Both the position numbers and the translations under genes were made by a program. Source: Chloroflexota bacterium (GTDB lineage Bacteria > Chloroflexota > Limnocylindria > Limnocylindrales > CSP1-4). Taken from it: 64,000 bases of DNA. The notes under the pieces are model-generated. The model searched no databases, was not told the origin of the DNA, and saw only the letters and a program-made list of their open reading frames with translations. The stretch spans positions 1 to 64,000 of the forward strand of contig JAJYJO010000003.1 of the NCBI GenBank assembly GCA_021789435.1. The letters run 5' to 3'. Positions 1 to 64,000 of the stretch are shown here, piece after piece (position 1 is the first letter of the stretch; each line of letters begins with the position of its first letter).

Positions 1-213
1 GGCGATGCGCTGGACGGCCTCGAAGTCGCCCGGCGAGGCGGCCGGGAAGCCGGCCTCGATGACGTCGACCCGGAGGCGAGCGAGCTGGCGGGCGACCTCC
101 AGCTTCTCGGCCGCGGTCAGCCCGGCGCCGGGCGCCTGCTCGCCGTCGCGGAGGGTGGTGTCGAAGATGCGGACCGTGCCCGGCACGATCGCCGGGCCGC
201 CTGGCCCGCTCAC
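1..213 (-). CDS. leuA: 2-isopropylmalate synthase, N-terminal part (runs off window edge)
   Basis: Reverse translation [60 protein letters not shown]; typical Leu[10 protein letters not shown] motif; GTGA overlap with ilvC stop. Confidence 0.9.
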
Positions 214-1277
214 CGTCCGGCCTCCGACGCGGCCGGCGGCGTCCGCTCGGCGGCGGCCTGGGCCTCGCCGGCCCGGACCACCACGGGGTTGAGGAAGGCC
301 ATCTGGGCTCGCAGGGCGGCGCCGACCTGCTCGATCTGGTGGTCACGGTCGGCCGCCCGGAGCCGCTCGAACTCGGGCCGGCCCGCCTCGTTCTCGGCGA
401 CCCAGCGGCGGGCGAAGCTGCCGTCGCGGATCTCCCGAAGGACCTGGCGCATCGTCGCCCGAACGTGGTCGTCGACGATCCGCGGCCCGGAGACGTAATC
501 GCCGTACTCGGCCGTGTCGGAGACGCTGAAGCGCATGAAGTTGAGACCGCCGCGGTACATCAGGTCGACGATCAGCTTCAGCTCGTGCATCGTCTCGAAG
601 TAGGCCAGCTCGGGCTGGTAGCCGGCCTCGACGAGCGTCTCGAAGCCCATCTTGACCAGGTTGCTGACGCCGCCGCAGAGGACCGCCTGCTCGCCGAAGA
701 GATCGGACTCCGTCTCCTCGGCGAAGGTCGTCTCGAGCGCGCCGGCCCGGGTGGAGCCGAGCGCCCGGGCGTAGGCCAGGACCCGTCCCCGGGCCGTCCC
801 GGAGCTGTCGCGGTGGACCGCAAACAGCGCGGGCACCCCCCCGCCCGCCTGGAAGACCGTGCGGACCAAGTGGCCCGGGCTCTTCGGCGCGACCATCCCC
901 ACGTCCACGCCGCCCGGCGGGTCGATCAGGCCGAAGTGGATGTTGAAGCCATGGGCGAACATCAGCAGCTGGCCCGACCGAAGGTTCGGTCCGATCTCGG
1001 CGTCGTAGACGGCCTTCTGGGCCGTGTCCGGGACGGCGACCATCATCACGTCGGCGGCGTGGACCGCATCGGCGACGTCCATCACCGCCAGGCCGGCCTC
1101 GCTCGCCAGCGCCCGGCTCCTACTCGTCGCCGGCAGGCCCACCACGACGCCGACGCCCGATTCCGCCAGGTTGAGGGCGTGGGCGTGGCCCTGGCTGCCG
1201 TAGCCGATGATGGCGACCGTCTGGCCGGCCAGGGCGGCCGGATCGGCGTCGCGGTCGTAATACATCCGGGCGGTCAT
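210..1277 (-). CDS. ilvC: ketol-acid reductoisomerase
   Basis: 355 aa; [14 protein letters not shown] Rossmann motif, [19 protein letters not shown]. Confidence 0.95.
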
Positions 1278-1903
1278 CGCTTCACGGCCTCCTCGATGGA
1301 ACCGGCCCCGCGGGACATGACCACGGCGCCGGTGCGCACCAGTTCCTTGATCCCGAAGCCTCGCAGGAGGGCGACCAGCGCGTCCACCTCGGCCTCGGTG
1401 CCGGTCGCCTCCACGATGAGGCTGTCGGCCGCCAGGTCCACGACCCGACCCTTGTACATCTCCACGATGCTGACCACCTCCGGCCGGGTCCGCTCGGAGA
1501 TGCGCACCTTGATCAGCGCCAGCTCATGCTCGACGGTCGGATCCGCCGTGACGTCCTGGACCTTGAGGACGTCGATGAGCCGGTAGAGCTGCTTGGCGGC
1601 CTGCTCGACGGCCACGTCGTCGCCGTGGACGACCAGCGTCATCCGGCTCATCTCGGCGCGGTCGGTGTGGCTGACGGCCAGCGACTCGATGTTGAAGTTG
1701 CGGGCCCGCATCAGGCTGGCCACACGGTTCAGGACGCCCGGCCGGTCGCGGACGACGGCGACCAGGACGTGGCGGTGGGGAACCCCCGAGCCGGGCACCG
1801 CCCGGTCCGGGGGCGTGGCGTGGGCCGGCGTTGCGTGGGCCGGCGTTGCGTGGGCCGGCGTTGCGTGGGCCGGCGTTGCGTGGGCCAAAGCGTCGGGGCT
1901 CAT
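1274..1903 (-). CDS. ilvN: acetolactate synthase small (regulatory) subunit with N-terminal ATPAH repeat
   Basis: ACT domain [33 protein letters not shown]; start ATG at 1903 overlaps ilvB stop (ATGA). Confidence 0.9.
1818..1886. repeat. 15-bp tandem repeat (gcgtgggccggcgtt), about 4.6 copies, inside ilvN
   Basis: Four identical consecutive copies 1818-1877 plus partial copy; encodes (ATPAH)n. Confidence 0.95.
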
Positions 1904-3867
1904 TCGTCCGCCCCCTGCCACTCCTCGAGCAGGTCGGAGAGGCCCTTGCCGGCCGGCATCATCGGGAAGACGTTCTGCTCCTCGGCGATCATGAAGTGGA
2001 CGAGGGCCGGCCCGGGGACCGCCCTGGCGGCCGCGATCGCTCCGTCCACCTCGTCCGGCGTGCTGGCTTCGAAGGCCGGGATGCCGTAGGCCTCGGCCAG
2101 CTTCCGCCAGTCGGGCCCCTGGAGGTGCGCCGAGTGGTAGTTGCCGGCGTAGATCAGCTCCTGCCACTGCCGGATCATGCCGAGCTTGTGGTTGTCCAGG
2201 AGGGCGATCTTGACCGGGATCCGGTCCTGCACCAGGGTCATCAGCTCCTGGACCGTCATCTGCAGCCCGCCGTCGCCGGCGATCGCCCAGGTCTCCTTGT
2301 CGGGCCGGCCGAGGGCGGCCCCCATGGCCGCCGGCAGGGCGAAGCCCATCGTGCCGAGGCCGCCGGAGCTGACGTGGCTGTTCGGGCGGCGGAAGCCCGC
2401 GTAGCGCGCCATCCACATCTGGTTCTGGCCCACGTCGGAGACGAGCGTCGCGTCGTGGCCGGTCGCCTCGCCGATCCGCTGGATCACGAAGTCCGCCGAC
2501 AGCAGGCCGTCCCGCCAGGCGCCGGAGCCGTGCCAGCTCGATGCTTCGGACTCGCGGCGCCAGGCGGCCAGCTCGGCCAGGTACGGGCCGCGTGCCTCGG
2601 CAGCCACCGCCTCGACGAGCGGCAACAGGCCCCGCAGGACGCGGCGGACGTCGCCGACGATCGGCACTTCGACGGCCACGTTCTTGCCGATCTCGGCCGG
2701 GTCGATGTCGACGTGGACGATCCGGGCGTAGGGCGCGTAGGTCCGGACGCTGCCGGTCACCCGGTCGTCGAAGCGCATCCCGAGGGCGACCAGCAGGTCG
2801 GCCGACTGGATGGCCCGGTTCACGTGCTTCCAGCCGTGCATGCCCATGTAGCCGAGGCTCAGCGGGTGGTCCTCCGGGAAGGCTCCGATGCCGAGCAGCG
2901 TGTGGGCGACCGGGATGGAGGCCTTCTCGGCCAGGGCACGCAGCTCGTCCCAGGCCCGGGCGACAAGGACGCCGTGGCCGGCCAGGATGACCGGCCGCGC
3001 GGCGCGCGCGATCTCGACGGCGGCCAGCTTCAGCTGGCGGGGATGACCGTCGAGGTTGGGGCGGAAGCCGGGCAGGCCGGCCACCACGTCCGCCTCGTCC
3101 GGGTGCGGCGCGCTCGTCTCCTGCTGCAGGGCGTCCTTGGTGATGTCCACGTGGACCGGGCCGGGGCGGCCGGTCCGCGCGATGTGGAACGCCTCGGCCA
3201 GAACCCGGGGCAGTTCGTCCGCGTTGCGGACCAGGTAGTTGTGCTTGGTCATCGGCAGGGTGATACCGGTGATGTCGATCTCCTGGAAGGCGTCCTTGCC
3301 GATCAGGGCGGCGGCCACGTTGCCCGTGATCGCGACCATCGGGACGGAGTCGAGCATGGCCGTGCCGATGCCGGTCACCAGGTTGGTGGCCCCGGGGCCG
3401 CTCGTGCCAAGGCAGACCCCCACCTTGCCGGTGGCACGGGCGTAGCCGTCCGCCGCGTGAGCCGCCCCCTGCTCGTGGCGGACCAGGACGTGGCGAATCT
3501 CGGGGTAGTCGGCCAGCACGTCGTAGAGCGGCAGGATCACGCCGCCGGGGTAGCCGAAGAGGACGTCCGCGCCCTGCCGGACGAGGGCCTCACAGACGAC
3601 GTCCGCGCCGATCCGGGTCCGCTTCCGCGGGCCGCGATCGTGGTGCGGGGCGAGGATGTCGACAGGGGATGCGCCGCGCTGCCTGCGCCCCGCATCCCGG
3701 ACCGCGTCCTGCAGCATCTCGCGCCGCGCGCGCTCCTCCACCGCGGCCCGCTCGGTGCCGTCCCCGGGAAGGTGGCTGCGGCGCTGCCGAGGGGCCGGCG
3801 CGGGCGGACGCGCGGACGCGGCGGTGCGGGTCGTCCCGCGGCTCGGTTGGTTGCTCGTCGTGGCCAT
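1900..3867 (-). CDS. ilvB: acetolactate synthase large subunit
   Basis: ThDP enzyme motifs (FGYPGGVILPLYDVL, GDGGLQMTVQEL); ATG at 3867 (MATTSNQ) preceded by GAGGGG, chosen over upstream in-frame starts that lie in or before the terminator. Confidence 0.9.
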   Translation of the reverse strand: MATTSNQPSRGTTRTAASARPPAPAPRQRRSHLPGDGTERAAVEERARREMLQDAVRDAGRRQRGASPVDILAPHHDRGPRKRTRIGADVVCEALVRQGADVLFGYPGGVILPLYDVLADYPEIRHVLVRHEQGAAHAADGYARATGKVGVCLGTSGPGATNLVTGIGTAMLDSVPMVAITGNVAAALIGKDAFQEIDITGITLPMTKHNYLVRNADELPRVLAEAFHIARTGRPGPVHVDITKDALQQETSAPHPDEADVVAGLPGFRPNLDGHPRQLKLAAVEIARAARPVILAGHGVLVARAWDELRALAEKASIPVAHTLLGIGAFPEDHPLSLGYMGMHGWKHVNRAIQSADLLVALGMRFDDRVTGSVRTYAPYARIVHVDIDPAEIGKNVAVEVPIVGDVRRVLRGLLPLVEAVAAEARGPYLAELAAWRRESEASSWHGSGAWRDGLLSADFVIQRIGEATGHDATLVSDVGQNQMWMARYAGFRRPNSHVSSGGLGTMGFALPAAMGAALGRPDKETWAIAGDGGLQMTVQELMTLVQDRIPVKIALLDNHKLGMIRQWQELIYAGNYHSAHLQGPDWRKLAEAYGIPAFEASTPDEVDGAIAAARAVPGPALVHFMIAEEQNVFPMMPAGKGLSDLLEEWQGADE

Positions 3868-3874
3868 CTGCCCC

Positions 3875-3914
3875 TCGCTGGTCCTGGGTGCCTGTCGCTG
3901 GTCCTGGGTGCCTG
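3875..3914. repeat. perfect 20-bp tandem duplication in ilvB 5' leader
   Basis: tcgctggtcctgggtgcctg twice (3875-3894, 3895-3914). Confidence 0.9.
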
Positions 3915-3973
3915 GTCGCGGAGCCCGCTCCCCTGGCTCGCCGGCGGCAGTGGCGGCCGCCGGGCGGGCCATC

Positions 3974-4002
3974 AAAAAACCCTCGCCGTTCCCGGCGAGG
4001 GT
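3974..4002 (-). terminator. intrinsic terminator/attenuator upstream of ilvB
   Basis: On - strand: ACCCTCGCCG-GGAA-CGGCGAGGGT followed by TTTTT; 10-bp perfect stem. Confidence 0.85.
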
Positions 4003-4027
4003 CCTGTCCGTCCTGGTGGTCTTCGCG

Positions 4028-4258
4028 CTACCTGCGCTCGTCCCTCCGCGTCCGTCCAGCCTCCCGCCGGGAGCCGGTAATGAGCCCGACAAGGCTCACG
4101 AGGCCAAGCTCGAGGAAGCGGAGTAGAGCGAGGAACGAGTTGTCGACCAGGCCGGCGTCTTCCAGCGGCACCTGCACGCGGCGGCCGTCCGTCCTGATCA
4201 GGACGGCGACGTGGCGGCGATCACGGCCGTGGAACAGGCCCAACCTGGCCTCCTGCAT
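4028..4258 (-). CDS. candidate ilv leader peptide (76 aa maximal ORF; real start may be internal)
   Basis: C-terminal FLALLRFLELGLVSLVGLITG rich in Leu/Val/Ile with rare CTA/CTT/ATT codons, directly before the terminator. Confidence 0.55.
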   Translation of the reverse strand: MQEARLGLFHGRDRRHVAVLIRTDGRRVQVPLEDAGLVDNSFLALLRFLELGLVSLVGLITGSRREAGRTRRDERR

Positions 4259-4526
4259 GCACCGTGGCGTGGACGCCTTGGTGTCCGGGCAGTCTAGCAG
4301 GCCCCGTCAATCTCGTCCTGAGAGGGCCCGGCCGCGGTCGCCGGGCGGCCGGGCAGGCGGGTTGACGGGCCGCCGGGCAGGCGCCCCTTCGGCGCCCCGG
4401 GGAGAACCGCTCCGCGCGAGGGCCCCTCAAGGCGGCTTGAGTCGCGGACTCCAGGGGCCTTTCGGACCATGGGAACGGGCCTTTCCTCCCTTCCGTCCGG
4501 GCCGCCGTGACGGCTCACTTCGTCCT

Positions 4527-4787
4527 GTGCCAACGCCTGACCGCGCGACCGACCGATCGACGCCGAAACCCACGCTCGCCGACCTGGGGCCGGGGCACAG
4601 CGCCCGCGTGGTTGGCGTCGAGGGCGATGAGGCGGACCTGCTCGCCCAGCTCGGCGTGGCGCCGGACGCCCGCTGCGAGGTGGAGTCGGTGGTGCCGCTC
4701 GGCGGGCCCCTGGTGGTCCGGCTGGGCCGGGCGCGCCTCGCGCTCGGGCGGGACGTCGCCGCCCGCATCCTGATCGACGACCGGTGA
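4527..4787 (+). CDS. feoA: ferrous iron transport protein A (FeoA domain)
   Basis: LADLGPGHSARVVGVEGDEADLLAQLGVAPDARCEVESVVPLGGPLVVRLGRARLALGRDVAARILID; precedes feoB with GTGA overlap. Confidence 0.8.
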   Translation: MPTPDRATDRSTPKPTLADLGPGHSARVVGVEGDEADLLAQLGVAPDARCEVESVVPLGGPLVVRLGRARLALGRDVAARILIDDR

Positions 4788-6796
4788 TCCGCCGCGCGCG
4801 CAGGCCCCCCGCTCCGCAGGAGAGGTGCGCCGAGGCCGTCCCGGTCGTGGCGCTCGTGGGGCGTCCGAACGTCGGCAAGTCCACCCTCTTCGCCGCCGCC
4901 AGCGGCCGTTTCGCCGAGGCGGTCAACGCGCCCGGCACCACCGTCGGCCGGGAGTCCCGGCTCGTCAGCGCCGGAGGCCGCCGCGGCTGGCTCGTGGACC
5001 TGCCCGGGACACTCTCCCTGCTCGATCGGCCCGCCGGCGACGAGCCGTTCTGGCGCACGCTCGCGGCGGCCCGGCCGGACGCGATCCTCCTGGTCGCCGA
5101 TGCCGGCGACCTGCGTCGGCATCTGCCCCTCGCGCTCGCCTGCCGCGACCTGGGCCTGCCCGTCGTCCTGGCCGCCAACCTGGTCGACGAGGCGGAGGCA
5201 CGAGGGCTCGAGCTCGATGCCGGCCGCCTCTCCCAGCTGCTGGCCGCCCCCGTTCACCTGACCGCGGGACGAACCGGCCGCGGCGTGGCCGAGGCCGTGG
5301 GCGACGCGCTCCGACTGGCGGACCAGCGGCGGCGGGTCCGGGACGAAGGAGCCTCACCGCGCGGGACGCTGCCCGCCTCCGGCTACCCGCTCGACGTCGA
5401 GCTGCGCCTGGCGCGCCGGGCCGGCGCCCTTGCCACAGAGGCGGCGCCGGCGCCAGGCGCCGCGCGTTCCCTGGGCGCCGCGGCCGTGGAGGCCGGGGGC
5501 GAGCCTGCGCGCCTGGTCGCTTCGGCAGCGATCTCCCCGCGCGGCGCGGCCACGATCGAGCTGGGCCCGGACCTGGAGCCGTCCCGCTGGGCGATCGCCG
5601 CCGATTGGGCGGCCCAGGTGGAGGATGGCCCCGGGCGGACGGCCGGTCCTGCGCTCACCGACCGGCTGGCCCGCTGGAGCACCGCCCCCTGGCCCGGCAT
5701 CCCGCTCTTCGTCGCCGCGACAGGGCTCAGCTTCGGCGCGATGATGCTCGTCGGCGGCACCCTCTCGACCACCCTGGCGACGGCCTGGAGCGCGGCCGCC
5801 TCGCCGGTCCTGACCGCCGGGGTGCACGCGCTCGTCCCGCAGCCGGTCCTCGCCGCCGCCCTGCTGTGGGGCCTGGACGGCGGTGTCCTGGCGATGCTCT
5901 CGGTCGGCGTCCCGTACGTCCTGACCTTCTACGTCCTGCTCGCGGTCCTGGAGGATTCGGGCTACCTGACGAGCGCCGCCGTTCTCACCGATCGGCTGCT
6001 GAACGCGCTCGGCCTGCCGGGCAGGGCGGCCATCCCGATCCTGGCTGCGAGCGGCTGCAACGTCCCGGCGATCTACGGCACGCGCGTCCTGGCGAGTCGC
6101 CGCGAGCGGCTGCTGGCCTCCTTCCTGGTGATCCTGACCCCCTGTTCGGCCCGCTCGGCCGTCGTGGTGGCGGCGCTGACGCCGTTCGCCGGTCCGCTGG
6201 TGACGGCGGCGGCCTTCGGCGTCGTCGGGCTGGTCGCCGTCGGGGCCGGCGTGGGGGCGAACGCGCTGGTCCCGGGCCGCCAGCCTCCGCTGGTCCTGGA
6301 GCTGGCGCCGCTTCGCCGGCCGGTGCCGGCCCTGGTGGGGCGCAAGGCCTGGCTGCGGTTCCGCTCGTTCGTCGTCACCGCCACCCCGGTCATGCTGGCC
6401 GGCTCCATCCTGCTCGGGCTGCTCTACGAGACCGGGCTCGTCTGGCCGCTCGCCGGCATCCTCCAGCCGGTGACCGGTGGGTGGCTCGGCCTGCCGGCGG
6501 TGGCCGGCATCGCGCTCGTCTTCGCCTTCCTGCGCAAGGAGCTGGCGCTCCAGCTGCTCGTGACCCTGGCGGTCATCCGCTACGGGGCCGGGGCGACCAG
6601 CCTGTCGGCCTTCATGACGGTCCCGCAGCTGTTCGTCTACGCGGTCGTCACCTCCGTTTCGGTGCCCTGCGTGGCCACGCTGGCGGCGCTGGGAGACGAG
6701 CTCGGCTGGCGCGCGGCCGCAACCCTCAGCGGGTCCACCCTGTTCCTCGCGCTCGGGATCGGCGGGCTGCTGGCCCGGCTGCTGGGCGCGGCCTGA
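4784..6796 (+). CDS. feoB: ferrous iron transporter B
   Basis: GRPNVGKSTLF, DLPGTLSL GTPase motifs followed by Gate/Nucleoside-recognition type TM segments (GCNVPAIYGTR). Confidence 0.92.
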   Translation: MIRRARRPPAPQERCAEAVPVVALVGRPNVGKSTLFAAASGRFAEAVNAPGTTVGRESRLVSAGGRRGWLVDLPGTLSLLDRPAGDEPFWRTLAAARPDAILLVADAGDLRRHLPLALACRDLGLPVVLAANLVDEAEARGLELDAGRLSQLLAAPVHLTAGRTGRGVAEAVGDALRLADQRRRVRDEGASPRGTLPASGYPLDVELRLARRAGALATEAAPAPGAARSLGAAAVEAGGEPARLVASAAISPRGAATIELGPDLEPSRWAIAADWAAQVEDGPGRTAGPALTDRLARWSTAPWPGIPLFVAATGLSFGAMMLVGGTLSTTLATAWSAAASPVLTAGVHALVPQPVLAAALLWGLDGGVLAMLSVGVPYVLTFYVLLAVLEDSGYLTSAAVLTDRLLNALGLPGRAAIPILAASGCNVPAIYGTRVLASRRERLLASFLVILTPCSARSAVVVAALTPFAGPLVTAAAFGVVGLVAVGAGVGANALVPGRQPPLVLELAPLRRPVPALVGRKAWLRFRSFVVTATPVMLAGSILLGLLYETGLVWPLAGILQPVTGGWLGLPAVAGIALVFAFLRKELALQLLVTLAVIRYGAGATSLSAFMTVPQLFVYAVVTSVSVPCVATLAALGDELGWRAAATLSGSTLFLALGIGGLLARLLGAA

Positions 6797-6871
6797 TCGG
6801 CTCGCCGCCGCGATGCGGGCGGGACCGGCGGCGCGAGGCCGAGTGCGGCCCACCGGTGAGGCGCCCGGGCG

Positions 6872-9800
6872 TCAGCCCTCGCCCGAGCCCCCGGATCGCC
6901 GGCGTCCGACCATCAGCCGGACGGCGACCGCGGCGACGGCCAGCCCGCCGAGGACGAGGGCCCGTCGAGCGAGCCGCGAGCCGGGTTCGGGCCGCGCAGC
7001 CGGCATCTCCGGCCACTCCCCGGGAACCGCCCGCACGACCGCCGTCGCGTCCTCCCGCCCCGCCGCCGTCAGGGTCTCCCATTCAGCCGCCGTCGGAGCC
7101 GCCGGCGGAGTCGCCGGCGGGCTCTCCGGGCGCCGGCTCCGGTCAGCCGTCGCCGCACCGATGCCTTCGGAACCCGGCCCCACGGCTTCTCTCCGGTCGG
7201 GCGTGGCCGGCCGCCCATCCAGCCGGGCCGCCAGGTCCGCCGGCCCGAGCTCGTAGCCGCCGGCCGCCTCGAGCGACCCCGCCGGCCCGCCAGGTCCCGC
7301 CGGGGCGAGGGCAGGCCGGACCCCCCGGCCGAACGGCCACCAGGCCACCTCGCCGATCCGCGCCGTCAGGGCCGGGACCAGGATCGAGCGGACCAGGAAG
7401 GTGTCGATGAGCACGCCGAGCCCGACCGTGACCCCGACCTGGACGAGCATCTGCAGCGGGGCGGTTCCGAGCGCCCCGAACGTGCCGGCCAGGATGATCC
7501 CCGCCGAGGTGATGACCGTGCCGGTCCGGGCCGAGGCGCGCCGGATCCCGTCGCGCAGCCCGTGGGCGGCGCTCTCCTCGCGGACGCGGGCCATCAGGAA
7601 GATGTTGTAGTCGGACCCGAGCGCCACCAGCAGCACGAAGACGATGATCGGGATGAAGTAGTTGAGGCCCGGCTGGCCCAGCCAGCGCTGGAAGATCAGG
7701 GTGGACAGGCCCAGGGTGGCGAGGTAGGAGAGGAGCACGGTCAGGACCAGGTAGATCGGGGCCACGATCGCCCGCAGGAGCAGGACGAGCACCACCAGGA
7801 TGCCGCCGATCGTGATCACGGCGACCCGCTGGAAGTCCTCGGAGATCGTGGTCTGGATATCCGTGAACTCGGCCGTCGGCCCGCCGACGAGGATGCTCGC
7901 CGTGTTGCCATACGCGGCCCGGCCGGTCGCCGCGGCGTCCCGGATCCGGTGGACGGTGTCGAAGGCGGCGGTGCTGTACGGGTCGCCCTTGACCGTGACG
8001 TAGAGCCGGCTGACGCTGCCGGTCGGCGAGACATAGGCGTCCAGCAGGGCCTTGGCGCTGCTCCCTGCGGAGCCGGAGAGCGAGGTCGGCAGGAAGTAGT
8101 CGTCGGGAAGGGCGGCGAACGGGCCGGCGAGGGACTTCAGCTCGGTGGGGACGGCCGTGGAGAGCTGGCTGATCCGTGCGCTGAGCGCGGTCGAGGCGGA
8201 TGTGGCCGGCAGGCTGGTCGGCAGGAGCAGGGCATCGGGCCGGCTGTCGAAGACGACCGCCAGGGCTTCGAGGTCCGTCGAGAGACGGCCGATGAGGCCC
8301 GCCGATGGACTGGCCTGCAGCTCGACGAGCACGGCCCGCGCGTCGGCGAACGATGGCTGGCCGGTGACGTCCGGGAAGGACGTGGCCAGCTCGCCGAGGT
8401 AGCCCGCGACGATCCGCAGCTGCGCGGCCGCTGCGGCCGGGTCGGCGGCCGGGGCGGCCGCCGCGCTCGTCAGCGCGCCGGACAGAGCCCGCAGCTGCAG
8501 GTTGACGCGAGCGGAGGCCTGGAGCTGGCGGATGGCCTGGCTCAGGGCCGCCAGGTCCCCGCGGGCGGCGGTGAAGGCGGCGGAGACGGCCTCGTCGGGG
8601 AATGCTGCGCCCAGCGCGTCGAGGTAGGAGACCGCGCTGTCGAGGCCCGTTGTCGCGTCGGGCTTGAGGAGGGCGGCGCGCGCCGCGGCCGGATCGCCAG
8701 AAGGAGTGAGCTGGGTCGCCAGGTCGGCCAGCTCGCCGGAGGGCCGGACCGTCGCCGGGACCGTGCCGTCGCCGGTCGGTTCCACGACGCTGCGGACCGC
8801 CTGGACACCGGCGGTCCGGGCCAGCAGGTCGGTCGTGGCGCGCAGCCTGGCCAGCGCGGTCGGGGTCGAGAGGTTGCCGCCCGGGACGTTCACCAGCACG
8901 TTGACCGGCAGAAGCTGGCCCTTGCCCAGGTGCTGCGCGAGGTCTTCATAGCCCTGTCGGGCGTCGCTGGTGGTCGGCAGCTCGGCCAGGACGTCGAAGT
9001 TGGATCGCATCGCCGGCAGGCCCGCCAGTGGCACGAGCATCACAGCCAGCACGGCGAGGGCCGCCGCGGCCGGGTGGCCGGTGATCCGGCGGGCCAGGGC
9101 GGCCCAGAACCCACGCTCGTCGTTGCCGGCCCGGCGGTGTTCGTGAAGTGGCCAGAAGAGGTGGTGGCCGAAGATCGAGAGGAGGGCCGGCGTCAGCGTC
9201 AGGCCGGCCAGCAGGGTGATGAAGATGACCAGGGCCAGGCCGGGCCCGGTGCTCTGGATCAGGCCGAAGCGTCCCACGACCATCGAGCCCAGGCCGACAA
9301 TGACGGTCGCCGCGCTGGCCGTGATGACGGCGCCGATCCGACCCACGGTGAGCGGGATCGCGGCCTCGACGTCGGCCCGGCCGAGCTCCTCGCGGAACCG
9401 CGAGATCAGGAAGATCGTGTAGTCGGTGCCCACGCCGAAGACCAGCACGACCACGAACGAATCCATGATCGAGGAGAGCTTCCAGCCGGCGCTCCCCAGC
9501 TCGCCCAGCACGCCGCGACCGACCAGGTAGGCGGCCCCGATGGTCAGCAACGGGACGAGGGCCGCCAGGGGCGCGCGGTAGATCAACAGCAGGATGAGGA
9601 CGACGAGCACGATCGTCACCACGGTCGTCCGGTCGGTGCCGTCCAACAGCGCCTGCATGTAGTCGCGGCCGATGCCTGCCTGGCCGGTGACGCTGACGCG
9701 CAGCCCGGCCGGCACGGTCGCGGCGACGTGGGCCCGGATCGCGTCGACGGCGGCGTTGGTCTTCTCCTGGAACGAGACCGTGTTGAACTGGACCGTCGCC

Positions 9801-10204
9801 AGCTCGACGGCCCCGTCGGGGCTGCGGAACATCGACGCCAGCTCGGGCTGCTGGACGACGCTCACGAACCCCGTCACGACGTCGTGCACGGCGGCCGGTG
9901 CCGACGGCGAGGTCAGCCACGTCCCGAGGTCACGGAGGTAGGTCTGGTCGGCACTGGTCAGCCCGCCGCCACGTTCCAGCACCAGCGTCGCCGTCGAGGC
10001 GGCCGCGTCGGATGGGAAGGCCTTCTGGGTCAGCTCGCGCGCCTGCAGCGATTGGGCATCGGCCGGCAGGAAGCTCGTCTCGTCGGCCGACCCGACGGAC
10101 GCGAGGGACGGGGCCAGGAAGGCCGCGGCCAGCGCGGCCGCGAGCCAGACCGCCACCACCAGCCAGCGGAACCGGAGGATCAGGCGACCGAGTCGAGAGA
10201 ACAT
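6872..10204 (-). CDS. MMPL/RND family transporter
   Basis: 1110 aa; two MMPL repeats with VVLVFGVGTDYTIFLISRFREEL and VLLVALGSDYNIFLMARVREE. Confidence 0.92.
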   Translation of the reverse strand: MFSRLGRLILRFRWLVVAVWLAAALAAAFLAPSLASVGSADETSFLPADAQSLQARELTQKAFPSDAAASTATLVLERGGGLTSADQTYLRDLGTWLTSPSAPAAVHDVVTGFVSVVQQPELASMFRSPDGAVELATVQFNTVSFQEKTNAAVDAIRAHVAATVPAGLRVSVTGQAGIGRDYMQALLDGTDRTTVVTIVLVVLILLLIYRAPLAALVPLLTIGAAYLVGRGVLGELGSAGWKLSSIMDSFVVVLVFGVGTDYTIFLISRFREELGRADVEAAIPLTVGRIGAVITASAATVIVGLGSMVVGRFGLIQSTGPGLALVIFITLLAGLTLTPALLSIFGHHLFWPLHEHRRAGNDERGFWAALARRITGHPAAAALAVLAVMLVPLAGLPAMRSNFDVLAELPTTSDARQGYEDLAQHLGKGQLLPVNVLVNVPGGNLSTPTALARLRATTDLLARTAGVQAVRSVVEPTGDGTVPATVRPSGELADLATQLTPSGDPAAARAALLKPDATTGLDSAVSYLDALGAAFPDEAVSAAFTAARGDLAALSQAIRQLQASARVNLQLRALSGALTSAAAAPAADPAAAAAQLRIVAGYLGELATSFPDVTGQPSFADARAVLVELQASPSAGLIGRLSTDLEALAVVFDSRPDALLLPTSLPATSASTALSARISQLSTAVPTELKSLAGPFAALPDDYFLPTSLSGSAGSSAKALLDAYVSPTGSVSRLYVTVKGDPYSTAAFDTVHRIRDAAATGRAAYGNTASILVGGPTAEFTDIQTTISEDFQRVAVITIGGILVVLVLLLRAIVAPIYLVLTVLLSYLATLGLSTLIFQRWLGQPGLNYFIPIIVFVLLVALGSDYNIFLMARVREESAAHGLRDGIRRASARTGTVITSAGIILAGTFGALGTAPLQMLVQVGVTVGLGVLIDTFLVRSILVPALTARIGEVAWWPFGRGVRPALAPAGPGGPAGSLEAAGGYELGPADLAARLDGRPATPDRREAVGPGSEGIGAATADRSRRPESPPATPPAAPTAAEWETLTAAGREDATAVVRAVPGEWPEMPAARPEPGSRLARRALVLGGLAVAAVAVRLMVGRRRSGGSGEG

Positions 10205-10216
10205 GACGGGGCTTCC

Positions 10217-11041
10217 TCAGCTGTCCGGGGTGACGCCCGGACCCGGTCCGGGCCTCCGGTCCCGGTCGCGAGCGCGCATCAGTCGCCCGAGCTGGGCGAC
10301 GAAACGGGCGAGCTCCGCGGCCTGCTCGGTGGAGAGGCTCGCCAGCGCGTCGACCAGCAGATCGGCGCGCCGGTCGAGGCGATCGGAGATGGTGCGGCCG
10401 ACGCGGTCCGCCTGGTCCGCGGCGCGGTCGGTGGCGCGCTCCGCCCAGGCCAGGCCCAGCAGCAGGCCGCCGAGAGTCGCCAGGCCCAGGCGGCTCCCGC
10501 CCTCGGCGAGCCGGGCGAGCAAGGCTCCGGTCCGATCGCCCGGCAGCCGCCCCCGTCCGCCGCGCGGCCGCCCCCGTCCGCCGCGCGGCCGCGCCTCCTC
10601 GAGCTCGATCATCAGCCCCGCGATCGTCAGGCCGGCCCGCGCGAGCGGCGTGGCGGGTTCCCGGAGGCCGGCCAGCAGCTCCCGGAGTTCGGCCTCGTCC
10701 GGAAGAGCGCCGGGGGTTTCCACGAGCTCCAGCACGCGGCGCCGGGTAGCCTCCCAGCCGGCGTCGGCGGCGAATCCGGCCAGCTCGGCCAGCCGCTCGC
10801 CGGCCAGGGGTGTCGGTGCGAAGAGGACCGGCGAACGGCCGGCCGACGGCCCGGGGGGTCGGCGGTAGATGGCCTCGACGTAGCCCTTGGCCTGCGCCAG
10901 CCGCAGCATCCGGTACGCCGTAGCCGGCCCCACGCCCAGCCGCTCGGCGACGCGGCGATAGGAGATGGGCTGGCGGGCCTCCGCGTAGAGGTCCAGCAAG
11001 GCGCCGACGGCGTCGGACTGGCGATGGGTGAGACTGGTCAC
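10217..11041 (-). CDS. HTH transcriptional regulator with long C-terminal extension
   Basis: [61 protein letters not shown] wHTH; cotranscribed with MMPL gene; GTG start at 11041. Confidence 0.7.
10546..10587. repeat. 21-bp perfect tandem duplication in the regulator gene
   Basis: gccgcccccgtccgccgcgcg x2; encodes RPRGGRG x2. Confidence 0.85.
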
Positions 11042-11083
11042 GGGGCAGGCGCTGTTGCGGCTCGACGGACGGGGCGCTGGAGA

Positions 11084-11113
11084 AGTATAGAAAGCAAAGA
11101 ATGGGCTCGTCAA
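11084..11113 (-). promoter_or_regulatory. sigma70-type promoter for regulator-MMPL operon
   Basis: - strand TTGACG-N18-TATACT, about 43 nt before GTG start at 11041. Confidence 0.65.
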
Positions 11114-11274
11114 AGGGCGCGGTTCCCCTGCGGCGTTGCGGCGTGGCTCCCCGCGGACGCCGGGCGGGTCGCCGCGCGGTTGCGTTCGCCCATGCCGGAG
11201 AGGCGTCGCGAGGGATCCGGGCCCGCTCTGCTACCCTTCCCGCCACGATCGCCACCCAAACGAAGGCCGCCACG

Positions 11275-12741
11275 ATGCCCGAGCCAGGCTCCCGCGCCCC
11301 GCATCCCCGGACGCTCGTCGAGAAGATCTGGGACGACCACGTCGTCAGCCAGGACCAAGGTGCGCCGGCCGTCCTGGCCATCGACCTCCACCTCGTCCAC
11401 GAGGTGACGAGCCCCCAGGCCTTCACCGGCCTCCGGGAGCGAGGGCTCGGGGTCCGCCGGCCGGGCCAGACCGTGGCCACCGCCGACCACTCGATCCCCA
11501 CCACCGGCCGAGGCCTCCCCATCGTCGATCAGCTGGCCGCCGCGCAGGTGCGCCAGCTCGAGGACAACTGCCGCGACTTCGGCATCCCGCTCCACGGCAT
11601 CGGCTCGCCGGACCAGGGGATCGTCCACGTCATCGGCCCCCAGCTCGGCCTCACCCAGCCCGGCATGACCATCGTCTGCGGCGATTCGCACACGGCCACC
11701 CATGGGGCCTTCGGCGCGCTCGCCTTCGGGGTCGGCACGTCCGAGGTGGAGATGGTCCTGGCGACCCAGTGCCTGCTCCAGCGCCGGCCCAGGACCTGCG
11801 AGGTCCGGGTGGACGGCCGCCTGGCACCCGGCGTCTCCGCCAAGGACATCATCCTGGCCCTCATCGCCCGGATCGGCGTCGGCGGGGGAACCGGCCACGT
11901 CTTCGAGTACGCCGGACCGGCCATCCGCGCCCTCACGATGGACGAGCGGATGACGATCTGCAACATGTCGATCGAGGGCGGAGCGCGGGCCGGCCTGATC
12001 GCCCCGGACGACACCACCTTCGAGTACCTCCACGGCCGCCGCCATGTCCCGCAGGGCGCGGACTGGGAGGCCGCGGTCGAGCGCTGGCGGCGGCTCCCGA
12101 CCGACGCGGGGGCGGCCTTCGACCGGAGCATCACGCTCGACGCCGGGGCCCTGGAACCGATGGTCACCTACGGCACGAACCCCGGGATGGGGATCGGCAT
12201 CGGTGGCCGCGTGCCCGATCCGGCGGAGTCGGCCGAGCCGGCCCAGCGGCGAGCCCTGGAACGGGCGCTCGAGTACATGGCCCTGACGCCGGGCCAGCCG
12301 ATCCTCGGTCAGCCCGTCGACGTCGTCTTCATCGGGAGCTGCACCAACAGCCGGATCAGCGACCTCCGCCTGGCGGCCTCGGTCCTGCGCGGCCGGCGCG
12401 TGGCGGAGGGCGTGCGGGTCATGGTCGTGCCCGGCTCGGACGAGGTGAAGCGTCAGGCCGAGCGCGAGGGCCTGGCCGACATCTTCCGGGCCGCCGGAGC
12501 CGACTGGCGCGAGGCCGGTTGCTCGATGTGCATCGCCATGAACGGCGACCAGCTCGCGCCCGGCCAGTATGCCGTCAGCACCTCCAACCGCAACTTCGAG
12601 GGGCGCCAGGGCAAGGGCGGCCGGACCTTCCTGGCCTCGCCACTCACGGCGGCGGCCACCGCCCTGGCAGGTGCGATCGCCGACCCGCGGGCCCTGCCCG
12701 GGTTGAGCGGCCAGGCGCAGGTCGTCGTCGGAGGCCGCTGA
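11275..12741 (+). CDS. leuC: 3-isopropylmalate dehydratase large subunit
   Basis: [65 protein letters not shown]. Confidence 0.95.
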
Positions 12742-12742
12742 G

Positions 12743-13363
12743 ATGGCCGAGCCCTTCGCCCGCTTCACCAGCCCGGTCATCCCGCTGCCGCGCGAGAACG
12801 TCGACACGGACCAGGTCGTCCCGGCGCGCTACCTGAAGGTCACCGACAAGGCCGGCCTCGCCGACGCCCTCTTCCGGGACTGGCGCTTCACCGAGGCCGG
12901 CGCGCTTCGCGAGCCGCGTTTCGTCCTCGATCTGCCCGGAATGGCCGGGCGCCGGATCCTGCTGGCCGGCGACAACTTCGGGGCAGGTTCGTCCCGCGAG
13001 CACGCGCCGTGGGCGCTCACCGCCTGGGGCATCCGGGCGATCCTCTCGACCGGCTTCGCCGACATCTTCCGGGCCAACGCGCTCAAGAACGGCCTGCTGC
13101 CGATCGTCGTGGACGCCGAGACGCACCGCCGGCTCTTCGAGCTGGTCGCGGCCGACCCGGAGCTGGAGCTGACGGTCGATCTCGAGGAGCAGGCCGTCCA
13201 CCTGCCGGGCGACGAGGAGATCTCCTTCGAGGTGGACCCGTTCGCCAGGCAGATGCTGCTGGCGGGCACCGACGAGCTCGGCTACCTCCTCGCCAAGACG
13301 ACGGCGTTCGAGACGTGGGAAGTGAGCCATCCGCCGCGGGTCGACACCCTGGCCGCCCGCTGA
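12743..13363 (+). CDS. leuD: 3-isopropylmalate dehydratase small subunit
   Basis: VIPLPRENVDTDQVVPARYLK; GDNFGAGSSREHAPWAL. Confidence 0.95.
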   Translation: MAEPFARFTSPVIPLPRENVDTDQVVPARYLKVTDKAGLADALFRDWRFTEAGALREPRFVLDLPGMAGRRILLAGDNFGAGSSREHAPWALTAWGIRAILSTGFADIFRANALKNGLLPIVVDAETHRRLFELVAADPELELTVDLEEQAVHLPGDEEISFEVDPFARQMLLAGTDELGYLLAKTTAFETWEVSHPPRVDTLAAR

Positions 13364-13482
13364 GCGGGGGACTCGGCGGCCCGCCTCGGTGGGCCGCCTG
13401 CAGGGCGCGACGCCCCGGGCGTGCCGGTCGACCGGTGGGCCGCCATGACCGCGGATCGCCGGCCGTCAGCGATACTTGACCG

Positions 13483-14655
13483 GTGAACCTGGTCGATGTC
13501 TTCGCGGTCGTGCTCCTCGTGGTCGCCGTCATCCTCGGTGTCCGCTCCGGAGCGCTCCCCCAGGTGCTCGGGCTGGCCGGCGCGGTCGCCGGCGTGGCCG
13601 CCGTGATCGGCCTGCTGCCCTTCGTCCAGGGTCAGCTTGACCGGCTCGACCTGGGGCTGCGGGCCGCAGCCGCCCTCATCGCCCTCTTCCTCGGCCTGGG
13701 GATCGGCGAGGCCGTGGGGTCGGCCCTGGGGACCTACCTCCGCTACCGGCTGGGGCGGGGCCTGCTCCGCGCGATCGACGAGGTCGGTGGCGGTTTCGTC
13801 GGGCTCCTCCAGGGGATCCTGATCGTCTGGCTCGTCGGCGGCCTCATCGCGATCAGCGCCCTGCCCACGCTCACGGGCCAGGCGCAGCGCTCGGTCGCGC
13901 TGCGGACGCTCGACGCCGTGCTGCCGCCGCCGGGCACGTTCACGGCGGACCTCCGCGGGCTCCTCGACGCCTCGGGCCTGCCCGACCTGTTCGTCGGGCT
14001 CGAACCGGCGCCCGCGCCGGCGGTCACGCTCCCCGGCTCGGCCGAGGCCCGGACGATCGCCGAGGCCGCCATCGCGAGCACCGCCGAAGTCCAGTCGGAT
14101 GCCTGCGGCTACGCCCTCACCGGGACCGGCTTCGTCGTCGGGCGCGGCTACGTGGTGACCAACGCCCACGTGATCGCCGGGGCGAGCGACATCGTGGTGG
14201 AGCTCGGCGGTCGCTTCCCGGCCGCGCCGGTCCTCTTCGACCCGGAGCTGGACGTGGCCGTTCTCTACGTGCCGGGCCTCGACGCCCCGGCGCTTCGGTT
14301 CGCGACCGCCACCCCGCGGCGGGGCACGGTCGCGGCCGCCCTCGGTCACCCGCTGGCGGGGCCCCTGACGGTCATTCCGGCCGGTGTCACCAACTCCTAC
14401 CCCGCCGAGGGCTACGACCTGTACGGGCAGCGGACCGTCGTCCGCCAGATCGTGGAGCTGAGCGCCCAGATCCAGCGCGGCGACAGCGGCGGTCCACTGG
14501 TCCTCGCCGACGGCACGGTCGGCGGGGTCGTCTTCGCCGAAGCGCGCAACAGCCCCAACGTGGGCTATGCGCTGGCGCCCGGCGAAGTGTCCGCGCGGGT
14601 CGCGCCGGCCCTCGGCCGGACCGCCGCCGTCGGCACGGGGCCCTGCACGCAGTAG
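13483..14655 (+). CDS. CvpA-domain membrane-anchored trypsin-like serine protease (MarP-like)
   Basis: N-terminal CvpA TM region, then TGTGFVVGRGYVVTNAHVIAG (His), DPELDVAVL (Asp), RGDSGGPL (Ser). Confidence 0.85.
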   Translation: MNLVDVFAVVLLVVAVILGVRSGALPQVLGLAGAVAGVAAVIGLLPFVQGQLDRLDLGLRAAAALIALFLGLGIGEAVGSALGTYLRYRLGRGLLRAIDEVGGGFVGLLQGILIVWLVGGLIAISALPTLTGQAQRSVALRTLDAVLPPPGTFTADLRGLLDASGLPDLFVGLEPAPAPAVTLPGSAEARTIAEAAIASTAEVQSDACGYALTGTGFVVGRGYVVTNAHVIAGASDIVVELGGRFPAAPVLFDPELDVAVLYVPGLDAPALRFATATPRRGTVAAALGHPLAGPLTVIPAGVTNSYPAEGYDLYGQRTVVRQIVELSAQIQRGDSGGPLVLADGTVGGVVFAEARNSPNVGYALAPGEVSARVAPALGRTAAVGTGPCTQ

Positions 14656-14816
14656 GCTCGGCGGACCGGCGCGGCGTTCGGGCCTGACCCCTCGGCCGGG
14701 TGGTCAGGCCGCCAGGCGCGCGACGACGAAGCCGCCCGGCATGGACGGGTCAAGGCCGGAGCTGCCCGAAGCAGGAAGCCGGCGATCGGCCTTCGCCGGC
14801 GTCGCCCACCTACGAC

Positions 14817-16022
14817 CTACGCCTCGATCACCGCCGCCAGGGCATCCACCACGCAGGGCAGGTTCGCCGCGGTCAGCCCGGCAACGTTGACCCGCCCCCC
14901 GGCCACGACGTAGACGCCGAACTCATCGCGCAGCCGCCCCACCTGGGCCGGCCCGAGCCCGAGAAGGGCGAACATGCCGCGCTGGCGCCGAAGCGGCTCC
15001 CAGTCGCCGGGCACCCCCGCCGCGGTGAGCGCGTCCACGAACGCCGCCCGGTTGGCCCGGATGCGGTCGCGCATGCCGGCAAGCTCGGTCTCCCAGCGCG
15101 CCCGGAGGGCGGAGTCGGCCAGGATCGCCTCGACAACGTCCGCCCCGTGGGACGGCGGGTTGGAGTAGTTGGCGCGGATCGCCACCCGCACGTGGCTCAG
15201 GGCGGCCGCCGCCCGCCCCGCATCGGCGGCCACCACCGCCAGCGCGCCCACCCGCTCGTTGTAAAGGGCGAAGTTCTTGGAGAAGCTGGAGCAGACCAGG
15301 AACTCGAGTCCCGGGCGCGCCAGGCCGGCCAGCCAGTCGGCGTCCTCCCGGAGCCCATGGCCGAAGCCCTGGTAGGCGAAGTCGACGATCGGCAGCAGTT
15401 CGCGCTCGACGACCAGGTCGGCGATCGCCCGCCACAGCAGGGGCGACGGGTCCACGCCGGTCGGGTTGTGGCACGAGCCCTGGAGCAGGACCAGGTCACC
15501 GGGATCGGCCGAGCGCAGCGCTCCGAGCAGAGCGGCCTCGTCGATCTGCCGGCCACCCGCCCGGAGGTAGGGGTAGGAGCGGAGACCGAAACCGGCCAGC
15601 CCGAACAGCTGGGGATGGTTGGGCCAGGTCGGCTGCGGCAGCCAGAGCGTCCGCGAGGCGCCCGCCTGGAGCAGGAAGTCGGCCGCGACCCGGAGCGCCC
15701 CGGTGCCGCCGGGCGTCTGGGCCACGGCGGCCCGGTTCCCGGCCACGATCCCCGCCACGTCGGCGAAGACCAGCTCCGCCACGGCCCGACGGTAGCCCGG
15801 CGACCCCTCGATCGGCCGGTAGACCTTGGACTGGGCCCGTTCCACCAGCCGTCGCTCGGCCTCGATCACCGAGGGCAGGACCGGCGTCGTCCCGGACTCG
15901 TCGACGTAGACGCCGACCGACAGGTTGACCTTCGCCGGGCGCGCATCGGAGCGGAAGGCCTCGGCCAGGCCGAGGATGGAGTCCGGCGGCGCCGGTGTCA
16001 GGGCCTTGAGGGGGAGGGGCAT
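14817..16022 (-). CDS. class I aminotransferase of the aspartate/aromatic aminotransferase type
   Basis: KVNLSVGVYVDESG, GSCHNPTGVDPS, SSFSKNFALYNERVGAL (PLP Lys). Confidence 0.88.
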   Translation of the reverse strand: MPLPLKALTPAPPDSILGLAEAFRSDARPAKVNLSVGVYVDESGTTPVLPSVIEAERRLVERAQSKVYRPIEGSPGYRRAVAELVFADVAGIVAGNRAAVAQTPGGTGALRVAADFLLQAGASRTLWLPQPTWPNHPQLFGLAGFGLRSYPYLRAGGRQIDEAALLGALRSADPGDLVLLQGSCHNPTGVDPSPLLWRAIADLVVERELLPIVDFAYQGFGHGLREDADWLAGLARPGLEFLVCSSFSKNFALYNERVGALAVVAADAGRAAAALSHVRVAIRANYSNPPSHGADVVEAILADSALRARWETELAGMRDRIRANRAAFVDALTAAGVPGDWEPLRRQRGMFALLGLGPAQVGRLRDEFGVYVVAGGRVNVAGLTAANLPCVVDALAAVIEA

Positions 16023-16158
16023 GCCCCAACGATAGCGGGCGGCACCGTCGCCTGCCTCACGCGGGACGGCGGCTTGCCCCGGCCCGGCCTCCGGCGTCGG
16101 GGGCCGGGGGGCGGCTAAACTGACCCTGCCTTGTCGCCGCCCCCCCTCGAGGATCACG

Positions 16159-17916
16159 ATGCCCGACCAGCCGGACGCCCGCGCCCCCCTCCCCTACGAC
16201 CGGCCGACCGACCCGGCCAAGCGCCACAGCGCGACCCTGACCGACGGCCCGGATCGGGCACCAGCACGGGCGATGCTGAAAGCCATCGGCTTCACCGACG
16301 AGGACCTCGCCCGACCGCTCATCGGCGTCGCCACGACCTGGATCGAGACGATGCCCTGCAACTACAACCAGCGCCGGCTGGCCGAGTTCGTCAAGGAGGG
16401 GATCCGGGCCGCCGGCGGGACGCCGATGGAGTTCAGCACGATCTCGGTCTCCGACGGCGTGGCCATGGGCACGGAGGGCATGAAGAGCAGCCTGATCAGC
16501 CGCGAGGTCGTGGCGGATTCGATCGAGCTGGTCGTCCGCGGCCACCTGCTCGACGGCCTGGTCTGCCTGGTCGGCTGCGACAAGACGATCCCCGGGGCGG
16601 CGATGGCCCTCGGCCGCCTGGACGTCCCGGGCCTCGTCCTCTACAACGGCACGATCCTGCCGGGGGTCTACAAGGGCGCCGACGTGACCGTCCAGACCGT
16701 CTTCGAGGCGGTCGGGCGTTACCGAGCCGGAACCATGAGCGCCGCCGAGCTGTGGGCGCTGGAGCAGGTCGCCTGCCCCGGGCCGGGTGCCTGCGGCGGC
16801 CAGTTCACGGCCAACACCATGTCCACGGCCCTCGAGTTCCTCGGCCTCAGCCCGGCCGGCCTCAACGGGATCCCGGCCGAGGACCCGGCCAAGGACGAGG
16901 CCGCCCGGCGCTGCGGCGAGCTCGTCATGGACCTGGTCCGCGACGACGCCCGGCCGAGCGCCTTCGTGACGCGCGGCGCGCTGGAGAACGCGGTCGCCAG
17001 TGTCGCCGCGACGGGCGGGAGCACCAACGGCGTCCTGCATCTGCTCGCCATCGCCCACGAGTTCGGGATCCCGCTGGGCATCGACGAGTTCGGCGAGATC
17101 GCCGACCGGACCCCGATCCTGGCCGACCTTGTGCCCGGCGGTCGTTTCGTGGCCCTCGACATCCACCGGGCCGGTGGCGTGGCCCTGGTGGCCCGCGAGC
17201 TGCTCAAGGCCGGCTTGGTGCACGGGGACGAGCGGAACGTGGACGGGCGGACCCTGGCGGAGATCGCCGCCGCGGTCCGCGAGACGCCCGGCCAGCAGGT
17301 GGTCCGGCCGATCGACCGGCCGCTCAAGCCGACCGGCGGCCTCAGCATCCTCCACGGCAGCCTGGCGCCGGAGGGCTGCGTCGTGAAGCTGGCCGGCCAC
17401 GAGCGGCGATTCCATCGCGGGCCGGCCCGCGTCTTCGATTCGGAGGAGGCCTGCTTCGAGGCCGTCAAGGCCCGGGCGATCGCGCCGGACGACGTGGTCG
17501 TCATCCGCTACGAAGGTCCGGCCGGCGGACCCGGCATGCGCGAGATGCTGGGCGTCACGGCCGCCCTGGTCGGCGAGGGCCTCGGCGACAGCGTGGCGCT
17601 GCTGACCGACGGCCGCTTCAGCGGCGCGACCCATGGCCTGATGGTCGGCCACGTGGCGCCGGAGGCCGCGCTGGGTGGGCCGATCGCCGTGGTCCGGGAC
17701 GGAGACTCCATCCTCTTCGACATCGACCGCCACGCGCTCGACCTGGAGATCACCGAGGCCGAGCTTGCGCGCCGGCTGGCGGCCTGGACGCCGCCGGGGG
17801 CGCGCTACACGGGCGGCGTCCTGGCGAAGTACGCGGCCCTGGTCAGCTCCGCCTCGGAGGGCGCGGTGACGACCGGTCGCCGGCTCGCCGAGCGCTCGGC
17901 GCGATCGGCCGGCTGA
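16159..17916 (+). CDS. ilvD: dihydroxy-acid dehydratase
   Basis: [51 protein letters not shown]. Confidence 0.95.
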
Positions 17917-17926
17917 GGCCCGGAGA

Positions 17927-19372
17927 GTGCCGAGCGCCGACGGCGCGGCGGCCCGGCCGAGGGGTCAGGCGGGGGCAGGCCAGCCGGCCGGGCCCATCGG
18001 GCCGGCCGAACAGGACGCCCTCGTTGAGATGCTCCAGGCGTTGATCCGCATCCCGACCGTCAACCCGCCGGGCGACGAGATCCTGGCCGCGCGCTACGTG
18101 GACGACCTGCTGCGCGACGAGGGCCTGGAGCCTGAGCTGCTGGAGCCGTTCCCCGGCCGCGCCTCGATCGTGGCCCGCCTCCGCGGCGCCGGCGGAGGCG
18201 GCGAGCCCCTCCTGCTTCTCTCGCACCTCGACGTCGTCCCGGCGCCCGCCGAGGGCTGGCGCCACGATCCGTTCTCAGGCGACGTGGCCGGCGGCTTCGT
18301 CTGGGGCCGCGGCGCGATCGACATGAAGTCGACGCTGGCCACGCAGCTGGCGGTGGTGCGCCGGCTGGCGGCCGAGACGCGGGCCGCCGGGCGCGATCCC
18401 GCCCGGGACCCGGTCCCGGGCCTGCGACGCGACCTGGTCCTGGCCGCGACCGCCGACGAGGAAGCCGGCGGCTTCGAGGGGGCGGGCTGGATCGTGGATC
18501 ACCGGCCCGAGCTGCTGCAGGCGGCGGCCGCCCTGACCGAGGCCGGCGGCATCGGCCTGGTCTTCGGGGGGCGGCGGTTCTACCCGATCCAGGTCGCGGA
18601 GCGGGGATTCGTCGTCTACCGCCTGACGTTCCGCGGGACCTGGGGCCACGGCTCGGTGCCCCGGGACGACAACGCCGCCGTGCTGGCCGCCGAGGCCGTG
18701 GTGCGCCTGACCGGCCCCGGTGCCCCGCGGCCCACGCCGGTGATGGAACGCTTCATCGAGACGGTGGCCGCCGGCCTGCCGCCGGCCGCCGCGGCCGCCC
18801 TCCGCGGCGCCGTGGACCCCGATCCGACCCGGAGCGAGGCCGCGCTCGCGGAGCTGTGCGGCGAACCGTACCGCCGGACCCTGCGCGCCGTCCTGCGCGA
18901 CACCATCTCGCCGGACGTCATCCGGGCGGGCGTGAAGTACAACGTGATCCCCGGCACGGCCGAGATCGAGATCGATGTCCGTACCCTGCCCGGCACCGAC
19001 GAGGCCGCGATGACCGCCGAGCTCCGCCGTCGGCTCGGCGAGGCACTCTGGGAGCGGACGTCGGTCGAGGTCACCGGGCGCGGCGCGGCCGTGGAGGCGC
19101 CGACGGACAGCCCACTCTATCGGATCCTCGAGGCGACGCTCCGCGACCACGACCCGGCCGGCGTGCCCGTCCCCGTGATGGCCCACTTCGCCACCGACGC
19201 CAAGCACCTGGCGCGGATCGGCGTCCCGACCTACGGCTTCTCGCCGCTTCGACTGGGCCCCGGCGACCCGTATCTGGAGCTCTTCCACGCGGACGACGAG
19301 CGGGTTCCGCTGGCCGGTCTGCGGTTCGGCCTGTCGGTGCTCTACGACGTCGTTCGCCGCTACTGCGGCTGA
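17927..19372 (+). CDS. M20 family metallopeptidase
   Basis: LLLLSHLDVVPAPAEGWRHDPFSGDVAGGFVWGRGAIDMKS; ATADEEAGGFEGA. Confidence 0.9.
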   Translation: MPSADGAAARPRGQAGAGQPAGPIGPAEQDALVEMLQALIRIPTVNPPGDEILAARYVDDLLRDEGLEPELLEPFPGRASIVARLRGAGGGGEPLLLLSHLDVVPAPAEGWRHDPFSGDVAGGFVWGRGAIDMKSTLATQLAVVRRLAAETRAAGRDPARDPVPGLRRDLVLAATADEEAGGFEGAGWIVDHRPELLQAAAALTEAGGIGLVFGGRRFYPIQVAERGFVVYRLTFRGTWGHGSVPRDDNAAVLAAEAVVRLTGPGAPRPTPVMERFIETVAAGLPPAAAAALRGAVDPDPTRSEAALAELCGEPYRRTLRAVLRDTISPDVIRAGVKYNVIPGTAEIEIDVRTLPGTDEAAMTAELRRRLGEALWERTSVEVTGRGAAVEAPTDSPLYRILEATLRDHDPAGVPVPVMAHFATDAKHLARIGVPTYGFSPLRLGPGDPYLELFHADDERVPLAGLRFGLSVLYDVVRRYCG

Positions 19373-19876
19373 CCCGGTCCCTGCGCCGAGGTCCTTCGTC
19401 GGAGCCGCTGCCGGAACCCCGGGCCGACGGCGGCCCGCCGTCCGCACAGGTTTCCCTCCGCCCGGCCGGCCGCCCATCGGTCCCGGCCCGCGCGGGCGGG
19501 GCGGGCCACCCTCGCGGGCCGTCCGGCACTTGCCCGCCCCGTCGGGCCGTCCGAAGAATGCCCGTGAGGGGAAGCGAAAGCCCCCCGTCTGATCGGTGGC
19601 CAGCCACAGGAAGCCGCCCGGCCGGCGAGCCGGCGGCCGGGCCCGGTCGCGAGACCGACCCGGAGGGGCCAGGGCGTCGAGCCCGACGTGCGCGTCCCCC
19701 AACGCCTGACCGCCGCCGCGAGGCTTCAGGGGTGTGAAGGCAGGATCGGCATTCGTCGCGCGCGTCGGTCGCGCGACCGGCCCCCGTCAGTCCCCCGACC
19801 GGGGCGCCCTGACAGCGGCGGCTGCACGAACGGCCACGACGGACCCGACGAGGGGGGCTTCCGCGGAGGGTGTCCC

Positions 19877-20464
19877 TTGATCGTCCAGGAGGTCGTCCCG
19901 GGCCGGGGCCGAACCGGGAACGCGCGCTTCCTCGAAGAGGTGAGCGCCGCCACGGCCGGCGTCTCCCGCCTCGAGATGTGCATCCAGTGCGGCTGCTGCG
20001 GCGGCTCGTGCCCTTCGGCCGCCGAGATGGACCACACGCCGCGCCGGCTGTTCGCCCTGATCCGGGCGGGCATGCGGGACGAGGTCCTCGCCAGCAACAC
20101 GCCCTGGATGTGCGTCTCCTGTTATCACTGCGTGGTCCGCTGCCCCCAGGGCGTTCACGTCGTGGACGTCATGTACACCCTCAAGAGCATGGCCGCGCAC
20201 CAGCGCGCCTATCGCGACGCGACCGCCCCCGACTTCTCGCGGACCTTCGTCCGCAACGTCGAGGCCTACGGCCGCAGCTTCGAGCTCGGCCTGACCGCGC
20301 TGCACTACCTGAAGCACTTCAGGCTGCGCCTGCCCGGCATGGCTCCGATGGGCATCGGGATGATGACCCGGGGACGGCTGGGACTCCGGCCACGGCGGAT
20401 CGAGGGGTCGGACCAGCTCGCCGCGATCCTGCGCCGTGCCAAGGGGCTGGAGGACGGGTCGTGA
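19877..20464 (+). CDS. hdrC: heterodisulfide reductase subunit C-like 4Fe-4S protein
   Basis: CIQCGCCGGSCPSA and CVSCYHCVVRCPQGV; TTG start with upstream GGAGGG. Confidence 0.88.
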   Translation: MIVQEVVPGRGRTGNARFLEEVSAATAGVSRLEMCIQCGCCGGSCPSAAEMDHTPRRLFALIRAGMRDEVLASNTPWMCVSCYHCVVRCPQGVHVVDVMYTLKSMAAHQRAYRDATAPDFSRTFVRNVEAYGRSFELGLTALHYLKHFRLRLPGMAPMGIGMMTRGRLGLRPRRIEGSDQLAAILRRAKGLEDGS

Positions 20465-21480
20465 GCCACTACCTCTACTACCCCGGCTGCTCGATGGAGA
20501 GCAGCGCCGCAGCCTACCGGGAGTCCCTGGAAACCGTCCTCGGTCCGCTCGGGATCCGGCTCGAGGAGATCGACGACTGGAACTGCTGCGGGGCCACGGA
20601 ATATGTCGGGATCAGCCTCCTCCCGGCCTACGCGCTGATCGCCCGGAACCTGGCGCTGGCGGCGCGCCAGGCGGACGGGACCCGGACCCTGGTGGCGGCC
20701 TGCAGCGCCTGCTACCTCAACCTCGCCAAGGCGGACCACTACCTGCAGGAGAGCCGGACGCTGGCCGCCAACGTCAACAGCGCGCTCGGGGCGGGTGGGC
20801 TGGCCTACCGGGCAGGATCCGTGACCGTCCGCCATCTGCTCGAGGTGATCATCACCGACGTGGGCCTGGACGCGGTGCGCGCCGCCGTCTCCCGGCCACT
20901 CAGCGGGCTCAGGGTCGCGCCCTACCTGGGCTGCATGGTCCCCCGGCCCGATCCCGACCACCGCTGGACCGACCACGAGCGGCCGCGGGAGCTGGACCTG
21001 CTCCTGGCGGCCCTCGGGGCAGAGGTGGTCGACTACCCGCTCAAGACCGAGTGCTGCGGCGGCCACATGACCCAGATCAGCCCGGCCATCGGCTTCGAGC
21101 TGATACGCCGCCTGATCGCCGAGGCGACACGGCTCGGAGCGGACCTGATGGTCACCGTCTGCCCGATGTGCCAGATGAACGTCGACGCCTTCCAGGGCGA
21201 GACGAACCGCCACTTCGGGACGCACTACCGCATGCCGATCCTCTTCTACACCCAGCTGATGGGCCTCGCCTTCGGCCGCGAGGCCCGCGAGGTGGGCATC
21301 GGCCGCGAGCTCGTCGACGCCCGCCCGGCCCTGGCTCGCATCGGGCTCCCAGTCCCATCCACGGCGGCGGAGGAGACGCCGGAGACGAAGGCGGCCCGCA
21401 TCGAAGCCGCCCATCGCCGCCGGCAGGCCCTGCCGATGCCGCCGATGCCCGGTGACGCACGGGAAGAGGGACCCCGGTGA
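20461..21480 (+). CDS. hdrB: heterodisulfide reductase subunit B-like, two CCG domains
   Basis: YYPGCSMESS, NCCGATEYVG, YLGCMVPRP, ECCGGHMTQ, CPMCQMN. Confidence 0.9.
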   Translation: MSHYLYYPGCSMESSAAAYRESLETVLGPLGIRLEEIDDWNCCGATEYVGISLLPAYALIARNLALAARQADGTRTLVAACSACYLNLAKADHYLQESRTLAANVNSALGAGGLAYRAGSVTVRHLLEVIITDVGLDAVRAAVSRPLSGLRVAPYLGCMVPRPDPDHRWTDHERPRELDLLLAALGAEVVDYPLKTECCGGHMTQISPAIGFELIRRLIAEATRLGADLMVTVCPMCQMNVDAFQGETNRHFGTHYRMPILFYTQLMGLAFGREAREVGIGRELVDARPALARIGLPVPSTAAEETPETKAARIEAAHRRRQALPMPPMPGDAREEGPR

Positions 21481-23552
21481 GCGCCGGGAACGGCCGGCCG
21501 GCGGGCGCGGCCGCGGCTGGCGTCGCGAACGAGGCCGGGCGGCCCCGGATCGGGGTCTACGTCTGCCATTGCGGGACCAACATCGCCGGCACGGTCGACG
21601 TGGCGGAGGTCCGCCGCTGGGCCGAGGAGCGGCTCGCCGACCGGGGCGTGGTCGTCGCCCGCGACTACAAGTTCATGTGCTCGAGCCTGGGCCAGGAACT
21701 GATCGAGAAGGATGTCGCCGAACTGGGCCTGGACCGCGTCGTCGTGGCGGCCTGCTCGCCGCACATGCACGAGGCGACCTTCCGCGGCGCCTGCGCCCGG
21801 GCCGGCCTGAATCCCTACCTCTGTGAGCTCGTCTCGATCCGCGAGCAGGACTCCTGGGTCCACACGGACGGAGTCGCGGCGACCGCGAAGGCCAGGGCGA
21901 TCCTGTCGGGCGGCGTCGAGCGCGTCCGCCACCACGAGCCCTTGGAGCCGCTCCGAGTCCACATCAACCCGGCCACCCTGGTCGTCGGCGGGGGCATCGC
22001 GGGCATCCAGACCGCCCTGGAGATCGCCGACGCCGGCTTCCCCGTCTACCTCGTCGAACGCGAACCGTCGATCGGCGGCCACATGGCCCAGTTCGACAAG
22101 ACCTTCCCGACGCTGGATTGCTCCGCCTGCATCCTGACGCCACGGATGTATTCCGCCGGCTCCCACCCGAACGTCAGGCTCCTGACCTGGTCCGAGGTGA
22201 TCAACGTCGAGGGCTTCGTCGGCAGCTTCAAGGTCACGGTCCTGAGGAAGGCTCGCTACATCGACACCGACCTCTGCACGGGCTGCGGGATCTGCCAGGA
22301 AAAGTGCCCCAGGAAGATCCTCGACGTGGTCTACGAGGCGGGCCTCGGCTACCGCAAGGGCGTCTACACCCCCTTCCCCCAGGCCGTCCCGAAGTACCCG
22401 GTGATCGACCGCGCGAACTGCACCTTCTTCGACAACGGCAAGTGCAAGGCCTGCGAGAAGTTCTGCCCCACCGGGGCGATCGATTTCGAGCAGCAGGACG
22501 AGATCGTGACCCTGGAGGTCGGCAACATCGTCCTGGCGACCGGCTACGAGCTCTTCGACCCGCGTCGGATCGCCCAGTACGGCTACGGCCGGCTGGCCAA
22601 TGTCTTCACCAGTTTGGAGTTCGAGCGTCTTTCCAACGCCGCCGGGCCGACCCAGGGGCGCGTCGTCCTCCGCGACGGCGTGACCGAGCCCAGGACCGTC
22701 GGGATCATCCACTGCGTCGGCAGCCGTGACCGCAACTTCAACAACTACTGCTCGGCCATCTGCTGCATGCAGAGCCTGAAGTTCGCCCACCTGGTCAAGG
22801 AGCACACCGGCGCCACCGTCTACGAGTTCTACATCGACATGCGGACGGCGGCCAAGGCCTACGACGAGTTCTATCAGCGCGTGCTCGAGGAGGGCACGAT
22901 CTTCGTCCGCGGCAAGGTCGCCGAAGTGACGGAGGTCGCCCGGACGCCGGAGGAGGAGGGCAAGCTCGTCCTCCAGGTGGAGGACACGCTGATCGGGCGG
23001 CAGCGCCGGATCCCGGTCGACATGGTCATCCTCTCGTGCGGCCTGGAACCGCGCCACGACACCAAGAAGGTCGCCCAGCTGTTCGGCATCTCCTGCAGCG
23101 CCGACGGCTGGCTCATCGAGAAGCACCCCAAGCTCGACCCGGTCGCCACCATGGAGGAAGGTGTCTTCATCGCGGGCTGCGTCAGCGGCCCCAAGGACAT
23201 CCCGACCTCGGTCGCCCAGGGGGCGGCGGCGGCGGCCCGGGTTCTCGGCCACATCCAGCAGGGCGAGCTGGCCCTGGAGCCGATCAAGGCTGCCGTCGAC
23301 CCGGATGTCTGCTCCGGCTGTCGCATCTGCAACGGCCTCTGCCCGTTCAACGCGATCACCTTCCGCGAGGACCGCATGGTCAGCGAGGTCAACCCGGCCC
23401 TCTGCCAGGGCTGTGGCACCTGCGTCGCGGCCTGCCCCGCCGGAGCCATGAGCGGCACGTGCTTCAGCGACGAGCAGATCCTGGCCCAGGTCGAGGGTCT
23501 GCTCCTGGCCAACCTGCAGGGGACCGCAGGGCGAGAGGCGGTGTCGGCGTGA
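21477..23552 (+). CDS. hdrA: heterodisulfide reductase subunit A-like (FAD + multiple 4Fe-4S)
   Basis: GVYVCHCGTNIAGTVDV, VVGGGIAGIQTALEIADAG, CTGCGICQEKCP, CSGCRICNGLCP, CQGCGTCVAACP. Confidence 0.93.
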   Translation: MSAGNGRPAGAAAAGVANEAGRPRIGVYVCHCGTNIAGTVDVAEVRRWAEERLADRGVVVARDYKFMCSSLGQELIEKDVAELGLDRVVVAACSPHMHEATFRGACARAGLNPYLCELVSIREQDSWVHTDGVAATAKARAILSGGVERVRHHEPLEPLRVHINPATLVVGGGIAGIQTALEIADAGFPVYLVEREPSIGGHMAQFDKTFPTLDCSACILTPRMYSAGSHPNVRLLTWSEVINVEGFVGSFKVTVLRKARYIDTDLCTGCGICQEKCPRKILDVVYEAGLGYRKGVYTPFPQAVPKYPVIDRANCTFFDNGKCKACEKFCPTGAIDFEQQDEIVTLEVGNIVLATGYELFDPRRIAQYGYGRLANVFTSLEFERLSNAAGPTQGRVVLRDGVTEPRTVGIIHCVGSRDRNFNNYCSAICCMQSLKFAHLVKEHTGATVYEFYIDMRTAAKAYDEFYQRVLEEGTIFVRGKVAEVTEVARTPEEEGKLVLQVEDTLIGRQRRIPVDMVILSCGLEPRHDTKKVAQLFGISCSADGWLIEKHPKLDPVATMEEGVFIAGCVSGPKDIPTSVAQGAAAAARVLGHIQQGELALEPIKAAVDPDVCSGCRICNGLCPFNAITFREDRMVSEVNPALCQGCGTCVAACPAGAMSGTCFSDEQILAQVEGLLLANLQGTAGREAVSA

Positions 23553-24106
23553 GCGGCGAGCAGGTGGCGAGCGAGCCGTTCGAACCGGTGGTGATCGGCT
23601 TCACCTGCAACTGGTGCAGCTACCGCGCCGCCGACCTGGCCGGCACCGCCCGCATCAAGTACGCCCCCAACGTCCGGCTGATCCGCCTCATGTGCTCCGG
23701 TCGCCTGGACCCCACCTTCATCCTGGACGCCCTGGCACGCGGTGCCGACGGCGTCCTGATCAGCGGCTGCCACCCGGGCGAGTGCCATTACGTCGACCAG
23801 AACCTGAACACCCTCCGCCGCTTCCGCATGCTGGAACGGATCCTGCCGGCGCTGGGGATCGAACCGCAGCGGGTCCAGCTCGTCTGGGCCAGCGCCGCAG
23901 AGGGGACGCAACTGGCCCACGAGATCGACCGGATGGTCGAGGAGGTCCGGGGGCTGGGGCCGCTCGACTGGCCCGCCCGGATGGCCGCTGCCGGCGGGCG
24001 CACCGGCCCCGGCGTCTCACCCGTCGGCTGGCCAGCGGGCAGCCGCGGCGAGCCAGAGCCCGGCGCGATCAAGGGCGCGACGGAGCCGCCGGGAGTCCAC
24101 GCATGA
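23549..24106 (+). CDS. mvhD: MvhD-like electron-transfer subunit
   Basis: GFTCNWCSYRAADLAGTARIKYAPNVRLIRLMCSGRLDPTFILDAL, GCHPGECHY. Confidence 0.9.
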   Translation: MSGEQVASEPFEPVVIGFTCNWCSYRAADLAGTARIKYAPNVRLIRLMCSGRLDPTFILDALARGADGVLISGCHPGECHYVDQNLNTLRRFRMLERILPALGIEPQRVQLVWASAAEGTQLAHEIDRMVEEVRGLGPLDWPARMAAAGGRTGPGVSPVGWPAGSRGEPEPGAIKGATEPPGVHA

Positions 24107-25116
24107 GCGGCGAGGCCAGGCCAACGTTCGCCATGTACGGGGCAGGGTCCTGCGGCGGCTGCGACATCGCCGTCCTGAACGTCCACGAGAAGATCCTCGA
24201 GATCGGCGCGGCCTTCGAGGTCGTCCTCTGGCCGGTGGTCATGGACGCGAAGTACCGCGACCTGGAGGCGCGGCCAGACTCCTCGATCGACCTGACCCTC
24301 TTCAGCGGCGGGATCCGGACGGACGAGAACGCAGACCTGGCCCGCCTGCTGCGGCGCAAGACGAAGCTGCTCGTGGCCTTCGGCTCGTGTGCGGGCGAGG
24401 GCTGCATCCCCGGCCTCGCCAACCTGACCCCGCCGGCGGAGATCCTGGACACCGTCTACGAGACGGTCTCCACGGAGAACCCCGACCATCTCCGGCCGGG
24501 CACACAGCCGAACCCGGGCGGGCCGGGTCAACTGGCCGGCTTCGCAGCGGTGCTGCGGACGCTCGACCAGGTGGTCGACGTCGACTACTTCGTGCCGGGC
24601 TGTCCGCCCGAATCGCCCCGCATCGCCGAAGTCCTGGACCTCGCCCTCGCCGCCCTGCGCGGCGGCGAGGACCTGCCGCCCCGCGGCGCGGTCCTGGGGG
24701 CCGGTGAGTCGACGGTCTGCGACGAGTGCGCCCGGACGCGGAACGTCAAGCAGATCGCCGGCTTCCGCCGCATCCAGGAGATCGACCACCTGGATCCGAC
24801 CCTCTGCCTGCTGGAGCAGGGCATCCCGTGCAACGGCGCGGCGACCGCCAGCGGCTGCGGCGCGCTCTGCCCGACGGCGGGCGCGCAGTGCGTCGGCTGC
24901 TACGGACCTGTGGCCGGGGCCATCGACGGGGGAGCCCGTCTCATGTCTGCCTTCGCCTCGGTCGCGCAGGCCAGGACGGCCGAGGAGATGGACCGGATCC
25001 TCGACGGCCTCGTCGACCCGATCGGCCAGTTCTACCGCTTCGGCCTGGCGAAGTCGCTGCTGCGGGCAAGCCGCTCGGCCTGGGCGGCCGCCGGCGGGGA
25101 GTGGGGACGGCGATGA
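24103..25116 (+). CDS. mvhG: [NiFe] hydrogenase small subunit (MvhG-like, group 3c)
   Basis: GSCGGCDIAVLN, GSCAGEGCIPGLAN, VPGCPPESPRI, QCVGCYGP. Confidence 0.88.
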   Translation: MSGEARPTFAMYGAGSCGGCDIAVLNVHEKILEIGAAFEVVLWPVVMDAKYRDLEARPDSSIDLTLFSGGIRTDENADLARLLRRKTKLLVAFGSCAGEGCIPGLANLTPPAEILDTVYETVSTENPDHLRPGTQPNPGGPGQLAGFAAVLRTLDQVVDVDYFVPGCPPESPRIAEVLDLALAALRGGEDLPPRGAVLGAGESTVCDECARTRNVKQIAGFRRIQEIDHLDPTLCLLEQGIPCNGAATASGCGALCPTAGAQCVGCYGPVAGAIDGGARLMSAFASVAQARTAEEMDRILDGLVDPIGQFYRFGLAKSLLRASRSAWAAAGGEWGRR

Positions 25117-26612
25117 GCGTCATCACCATCGATCCCGTCACCCGCCTCGAGGGGCATGGCCGGATCGAGATCCGGCTCGACGAGGCTGGGGCGGTGCGCG
25201 ATGCCTGGCTCCAGGTCCCGGAGCTGCGCGGCTTCGAGCGCTTCTGCCTGGGCCGGCCTGTCGAGGAGATGCCCATCCTGACGAACCGGATCTGCGGCGT
25301 CTGCCCAGAGGCGCATCACATCGCCTCGGCCAAGGCGGCCGATGCCGTCTACGGAGTGGAGCCACCTCGCCCGGCCCGCCTGCTGCGCGAGCTCCTCTAC
25401 AGCGCCTTCTTCTTCGCGGACCACACCACCCACTTCTACGCCCTCGGCGGGCCGGACCTGCTCGTCGGGCCGGACGCCCCGGTCGCCGAGCGCAACCTGC
25501 TCGGCGTCGTCCACAGGCTGGGGCTGGAGATCGGCGGCAACGTCATCCAGGCGCGCAAGTCCGGCCACGCGGTGGTCGCCATCATCGGCGGCCGGGCGGT
25601 CCACCCCTGCACGGCCGTGCCGGGCGGCCAGACCAAGGGCATCGGGGAGAAGGAACGGGCCGAGATCGAGCGGATCGGCCGCTGGGCGGTCGAGTTCGCC
25701 CAGGGATCGCTCAGGCTCTTCGACGAGCTCGTGCTCGGCGATCCCGCCTATCGAGCGCTCCTTGAGGGCGAGACGTACGCCGACCGGACCTACTACCTGG
25801 GGCTTGTCGACGAGCAGAACCGGGTGGCCTTCTACGACGGGTCGGCCAGCGTCGTGGCGCCCGACGGCGAGCGGATCGGGAGCTACACCGCTCCCGAGTA
25901 CACGGACTGGATCGCCGAGCGAGTCGAGCCGTGGACCTACCTCAAGTTCCCCTACCTGCGGAAGGTCGGCTGGAAGGGCCTGGTCGGCGGCAAGGACTCC
26001 GGCGTCTATTGCGTCGGCCCGCTGGCCCGGCTCAACGCCGCCGACGGGATGGCCACGTCGCTCGCCCAGGCGGAGTACGAGCGGTTCTACGCCACCCTCG
26101 GGCCCGACGGGGGAAGTGCGGCCGCCCCCGGCCGCCGGCGCCGGCCGGTCCACAACCGGCTCGCCATGCACTGGGCCCGGCTCATCGAGCTGCTCTACGC
26201 CGCGGAGCGGATGGTGGAGCTGGCGACGGACCCGGGGATCACGTCCCAGGACGTCCGGCGCGTGCCGGACCGGCCTCCTTCGGAGGGCGTCGGCATGGTG
26301 GAGGCGCCCCGCGGAACGCTCGTCCACCACTACCGGACCGACGCGCGGGGCGTGCTGACCGCGGTCAACCTGCTGGTCGGGACGACCAACAACTACGCGC
26401 CCATCAGCATGTCCGTGGCGAGGGTCGCCCGGGACCTGATCCGGCCGGGCGCCGAAGTGGGCGAGAGCCTGCTCAACCGGATCGAGATGGCCTTCCGCGC
26501 CTACGATCCCTGCTTCGGCTGCGCCACCCACGCCCTGCCCGGCCAGATGCCGCTCGAGGTGACGATCCGCGACGCCGGCGGTGAGGTCGTCCAGACCGTG
26601 CGCCGGGATTGA
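25113..26612 (+). CDS. mvhA: [NiFe] hydrogenase large subunit (MvhA-like, group 3c)
   Basis: RICGVCPEAHH (L1) and DPCFGCATHA (L2) with C-terminal extension. Confidence 0.92.
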   Translation: MSVITIDPVTRLEGHGRIEIRLDEAGAVRDAWLQVPELRGFERFCLGRPVEEMPILTNRICGVCPEAHHIASAKAADAVYGVEPPRPARLLRELLYSAFFFADHTTHFYALGGPDLLVGPDAPVAERNLLGVVHRLGLEIGGNVIQARKSGHAVVAIIGGRAVHPCTAVPGGQTKGIGEKERAEIERIGRWAVEFAQGSLRLFDELVLGDPAYRALLEGETYADRTYYLGLVDEQNRVAFYDGSASVVAPDGERIGSYTAPEYTDWIAERVEPWTYLKFPYLRKVGWKGLVGGKDSGVYCVGPLARLNAADGMATSLAQAEYERFYATLGPDGGSAAAPGRRRRPVHNRLAMHWARLIELLYAAERMVELATDPGITSQDVRRVPDRPPSEGVGMVEAPRGTLVHHYRTDARGVLTAVNLLVGTTNNYAPISMSVARVARDLIRPGAEVGESLLNRIEMAFRAYDPCFGCATHALPGQMPLEVTIRDAGGEVVQTVRRD

Positions 26613-26626
26613 GGAAGACGGCAACC

Positions 26627-27169
26627 ATGGAGACGGCGGCGAAACAGCCGGCCCGCCGGCACGGCGCCCCGGATGAGAGACAGGGGGATCCGGGTGAGGC
26701 GGCGATCGTGCTGGGGCTCGGCAACCCCTGCCTTGGCGACGACGGCGTGGGCTGGCGGGTCGCCGAGCTGCTGCGCGATCGGCTGGCGGCGCGGCAGGAG
26801 CCCGGTGGCGGGGCGGTGGAGGTCGACTGTCTGGCGGTCGGCGGGCTGCGCCTGATGGAGCGGCTGGTCGGCTATCGGCGCGCGGTGCTGATCGACGCCA
26901 TCGCGACCGGTCGGCAGCCTGCCGGCACGGTCGCCGCTCGGACGCTCGCGTCGGTCGCCGGGATCTCGACCCACCTCGGCTCCAGCCACGACGCCAGCCT
27001 GGCGGTGGCGCTCGCGGTGGGCGAAGCGTACGGCGCCGCGCTCCCCGACGAGGTCCTGCTGGTCACCGTCGAGGCCGGCCCGAGCTTCGAGTTCGGCGAG
27101 ACGCTCAGCCCGCCGGTCGCCGCGGCCGTCCCGCGGGCGGCGGAGCGAGTGCTGGAGCTGCTCTCATGA
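26627..27169 (+). CDS. hydrogenase maturation protease
   Basis: IVLGLGNPCLGDDGVGWRVAELL; conserved location after large subunit. Confidence 0.87.
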   Translation: METAAKQPARRHGAPDERQGDPGEAAIVLGLGNPCLGDDGVGWRVAELLRDRLAARQEPGGGAVEVDCLAVGGLRLMERLVGYRRAVLIDAIATGRQPAGTVAARTLASVAGISTHLGSSHDASLAVALAVGEAYGAALPDEVLLVTVEAGPSFEFGETLSPPVAAAVPRAAERVLELLS

Positions 27170-27176
27170 GCCCGCC

Positions 27177-27452
27177 ATGCACGAGCTAGGCCTCGTCGAA
27201 CGCCTGCTGGAGGTGGCCCTCGAGCATGCCGCGCAGGCCGGGAGCGGCCCCATCCGATCCCTGGAGCTGGCCGTCGGGCGCGAGTCGGGTGTCTCGCCGG
27301 ACGCCATCCGCTTCTACTGGCCGCAGGTCAGCGACGGGACCCGGGCCGAGGGCGCCCGGTTGCGGTTCCGACGCGTTCCGGGCAGCGCGGTCGGCCTGAG
27401 ATCGCTCGAGTTGGCGGACGGGGAGGCAGCCGGAGGAGGGAGAAGAGGCTGA
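27177..27452 (+). CDS. HypA-like protein lacking zinc-binding domain
   Basis: MHELGLVERLLEVALEHA ... LELAVGRESGVSPDAIRFYWPQVSDGTRAEGARLRFRRVP then no Cys residues. Confidence 0.7.
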   Translation: MHELGLVERLLEVALEHAAQAGSGPIRSLELAVGRESGVSPDAIRFYWPQVSDGTRAEGARLRFRRVPGSAVGLRSLELADGEAAGGGRRG

Positions 27453-27575
27453 TCGGCACTGTCGAAGGCCGCCGACAGGGAACACGCTCCGGCCGGCAAG
27501 GACCGCACACGCGGGTGCCGGCCAACCACGGGAGGATCCGCCGCCGATCGGCGGCCGTCTCGACGGGAGGCAGCA

Positions 27576-27986
27576 ATGGGCCAGCCGTTCATCGTCCAGC
27601 TCGCGAACCGGCCGGGCGAGCTCGGCCACCTGACCCGGGCCCTGGCAGCCCGCGGCATCGACATCAAGTACATCTCCGGCAGCGGCGCCGGTGACCTGGC
27701 CTGCGCCGTGCTGACCACCGACGACGACGGCGCGACGGCGGACGTCCTGCGCAGCATGGGTGCCTCGTTCGTCACGGGCTCGACCCTCATGGTCGAGATC
27801 GAGGACGTGCCGGGCGCGCTCGCGCGCCTGACCACCAGGCTGGGCGAGGCAGGCGTCAACATCGAGGGCTTCTGCATCGTCGGCCATCGCAACTCCCGGG
27901 CGGAGGTCGCCCTGGCCGTCGACGACGAGGTACGAGCCCGCGAGGTCCTGGGCCTGCCGACGGTCTACCCCGTCAGCGTCGGCTGA
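27576..27986 (+). CDS. tandem ACT-domain protein
   Basis: VQLANRPGELGHLTRALAARGIDIKYI; VEIEDVPGALARLTTRLGEAGVNIEGF. Confidence 0.85.
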   Translation: MGQPFIVQLANRPGELGHLTRALAARGIDIKYISGSGAGDLACAVLTTDDDGATADVLRSMGASFVTGSTLMVEIEDVPGALARLTTRLGEAGVNIEGFCIVGHRNSRAEVALAVDDEVRAREVLGLPTVYPVSVG

Positions 27987-27995
27987 GAGCGGCCG

Positions 27996-28595
27996 CTACT
28001 CCGCCGGGCGGCGGATCAGCCGGCCCCGGCGCGAGATCGCCCGCGTCGCCAGCGCCGCGACACCCATCGCGATCAGGGCGCGCTCGGCCGGCGGCAGCGG
28101 CCGGACCGCGGAGAGGAACTGGTCGGCCCGGGAACGGTCGACCACGCGCAGCAGGGCGCGGCCGCGCTGGGTGAGGCGCAGGGCCCTCGCCCGGCGGTCT
28201 TCCGCCTCCGGCCGGCGCTCCACCAGGCGGCGCCGGACGAGCCCTTCGACCAGCCGCGACGTCGCCGAGGGCGAGCGCCCCAGGGCGTCGGCGAGGTCCG
28301 TGACGGTCGTCGTCCCGGCGTCAGCGAGCACGTAGAGCGCCGCCAGCTGCGTGAAGCCGAGCTTGAGCCGTCCGAGCTGCGAAGCGAAGCCGATCACCAG
28401 TTCGCGCCAGAGGGCGCGGCCCATCGCCACCCTCTCCGAGAGCTGGCGGGGGTTCTGCGTCCGGATGCCGGCCGCCACGACCGGCGCCGACAGGTCGGCC
28501 TCGAACATGCGGGCGATGGCGCGCCGTGGCGCCGCCGGCCGGGCCGGGCGGAGCGGGACGGTCGGCCGACGGCGGGCGGTTTGATCCTCGGACAT
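27996..28595 (-). CDS. MarR family transcriptional regulator
   Basis: FTQLAALYVLADAGTTTVTDLADALGRSPSATSRLVEGLVRRRLVERRPEAEDRRARALRLTQRG. Confidence 0.88.
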   Translation of the reverse strand: MSEDQTARRRPTVPLRPARPAAPRRAIARMFEADLSAPVVAAGIRTQNPRQLSERVAMGRALWRELVIGFASQLGRLKLGFTQLAALYVLADAGTTTVTDLADALGRSPSATSRLVEGLVRRRLVERRPEAEDRRARALRLTQRGRALLRVVDRSRADQFLSAVRPLPPAERALIAMGVAALATRAISRRGRLIRRPAE

Positions 28596-28734
28596 CGGAT
28601 CCAGCGTAGCCCGCGTGCGCGGTTCGGTGCAAGTCTGCACGCATCCCACGAGTGGCAGGCCGGCCGGGCGATAGGCTGGGCTATGCCCGGCGGAGGCACC
28701 CGCTTCTCCCCGGCGGATCGAGCGCAGGAGGGAC

Positions 28735-29727
28735 ATGGGCCGGATCGCCTTCATCTTCCCCGGCCAGGGCTCACAGGCCGTCGGCATGGCTGCCGCGGTC
28801 GCTGCCGCCTCACCGGTCGCGGCGGCCGTCTTCGCCGAGGCCGACAGGGCGCTCGGCGAACCGCTCAGCCGGCTCGCCTGGGAAGGGCCGGCGGACGAGC
28901 TCGACCGCACGGAGAACGCCCAGCCGGCCCTGGTCGCGGCGTCCATCGCCATCCTCGCCGCCCTGCGGGAACGCTGGGCGGCCGAAGGACTGCCCGAGCC
29001 GGAACCGGCCTTCGCGGCCGGCCATTCGATGGGCCAGTACTCCGCCCTCGTGGCGGCCGGCTCGCTCGACCTGGCCGACGCCGTGCGGCTGGTCCGTGAG
29101 CGCGGGCGACGGATGCAGGCCTCCGGCGGACTTCGGCCGGGGGGAATGGCGGCCATCCTGGGCCTCGACGAGGCACGGCTCCCCGAACTCGTCGAGCGTG
29201 CCTCCGCCCACGGCGTCTTCGCGGTCGCCAACCGCAACGCCCCCGGCCAGATCGTGGTCAGCGGCGAGCGGCCGGCCATCGAGGCGGCCCGGGAGATCGG
29301 CCGCGAGCTGGGGGCGCGCCGCGTCGTCGTCCTGCCGGTCTCGGTCGCGGCCCACTCGGCGCTGATGGCGGAGGCGGCCGACGGGATGGCCCACGTCCTG
29401 GACCGGGTGCCCTTCGCCGATCCGCACCCGCCGCTGCTCGCCAACGCCGACGCGCGACCCCTGGCCGACGCGGCCGCCGCCCGGGCCGAGCTCGTCGAGC
29501 ACCTGACCCGCGGCGTCGACTGGGTGGCGGTCGTGCAGCGGATGACCGATGAAGGTGTCGACACCTTCATCGAGATCGGACCGGGCAAGGTCCTGGCCGG
29601 CCTCGTCAAGCGGATCGCCCCGGCCGCCACGGTCCTGGCGACCGACGACCCGAGCGCCGAGGGCGGGCTCGCCCTGCCCGACCTGCGCCCCCGCGTTCTC
29701 GTCACCCATCCATCCAGGCCCGACTGA
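28735..29727 (+). CDS. fabD: malonyl-CoA:ACP transacylase
   Basis: IAFIFPGQGSQAVGM, AGHSMGQYSALVAAG. Confidence 0.93.
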   Translation: MGRIAFIFPGQGSQAVGMAAAVAAASPVAAAVFAEADRALGEPLSRLAWEGPADELDRTENAQPALVAASIAILAALRERWAAEGLPEPEPAFAAGHSMGQYSALVAAGSLDLADAVRLVRERGRRMQASGGLRPGGMAAILGLDEARLPELVERASAHGVFAVANRNAPGQIVVSGERPAIEAAREIGRELGARRVVVLPVSVAAHSALMAEAADGMAHVLDRVPFADPHPPLLANADARPLADAAAARAELVEHLTRGVDWVAVVQRMTDEGVDTFIEIGPGKVLAGLVKRIAPAATVLATDDPSAEGGLALPDLRPRVLVTHPSRPD

Positions 29728-29774
29728 ACCGGCCCTGCCCGGAATCCCACTGCCGTCCCAGGAGAACCGAACCC

Positions 29775-31037
29775 GTGCGAACCCCCGACTACAACCGCCG
29801 CGTCGTCGTCACCGGCATGGGCGTCATCAGCCCCGTCGGCAACGACATCGAGACCGCCTGGGACAACCTGGTCAACGGGCGGTCCGGGCTCGGCGAGCTG
29901 ACCCGCTTCGACGCCTCCGCCTACCAGCACCACTTCGCGGGGGAAGTCCACGACTTCGACGCCGCAACGTGGATGAACCCCAAGGACGCCCGCCGCAGCG
30001 ACATCAGCGTCCACTACGGCGTCGCCGCGGCGAAGCAGGCGCTGGCCGACTCCGGATTCGAGATCACCGACGAGAACCGCTACGACGCCGGGGTGGTCTT
30101 CGGCTGCGGCGGCGGCGGCCAGCAGCTCTTCATCCAGAACCTCAACGCATGGCACGAGCGCGGCATCAAGGGGGTCAGCCCCTTCTTCATCGCCAACGGC
30201 CTGGTGGACTCGCCGTCGGGACAGATCGCCATCGAGACGGGCGCCAAGGGCCACAACTGCGCGGTCGTGACCGCCTGTTCGACCGGGACCCACAACATCG
30301 CGGAGGCGGCCGAGGCGATCCGGCGCGGCGACTGCACGATGGTCATCTCCGGTTCCACCGAGGCACCGCTCTTCGAGCTGGTCCACATCGGGTTCACCAA
30401 CATGCGGGGCCTCGGGGCACCCCGCCCCGGCTTCCCGGTCCCGGACGTCTGCCGCCCCTTCGACCGGACGCGCGACGGCTTCGTCCTGGGTGAGGGTGCC
30501 GCGTCGCTGATCCTGGAGGACCTTGAGCTCGCCAAGGCCCGCGGCGCCCGGATCTACGCCGAGGTCGTGGGCTACGGCTCGGCCGCGGACGGGTTCGACA
30601 TGATCGCCCCGGCGGAGGGCGGCGAGGGCTCGGCGCGGGCCATGAAGATGGCCCTGGAGCGCCGCGGGGTGCCGGCCGACGAGATCGACGTGATCAATCC
30701 CCACGGGACCTCGACGCCGCTCGGCGACAAGCGCGAGGCGGAGGCGATCTGGAGCGTCTTCGGCGACCGGACGAAGGAGATCGCCATCTCGGCCACGAAG
30801 TCGATGACCGGCCACATGATGGGCGCGGCCGGCGCCTTCGAGGCCTTCGCCTCGGTCATGTCGATCCACCATGGCTGCATCCCGCCGACGCTCAACTACC
30901 TGGAGCCGGACCCGGAGTGCGATCTGTGGGTCGTCCGTGAGCCGATCGCCAAGCGGGTCCGCTACGCGCTCTCCAACAACATCGGCCTGGGCGGCCACAA
31001 TGGGGCGATCATCTTCCGCCGCTACGACGGCGACTGA
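29775..31037 (+). CDS. fabF: beta-ketoacyl-ACP synthase II
   Basis: VVVTGMGVISPVGND, TACSTGTHNIAEA, NPHGTSTPLGD, SMTGHMMGAAGA. Confidence 0.88.
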   Translation: MRTPDYNRRVVVTGMGVISPVGNDIETAWDNLVNGRSGLGELTRFDASAYQHHFAGEVHDFDAATWMNPKDARRSDISVHYGVAAAKQALADSGFEITDENRYDAGVVFGCGGGGQQLFIQNLNAWHERGIKGVSPFFIANGLVDSPSGQIAIETGAKGHNCAVVTACSTGTHNIAEAAEAIRRGDCTMVISGSTEAPLFELVHIGFTNMRGLGAPRPGFPVPDVCRPFDRTRDGFVLGEGAASLILEDLELAKARGARIYAEVVGYGSAADGFDMIAPAEGGEGSARAMKMALERRGVPADEIDVINPHGTSTPLGDKREAEAIWSVFGDRTKEIAISATKSMTGHMMGAAGAFEAFASVMSIHHGCIPPTLNYLEPDPECDLWVVREPIAKRVRYALSNNIGLGGHNGAIIFRRYDGD

Positions 31038-31202
31038 GCGACCGGCCGCGTCCCGACGGAACCCGGGGGGAGCGCGCCTCCGCCACACGTCCCCACCGGT
31101 TCCCGGCCGCTACAATCGCCCGAGAGCGAAGCGCAGGCCCGGACCGTCACCCCCGACGGCCGGCCGCCCTCACCCGGAACCCTGTCCGTCGAGGAGACGC
31201 CC

Positions 31203-32471
31203 GTGCCCGAACAGGACCTCAGCCGGCGCGCCGTCGTGACCGGCCTGGGCGCCGTCACGCCCATCGGCAACAGCGCCCCGGCATACTGGCGGAACCTGCT
31301 GGCCGGCGTCTCGGGGGCGGGGCCCATCACCCACTTCGACCCGTCGACGTTCGACGTCCGGATCGCCTGCGAGGTCAAGGACTTCGATCCCACGCTGACC
31401 ATGGATCGCAAGATGGCCCGCCGGATGAGCCGTTTCATCCACTTCGCCATGGCTGCGGCGACCGAGGCCGTCGCCGATTCCGGGCTGGACTTCGCGAGCT
31501 GGAGCCCCGAGCGGCGGGACCGCGTCGCGGTCGTCATGAACACCGGCGGCGGCGGCCTCGAGCAGGTGATCGACGGCGACGAGACCCTCCGGACCAAGGG
31601 TCCCGGCCAGGTCTCGCCCTTCGCCATCCCGGCCCTCTCGGGCTCGATGGGCGCGGCGCAGATCTCGATGAAGTACGGCCTGACCGGGCCCGTCATCACC
31701 CAGGTCGCCGCCTGCGCGAGCAGCGTCATCGCGTTCCTGGACGCGCTCCGCATGATCCAGCGGGGCGAGATCGACGTGGCCGTCGCGGGCGGCTCCGAGG
31801 CGGCCCTGCTGCCGATCGCTTTCGCCGCCCTCGGCAACATGGGCGCCCTCTCCAAGCGCAACCGCGACCCGGAGCACGCCTCCCGGCCGTTCGACCGCGA
31901 CCGGGACGGTTTCGTCTTCGGCGAGGGTGCGGCCTGCCTGGTGGTCGAATCGGCCGAGCACGCCCTGGCCCGCGGGGCGACGATTCAGGCCGAGCTGCTG
32001 GGCGCGGCGCTCACGGCCGATGCCTTCCACATCTCCGCCCCCGAGCCGACCGGTCGCGGCGCTGCGATGGCCATGACCAATGCTCTGCGCGATGCCGCCG
32101 TGGCCCCCGACGAGGTCGACTACACGGTGGCCCACGGCACCTCGACGCCGCTCAACGACGTGACCGAGACGCGGGCCATCAAGACGGCGTTCGGCGATCA
32201 CGCCCGGCGCATGGCGATCAGCTCACCCAAGTCGATGGTCGGGCATCTCCTGGGAGCCGCCGGTGCCGTCAGCGCCATCGCCGCCGTCGGGGCCATCCGC
32301 GACGGCTGGATCCCGCCGACCATCAACCTGGACAACCCCGACCTGCCGGAGTGCGATCTCGACTACGTGCCCAAGGTCAAGCGTCGGGCAAGGGTGGAGA
32401 CGGCCATCGTCAACGGCTTCGGGTTCGGCGGCCAGAACGCGGTGGCGGTCTTCCGCCGCTTCGCGCCCTAG
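31203..32471 (+). CDS. second beta-ketoacyl-ACP synthase (KAS II type)
   Basis: AVVTGLGAVTPIGN, AACASSVIAFLDA, VAHGTSTPLND, SMVGHLLGAAGA, NGFGFGGQN. Confidence 0.88.
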   Translation: MPEQDLSRRAVVTGLGAVTPIGNSAPAYWRNLLAGVSGAGPITHFDPSTFDVRIACEVKDFDPTLTMDRKMARRMSRFIHFAMAAATEAVADSGLDFASWSPERRDRVAVVMNTGGGGLEQVIDGDETLRTKGPGQVSPFAIPALSGSMGAAQISMKYGLTGPVITQVAACASSVIAFLDALRMIQRGEIDVAVAGGSEAALLPIAFAALGNMGALSKRNRDPEHASRPFDRDRDGFVFGEGAACLVVESAEHALARGATIQAELLGAALTADAFHISAPEPTGRGAAMAMTNALRDAAVAPDEVDYTVAHGTSTPLNDVTETRAIKTAFGDHARRMAISSPKSMVGHLLGAAGAVSAIAAVGAIRDGWIPPTINLDNPDLPECDLDYVPKVKRRARVETAIVNGFGFGGQNAVAVFRRFAP

Positions 32472-33031
32472 CCCGGGGACGGTCGCAGCGGGCGTCCCTC
32501 GAAGGCCTCGAGCGAGCGGACCAGCTCGGGCGGCAGGGACCGGACCTCGCCCCGCTCGTAGTCGTAGCCCACGAGGACCGAGTCGGCCACAGCCACGAGG
32601 CGAGCGGGGCCGAGCGGGCTGGCGGGAGCCGTGATCCGCTGCTCCAGCCGGAAGCTCGCCCGCCCGATCTCCACCGCCCGCGTCTCGACCGTCAGCGTCT
32701 CGCCGAAGAACGCCGGCGAACGGTAGGTGACCCGGGCCTCGGCCAGGATGAAGCGCCAGTCGCCGGCTGCCTCCTCGGCGAGGTGGCCTTCCGGCCCGTG
32801 GCCGGCCTCCTGCATCGTCAGGCCGCTCAGCATGCTGCGCCCCGTCACGACCTCGTAGTAGGCGGCCCGGGCCGCTTCGCAGTAGGTCAGGTAGACGGCG
32901 TTGTTGACGTGACCCATGGCGTCCGTGTCGGCGAACCGGACCTCGATCGGGCGCCGGAAGCGGAACGGGCCGGACAGGTCGCGCGGGTCGGGCGGGACAT
33001 CGACCCGTGCGGGAACCGGTCCGGGCGCCAT
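32468..33031 (-). CDS. acyl-CoA thioesterase (4HBT/hotdog)
   Basis: IEVRFADTDAMGHVNNAVYLTYCEAARAAYY. Confidence 0.85.
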   Translation of the reverse strand: MAPGPVPARVDVPPDPRDLSGPFRFRRPIEVRFADTDAMGHVNNAVYLTYCEAARAAYYEVVTGRSMLSGLTMQEAGHGPEGHLAEEAAGDWRFILAEARVTYRSPAFFGETLTVETRAVEIGRASFRLEQRITAPASPLGPARLVAVADSVLVGYDYERGEVRSLPPELVRSLEAFEGRPLRPSPG

Positions 33032-33057
33032 GAGTCGAGAGTGTAGGATGCTGGGCG

Positions 33058-33561
33058 ATGGGTCGCTTCCGCATCATCCCGCCCTGGCTGCGCCGCGGCC
33101 TCGAGGCGGGGCTCCTGACCGCCGCCTTGGGGGCCGGGACGCTGCTCGGCCTCGAGCTCAGCGGGATCATCCCCAGCCACCCCGCCGCGCCGTCGGGGGC
33201 CACCGGCCCCCTGGCGCTCGCGCTGCCCGTGCTGGCGGTCGGCGTGCTCGCCGTCGCCTACCCGGTGGCCCTGGCGGCCACCCGCAGCGACGCGGTCTTC
33301 GGCGCAGTCGCGTCCGTCCTGATCTCCGCCGACCTCGTGACGCTGGCCGCGACCAGCCGCCTCACGCTCTCCGCCCTGGACCGCGACGTGGCCGTCGGGG
33401 CCCTGGCCGCCGTCCTCGCCGGCGGGCCGGCGGTGGTCGGCCTGGTCGCCGGCCAGCTGACTCCGCTCGGCTTCGGCCGCCAGGCCGGCTTCCGGACGAC
33501 GGTCGCCGCGACCGCCGCCGCGCTCCTGGTCCTCGTCGCCGCGAGCCGCCTCTTCGCCTGA
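33058..33561 (+). CDS. hypothetical membrane protein
   Basis: 167 aa with several hydrophobic segments. Confidence 0.5.
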   Translation: MGRFRIIPPWLRRGLEAGLLTAALGAGTLLGLELSGIIPSHPAAPSGATGPLALALPVLAVGVLAVAYPVALAATRSDAVFGAVASVLISADLVTLAATSRLTLSALDRDVAVGALAAVLAGGPAVVGLVAGQLTPLGFGRQAGFRTTVAATAAALLVLVAASRLFA

Positions 33562-33738
33562 GCGCGCGGCCATCCCGGAGCGCGGCCCTGCCCATGCCGC
33601 CGGATCTCGGCGGGCGGAGGCTGTCGCGGTGCGGGCGCCGAACCGGTCCCGCGCAGGACGCAAACCCGCTCCAAGTATCCATCGTACAATGCCGTATTAT
33701 GAATCGAGCACGGCGTTCTCGGAGGAGCCATAGCCTGG

Positions 33739-34353
33739 GTGACTGGTGAACAGATCAGATCACTCAATAAGCGTCCCTACCGGCTCGGTCGGCGGGCCGA
33801 GCAGCAGTCGCAGACACGGGGCCGGATCGTGGCCGCGACGTGCGCGCTGTACATCGACATCGGTCCGGGCAGGACGACGGTCAGCGAGGTGGCGCGACGG
33901 GCGGGAGTCGAGCGCCTGACCGTCTACCGCCACTTCCCGGACGAGGCAGCCTTGACGAGCGCATGTCTGGCGGCCGCGCTCGCGGCGAACCCGCGGCCCG
34001 ATCCTGCAGCCTGGTCCACGCTCAGCACGCCCGCCGCCCGGCTGCGCACCGCACTGGGTCGCATCTACGTCCACTACGGCAGCGCCGGGGAGCTGCTGGC
34101 AGCGGTCGTCCACGACGCGCCGCAGGTGGCGGCCCTGGTCGGCCCGGCGGAGGAGCATCAGGCCTGGCTGCGGTCGGTCGCCGCAGGTCTCGCCGCGGCG
34201 TGGCCCGATCGCGTCCGCGATCGCCCGGCGGTCCGGGCGCTGCTGGCCCTCACGCTCGAGATCCAGACCTGGCGGACGCTGCGCGCCGCCGGCCTGACCG
34301 ACACCGGGGCGGCGGAGCTGATGGCGTCGGCCGTTCTCGCCGCCGCCGCCTGA
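33739..34353 (+). CDS. TetR family transcriptional regulator
   Basis: QTRGRIVAATCALYIDIGPGRTTVSEVARRAGVERLTVYRHFPDEAAL. Confidence 0.88.
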   Translation: MTGEQIRSLNKRPYRLGRRAEQQSQTRGRIVAATCALYIDIGPGRTTVSEVARRAGVERLTVYRHFPDEAALTSACLAAALAANPRPDPAAWSTLSTPAARLRTALGRIYVHYGSAGELLAAVVHDAPQVAALVGPAEEHQAWLRSVAAGLAAAWPDRVRDRPAVRALLALTLEIQTWRTLRAAGLTDTGAAELMASAVLAAAA

Positions 34354-34365
34354 GCAGGACCCGGC

Positions 34366-37111
<2,746 letters not shown>

Positions 37112-37113
<2 letters not shown>

Positions 37114-37128
37114 ACTCCCACCCAGTAT
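37112..37128. promoter_or_regulatory. candidate metalloregulator operator at copA start
   Basis: Inverted repeat ATACT-CCCACCC-AGTAT overlapping the ATG and a - strand TATACT. Confidence 0.4.
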
Positions 37129-37304
37129 AGTCGCCGTTGGCTGTGCGGGGAAGACGGCTTCACTCCCGGGGCGCCGTGCCCCAGCCCAGAACCGAACCGG
37201 GGCCCGACCGCGGTCCCTGCCGGGGAAGGACTTCGGCCATCTCCCCTGATCGAACGTTCGGCGCGCGCCCGCTTGGGGCGGTGCGTGCGAGAGAGCGGCC
37301 CCCG

Positions 37305-37553
37305 TCAGCGCTCGGCGGCAGGCCCCGAGAGCGACGGCCCAGGTCCGTGCGTCCGCGATCGGGGCAGGTCGCCGCCCGCTTCGGCCGTGGCCGAGCCACT
37401 GCGCGCGGCCACGACCGCCGCCAGCGCGATGAGAACCAGCCAGGCCAGCGCGAAGAGCAGGACGAGGCCCGCCGACGATCCCAGCAGACGGCCGATGAAG
37501 GGCACGTGCCAGAGCTCCAGGAAGGAGAACCAGGGATGGGTCACCGGGTGCAC
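37305..37553 (-). CDS. small single-pass membrane protein, unknown
   Basis: [51 protein letters not shown]. Confidence 0.35.
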
Positions 37554-37732
37554 GCGGGTCGCTCCTCGTCGGCGAGGCGGCCGCAGCCGGCCGACCGACG
37601 GGCCGGCGGCCTCCGCCTCAAGGAGAATCCCGCGACTCCATGGGAGCATCCTGAGAAGCGGCGACCCGGCGTCGACCGGGGCCGGCGCGGAGCGTCTGTT
37701 CACGCCCTCGAGGAGGGCGCGTCACACTGGGC

Positions 37733-38326
37733 ATGATGACGCTGTCGCCGGCCGTCCCGCGCCCGGACTCACCGCCGCACCCGGCTCCGGACCCGGGCAG
37801 GCTCCACCTGCCCCCGTTCGAGGCGGTCCTGGCCGCCCACCAGATCGAGATCTACCGCTACCTGCGCCGGCTGGCGCCCACGGCGGAAGAGGCGGCCGAC
37901 CTCCATCAGGAGACGTTCCTGCGGGCCTTCCGGGCGTACGGCCGGCTGACACCGGACGCGAACGTCCGCGCCTGGCTCTTCCGCATCGCGGGCAACCTGG
38001 CCCGCGATGCGCACCGACGGCGGCTGGCCAGGAGCCGCGGGGGGGCCGTTCGCAGCCTGGATGGTGCGACCGAGCTGCCCGGCGGTGCGGGGACCGATCC
38101 CGTGCAGGCGGCGGTCGACGGCGAGCGGTGGGCGGCGATCCGGGCCGGGCTGCTGGGGCTCACCTGGCGCCAGCGGACGGCCGTGGTCGGCCGGATCCTG
38201 GACGGCCTCGACTATGCGGAGCTCGCGGCAGTCCTCGACTGCAGCGAGCCGACGGCCCGGCAGCACGTGAGCCAGGGCCTGCGCCGCCTGCGGGCCAGCC
38301 TCGATGAGCCGGAGGATCCCCGATGA
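37733..38326 (+). CDS. ECF-type RNA polymerase sigma factor
   Basis: EIYRYLRRLAPTAEEAADLHQETFLRAFRAYGRL...VRAWLFRIAGNLARDAHRRR; sigma4 LDYAELAAVLDCSEPTARQHVSQGLRRLR. Confidence 0.88.
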   Translation: MMTLSPAVPRPDSPPHPAPDPGRLHLPPFEAVLAAHQIEIYRYLRRLAPTAEEAADLHQETFLRAFRAYGRLTPDANVRAWLFRIAGNLARDAHRRRLARSRGGAVRSLDGATELPGGAGTDPVQAAVDGERWAAIRAGLLGLTWRQRTAVVGRILDGLDYAELAAVLDCSEPTARQHVSQGLRRLRASLDEPEDPR

Positions 38327-39072
38327 CACGATCGACGAAGGACCGTGCGATGGACGAGTTCAGCCGCGTGCTGCGGGCGGCCGATCCTCTGCCCGACGAC
38401 GCCACGCTGCGACCGGAGCTGGCTGCCGCCGTGGCGGCCACGGCCGAGGCTCTGCGGCGCCTCCCGCCGGCGGTCGGGCACGCAGGGCCCGGGCCCGGAG
38501 GGCCGGCCGCCGGCTTCATCAGGTACCCCGCGCCCTGGGGACTCCTCCACGTCGCAGCGAGCGACGAGGGCCTGGCGGCGATCGAGCTCCGGGCTACCAC
38601 CGAGGGCTTCGTGGAGACGGTCGCAGCACGGCTTCGCGGCGCGGTCGTCCCGGACCAGCCCGGCCTGCCGGACGCGTGGCGGGCCACGCTCGAGCGCGCG
38701 CGCCGCGAGCTCGATGAGTACTTCGCGGGTCGACGCACGGCATTCGACCTGCCGGTCGACCTGCGCGGCCTCTCCGCCTGGGACCGTCGGGTGCTGAGCG
38801 GTGCCGCGGGACTCGCCTACGGCCAGGTGACGAGCTACGGTCGACTGGCCCGCCGGATCGGCACACCCCGGGCGGCACGGGCGGTCGGCGGCGCCCTGGG
38901 CCGCAACCCGATCCCCATCGTCATCCCCTGCCACCGGATCGTGGCCGCGGACGGCAGCATCGGCGGATACGGGGGGAGCGGCCACGGCAGCCGGGCGGCG
39001 ATGCTGGACGTCAAGCGGAGGCTGCTCGCCATCGAGGGCGTCGGCCTGCCCGCCTCGGCGCTGGTCGGCTAG
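38323..39072 (+). CDS. ogt: methylated-DNA--[protein]-cysteine S-methyltransferase with N-terminal extension
   Basis: IPIVIPCHRIVAADGSIGGYGG; ATGA overlap with sigma factor. Confidence 0.88.
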   Translation: MTRSTKDRAMDEFSRVLRAADPLPDDATLRPELAAAVAATAEALRRLPPAVGHAGPGPGGPAAGFIRYPAPWGLLHVAASDEGLAAIELRATTEGFVETVAARLRGAVVPDQPGLPDAWRATLERARRELDEYFAGRRTAFDLPVDLRGLSAWDRRVLSGAAGLAYGQVTSYGRLARRIGTPRAARAVGGALGRNPIPIVIPCHRIVAADGSIGGYGGSGHGSRAAMLDVKRRLLAIEGVGLPASALVG

Positions 39073-39113
39073 GTGACGCGGGCTCGCCCCGCGCGACCGG
39101 CCGATCCGCCTCC

Positions 39114-39530
39114 TCAGCTCCGCGGCACCGGGCGCATCGGGTAGACGCCCACCACCATCGGGCAGTCGGGATCGCGGAGCAGCTCGAGGCCGACCTCGCC
39201 GTGCCGGGCCAGGTCGGCCAGCATGCGGCCCTCGCGCTCCGGCAGCCCGACGAAGACGCGCCCATCGGCGGCCTCGATGGCCGTCACGTCGTCGTCGGTC
39301 CCGTCGATGGCGAAGCGGCGGCGCAGCTCGTGGAGCGGAACGTAGGGACGGCTCTTGATGAAGCGCCGCAGCTGGGCCTGCGTGCAGCCGGCCCGGCCGG
39401 CCTCGTACGGGCCGTGGCCGTCGCCGAACTCCGCGTCGGCCGACGGCTCGCCAGCCGGGCCGGCCTCGCCGGGGGGCGCGGTCGGATCCGGACGGAAGCT
39501 CGCGCGGCCGGGGGAGGATTCGACGGTCAC
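39114..39530 (-). CDS. hypothetical protein
   Basis: 138 aa ORF; RRFIKSRPYVPLHELRRRFAIDGTDDDVTAIEAADGRVFVGLPEREGRMLADLARHGEVGLELLRDPDCPMVVGVYPM. Confidence 0.55.
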   Translation of the reverse strand: MTVESSPGRASFRPDPTAPPGEAGPAGEPSADAEFGDGHGPYEAGRAGCTQAQLRRFIKSRPYVPLHELRRRFAIDGTDDDVTAIEAADGRVFVGLPEREGRMLADLARHGEVGLELLRDPDCPMVVGVYPMRPVPRS

Positions 39531-39723
39531 GGTCGGTCGGTGGCGCGCGGCGGGCAGGCCGGAGACGGATCGGCGGCGCCGGGGCGTCTTGAGAGGGTCA
39601 GGTCCATGGTTCCGGGCAAACGTCGGCGCCTCTCGGCGGACGTCGACGAACCGATCATACCCCCTCGCCCGCCGGTCGCCGCGCGCCGTCGCCCGGCGGC
39701 ATCGCCTGCGCGACGGGGTCGGT

Positions 39724-40896
39724 TCAACCGTCGACGACCAGGAGCTCCCGCGAACCCTCGTTCAGCAGGTCCGGGCCGTCGGGGCAGCAGACCACGATAT
39801 CCTCGATCCGGGCTCCGAAGCGGCCCTCCAGGTAGATCCCCGGCTCGATGCTGAAGGCCATCCCCGTCCGCAGCTCCTCGTGGTTGCCGGCCACCAGGTA
39901 GGGATCCTCGTGCTCCTCCAGCCCGATCCCGTGGCCGGTGCGGTGGATGAAGGCCGCGCCGTAGCCGGCGGCGGCGATCCGCTCCCGTGCCGCCGCGTCG
40001 ATCGCCTCGGCCGGCCGGCCCGGCCGGACCGCCGCTGTGGCCGCCGCCTGCGCGTCCCGGAGGACCGTGTAGAGGCGCCGGAACTCGGGTCCGGGCTCCC
40101 GCCGCCGGTCGCCGCCGGTCACCCACAGCGTCCGCGTCACGTCCGAGCCGTAGCCGCCCATCGCGCCGCCGATGTCGAGCACGATCGGCTCGCCGGGAGA
40201 GATGCGGCGCTCCGACGCCGCATGGTGCGGCGAGGCCGAGTTGGGTCCGCTGGCGACGATGGCGAAGCTGGCCGTCTCGTGGCCTTCGGCCACCAGGCGA
40301 TCGCGAACCTCCCGGCTCACCTCCGCCTCCGTGCGGCCAGCCAGGGGGCCGGCCCCGATGGCGGCCACCACCCGGTCTGCGGCATGGGCTGCCTCGCACA
40401 GCAGCGCCACCTCGTCGGCGTCCTTGACCATCCGCAGTTCCCGCAGCACGGCCGAGGCAAGCGAGAAGCGCGCACCCGGCAGGGCGGCTTGGAGCGGCAG
40501 GACGAAGGCGGCGGCCAGCCGGTCCGAGACGGCCACGGCATCGAGCCGGCCGGTCCGCCGGACGGGGCTGCCCGCGACGAGCTCGCCGGCCAGGGCGATC
40601 GGGTCGTCGGTCTCCTGCCAGGTGACGACCTCGACGAGCCCGGCCGCGGCGGCGGCGCAGGACCGGGCCGGGGCCGCCTCCAGGAGGGGGGCGATCAGCC
40701 GGGCGGGCCCGGCGGCCGGGAGGACGAGCATCGTCAGCCGCTCCAGCGGCATGGCCTCGTACCCGGTCAGGTAGCGCAGGTCCGCGCCGACGCCGATCAG
40801 GAGCGCGTCGAGGCGCCGCCGAAGGCCGAGCTCCCGGGCGCGTTCCAGCCGCTCGCCGTAGCGGGCGGCCGGAACCTGCCGGGCGGCCGGCGTCAC
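39724..40896 (-). CDS. M24 family Xaa-Pro aminopeptidase-like protein
   Basis: GEPIVLDIGGAMGGYGSDVTRTLWV; HRTGHGIGLEEHEDPYL; GMAFSIEPGIYLEG. Confidence 0.9.
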   Translation of the reverse strand: MTPAARQVPAARYGERLERARELGLRRRLDALLIGVGADLRYLTGYEAMPLERLTMLVLPAAGPARLIAPLLEAAPARSCAAAAAGLVEVVTWQETDDPIALAGELVAGSPVRRTGRLDAVAVSDRLAAAFVLPLQAALPGARFSLASAVLRELRMVKDADEVALLCEAAHAADRVVAAIGAGPLAGRTEAEVSREVRDRLVAEGHETASFAIVASGPNSASPHHAASERRISPGEPIVLDIGGAMGGYGSDVTRTLWVTGGDRRREPGPEFRRLYTVLRDAQAAATAAVRPGRPAEAIDAAARERIAAAGYGAAFIHRTGHGIGLEEHEDPYLVAGNHEELRTGMAFSIEPGIYLEGRFGARIEDIVVCCPDGPDLLNEGSRELLVVDG

Positions 40897-41279
40897 CCGG
40901 TGGCCCCCGGCAAGGCGAGCCAGGCGGCCAGGACGGCGGCCCCGTCCTCGGCGACCTTCCGGTACGGCAGGACCAGGCCGGCTCCGGCCGTGCGTGCGGC
41001 GCGGCGCAGCGAGGCGTCGTCGTGCTGGGCGAGGCAGGCAACCTCCGCCCCGGCCGCCCGGGCAGCTGCGACCGCGGCCACGCCGTCGTAGGCGCGCGCG
41101 GTCAGGTCCACGATCGCCAAGTGAACACCGGCCAGGGCCGCCTCGAACGAGGTCGCGTCCCGGGCGGGAACCGGGACGGCACCCGCCGCCCGCAGCAGGC
41201 CCGCCAGGCGCGTGGCCCAGATCAGGTCGTCGGCAAGGACCACAACCCTGGGTGCGGGCGCCTCGCCGGGCGTGGTCAC
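40893..41279 (-). CDS. receiver-like/flavodoxin-fold small protein
   Basis: VVVLADDLIWATRLAGLLRAAG...LAIVDLT...LPYRKVAED spacing resembles a response-regulator receiver; overlaps neighbours by 4 nt. Confidence 0.5.
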   Translation of the reverse strand: MTTPGEAPAPRVVVLADDLIWATRLAGLLRAAGAVPVPARDATSFEAALAGVHLAIVDLTARAYDGVAAVAAARAAGAEVACLAQHDDASLRRAARTAGAGLVLPYRKVAEDGAAVLAAWLALPGATG

Positions 41280-41908
41280 GCCCCGGTCGGGGCCCCGTGG
41301 GTGGCGGCGGCCTGCTCGATCGCCTCGCGGGGCGCGCTGCCCGCCAGGAACGCCGCGGCGTAGTCGCTGGCGAAGACGCTCGCGGCCTGTTCCGGGACCA
41401 GGTGCCGGATGGCGTCCGCGTCCAGCGAGTAGCCGAACCGGATGGCGCCGACGTTCTCTTCGAGGTACTTCCTGGGCAGGGCGGCGCGCAGGTCGTCCTC
41501 CGTGAATTCGACGCCCAGGAGCCGCAGCATCCGGCCCAGGGCGATCATGTTGCCGAAGAGGTCGCGGCCGAACTTCTCGACGCCGAGCTGGAGGAACGGG
41601 ATCTCCTCCGCCTCCTCGCCCGGCTTGGCCAGCCCGATGTCGGCCACGACATGGTGCGACTCGAGGTGCGCCGGCCCCCGGTCCGCCAGCCGGAGCGTCA
41701 CGTCGGCAACCTCGACGACCGGGTTCAGGATGGGCGCCCGGTCGTACTTGAGGAAGGCCTCGCTCATCCCGCCGCGGACCGACGAGTCGTAATCGTAGAG
41801 CAGGGTCACCTCGTAGCCCATCACGCCGAGGAGGGTGGCCATCGTGTTGCCGATGACCCGGACGCCCTGCCCGCCGATGCCGTCGACGACGACCGACTTG
41901 GCTGCCAT
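41276..41908 (-). CDS. korC: 2-oxoacid:ferredoxin oxidoreductase gamma subunit
   Basis: VVVDGIGGQGVRVIGNTMATLLGVMGYEVTLLYDYDSSVRGGMSEAFL. Confidence 0.82.
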   Translation of the reverse strand: MAAKSVVVDGIGGQGVRVIGNTMATLLGVMGYEVTLLYDYDSSVRGGMSEAFLKYDRAPILNPVVEVADVTLRLADRGPAHLESHHVVADIGLAKPGEEAEEIPFLQLGVEKFGRDLFGNMIALGRMLRLLGVEFTEDDLRAALPRKYLEENVGAIRFGYSLDADAIRHLVPEQAASVFASDYAAAFLAGSAPREAIEQAAATHGAPTGA

Positions 41909-41917
41909 CTCGACCTC

Positions 41918-42712
41918 CTACTCCGCGCTATGGCCGTCGCCGCCGGCGGTCGGCGCCACCGGAACGGCCGCCTCCGGGCTGCCCTTGACGATGCCGAGCT
42001 GGTGGTGTTCGAGGTGCCTGGCTGCGGAAGGCGCCTGGCGGTACTCCTTCTTGAAGTACATCAGCATCTCGTTGGCGCTCGGGAAGCCGATCCGGCGGCC
42101 GTTGTTCTCGATGCACTGGCTGGTGATGTCGACGAAGGAGAAGCCCGGCCAGTCGATCGCCTCCTTGATCGCCCGGCGCATCTGGCCCTGATGGTAGACC
42201 GTCGTCTTGGCGTAGTAGGCCTGCGGGTTGGTGTTGACCAGCCCCTGCAGGTTGACCGGGCTGGCCACGGTGCCGGCCGGCGAGGAGACCGTGTTGGTGC
42301 CCTTGGGCGTGGTCGGCCCGGCCTGGCCGCCGGTGAGGCCGTAGATCTCGTTGTTGTTGCAGAGGACCGTGATGTTGGGGTTGCGGCGGATCGAGTGGAG
42401 GAGGTGGTTGCCCCCGATCGAGGCAGTGTCGCCGTCGCCGGAGACGACGATGACGTTCAGCTCCGGCCGGACCGTCTTGATGGCCTCGGCCACCGGCAGG
42501 GTCCGGCCGTGCAGCGTGTAGACCGAATCGAAGCGCATGTAGGCGCCCATCCGGCCGGTGCAGCCGATCCCCGTCACGATCACCGTGTTCCGCTCGTCGA
42601 GGCCGATCTCGTCCATCACGGTGGCGAGCTGGGTCATGATCAGGCCGATGCCGCAGCCCGGGCACCAGATCGTCGGGAAGAGCTCTTCCTTCAGTTTGTC
42701 CTTGACGGCCAT
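41918..42712 (-). CDS. korB: 2-oxoacid:ferredoxin oxidoreductase beta subunit (ThDP)
   Basis: WCPGCGIGLIMTQLA; VVSGDGDTASIGGNHLLHSIRRNPNITVLCNNNEIYGLTGGQ. Confidence 0.88.
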   Translation of the reverse strand: MAVKDKLKEELFPTIWCPGCGIGLIMTQLATVMDEIGLDERNTVIVTGIGCTGRMGAYMRFDSVYTLHGRTLPVAEAIKTVRPELNVIVVSGDGDTASIGGNHLLHSIRRNPNITVLCNNNEIYGLTGGQAGPTTPKGTNTVSSPAGTVASPVNLQGLVNTNPQAYYAKTTVYHQGQMRRAIKEAIDWPGFSFVDITSQCIENNGRRIGFPSANEMLMYFKKEYRQAPSAARHLEHHQLGIVKGSPEAAVPVAPTAGGDGHSAE

Positions 42713-42743
42713 GTCCTTGGCGATCTCCTGGCGATTGAGGGGC

Positions 42744-43826
42744 TCAGCCGACGGGGCTGGCGGATTGGGCGGCGAGCTCCGCCGGCAGGAGCCCGATGCG
42801 GTCGAGTCCCTCGCGAACGGCCTCCAGGCTCATCCGGCCGCCGAGGAGCGGCACCCGCTGGACGTCGCGGTACAGGACGCGCTCGACGACGCTGGCGTAC
42901 TGGCCCTCGCTGCCCTCGATGACGATGATCTGGCGGTAGCGTCCGGCGACCTCGCGGAGCTCGTCCTGGAGGACCGGCCAGATGCGGATGGGCCGGAAGA
43001 GCGCGAAGTACGGTGCCAGCGGAGCGCTGATGCGCCGGGTGATCCCGAAGCAGATGACGAGGGTGTCCGCCTCCTTGTTCCAGCCGTACTCGTAGAAGGC
43101 ATAGCGCCGGGCCGCCTCCTCGCGCGCCAGCCGGGCCGCCTCGAACTGGCGGATGAACTCGTCGGCGTCCGCCGTGGCCGGCTCGCCGTCCTCATAGGTC
43201 AGCACGCCGCTGAAGAGACGAGTGGAGCCGGAGGCCAGCCGCTCCAGCGTCCGGGGGACGACCGGGACCTCGATGGTGTCGAGGTCCACGACCTCGTTGA
43301 GGTGGCCCAGGAAGGCGTCGGAGAGGAGGATCACCGGCGAGCGGCTCTCCTCCGCCGCGTTGAAGGCGTGGATCGTGTACTCGAAGCATTCGCCGACGGT
43401 CGACGGGTAGAAGACGATGCTGGTGTAGTCGCCGCTCGAGCCGTAGCGCGTCTGGAGGATGTCGCCCTGGCCCGGCATGGTGGGCATGCCCGTGCCCGGG
43501 CCCACGCGCTGCACGTCCACGAAGACGCAGGGGACGCCGACCTTGTGGGCGTAGCCGATCGCCTCCTGCATCAGGCTGAAGCCGGGGCCCGAGGTGGCGG
43601 TGAACGATTTCGCGCCGGCAAGGCTGGCGCCGATGATGGCGTTGGCGCTCGCGATCTCATCCTCCGCCTGGAGGAAGCGCAGTTCCGGGTGGGCCGCAGC
43701 ATAGGCAGAGGCCTGCATCAGGATCTCGCTCGACGGGCTGATCGGGTAGCCGGCGAAGTAGGTGGCTCCGGCCCGAACTGCTCCCAGCAGGACGGCCTCG
43801 TTGCCCTGGACGAGTCGCTTGGTCAT
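42744..43826 (-). CDS. korA: 2-oxoacid:ferredoxin oxidoreductase alpha subunit
   Basis: GNEAVLLGAVRAGATYFAGYPISPSSEI; TATSGPGFSLMQEAIGYA; RVGPGTGMPTMPGQGD. Confidence 0.88.
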   Translation of the reverse strand: MTKRLVQGNEAVLLGAVRAGATYFAGYPISPSSEILMQASAYAAAHPELRFLQAEDEIASANAIIGASLAGAKSFTATSGPGFSLMQEAIGYAHKVGVPCVFVDVQRVGPGTGMPTMPGQGDILQTRYGSSGDYTSIVFYPSTVGECFEYTIHAFNAAEESRSPVILLSDAFLGHLNEVVDLDTIEVPVVPRTLERLASGSTRLFSGVLTYEDGEPATADADEFIRQFEAARLAREEAARRYAFYEYGWNKEADTLVICFGITRRISAPLAPYFALFRPIRIWPVLQDELREVAGRYRQIIVIEGSEGQYASVVERVLYRDVQRVPLLGGRMSLEAVREGLDRIGLLPAELAAQSASPVG

Positions 43827-43840
43827 CTGGCTCCGTCCGA

Positions 43841-44299
43841 TCAGGTCGGGTTGGCGCGGTCGACGTCGGGGGCGCTCTCGGCGTCGGTGATCCCGCGCTG
43901 GGGGTTGGTCCCCGCGACGGCCGGCCCGCGGGCGGCGTCCGGAACGCGCGGCCGGCTTCCCGCCGACGTGGAGGCCGCCGAGACTGCCTCCTGGGCCACG
44001 ACGTCGGCCGGCAGGCGGCCGTCGGCATCGCGCTTGGGCAGGACTTCGATCGCGAGGTCCGGGCAGTACCGCTCGCAGAGTCCGCAGCGGATGCAGTCCT
44101 CCACCTCGATGATCGCGTCGTGGGTCAGGACGAGGCAATCCTTGGGGCAGATCTCGACACAGATATTGCAGCGCTTGCACCACTCGTCGACCCATCGAAT
44201 GTTGACGAAGTCGACGATCGTTGGCGCGCGATGCGCGCGGCGCTCCCGCGGCGGATAGAGCGTACTGATGGTGGTGGCCTCCCCAGCGTCTCCGGTCAA
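43841..44299 (-). CDS. korD: 4Fe-4S ferredoxin subunit of 2-oxoacid oxidoreductase
   Basis: CKRCNICVEICPKDCL; CIRCGLCERYCPDLAI. Confidence 0.85.
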   Translation of the reverse strand: MTGDAGEATTISTLYPPRERRAHRAPTIVDFVNIRWVDEWCKRCNICVEICPKDCLVLTHDAIIEVEDCIRCGLCERYCPDLAIEVLPKRDADGRLPADVVAQEAVSAASTSAGSRPRVPDAARGPAVAGTNPQRGITDAESAPDVDRANPT

Positions 44300-44450
44300 G
44301 TCTGCGCGAAGTGGCGACGGGAATTCCAGTTTAGGCAGATCGGAGCCTGCCTGCAGGCGACCTGGCGCGGCCGATGGCTCGAACGGGCAGAAGGTCGGGG
44401 TCCAACAGGCTCCGGGATCGGCCCGGGGTAGAATCGTCGGGGAGCAAACG

Positions 44451-44762
44451 ATGGCATACGGACTCCGGGTCGGGCCTCGCGTCCTCAGCGTGCGGGTCGA
44501 GGAGCCCCCGCGCGGGCCGGTCCTCGGTGTCGCCGCGATCCGCCCGGGCGCGCCGGTCGTCGACGTTGACGGCGATCCGGCCGGTCACGTGGCGCACGTG
44601 GGCGAGCGATTCCTCGAGGTGAGCCGGGGATTTTTGGAGCCGAGTGCCTACGTCCCGCTGACGGCGATCTGCGAGATCCGCGGCGGCGTGGTCCGGCTGG
44701 GCGTCCCGGCGGCTCGCCTCGCCGAACCCTCGTGGCAGCGCCGGCCGCGGAGCGGCCTCTGA
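44451..44762 (+). CDS. hypothetical protein
   Basis: 103 aa ORF with plausible start after GGGGAG; codon bias consistent. Confidence 0.45.
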   Translation: MAYGLRVGPRVLSVRVEEPPRGPVLGVAAIRPGAPVVDVDGDPAGHVAHVGERFLEVSRGFLEPSAYVPLTAICEIRGGVVRLGVPAARLAEPSWQRRPRSGL

Positions 44763-44847
44763 CCCGCGCGGCCCCGCGCGGCCCCGCCGGCCGCCGACTC
44801 GACTCGGCGGGACGAGGCGCGCGGCGGGCCGGGGGCGGAGCGGAGCG

Positions 44848-45957
44848 TCAGGCCGGCCCCGGGTGGAGCGCCTCCACGCGCCCGGCGAAGGCGGCGATCT
44901 CGGTCGGACCGTCCAGGCCGCCGATCTCCAGGTCGTAGGCGCGGACCTCGCCCGGCTCAAGGAAGAGCAGCTCTCCCCGTTCCCGCGCGTCCCAGCGGCC
45001 GGCATCTCGGTTGGTGGACGGCTCCATCGCCAGGGCGTAGGTGTCCTCGCCCATCATCCGCCAGACCGTGTGGTGCGGGAGCTGGGCCAGCCGGAAGACC
45101 TGGTAGACGCCGAGCCCCCGGGCGCGGTTGACCACCGCGACGGGGACGGTTCCAGCGGCCTCGGCGGTGAGCTCATGCTCGAAGCAGGCCTCGGTGAAGT
45201 CCTTGATCGGCGCCGAGAGGCGACGGTAGCCCTCGATCGGCACGCCGTAGTCGGTGGTCGTACGGGAGGCCGGCACGAGCAGCTCGGCACCGTCGTCCAC
45301 GACCGGAAAGCCGGCGTTGCAGTGGTAGAGCTGCATGTGGGAGGTCCGGTAGTGGCCGACATTCTCGACCTCGTCGTGGATCGTGAAGCGGCTCTCGCCC
45401 ACCCGCGCCTCGATCCGGCGGCGGAGCTGGAGGTGCTCGGCGAAGACCTCCGACTGGAGGACCTCGCCTTCGGCCCACAGGACGCACTCGTCGCCCTCCC
45501 AGCGCTCGCCGTAGCCGACGAGCCGGGCCGGCAGCCCTCCGACGCGCCCGTGGAGGCCGTAGGGGACCGTCTTCCTGATGTGTGGCTGGTGGTAGTCCTC
45601 GGCGCTGTCCTCCCCGGGGCCGAGCGTGTGGTCGAGGCCGCAGGTCACGACCATGCCGCCGCCCCAGCCGCGGAACCAGCCCCAGCCCTCCGGCTCGTAG
45701 TACCAGGGGCCGACCACGCCCTGGTTCGACTGCCAGTTGAGGGGCCGACCCGCCAGCTCGCATCGGCCGATGTCGAAAGCCCGGTCGACCACGACGTCGA
45801 AGCTGAAGCCGGTGCCGGTCCTGAACTCCAGCACCCGGACGCCCCGACCCAGGCCGTCGCCGAGGGTCACGAGGCGGACTCCGGCGACCTGCTCCAGCCG
45901 TCCGACGCGCTTCAGCAGCTCGCTCCGTGCGTAGCCGTTTCCCCACAGGGTCGGCAT
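44848..45957 (-). CDS. aldose-1-epimerase-like protein (DUF4432-type)
   Basis: VLEFRTGTGFSFDVVVDRAFDIGRCELAGRPLNWQSNQGVVGPWYYEPEGWGWFRGWGGG. Confidence 0.75.
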   Translation of the reverse strand: MPTLWGNGYARSELLKRVGRLEQVAGVRLVTLGDGLGRGVRVLEFRTGTGFSFDVVVDRAFDIGRCELAGRPLNWQSNQGVVGPWYYEPEGWGWFRGWGGGMVVTCGLDHTLGPGEDSAEDYHQPHIRKTVPYGLHGRVGGLPARLVGYGERWEGDECVLWAEGEVLQSEVFAEHLQLRRRIEARVGESRFTIHDEVENVGHYRTSHMQLYHCNAGFPVVDDGAELLVPASRTTTDYGVPIEGYRRLSAPIKDFTEACFEHELTAEAAGTVPVAVVNRARGLGVYQVFRLAQLPHHTVWRMMGEDTYALAMEPSTNRDAGRWDARERGELLFLEPGEVRAYDLEIGGLDGPTEIAAFAGRVEALHPGPA

Positions 45958-46009
45958 CTGATCGCCTCCTGTCAGGCCGGTCGGGCCTGCCTCTTCGCCC
46001 GCAGAGAGA

Positions 46010-46044
46010 CGGAGCGGCGTCGGCCGATGGCCGGCGCCGCTCCG
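46010..46044. other. strong hairpin between APC permease and DUF4432-like gene
   Basis: 16-bp stem (cggagcggcg/cgccgctccg plus cggcc/ggccg, one T.G pair), loop GAT; weak pyrimidine tract on - strand. Confidence 0.6.
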
Positions 46045-46073
46045 TTCGGTGAGGACCTAACTGTGGCCGATCG

Positions 46074-47636
46074 TCACCACTCGCCTTCCATGTCCCGAAG
46101 CTCTTCCTCCGTGGCGGGACGCTCGGAGGCGCCGATTGCGGCCGCCTTCATCCAGTCCTCGCGGCCGGTCGCCTTGAGGTACCAGACGAGGAGGAGGCCG
46201 ACGATGAACCAGACGCCGACGAAGATGACGGCGTAGTTGAACGGCGCCGGCGGCAACGTCCAGGCCTGCGGCTGGAAGGCCAGCGGCTCGCCGCCCACGA
46301 TGTTCAGCGAGAAGAGCAGGACGGCGATCATGCCCAGGGTGGACAGGACCGGGAAGAGCGCGTGGCTCACCCAGCTGAACTCCTGCGGTCGCTCGCGGCG
46401 GTAGAGCATGTAGGCAGCGATGTTGCCCAGGGTGTAGATGATCAGGACGACGTACCCGATCATGTAGCCGTCCATGTAGTACTGGTTCTGGTAGGCGGTG
46501 ACGAGCGTCTGGCCGCCGCTGGCGGCCGGCGTGGCGAAATAGGCGATCGCGGTCAGGCCAATGGCCGTGCAGACGGCCAGCACCCACTGGGCCATGATCG
46601 CGTTGACCGGGGTCTTGCGCTCGGAGTGGACGCGGCCGAACCACTTCGGGAAGGCGCCATCGACGCCCATCCGGTACCACATCCGGGTGCCGACGTTGGC
46701 GCAGGCGATCGAGACGGCGATGACCGAGCTGACGAGCATCACGAGCAGGATGACCCAGGCGTCGCCCCAGAACTTCTTGGCCAGGGTAATGCCGGGCAGC
46801 TCGATTCCAGGCTTGGTCATGCCGGTGTAGTCGTTCGTGCCCCAGCCGCTCATCACGCCCCACTGGACGATGACGATGAAGATCCCGAAGAGGATCACCG
46901 AGCCGATGAGGGCCCGTGGTACGTTTTTGGTCGGGTTCTCGGACTCCTCGGCCATTGGGGCCGAGCCCTCCCAGCCGGTGAAGGCCTGGATGGCGAAGAC
47001 GGCGGCGATGAAGAGGCCCGCCGTGCTGCTGGCGTTGCCAGGGTTGAAGGGCGTCAGGTTGAGCCCGCCTGGACCGGGGTTGGCGAGGCCCCAGAGGCCG
47101 AGCAGGAGGACGATGATCAGCTCGAAGCCGCCGGTGACGATGAGCGTCTTGCCCGAGAGCTGGACACCCAGGTACTGGATCCCGGCGACGATCGACACGA
47201 TCACCAGGCCGAAGACGAGCGGGAACCAGTCCGCGAGGGCGCCCGTCCACCCCAGCGAGCTCGAGATCACGTAGCCGCCGAAGACGGTCACGGCCCCGAG
47301 CACGAGTGGCGCGTAGATGATGTTCAGCCACGAGACCAGGAAACCGGCTCGTGGATGGATCCCCCGGGACACGTAGGTGAAGTAGCCGCCGGCCGACGGC
47401 ACCGCGCGGGCCAGCTGGGCGAGCACGATCGCGGTGAAGATCACGATCAGGAACGCGATCGGGTAGGCCAGCGGCGCCGCGAGGCCGGCCTGTGACACGA
47501 CGACGGGCGTGTAGAAGAGGGCCGCGATGCCCGGCGCGACCATCGTCAGGCTCTGCATGAAGATCGACGGCAGGCGCAGCGCGCCGGCCTTGAGCTGGGT
47601 TTCGGCGACGGTCACCGACGCCGTGTTTCCGGCCAT
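46074..47636 (-). CDS. APC-family amino acid/polyamine permease
   Basis: 520 aa; MVAPGIAALFYTPVVVSQAG, ARAVPSAGGYFTYVSRG, multi-TM. Confidence 0.88.
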   Translation of the reverse strand: MAGNTASVTVAETQLKAGALRLPSIFMQSLTMVAPGIAALFYTPVVVSQAGLAAPLAYPIAFLIVIFTAIVLAQLARAVPSAGGYFTYVSRGIHPRAGFLVSWLNIIYAPLVLGAVTVFGGYVISSSLGWTGALADWFPLVFGLVIVSIVAGIQYLGVQLSGKTLIVTGGFELIIVLLLGLWGLANPGPGGLNLTPFNPGNASSTAGLFIAAVFAIQAFTGWEGSAPMAEESENPTKNVPRALIGSVILFGIFIVIVQWGVMSGWGTNDYTGMTKPGIELPGITLAKKFWGDAWVILLVMLVSSVIAVSIACANVGTRMWYRMGVDGAFPKWFGRVHSERKTPVNAIMAQWVLAVCTAIGLTAIAYFATPAASGGQTLVTAYQNQYYMDGYMIGYVVLIIYTLGNIAAYMLYRRERPQEFSWVSHALFPVLSTLGMIAVLLFSLNIVGGEPLAFQPQAWTLPPAPFNYAVIFVGVWFIVGLLLVWYLKATGREDWMKAAAIGASERPATEEELRDMEGEW

Positions 47637-47781
47637 AGAGCTCCTCTCTCCTCCGCCCGAGTGGGGCAGGGCATGGTCCGGGGCGGGGCCGAGGGGCCGC
47701 CCGCCTCAAGCGCCTCGGTCGTTCGTTCCGCGTTGCCCTCCTTCCAGTTGTCGGACGATGTCGGCCGCTCTTCCCGGGCCG

Positions 47782-48744
47782 TCAGAAGATCGCGATCGGG
47801 TTCCAGGGCGAGCCCGTCCCGCCGGGGAGTCGGAGCGGGAGCCCCACGACCATGAACTCGAATCGGCCCTCCTCCTCGCAGGCGCGGGCCAGGTCCTCGA
47901 ACTGCAGGCTGTCCGAGGCCAGCATGCCCATGGCCACGATCTGCAGCGGGTGGATCGGGTAGATCATCCCCTCGACCACGCTCGGGACCGCCTCGCCGTC
48001 CCCGTCCGGCAGGAATGCCGCGATCCGCCGCTCGTGCATCCAGGGGATCGTGTCGACGTGCAGCCCGGCCTTGCCCGCGCCGACCGGCGGCGGGTCGTTG
48101 CTCCACGCGCCGAGCTCCAGCCGCCGGCGGTGGTGGCCGGTCCGGTAGACGAGGATGTCGCCCTCGCCGAGGTGGACCCCTTCGGCCCGCTCGACCGCCT
48201 CCAGCTCGGACCGCGTGACGGCCTCCCCGGGCTCGAGCCACTTGACCCCGCGGTAGCGCGGCACATCGAGCAGAACGCCACGGCCGACCAGGCCGTTGCC
48301 GTAGTTCGTGATGTCCAGCGTCGTGGCGCCCTTGGTCGTCATGACCTCGAGGGCCGGCTTGCCGTTGTAGGTGAGGCCTTTGTAGGAGATGTGGCAGAGC
48401 GCGTCGACGTGCGTGTGGCAGTCGCCGTGACAGGCCATCCCCAGGAAGTCCAGGGCGAACCGGAGCCCGCTGGAGCCGATGTCGATGTCGTGGCCCTGGG
48501 TCACGAAGTGGATCGCCTGGCTCGGGTTGTCCGGGCCGGCCACCTTGTTGATGGGGATCTCCATCGAGACCCGGCGGCCGGAGCGGACGAGGCGTGCCGC
48601 CGCCCGCACCTTCTCCGGGGTGATGTAGTTGAGGGTCCCGAGCTGGTCGTCGGGGCCCCAGCGGCCCCAGTTCTTGACCGACTCGAAGATCCGGTCGAAC
48701 TCCTCGAGGCTGACCTTCGGGGCCGCCGGGACCGGTGTCGCCAT
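47782..48744 (-). CDS. cyclase family / kynurenine formamidase-like metal hydrolase
   Basis: MACHGDCHTHVDALCHISYKG motif. Confidence 0.82.
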   Translation of the reverse strand: MATPVPAAPKVSLEEFDRIFESVKNWGRWGPDDQLGTLNYITPEKVRAAARLVRSGRRVSMEIPINKVAGPDNPSQAIHFVTQGHDIDIGSSGLRFALDFLGMACHGDCHTHVDALCHISYKGLTYNGKPALEVMTTKGATTLDITNYGNGLVGRGVLLDVPRYRGVKWLEPGEAVTRSELEAVERAEGVHLGEGDILVYRTGHHRRRLELGAWSNDPPPVGAGKAGLHVDTIPWMHERRIAAFLPDGDGEAVPSVVEGMIYPIHPLQIVAMGMLASDSLQFEDLARACEEEGRFEFMVVGLPLRLPGGTGSPWNPIAIF

Positions 48745-48779
48745 CTTGCGCATGCCTCCTCGGCTCGTCGCCCGGTTCG

Positions 48780-49610
48780 CTAGCGGACGCCACCCGGCAC
48801 GAGCGGCGCGTCGAGCTGGCCGGGGACCGGCAGGCCGACGGAGTAGGCGCCGTCGACCACGAAGAACGCACCGGCGACGAAGGAGGCGTCGTCGGAGCAG
48901 AGGTAGAGGATCGGCCGGGCGATCTCCTCCGGCTCGGCGAAGCGGCCCATCGGCGTCCGGTCGAGGAAGACCTTCGACTGGACGGGGTCGTTGATGACGA
49001 ACCACGAGAGCCGGGTATTGATGATCCCCGGCGCGATCCCGTTGACTCGGATGCCGTACCTGGCGAGCTCCATGGCGGCGGTGTGCATGATCGCCACCTG
49101 GCCGCTCTTCGAGGTGTTGTAGAAGACGCCCTCCTGTTCGGGCTGGAAGGCGTTCGTGGAGGAGACGATCACGATCGCCCCGCCGTGGCCCTCCCGGACC
49201 ATCTCCCGGGCCGACTCCTGGACCGAGAGCCAGGTCCCCTTGAGGTCGATCCCGATCTGCTGCTCCCAGGACTCGTCCGTCCCCTCCAGGAAGGGAACGA
49301 AGTCGGCGATCCCGGCGTTGGCGACCATGATGTCGTGCCGGCCGAAGGCATCGACGCAGGCCTTCACCGCGCCCTGGTTGGCGGCCCGCTGGGAGACGTC
49401 GCCCTCGTGGACGACACACCTGCCACCCTTGGCCCGGATTCCGGCGGCGACCTCCTCGAGCACGTCGGCGTGCCAGCCGAAGAGCACCACGCCGGCGCCC
49501 TCGGCCGCGAAGGCCTCGGCGGTGGCCCGACCGATCCCCCGGCCGGCTCCGGTCACCACGACGCCCTTGCCCTCGAACCGCTTGTCCATCTGACAATCTC
49601 CGATCTGCAT
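48780..49610 (-). CDS. SDR family oxidoreductase
   Basis: VVVTGAGRGIGRATAEAFA; VANAGIAD; YNTSK active site. Confidence 0.9.
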   Translation of the reverse strand: MQIGDCQMDKRFEGKGVVVTGAGRGIGRATAEAFAAEGAGVVLFGWHADVLEEVAAGIRAKGGRCVVHEGDVSQRAANQGAVKACVDAFGRHDIMVANAGIADFVPFLEGTDESWEQQIGIDLKGTWLSVQESAREMVREGHGGAIVIVSSTNAFQPEQEGVFYNTSKSGQVAIMHTAAMELARYGIRVNGIAPGIINTRLSWFVINDPVQSKVFLDRTPMGRFAEPEEIARPILYLCSDDASFVAGAFFVVDGAYSVGLPVPGQLDAPLVPGGVR

Positions 49611-49630
49611 GGCGCGAGGGACGCGACGCT

Positions 49631-50794
49631 TCAGCCGGCGAGCAGTCCGCCGTGGCCGGGCCCGCGCGGGATCACGGGCCAGATGTCGATCACGACGTCA
49701 TCGCGGACGACGTGGTAGGCGTCGTACCAGTTGACGGTCCCGGGCGAGTAGCCGGGGATGAGGGCCACGCTGGCGCCGACCTTGAGCGTGGATCCCTGCC
49801 CTGCGGCGAAGATGCCGTGCTCCTCGTCAAAGCGGAACGACTCGAGCTCCGGATGGCCGACGATCGTCGCCAGGGCGCCGGCGCCCATCGACTTGTTGCC
49901 GGCGTCGACGATGACGCGGTCCGGCCGACGGCTGATGACGGTCGCCTGGACGGTGAGGGAGTGGTCGAAGCCCGGGGCCATGTGGCCGTGGAAGTTGTCG
50001 ATCACGCAGTAGGTGCCGGCCTGGATCTCGGTGATCCGAGGGTTGGAGGCCGTCCACTCCCAGGTGCCGGTGCCGCCCGCGGAGAGGACCCCGACCGGGA
50101 TGCCGGCCGCGGCGATGGCGTCGGCGACGCCGGTGAAGAAGTTCATCGCGGTCTGCTGCTTCTCGAGGCGCAGGTCGTGCTCCGGGGTGAGCGAACAGTG
50201 GCCCTCGTAGCCGGTCAGCCCATCGAAGCGGAGGCCCGGCAGCTCGACGACCCCCCGGGCGAGGGCGACCGCCTCCTCGGCCGTGTCCACCCCGCAGCGG
50301 TCCATGCCCGTGTCCACCTCGATCATGACGCCGAGCGTGCCGCCGGCGGCGACCGCGGCGGCCGAGAGGGCGCGGGCGTTGTCGATCTCGTCCACCGCGA
50401 CCCGCAGCCTGGTCCCTCGGGCGAGCTCGGCGAGGGCGCGGATCTTGTCCGGGCCGGCCACGGTATTGACGACGAAGAGGTCGTCGATGCCGGCCTCGGC
50501 CATGACCATCGCCTCCCAGACGGTGGCGGTGGAGAGCCCGAAGGCCCCGGCCTCCACCTGGCGGCGGCCCAGCTCGGGGCTCTTGTGGACCTTGATGTGG
50601 GGCCGGATGCCGGCCGGCAGCTCGCGCAGGCGGGCCGCCATTCGCTCGATGTTGCGCTGGGCCGCGTCGATGTCGAGGACGAGGGCCGGCGTCACCAGCG
50701 CCTCGCGCCGGCGACCGATCGCCCCGCCGTACTGCGCGCGGACCCTTTCCGCCGCGGCTTCGATCGCGCCGCGCCGCTCACGCACCTCGGTCAT
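49631..50794 (-). CDS. D-threonine aldolase/D-serine dehydratase-like PLP enzyme
   Basis: TPALVLDIDAAQRNIERMAARL...RPHIKVHKSPELGRRQ; C-terminal metal-site region PGYSPGTVNWYDAYHVVRDDVVIDIWPVIPRGPGHGGLLAG. Confidence 0.82.
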   Translation of the reverse strand: MTEVRERRGAIEAAAERVRAQYGGAIGRRREALVTPALVLDIDAAQRNIERMAARLRELPAGIRPHIKVHKSPELGRRQVEAGAFGLSTATVWEAMVMAEAGIDDLFVVNTVAGPDKIRALAELARGTRLRVAVDEIDNARALSAAAVAAGGTLGVMIEVDTGMDRCGVDTAEEAVALARGVVELPGLRFDGLTGYEGHCSLTPEHDLRLEKQQTAMNFFTGVADAIAAAGIPVGVLSAGGTGTWEWTASNPRITEIQAGTYCVIDNFHGHMAPGFDHSLTVQATVISRRPDRVIVDAGNKSMGAGALATIVGHPELESFRFDEEHGIFAAGQGSTLKVGASVALIPGYSPGTVNWYDAYHVVRDDVVIDIWPVIPRGPGHGGLLAG

Positions 50795-51048
50795 CACAGC
50801 TCCCTGGTGAGCGGCCCGTCCATGCGTGGCATCGAGCGGGGCGACCGGCCGGCTCCCCACCCGAACGTGTGGCGCATGGATCTGCCGACGGGTCTCGGCC
50901 GGAGGTCCGGGTGGCGGTTCCACCCGGACCCGCCCGAAACTCGGGGCCGACCCGAGCCTCCCTCCGCCGCCCGGGCCCGTCGGCCCCGATCTCCCGAGAA
51001 CCGCCGACGTCCCGATCCCGATCGGAGCGGAGACATCGATCCGCGGAG

Positions 51049-51078
51049 AGAATAGGCACCGTTGCCCGTCGGCGTCAA
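51049..51078 (-). promoter_or_regulatory. sigma70-like promoter for the PLP-enzyme/SDR/cyclase/APC operon
   Basis: - strand TTGACG-N18-TATTCT. Confidence 0.5.
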
Positions 51079-51140
51079 GAAGTTGCGACCGCCCGCACGT
51101 CCCTGCCCCCGGAGCCTTCCCCACGCCGGCTGGGGCGTCC

Positions 51141-52121
51141 TCAGGACACCCGGTCCAGCAGGGCGAGCGCGGTCGCCTCGTCGGTCACGAGCACCTCCAG
51201 GCAGCCGCTCGCCAGCGCTCCGCGGATCGCCTCGACCTTGGCCGCCCCCGCGGCGATGCCGACGACGGTGGGAATGGCCGCCAGCTCGGGCCACTCGATG
51301 GCGACGGTGCGCTCGTCGAGCTGGCCGGCCGGCCGGCCGGCGGCATCGAAGAAGCGCGAGTTCATGCTGCCGACCGCCCCGGCGGCGAGGAGCCGGAGGC
51401 GGTCCTCGGTCGTGATCTGGGGGGCCCGCAGGAGGGTAGCCTCGGGTCGCATCTCGCCGATCCCGACCAGGGCGAGCTCACTGTTCGCGGCAAGGGCAAG
51501 GGCCGCCCGGACGGAGCTGTCGCTGAGGATCGCCGTCCTGATCGACGGCGAATCCACGATCGAGGGCGCATGGAGGTAGTGGACGCGGCTGCCCGGGTAG
51601 AGGCCGGCGAGGTGGCGGACGAGCTCGTGGCCCTGGATGCCCGGCACCGGGTCGCTGAGGCCCCCGGCGAGTTGGGTGATCAGCAGGTCCGAGACGATGC
51701 CCGGCTCCATGAACCGGATGACCGCCGAGAGCGTGGTCCCCCAGCCGACGCCGATCCGCATGCCGGTCCGCAGGAGCGTCCCGACATACTCCGCCGCGAC
51801 CGCCGCCAGCGCCTGCAGGTCGTCGCGCTCATCGGTCGGGGCCACGATGGTCCGCGACAGCCGATACTGGTTCGCCAGCTGCCGCCCAAGCTCCACGTTG
51901 CGGCGCCGGGGCGGCCGGATCTCGACCCGGACGATCCCCTCGTCACGGGCGCGCTTGAGGTAGCGCGAGACGGTCGAGGGGTCCAGCCCGAGGTCGCGGG
52001 CGATCTGCACCTGGGTCCAGCCGAGCAGATAGAACCGTCGGGCCACCTCGGTCAGGTGGTCGACGCCGCGCACCGCCGCCGCCGGCCGGCCTGGTCCGTC
52101 CTCGGTCTCCATCGCCGCCAC
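51141..52121 (-). CDS. SorC/DeoR (LsrR-type) sugar-binding transcriptional regulator
   Basis: VARRFYLLGWTQVQIARDLGLDPSTVSRYLKRARDEGIVRVEI; IGVGWGTTLSAVI; VVGIAAGAAKVEAIRGAL. Confidence 0.9.
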   Translation of the reverse strand: MAAMETEDGPGRPAAAVRGVDHLTEVARRFYLLGWTQVQIARDLGLDPSTVSRYLKRARDEGIVRVEIRPPRRRNVELGRQLANQYRLSRTIVAPTDERDDLQALAAVAAEYVGTLLRTGMRIGVGWGTTLSAVIRFMEPGIVSDLLITQLAGGLSDPVPGIQGHELVRHLAGLYPGSRVHYLHAPSIVDSPSIRTAILSDSSVRAALALAANSELALVGIGEMRPEATLLRAPQITTEDRLRLLAAGAVGSMNSRFFDAAGRPAGQLDERTVAIEWPELAAIPTVVGIAAGAAKVEAIRGALASGCLEVLVTDEATALALLDRVS

Positions 52122-52268
52122 CCCGTTTCCGGATCCGGGTCCCAGCTCCCGGCGTTCACGGTCCGCAGGCTACACCGCCACCCCGCTCGGTCGAAGGCCC
52201 GATCGTCACCGGCCGGGCCCCGGCTGGAGCCTGGGCCGTCGGTCGCGGCCGCCCATCGGGCCGAGTAT

Positions 52269-52303
52269 GGCACGGAGTTGACCGGACTGGCACAATCTTT
52301 CCG
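52269..52303 (+). promoter_or_regulatory. 35-bp repeated intergenic element, copy 1
   Basis: GGCACGgagTTGACcgGACTGGCACAATCTTTCCG; 30/35 identical to inverted copy at 59282-59316. Confidence 0.75.
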
Positions 52304-52401
52304 CCGACGGCCAGTCGGCTCCCGTCCCGGCCCCGGGACGAAGGGCCGCGCCGTTCGCGCCCGACGCCCGGGTTCCCCGGCGAGCGTGTGGAGGTGGACC
52401 A

Positions 52402-52926
52402 ATGCAGCCCCCCGAGAAGCCGTACCACATCAGCCAGATCGCGGTCGTCGTCAAGGACATCGACGCGGCGATGAAGACCTACCACGAGCTCTTCGGCTGG
52501 GGTCCCTGGAACGTCTACGAGCACGTCCCGCCGAAGCTCCATGACCAGCATCTGCACGGCAACCCGGCGGATTTCTCCATGATCGGGGCGGAGTGCGAGG
52601 TCCAGCCGGGGCTCGTCTTCGAGCTGATCCAGCCGCTGGACGGCGATTCGATCTACAAGGAACACCTCGCCAGGCACGGCGAGGGCGTCCAGCACATCGC
52701 CCTGATGCATCACAGCCAGGAGGAGTCGGACGCCTTCAAGAAGCGGTTCCAGGACGCCGGGTTCGAGATGACGATGGGCGGCCGGATCGGCGAGACGATC
52801 GAGTTCTACTACATGGATACGACTCCGGCGGTCCACTTCGTCGCCGAATCCGGATCCGGCCATGCCATCGAGCTGACCCCCGTCCGGCAGTACCCGCCGG
52901 CGGATGCCACGGCCGGGACGAAGTAG
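52402..52926 (+). CDS. VOC (glyoxalase/bleomycin-resistance) superfamily protein
   Basis: HISQIAVVVKDIDAAMKTYHELFGWGPWNVYEH; GVQHIALMHHSQEESDAF. Confidence 0.85.
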   Translation: MQPPEKPYHISQIAVVVKDIDAAMKTYHELFGWGPWNVYEHVPPKLHDQHLHGNPADFSMIGAECEVQPGLVFELIQPLDGDSIYKEHLARHGEGVQHIALMHHSQEESDAFKKRFQDAGFEMTMGGRIGETIEFYYMDTTPAVHFVAESGSGHAIELTPVRQYPPADATAGTK

Positions 52927-52961
52927 CGCCGACGCGCCCCGCGTGATCCGGGGGCACATGC

Positions 52962-53768
52962 ATGCGTTTCGAGGCCCTGCGGGCGCGAGCCTGCGCCGCC
53001 AACCGGGCGATCGCCGACGCCGGCCTGGTCATCCTGGCCTTCGGCAACGCGAGCGCCCTGGACCGGGCCGCCGGCGTCGTGGCCATCAAGCCGAGCGGAG
53101 TGCCCTGCGCGGGTCTCCGCCCCGATGAGGTGGTGGTCGTCTCGCTGGCCGACGGCCAAATGATCGAGGGTGAGGGGCGGCCGTCCTCCGACACGCCGAC
53201 GCACCTGGCCCTCTACCGGGCCTTCCCGCGGATCGGCGGCGTCGTTCACACCCACTCACCCCAGGCCACGGCCTGGGCCCAGGCCGGCCGGCCCATCCCG
53301 TGCCTGGGGACCACCCACGCCGATCACTTCCACGGTCCGGTCCCGGTCACCCGGCCGCTGCAGGCGGCCGAGGTGGCCGGCGACTATGAGGCCGGCACGG
53401 GCCGCGTGATCGTCGAGTGCGCCATCGGCGGCGGGCTCGATCCGGACGAGGTGCCGGCAGTACTCGTCGCCTCACACGGCCCCTTCACCTGGGGCCCGGA
53501 CGTCGAGGGCGCCGTCGAGAACGCGATCGCGCTCGAGGCGGTGGCCGGCATGGCCCTGCGCACGATCCAGCTGGCGCCCGACGCGAGGGCGATCGCCGGC
53601 GGCCTCCTCGAGCGACACTACCGGCGCAAGCACGGCGCGGCCGCCTACTACGGCCAACCGGCCGGGAGCCCGGCCAGGGGGGTCGGGCCGCTCAGCTCAG
53701 ACCCGCGACCCCATACAGCGGACGACCTCGAGCGGCTCACGGCCGGTCCGGAAGGCATGGGCGAGTGA
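52962..53768 (+). CDS. class II aldolase / L-ribulose-5-phosphate 4-epimerase family
   Basis: FGNASALDRAAGVVAIKPSGVP; SSDTPTHLALYRAFPRIGGVVHTHSPQATAWAQAG; HGAAAYYGQ. Confidence 0.88.
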   Translation: MRFEALRARACAANRAIADAGLVILAFGNASALDRAAGVVAIKPSGVPCAGLRPDEVVVVSLADGQMIEGEGRPSSDTPTHLALYRAFPRIGGVVHTHSPQATAWAQAGRPIPCLGTTHADHFHGPVPVTRPLQAAEVAGDYEAGTGRVIVECAIGGGLDPDEVPAVLVASHGPFTWGPDVEGAVENAIALEAVAGMALRTIQLAPDARAIAGGLLERHYRRKHGAAAYYGQPAGSPARGVGPLSSDPRPHTADDLERLTAGPEGMGE

Positions 53769-54797
53769 GGCGGCGCAGGCGAAGGTGTCGCCCCGCCGGA
53801 CGGCGAAGCTGCCGAGGTCGCCCTCGATCGCCCCGTCGCCGGCGGTGACCACCCCGACGTAGTAGCGGCCGTCCTCCAGGGCCAGCTCGGTCTGGACGTC
53901 CACGCGGCTCGCGTCGAAGAACGGGGGCCTGCTCGTCGCCGAAGAGGCGCACCTCCCGGTTGCCGCCCGTGTCACGCACGACCGTCGGCACCTGGCGCGC
54001 CCGGTCCAGGGCGGCCTGCCGGTCCGTCGGCGTGTAGTCGATCATCTCCAAAGCGAGGTCCCAGCCGAGACCCATCGTCGCGCCGTCCTGGTCCACCCCC
54101 GAGGTACTCCACTCCGGGATGACGATGAAGTCGGTCGGCTCCTGGATCTCGATGAAGAGGAGGCGTGGGCCCAGGAAATGGGGCACACTCGCGGTCGCCA
54201 CGAAGACGTCGCCCGGCTGGACTTCCGTGTGGTGGAGCATGGCCCGCAGCTCGGCCACGTCCTGCCGCTCGACCGCCGCCCGGAAGTCGTCCTTGGTTGC
54301 CCCGGGCTGGAATCCGATCCCGGCATGGGCCGGCTCGGCCCATTGCCCGGCGTCTCGAGCAGGATCCAAGCCTCCTGCTTGCCGAAGCGCGACCCCAGGT
54401 GCCGCTCGGCCCAGGCTCGGGAGGGGTGGGCATGGAGCGGGACCGGGCCGGAAGGCGCCAGCAGCTTGACCAGGACGCCCGTGGTCACCCCCCAGCGCTC
54501 GACGAAGGGCGCTCCAAGCATCTCCTCGGGGTAGCGCTCGACGAGGGAACGCAGGGTGAAGGGTCCCAGGCCCTCGATCTCCACCCGGCTCAGCCCCTGT
54601 GGGCGGCCATCCGGGTCGGCGTTGCCCGCCTCCGTTACCGAGCCGACCCAGTCCTCCGACCACCAGTCGTCGGGGCTGCCTCCCAGGCCGCGGAACCGGC
54701 GGGTCAGCGAGCCACCCTCGTAGAAGCGGTAGAGGGGATGGTAGGCGAGCGACAGAGGCCGCCGGATGGCATCGTGTAGAGCATCGTGGTCGGGCAT
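53697..54797 (-). pseudogene. mannose-6-phosphate isomerase-like (cupin PMI) gene split by two apparent -1 indels
   Basis: Continuous homology-like reading passes through three frames: MPDHDALHDAI..WILLETPG / QWAEPAHAGIGFQPGATKDD..REVRLFGDEQ / PPFFDASRVDVQTELALEDGRYYVGVV..RCMGSRV. Confidence 0.75.
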
Positions 54798-54831
54798 GCG
54801 CGCATGCTCGCACGACCGGGCGGGGGATGGC

Positions 54832-54860
54832 TGACGCCCGGGCGGTGCCCGGGCGTCAGA
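54832..54860. other. perfect 13-bp inverted repeat (hairpin) between rpe-like and PMI-like genes
   Basis: ctgacgcccgggc-ggt-gcccgggcgtcag. Confidence 0.8.
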
Positions 54861-54881
54861 AAGGTCGACCTGGCCCGCCAG

Positions 54882-55610
54882 TCAGAACGAGACGAGGGCG
54901 GGCGCCACCTGGGTCAGCATGAAGCGGGCGTTCTCGGCGGCCGCCTTGCCGTCGAAGACCGCGCTGCCGGTCACGATGATGTTCGGCCCCATCGCCGCGA
55001 CGCGGGCCACGTTCTCGCGGGTGATGCCCCCGTCCACCCCGAGCAGGATCGGCCGACCGGAGCGGGCGATCACCTCCTTCGCCTCGGCCAGCCGTCGCTC
55101 GCTCGACTCGAGGAAACGCTGGCCGCTCCAGCCGGGGTTGATGGCCAGGACCAGGACGTACTCCAGCTCGTCGAGCAGCGGCTCGATCGCGGCCACGGGG
55201 GTTCCCGGGTTGAGGGCGACACCCCGGATGATCCCCCGCTCCGGGTCGTTGGCGTTGGTCGCCACGCCGAGCGCCTGGAGGACACGGTGGGGATGGCGGG
55301 TACTCTCGACGTGGAAGGTGACCAGGTCCGCGCCCGCCTTCACGAAGTCGCCGAGCTTCTCGAGCGGCTCGTCGATCATGAGGTGGGCGTCCTTGAGCAG
55401 GACGGGCGAGCGGATCGCCCGGATGAGGGGCGGGCCGACGGTCATCGTCGGGCAGAAGACGCCGTCCATGACGTCGATGTGGACCAGTTCCACGCCGGCG
55501 TCCTCCAGGAGCCGGACCTCGGAGCCGAGGTTGGCCAGGTCCGCGGTGATGATCCCGACCGTGAGGTGCGGCCGGCCGTCGAGCAGGGGCAGATGCGCGG
55601 TGGTCGCCAT
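54882..55610 (-). CDS. ribulose-phosphate 3-epimerase-like protein
   Basis: VHIDVMDGVFCPTMTVGPPLIRAI; LLKDAHLMIDEPL; VLAINPGWSGQRF; LLGVDGGITREN. Confidence 0.85.
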   Translation of the reverse strand: MATTAHLPLLDGRPHLTVGIITADLANLGSEVRLLEDAGVELVHIDVMDGVFCPTMTVGPPLIRAIRSPVLLKDAHLMIDEPLEKLGDFVKAGADLVTFHVESTRHPHRVLQALGVATNANDPERGIIRGVALNPGTPVAAIEPLLDELEYVLVLAINPGWSGQRFLESSERRLAEAKEVIARSGRPILLGVDGGITRENVARVAAMGPNIIVTGSAVFDGKAAAENARFMLTQVAPALVSF

Positions 55611-55619
55611 GGCCGGCCC

Positions 55620-56519
55620 CTAGACCCCGAGGGGCTCCGGGACGGGGGCGTGGCGGAGGGTCTCGTAGAGCTCGAGGGCCTGGCGCGGCGGCAGGCCCTC
55701 GTGGACGGCCTTCCGGACCGCGGCGAGCATGGCCCCGGGCGCGTCGCTCTGGAAGATGTTGCGGCCCATGTCCACGCCCGCGGCGCCCTCCTGGACCGCC
55801 CGGTGAGCCATCTCGAGCGCCTCGAGCTCCGGCAGCTTCTTGCCGCCGGCCATCACGATCGGGACCGGGCAGGAGGCGGTGACCGTCTCGAAGTCCTCAT
55901 CGCAGTAGTAGGTCTTGACCACCTGGGCGCCGAGCTCGGCGATGATCCGGCAGGCCAGGCGCAGGTACTTGGCGTCCCGTGTCAGCTCCCGGCCGACCGC
56001 GGTCACCCCGAGGACCGGCAGGCCGTAGCGCAGCCCGGCGTCGACGAGGCGGGTCATGTTGTGGACGGTCTTGGTCTCCATGGGGCCGCCGACGAAGACC
56101 TGGACGCCGACGCCGCAGGCGCCGAGGCGCAGGGCGTCCTCGACGTCGAGGGCGATCTCCTCGTCGGAGAGTTCCTTGAGGATCGAAGGGCCGCCGGACG
56201 CCCGCAGGAAGAAGGGGACGCGGCTCGCCGGGGGCACGACCGAGCGCAGGATGCCCCGGGTCAGGAAGAGCGCGTCGACCTGCGGCACGAGCGGCAGGAT
56301 GCTGACGTCGACTCGCTCGAGACCGGTCGTCGGACCCTGGAAGTAGCCGTGGTCGATGGCCAGCATGACCGTCCGCCCCGAGGCCGGGTCGAAGACCCGG
56401 GCGAGGCGGTTCTGCATCCCCCAGTCGTAGGCGCCTGAGCCCTTCAGGAAGAAGGCCTCGCGGCGCTGGGGGACGCCCTCGTAGAACTGCTTGAGTTCGC
56501 TGCTGTCGGCTTCCGGCAT
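55620..56519 (-). CDS. LsrF-like aldolase/thiolase (class I aldolase family)
   Basis: [97 protein letters not shown]. Confidence 0.85.
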
Positions 56520-56589
56520 CGGGTTCCTCCCGGCTGATGGTCCCCTGGCTGGGCGATGGATGACGCGGCGAGCGGTCGGTCGGGCCGGC

Positions 56590-58155
56590 TCAGGCGCCGG
56601 CGGGCCACCAGAGCGGCCGGACGAGGCCACTCTCGGTGATGGCGAGGAGGCGCAGGTAGACCTCCCGCCAGCGTTCGTAGAGCTGTGCGTAGGCGGCGTG
56701 CGTGGTGGAATCCGGCTCGTAGGTCTTCTCGAAGCGGGCGACGCGTTCGGCCAGGCCTGCCAGGTCGTCGTGGAGGCCGGCCCCGACCGCCGCGCAGAGG
56801 GCTGCCCCGAGGGCCGTCGATTCCCTGACGACCGGCACTTTGACCCGGACCCCGAGGACGTCCGCGACGATCTGCGGCCAGAGCCGGCCCTTGGAGCCCC
56901 CACCGGTGAAGACGATCTCCTCGACTGGCTGGCCGGTCAGGCTCTCGATGATGCGGAGATGCCCCAGCGAGGCGTAGGCGGCGCTCTCCTCGACGGCACG
57001 GATGCATTCCCGCCGCCCGGAACGGGCCGGGTTCTCGATGTTGAAGCCGATGAAGGCGGGCGACGACTGGACCCAGCGCTTGGCATCCATCACGTTTGAG
57101 AAGACCGGCACGATGCCGTTGGCGCCGGGGGCCACGGCGGCCGCCTCCTCCTCCATGACCACGAACGGGTCCACGTCACGCCGGGCGGCCTCTGCCTTCT
57201 CGAAGTCGCAGAAGGCATCGCGGAACCAGCGCATCGTGAGCCCGCCGTAGAAGGCGATCCCTTCGGCCATCCACTGGCCCGGCAGGACGTGGCAGAGCGT
57301 GCGCAGACGCGCCTCCGGATCGATCAGCGGGCGATCCACCACCACGGTCGTCTGCCAGAAGCTGCCCCCGACGAGGGTGACCTCGCCGGGGCGAGTCCGG
57401 CCGATGCCGAGCAGCCCGAGCTGGGTGTCGGCGCCACCGACGACGACCGGCGTCCCCTCGGAAAGGCCGGTCTCGGCGGCCGCACGGGCGGTCAGGGGCC
57501 CGAGCACCGTGCCCGGATCGCGGACCGTCGGGAAGACGTCGGGCGAGAGCCCGCACAGCTCGATGATCTGCGGCGACCACGTCGCGCGGGCCAGGTCGAA
57601 CATCCCCGAGCTTGCGCCCACCGAGGGATCGGTCCCATACACCCCGGTCAGCTTCGTGAGGACCCAGTCGCTGAGCATGCCGGCGTGGGCCACGCGGGCG
57701 AAGAGTTCCGCCTCGTGGCGCTGGATCCAGAGCAGGCGGGCCGGGGAAGTGATCGAGACCCAGTCGCCCCCCTTGTCGTAGATCCGCCGGGCGGCCCCGG
57801 AGCGGACCAGCTCGGTCGCCTCCTCCGCCGCCCGCGAGTCGACGTTCGGGCAGGCCCAGAGCTCCCGGCCGTCGGCGTCGTACAGGACGATCCCCTCGCG
57901 CATGCTGGTGCTGCTGACCGCGGCGATCGCGGAGCCGGACAGGCCGCTCTCGGCGAGCGCCTCGCGGGTGCAGGCGCAGATGAGCTGCCAGTTGCCCGCC
58001 GTGTCGAAGACCTGCGAGCCCGGCACCCCCGGGAGCGCGGCGTGCGACCACTCTCGCTGGGCCATCGCCACCTGGTTGCCGTCGCCATCGAAGACCAGGG
58101 CGCGGCAGCTCCCGGTCCCCAGATCCACCGCCATCACGTACTGGCGCTCAGGCAT
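56590..58155 (-). CDS. FGGY-family carbohydrate kinase, LsrK-like
   Basis: [126 protein letters not shown]. Confidence 0.85.
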
Positions 58156-59227
58156 GGGCGGCCACCTTCTCCAGCGTGGCCCGGTTGGCCACGTTCAGGA
58201 GCGGCTCGCCGGTGGCCAGCCGCTCGATCTCCGCGGCGGCCATCTCCCCGCCGTGGGCCAGGGTCTCCTGGGTGGCGCCGCCGATGTGGGTGGCGAGGAC
58301 CACGTTGGGGGAATCGAGGAGGCGATGGCGCCGTCCGAGCTCGGGTGGCTTGCTCAGATCGGGCGCCTTCACGACGTCGAAGGCGGCTCCCGCCAGGTGC
58401 CCGGAGCGGAGGGCCTCGTGGACGGCGTCCTCGTCGAGGAGCGTGTCGCGGGCCGTGTTGATCACGAACGCGCCGTCCTTCATCCGGGCGACCTGCTCCC
58501 GGCCGATCATCCCCCGGTTGTCGGCCGTGGCTCGGGCGTGGAGGGAGACGAAGTCGGCAGCCTCGAGGAGGTCGTTCAGGTCCGTCGGCTCCGCGCCGAC
58601 CTCCCGGATGCGGGCTGGGTCGACGAACGGGTCGTGGGCCAGGACCCGCATGCCGAGGGCTCGTGCCACGACGGCGACCCGCCGGCCGATCTGGCCGAAC
58701 CCGACCAGCCCAAGGACGTGGCCTTCCAGGTCGTGACCCAGCCACTTCGCACCCTCGTAGTTGTCCCGACCAAGCTCGCCCCCGCCCTCGAGATACCGCA
58801 TCACCTCCGGCAGCCGGCGGGCGAGCATGACCATGAAGGCGATCGTCAGCTCGACCACGGCCTGGGCGTTCTTGCCGGGGGTGACGACGACGGGGATGCC
58901 GCGCTCCGTGGCGGCTTCCATGTCGACGTTGACCGGGCCGCCGCGGGCGACGCAGATCAGGCGCAGCTCTGGGGCGGCGTCGATTACCTCGCGGGTCACC
59001 GGCGCGCCCTGGACCACGAGCACCTCCGTCCGATCGAGACGGTCGATCACCTGGCGCGGGCTGCCAAGGAACTCGCGGATTCGCTGCTCCGACGGCGTCG
59101 TCGGGCGGAAGTCGGGCTCGTCGTCGACGTCGAAGCAGGTGACGTCATGTCGGTCGCAAAGCCGCTCGATCGCCGGGCCGAGCGCCCGCCAGGGGCAGAA
59201 AGAGTCACCGGCCACCAGGATCTTCAT
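58148..59227 (-). CDS. D-isomer-specific 2-hydroxyacid dehydrogenase
   Basis: GHVLGLVGFGQIGRRVAVVARALGMRVLAHDPFV; INTARDTLLDEDAVHEAL; ATHIGGATQETLAHGGEMA. Confidence 0.9.
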   Translation of the reverse strand: MKILVAGDSFCPWRALGPAIERLCDRHDVTCFDVDDEPDFRPTTPSEQRIREFLGSPRQVIDRLDRTEVLVVQGAPVTREVIDAAPELRLICVARGGPVNVDMEAATERGIPVVVTPGKNAQAVVELTIAFMVMLARRLPEVMRYLEGGGELGRDNYEGAKWLGHDLEGHVLGLVGFGQIGRRVAVVARALGMRVLAHDPFVDPARIREVGAEPTDLNDLLEAADFVSLHARATADNRGMIGREQVARMKDGAFVINTARDTLLDEDAVHEALRSGHLAGAAFDVVKAPDLSKPPELGRRHRLLDSPNVVLATHIGGATQETLAHGGEMAAAEIERLATGEPLLNVANRATLEKVAAHA

Positions 59228-59281
59228 CGTTCGGCCCCCTGCGCATCATGATTCGGGGCACTGACGCCCGCCGGAGGCGCC

Positions 59282-59316
59282 CGGAAAGATTGTGCCAGTC
59301 ACGTCAAGGTCGTGCC
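59282..59316 (-). promoter_or_regulatory. 35-bp repeated intergenic element, copy 2 (inverted)
   Basis: - strand GGCACGaccTTGACgtGACTGGCACAATCTTTCCG, about 55 bp before the dehydrogenase start. Confidence 0.75.
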
Positions 59317-59351
59317 GCGGCGCGGGGCACCGGCGCGACCGATGGCCCGGG

Positions 59352-60140
59352 TCACAGCTCCGCGTTGACGATGAAGCCCGCGTCGGTCAGCAGGGTCGCG
59401 CAGGTGACATAACTGGCGTCGTCGCTCAGCAGGAAGGCGATGGCGCCCGCCATCTCCTCCGGCTCGCCCGGCCGATGGATCGCGATCCGGTCGATGTAGT
59501 ACTTCCACACCTCGGGTGCGGCGTCGAACATGGGGGCGCTCATGTTGGTCTTGATCCAGCCCGGCTCGACGGCATTCACCCGGATCCCATGGGCGCCGAC
59601 AACGGAGCCGAGGGCCTTAGCCCACATCGAGATGCCGCCCTTCGTCGCGCAGTAGGCCGTCTGGTATGGCGCGCCGACGTGGGCCGAGATCGAACTGACG
59701 CAGACGATCGCGCCGCCATTGCCGAAGGCCTTCATCTGCTTGGCGGCCTCGGTCGTGACGACCCACGTGCCGCGCAGGTTCGTCTCGCAGATCGCATTGA
59801 AGTCCTCGAGCGTCGCCTCGTCCCAGGCCAGGAACGGGTTGATCGCGGCGTTCGAGACGACGTAGTCGAAGCGGCCGCCGCGCTTGGCGACCTCCTGGAC
59901 CATCTCGACGACCTGCTGCGGGTTCCGCATGTCGGCGACGACCGGGAAGCCCTGGCCGCCGGCCTCCTTGATCCGCCGCAGCGTCTCGGTCGGGTCGCCG
60001 GTCGGCTTCTGATTGACCCCGACGAGGGCACCCTCTGCGGCCAGGCGGACCGCGATCGCCTGGCCGATGCCGTTGGTGGCACCGGTGACGAGGGCGACCT
60101 TCCCCTCGAATCGCTTGCCGGTGATCGGAGTGGCTGCCAT
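59352..60140 (-). CDS. SDR family oxidoreductase
   Basis: VALVTGATNGIGQAIAVRLAAEG; SNAAINP; YCATKGG. Confidence 0.9.
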   Translation of the reverse strand: MAATPITGKRFEGKVALVTGATNGIGQAIAVRLAAEGALVGVNQKPTGDPTETLRRIKEAGGQGFPVVADMRNPQQVVEMVQEVAKRGGRFDYVVSNAAINPFLAWDEATLEDFNAICETNLRGTWVVTTEAAKQMKAFGNGGAIVCVSSISAHVGAPYQTAYCATKGGISMWAKALGSVVGAHGIRVNAVEPGWIKTNMSAPMFDAAPEVWKYYIDRIAIHRPGEPEEMAGAIAFLLSDDASYVTCATLLTDAGFIVNAEL

Positions 60141-60173
60141 GCCGGTCCTCCTTCTCCGGCCCACCGGGCCGGG

Positions 60174-60932
60174 TCAGTGCATCCCGCGGCCGCCCGCCAC
60201 GATGAGCAGCTCGCCGGTGATGAAGTCGGCGTCCGCGGAGGCGAGGAAGAGGGCCGCGGCGGCGATGTCGCCGGGTGTGCCCCACCGCCGCAGCGCCGTC
60301 TCGTCGAGGATCCGCTGCTGGGTCTCGGGATCGATCTCCTCCACCATGTCGGTCCGGATCCAGCCCGGGCAGATCGCGTTCACCGTGATCTGGGGCCCGA
60401 ACGCGAGCGCCATGGCCTTGGTCAGGCCGTTCAGACCGGCCTTCGAGACCACGTACTCCGTGAAACGCATCGCCGAGGGGTGGTAGAGACCGGAGTTCGA
60501 GGACACGTTGATGATCCGGCCGGCCCCCTGGCGGATCATCACCGGCGCGACCTCCTTGGAGCAGAGGTAGGCGCCCTTGAGATTGACGTCGATGGTCCGG
60601 TCCCAGTCGCCCTCGGTGGTCTCGAGGACGCCCTTGGCGACCATGACGCCGGCGTTGTTGACGAGGATGTCGACCCGGCCGAAGCGGTCGAGCGCGGCTC
60701 GGACCAGCCGCCGGACCTCGGCGCTCTGCGAGACGTCGGCCTGGACCGCGAGCGCCTCGCCGCCGGCCGCCTCGATCGCCGTGCCGGCGGCAGCCGCCCC
60801 CTCCCCTCCCTGGATGTAGTTGACGACGACCCGCGCACCTTCGGCGCCGAACCGCTCCGCGATCGCCCGGCCGATCCCCCGCGACGCACCGGTGACGATC
60901 GCGACCTTGCCTGCCAGACGCTGCTCGGTCAT
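60174..60932 (-). CDS. SDR family oxidoreductase
   Basis: VAIVTGASRGIGRAIAERFGAEG; VNNAGVM; YVVSKAG. Confidence 0.92.
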   Translation of the reverse strand: MTEQRLAGKVAIVTGASRGIGRAIAERFGAEGARVVVNYIQGGEGAAAAGTAIEAAGGEALAVQADVSQSAEVRRLVRAALDRFGRVDILVNNAGVMVAKGVLETTEGDWDRTIDVNLKGAYLCSKEVAPVMIRQGAGRIINVSSNSGLYHPSAMRFTEYVVSKAGLNGLTKAMALAFGPQITVNAICPGWIRTDMVEEIDPETQQRILDETALRRWGTPGDIAAAALFLASADADFITGELLIVAGGRGMH

Positions 60933-61052
60933 GCCGTGCCCTCCCAACCCGCAACGGACTCCGACGTGCTCGGGCGCCGACCGCCCTGTCCCTTCCGGCG
61001 CCACCTGCGCCGCGATTCTATGGCGGCGGGCGGGCGACCGCAGGCCGGGTGT

Positions 61053-61087
61053 GGCAATACCTTGAGCGGTGGCGCACGATCCTTCCG
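61053..61087 (+). promoter_or_regulatory. degenerate third copy of the 35-bp element
   Basis: ggcaataccTTGAgcggtggcGCACgATCcTTCCG; 24/35 identical to copy 2. Confidence 0.35.
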
Positions 61088-61142
61088 CGTCTCCCCTCAG
61101 GGCGCTCGCCTGCCGCCTCGGCCGGGCCGTGGTCGGAGTCGG

Positions 61143-62381
61143 TCAGTCCGGGAAGGCTTCCGGCCCGCGCTCCGCGAGCTCAAGCGCCTCAGCCGGGGCC
61201 TCGATCCGCTCCGGCGGCAGCCAGCTGAAGGGGTAGCGCGGGTCCTCCAGGGCGGTCGCCTGCCGGGTCAGCCGGAGCGGCCGGAACGTGTCGACCATCA
61301 CCGCCAGTTCCTCGGTCGCCTCCTTGCCGATCGAGGCCTCGGCCGTCCCGGGATGGGGCCCGTGGGGGATGCCGGCCGGGTGGACCGTCAGCGATGCGAC
61401 CTCGACCCCCCGCCGGCTCATGAAGTTGCCGGCGACGTAGTAGATGACCTCGTCCGAGTTGATGTTCGAGTGGTTGTAGGGCGCGGGGATGGCGAGCGGG
61501 TGGTAGTCGAACTTGCGGGGGACGAAGGAGCAGACGACGAAGTTGTGGCCCTGGAACGTCTGGTGGACCGGCGGCGGCTGGTGGACGCGGCCGGTGATCG
61601 GCTGGAAGTCGCCGATGTTGAAGGCGAACGGCCAGAGGTAGCCGTCCCAGCCGACCAGGTCGAACGGGTGATGGCGGTAGTGGTAGGCGGTCAGGCGGCC
61701 GCCTGCCTTGACCAGGATCGTGAAATTACCCTCGTCGCTCTGGGGCGACGATTCCTCCGGCGGCCGGAGGTCGCGCTGGGAGTAGGGGCTGTGCTCGAGC
61801 AGCTGGCCGTAGTCGTTGCGATAGCGGCGCGGCGGCTCGATCTCCGACGGCGTCTCCAGCCAGAGCATCCGCTGTGGGCTGTCGGGATCGGGCTCCAGGC
61901 GCCAGGTTGTCCCTATCGGCAGGACCAGGTAGTCGCCCGGCCCGTAGGCCAGTGGCCCGAAGACCGTCCGGCAGACACCCCGCCCCTGGTGGACGAACAG
62001 GAGCTCGTCCGCCTCCCCGTTGCGATAGAAGGTGCCGAGCGGCGGCGGCCCGGCCGGTCGCACCACGCCCATGGTGACGTCGGCGTTGAAGAGCAGCGGC
62101 ACGCGACCGGTCACGACGTCGCCACGCGGGTCGAGGCCACCCGTCTTCAGCAGGCGATGCCGATGCGGGCCCTCCTCCACAGCCGGGTCCGCCTCCACGA
62201 TCACGCGACCCGCGGCCTCGATGGCGTGGGTGCGGGTCGGCGGCACCAGGTGGTAGAGGAGCGAGCTGCGGCCGGCGAAACCCTCGACGCCGAACAGCTC
62301 CTCGGCCCGGAGGGTGCCGGCCGAGTCGCGGAGCTGGGTGTGGCGCTGGCGGGGAACCTCACCCCGGCGAACGTAGTACAT
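61143..62381 (-). CDS. hmgA: homogentisate 1,2-dioxygenase
   Basis: HHPFDLVGWDGYLWPFAFNIGDFQPITGRVHQPPPVHQTFQG; FVPRKFDYHPLAIPAPYNHSNINSDEVIYYVAGNFMSR; HPAGIPHGPHPGT. Confidence 0.92.
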   Translation of the reverse strand: MYYVRRGEVPRQRHTQLRDSAGTLRAEELFGVEGFAGRSSLLYHLVPPTRTHAIEAAGRVIVEADPAVEEGPHRHRLLKTGGLDPRGDVVTGRVPLLFNADVTMGVVRPAGPPPLGTFYRNGEADELLFVHQGRGVCRTVFGPLAYGPGDYLVLPIGTTWRLEPDPDSPQRMLWLETPSEIEPPRRYRNDYGQLLEHSPYSQRDLRPPEESSPQSDEGNFTILVKAGGRLTAYHYRHHPFDLVGWDGYLWPFAFNIGDFQPITGRVHQPPPVHQTFQGHNFVVCSFVPRKFDYHPLAIPAPYNHSNINSDEVIYYVAGNFMSRRGVEVASLTVHPAGIPHGPHPGTAEASIGKEATEELAVMVDTFRPLRLTRQATALEDPRYPFSWLPPERIEAPAEALELAERGPEAFPD

Positions 62382-62432
62382 GGTGCCTCCTGCGGCTTCA
62401 GCCGGCGGGCCGCGGGCGACCCCGCCGCGCAC

Positions 62433-63470
62433 TCACGAGGATGGCCGCCGGACGATCGGCGAGCGAAGCTCGCCGAGCCGCTCGATCGCCAGGACGACCT
62501 CATCGCCGGGCTCGAGATAGCGACCGAGCGTCGCCTCGCGCATCTCCAGCAGGCAGCCGGTGCCGACCGTCCCACTGCCGACCAGCTCGCCCGGGCGGAG
62601 CGTGACATCGGCCGAGGCTCGGGCGAGCATCTGGCCGAAGCTGAAGTGCGCGTCGGCCCAGCAGCCCCGGCTCGTCTCCCGGCCGTTGACCGAGGCGGTC
62701 ATGCCCAGGTCGTAGCCGCTGGCCCCCGGGCGGCGAACGTCGGCCAGCTCGTCGGGCGTGACCAGCCACGGACCGAGCGAGGTGGCGAAGTCCTTGCCCT
62801 TGGCCGGCCCCAGGCGGGCCGTCGTCTCATCCCGCTGCAGGTCGCGAGCGGACCAGTCGTTCAGGATCGTGAAGCCGCCGATTGCCTGCTCGGCCGTCGC
62901 GGCGTCCAGGTCACGGGCGGGGGTGTCCACCAGGCCCGCCACTTCCAGCTCGTAGTCCAGCTCGGAGGAGCCGGCGGGAGCCCAGACCGGCTCACCGGGC
63001 CCGCGCAACTCCGAGACGTTGCTGAAGTAGAAGACCGGCAAGCGGTACCAGGCTTCGGGTATCTCCCCGCCGCGGCGGGCCCAGGCCGTCGCAACGTGCC
63101 GCTCGAAGGCGTAGAAGTCCCGCAGGCTGGGTGGGGCGAGCACCGGCCGGCCGAAGACGAGCCCGGCCGCATCGAGCAGGAGGTCCGAGTCCTGCGGGTC
63201 CCCGGCACGCCCGGGATCGGCGACGAAGGGCCCCACCACAGCCCCGAGGGCCGCCACGCGGAGACCCCGGGCCAGGACGTCGTCGAGCGTCGTGATCGGC
63301 CGGCGGAAGAGGGCCGCGCTGTGGGCCAGCCGCGGGTCGTCCGCCGCCAGGTGGCGGCGGGCCGGCTCCAGGTCGAGCCAGCAGGTGGTGCCGCCGCCGC
63401 TGAGGGCGGCCGCCATGCGCCAGGGGGTGCCGGCAGGCGCGTGCCGCTCGCGCACGTGGGCGAGCCTCAT
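62433..63470 (-). CDS. fumarylacetoacetate hydrolase family protein
   Basis: SSELDYELEVAGLVDTPARDLDAATAEQAIGGFTILNDWSARDLQRDE; GKDFATSLGPWLVTPDEL; LLEMREATLGRYLEPGDEVVLAIERLGEL. Confidence 0.9.
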   Translation of the reverse strand: MRLAHVRERHAPAGTPWRMAAALSGGGTTCWLDLEPARRHLAADDPRLAHSAALFRRPITTLDDVLARGLRVAALGAVVGPFVADPGRAGDPQDSDLLLDAAGLVFGRPVLAPPSLRDFYAFERHVATAWARRGGEIPEAWYRLPVFYFSNVSELRGPGEPVWAPAGSSELDYELEVAGLVDTPARDLDAATAEQAIGGFTILNDWSARDLQRDETTARLGPAKGKDFATSLGPWLVTPDELADVRRPGASGYDLGMTASVNGRETSRGCWADAHFSFGQMLARASADVTLRPGELVGSGTVGTGCLLEMREATLGRYLEPGDEVVLAIERLGELRSPIVRRPSS

Positions 63471-63581
63471 GGCCGGGAGCCTGTCGGCCGGGGATGTCGG
63501 CCGATGGGAGCTGGCAGGACGGGGCGGCGGGCACCCCCGGACGCGCTCATTCCATGATGCGCCGGCCGGCCGGCCCTCCTC

Positions 63582-64000
<419 letters not shown>

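Follow-up and report, generated by a model that had tools for sequence, protein, structure and literature searches.

A long leader peptide and candidate ribosome-mediated attenuator ahead of the ilvBNC-leuA operon in a family of Limnocylindrales (Chloroflexota)

It is proposed that the minus-strand region ahead of ilvB in a Chloroflexota contig (JAJYJO010000003.1, of which positions 1 to 64,000, the whole stretch analysed, are called the window) is very likely a ribosome-mediated transcription attenuator that senses leucine, valine and isoleucine supply and controls ilvBNC-leuA. A leader peptide and a terminator would thereby, very probably, switch on the branched-chain amino acid (BCAA) genes in starvation, and the window's element is judged from its sequence to be a lineage-specific long variant of the BCAA attenuator. 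A -10 element, AGGAGG, the leader ORF, a 25-nt spacer, a 10-bp terminator and ilvB follow one another on this strand. The initial annotation had suggested a leader-peptide attenuator before ilvBNC-leuA, and the Leu/Val/Ile run, terminator and antiterminator pairing conserved in relatives support that suggestion.

The leader precedes a BCAA biosynthesis operon in which ilvB, ilvN and ilvC are assigned by family match and leuA by sequence, all on the minus strand: ilvB (1900..3867; acetolactate synthase large subunit, TIGR00118, 708 bits, with ATG 3867 read from the sequence), ilvN (1274..1801, start approximate; acetolactate synthase small subunit, PRK11895, 196 bits), ilvC (210..1277; ketol-acid reductoisomerase, PRK05479, 519 bits) and the 5' end of leuA (1..213), which is cut by the window edge. 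The last is presumably leuA on the strength of an isopropylmalate synthase motif; a search of its 68 residues for family matches found none. IlvB itself carries about 80 residues ahead of its TPP-enzyme domain (3867-3610, minus strand), and a similar H(L/V)PGxGT...ML stretch is seen in the IlvB extensions of relatives and of a sister family.

The ORF at 4258..4028 on the minus strand is present as annotated, and for its unexpected length two explanations had been offered, a start inside the ORF and an unusual design, each of which partly holds. The true start is probably TTG 4243, five codons 3' of ATG 4258, which makes the leader 71 rather than 76 aa. This start is preferred because the Shine-Dalgarno sequence AGGAGG (4249..4254, minus strand) lies 5 nt before it and most relatives have an NTG-GG(T/C) start at the matching place, whereas ATG 4258 has no Shine-Dalgarno sequence, is unconserved in relatives and was rejected. 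The design is unusually long because of an N-terminal extension and a C-terminal read-through, set against leaders of 24-39 aa in sister families. The leader ORF accordingly spans 4028..4243 (minus strand, stop TAG at 4030-4028) and encodes MGLFHGRDRRHVAVLIRTDGRRVQVPLEDAGLVDNSFLALLRFLELGLVSLVGLITGSRREAGRTRRDERR; its start and frame are kept across 62 distinct leaders, most of which show a Shine-Dalgarno sequence and an NTG start, and its omega is well below 1 in frame 0 only. Leader lengths across the family range from 59 to 76 aa. The extended -10 promoter element TGC-TAGACT also lies where it had been placed (4291..4299, minus strand); as read by eye, most relatives have a TAGACT/TACACT-like element at the matching position, often with TTGCGC or TTGACG 16-18 nt 5' of it.

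A profile search matched the leader ORF in 82 of the 177 genomes of the class, all of them within the window's own family, one Limnocylindrales family of 107 genomes. Removal of three non-leader matches (G063, G023 and G110) leaves an ilvB leader in 79 of the 107, a conservation on which the leader ORF is judged not to be a chance reading frame, and the remaining families of the class, as well as a sample of 301 genomes of the phylum from outside the window's family, gave no instance of the ORF. Wherever a fetched contig extends far enough, ilvB comes after the leader; a DNA pattern scan returned 41 loci, each of which has the leader, with ilvB following in all but L074, whose contig stops short of that gene. 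The family genomes that have ilvB without a leader include contigs that break just 5' of ilvB (e.g. L101 and L104). The RNA and codon comparisons described below use the 62 distinct aligned leaders, all before ilvB. Relatives' contigs are labelled as Chloroflexi and Candidatus Limnocylindrales metagenome bins; L075 and L097 are labelled Deltaproteobacteria and Myxococcales, labels that are doubted because their ilvB is 78-79% identical to that of the window, and both are taken as mislabelled or mis-binned. One genome (G062; C12, C34; L102, L116) holds two complete leader-ilvB loci of differing sequence, which could reflect either a genuine duplication or mixing within the bin. Weak second peptide-profile matches (G063, G065, G034; E about 3e-4) fell within other coding regions or were short and partial, and a search of the same genome for another copy of the RNA element gave terminator-like fragments only.

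The Leu/Val/Ile control block covers residues 34-55 (4079..4144, minus strand), is about 50% Leu, Ile and Val and ends CTC-ATT. Against a background of ilvB from 61 loci plus five window genes, the block codons of the 62 leaders are enriched 13- to 130-fold over ilvB usage (observed versus expected: CTT 215 vs 16, ATT 92 vs 3.4, GTA 78 vs 0.6), counts that come from related sequences rather than independent events, the contrast inside one ORF being very large; an earlier background with unverified frames gave the same direction with smaller ratios. The N-terminal codons of the leader show no rare-codon enrichment. CTT or CTA is found in 61 of the 62 leaders and GTA in 56, and ATT is the last Ile codon, closing the block, in 59. 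The window's leader lacks GTA and has the CTA, CTT, CTT and ATT that had been pointed out as rare in this genome, a remark borne out by the five window genes, where CTA makes up 0%, CTT 2.8% and ATT 1.9%. ATT and the common ATC should share one tRNA, so the choice of ATT is not fully explained. According to selective-charging theory, the codons used in attenuators are those read with the greatest sensitivity to supply, which need not be the rarest (PMC1183508).

The intrinsic terminator (3974..4002, minus strand) has a 10-bp stem, a GGAA loop and a T-run to 3974, with the hairpin ACCCTCGCCG-GGAA-CGGCGAGGGT at 4002..3979 and an energy of -21.2 kcal/mol. It begins 25 nt after the leader stop, ahead of ilvB, much as the initial annotation had it (about 26 nt), and is present in 62 of 62 leaders, 21-38 nt past the stop, where 99.3% of cells are paired and 19 double-change cells fall at three pairs. 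A simple terminator scan of the window returned none and so missed this one.

Directly after the last Leu-Ile codons of the block, the codons Gly-Ser-Arg-Arg-Glu form the hairpin P2, CUCCC-GGC-GGGAG (4061..4073, minus strand), with 95% of cells paired over the 62 leaders. Its bases also make up the 5' arm of an antiterminator, UCCCGGCGGG (4063..4072, minus strand), which pairs with the 3' arm CUCGCCGGGA (3990..3999, minus strand), itself overlapping the 5' arm and loop of the terminator; the antiterminator thus uses bases of P2 and of the terminator and excludes both. Its pairing is kept in 91% of cells, and the window's duplex is put at -24.4 kcal/mol. Covariation of the antiterminator within the family is modest: a double change (U-A for C-G) occurs at one pair in three sequences, which, judged by their arms, are L019, L020 and L021 and perhaps represent two independent events, a number of double-change cells that 16 of 500 shuffles reach, while the percentage paired is no better than in shuffled alignments and duplexes formed by a leader's own arms gain little over swapped ones (-20.3 vs -20.0). 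Strong covariation is absent here because the arms vary too little. Synonymous divergence is 0.13 across GLITGSRRE versus 0.43 in the N-terminal part, so that synonymous sites at P2 are three times as constrained as those of the N-terminal extension, as would be expected under RNA selection there. The Leu/Val/Ile run, the terminator and an alternative antiterminator pairing, for which the initial annotation had proposed looking in related genomes, are all conserved. A larger 1:2 stem proposed by RNAalifold, from the BCAA block to the GGAGG tail, is not claimed, since its pairs are poorly kept (53-94% per pair in the outer part).

In folding calculations where the ribosome masks 12 nt from its A site onward, and with the RNA ending at the terminator loop, a ribosome at ATT or upstream of it gives the antiterminator a mean probability of 0.99-1.0, above 0.5 in 62 of 62 leaders. 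Once the full terminator is transcribed, the terminator mostly wins at equilibrium, and control would therefore have to be kinetic. Kinetic control is also believed to operate in known attenuators.

From the ORF with its rare-codon block, the P2 and terminator hairpins and the pairing that excludes both, all seen in the aligned leaders, we infer stalling, coupling, termination and a starvation response in the following manner. RNA polymerase would start just upstream, and a ribosome would translate the 71-codon leader close behind it. With plentiful BCAA-tRNAs, the ribosome would move through the Leu/Val/Ile block and P2 and past the stop; P2 would refold behind it, and the ribosome would also have held P2 off the terminator arm, so that the terminator would form before ilvB. 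With scarce BCAA-tRNAs, the ribosome would stall in the block; the Gly-Ser-Arg-Arg codons in P2 would then be available to the 5' arm of the terminator once that is transcribed, and their pairing would give readthrough into ilvB.

Residues 9-26 (RRHVAVLIRTDGRRVQVP; 4166..4219, minus strand) form a conserved N-terminal extension that is absent from sister-family leaders, and this extension of about 26 residues is under purifying selection, with an omega of 0.30 in frame 0, not in shifted frames, versus 1.2 for the linker that follows; linker and tail (omega 0.72) both evolve nearly freely as protein. The extension also contains a possible RNA hairpin, GCCGUC...GACGGC (4184..4207, minus strand), with 96% of cells paired and A-U in place of G-C at one pair in 16 sequences, a number that relatedness may inflate. 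AlphaFold, in a 70-residue model of modest confidence, places a beta-hairpin at residues 10-15 and 21-26 and a helix at 35-56, with a mean pLDDT of 64 and a pTM of 0.27. Searches with the extension and leader in Pfam, NCBIfam and PDB gave no sequence match, and a Foldseek fold search gave nothing meaningful (best E 2.0). In two genomes, both first found by a profile lacking them and included in a later profile, the extension occurs away from ilvB: in a 52-aa ORF near an acetyltransferase and a luciferase-like gene (G110, L171), and in a 69-aa ORF that has an ilvB-type -10 and Shine-Dalgarno sequence, without an evident terminator, before a prephenate dehydratase gene (G023, L172). Such persistence suggests a function apart from attenuation.

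On these grounds the ORF could be read as encoding mainly a small functional protein belonging to the ilv operon (beta-hairpin, hydrophobic helix and basic tail), the terminator being incidental or only lowering ilvB. Selection on residues 9-26 in frame 0 only, the predicted fold (at a mean pLDDT of about 64) and the N-terminal part that persists in G110 and G023 all agree with this reading, but it leaves the rare block codons, the near-invariant synonymous sites of P2 and the terminator pairing unexplained, and a linker and tail that are nearly free of constraint do not fit it, so that we regard it as improbable. A bifunctional leader is possible, and we advance it tentatively: the first 26 or so residues would make up a microprotein or a nascent-chain module that is selected for a function of its own and that may have been fused in this family to an ancestral short ilvB leader and kept in two genomes without the attenuator part. 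Any role for the module, for instance in trans or in tuning the ribosome stall as the peptide leaves the exit tunnel, is speculation; for an attenuator peptide acting in trans there is the precedent of Sinorhizobium peTrpL (PMC7298713), and the parallel with the window goes as far as precedent.

Shorter leaders stand before ilvB in two other families. A sister family with streamlined genomes of about 1 Mb has leaders of 37-39 aa (e.g. MTNSALLLTPVLGGLLVLFAALIGGISNLLGLLIQPRRG, then stop) with CTTATT, a GCCCCGGCGGGGC hairpin and a matching terminator, and a third family has a leader of about 24 aa (e.g. MSRVSLLPGLVLVLLERTRHPLGG, then stop) in which the pairing partner of AGCCUCUC in the terminator is GGGAGGCU at the stop. 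When a covariance model is built from the window's family alone, the elements of the sister family score E about 1e-7 to 1e-10, and those of the third family are weak matches. Their stop lies at segment 2 in a textbook-like manner, whereas in the window's family the frame continues past segment 2, for 10 more codons in the window, and the long leader resembles a short one lengthened at both ends. That the short, BCAA-rich leaders (24-39 aa) follow the same logic, with analogous pairings, argues for the attenuator reading of the long one. Plain constitutive or polarity control, by an upstream terminator and an unrelated ORF without amino-acid sensing, is very improbable: a terminator by itself would lower ilvB expression, but such control would not account for rare BCAA codons in 61 of 62 leaders, for the conserved mutually exclusive pairing or for the way in which the sister families repeat this logic with other sequences.

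The third family (f3) also has a second BCAA leader with a terminator (e.g. MRRVSLPIVIAELLLTRSGRTLGGGS, then stop) about 1 kb upstream of the ilvB leader, at L108:373-478(+), L140:4255-4359(-), L141:342-447(+) and L143:4176-4285(-). Since the product of the gene after this second leader ends in a helix-turn-helix-like region (HRNTVRQRLRKIAEITGADL), a likely regulator gene and ilvB would carry tandem attenuators in f3.

At the gathering score, Rfam gave no match over the leader, and no ilvB, T-box or riboswitch family model fits. T-boxes control some amino-acid genes. A metabolite-binding riboswitch or T-box is nonetheless the least probable reading and a most unlikely one, given the lack of an Rfam match at gathering in the window and the frame evidence that the region is translated, although ppGpp riboswitches control certain ilvB genes in other settings (PMC10272879). 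An Rfam search at E up to 10 gave only sub-threshold matches, among them one to RsmY (27 of 57 bits) that was rejected. In several relatives, c-di-GMP-I riboswitches share the strand of the ilvB leader and lie some 325-440 nt upstream of it: L009:1109-1184(+), L079:3789-3869(+), L076:4991-5077(-), L093:1534-1613(+), L002:2151-2237(-) and L085:1314-1391(+). Those in L009 and L079 precede short hydrophobic ORFs (e.g. MKGNLVRLTWALMLLASLALSVGAGMRW, then stop), and L079 has a GGDEF/EAL-like gene further upstream.

The attenuator proposed here shares its control codons and its mutually exclusive antiterminator and terminator with the classical enterobacterial ilv, leu and trp attenuators, whose leaders are much shorter than the window's. 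In trp the ribosome at the stop masks segment 2. The window departs from this trp-type layout, as its stop lies about 30 nt past segment 2 and a terminating ribosome would therefore not cover P2. The ilvB-II motif, or Corynebacterium ilvBNC leader, likewise has a Leu/Val/Ile-rich uORF before ilvBNC, a terminator and an antiterminator pairing with the ORF region, but its uORF is usually 15-17 codons (10-24 in all) versus 59-76 here (PMC10272879, PMC11857589), and it has no reported conserved N-terminal extension. The ilvB-OMG and ilvB motifs also have a BCAA-rich uORF before ilvB and probably act by attenuation, but belong to other lineages with another consensus (PMC10272879), and the window's element lacks an Rfam match to any of these. 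Candidate ilvB leaders of Actinobacteria resemble it in their Ile/Val/Leu-run ORFs and terminators before ilvB, but those ORFs are short and their codon runs overlap the candidate terminators (PMC1262725), whereas here the stop precedes the terminator by 21-38 nt. Within the limits of one library, a literature search returned no report of a BCAA attenuator in Limnocylindrales or other Chloroflexota. The general principle is known, but the leader is unusually long and carries an additional conserved part at its front.

The strong choice of the rarest synonymous codons, ATT included, bears on why attenuators use rare codons. The three families form a graded series, from about 24 aa through 39 aa to 59-76 aa with an added conserved module, which allows tests of how the leaders of attenuators lengthen and of whether their peptides take on functions in their own right.
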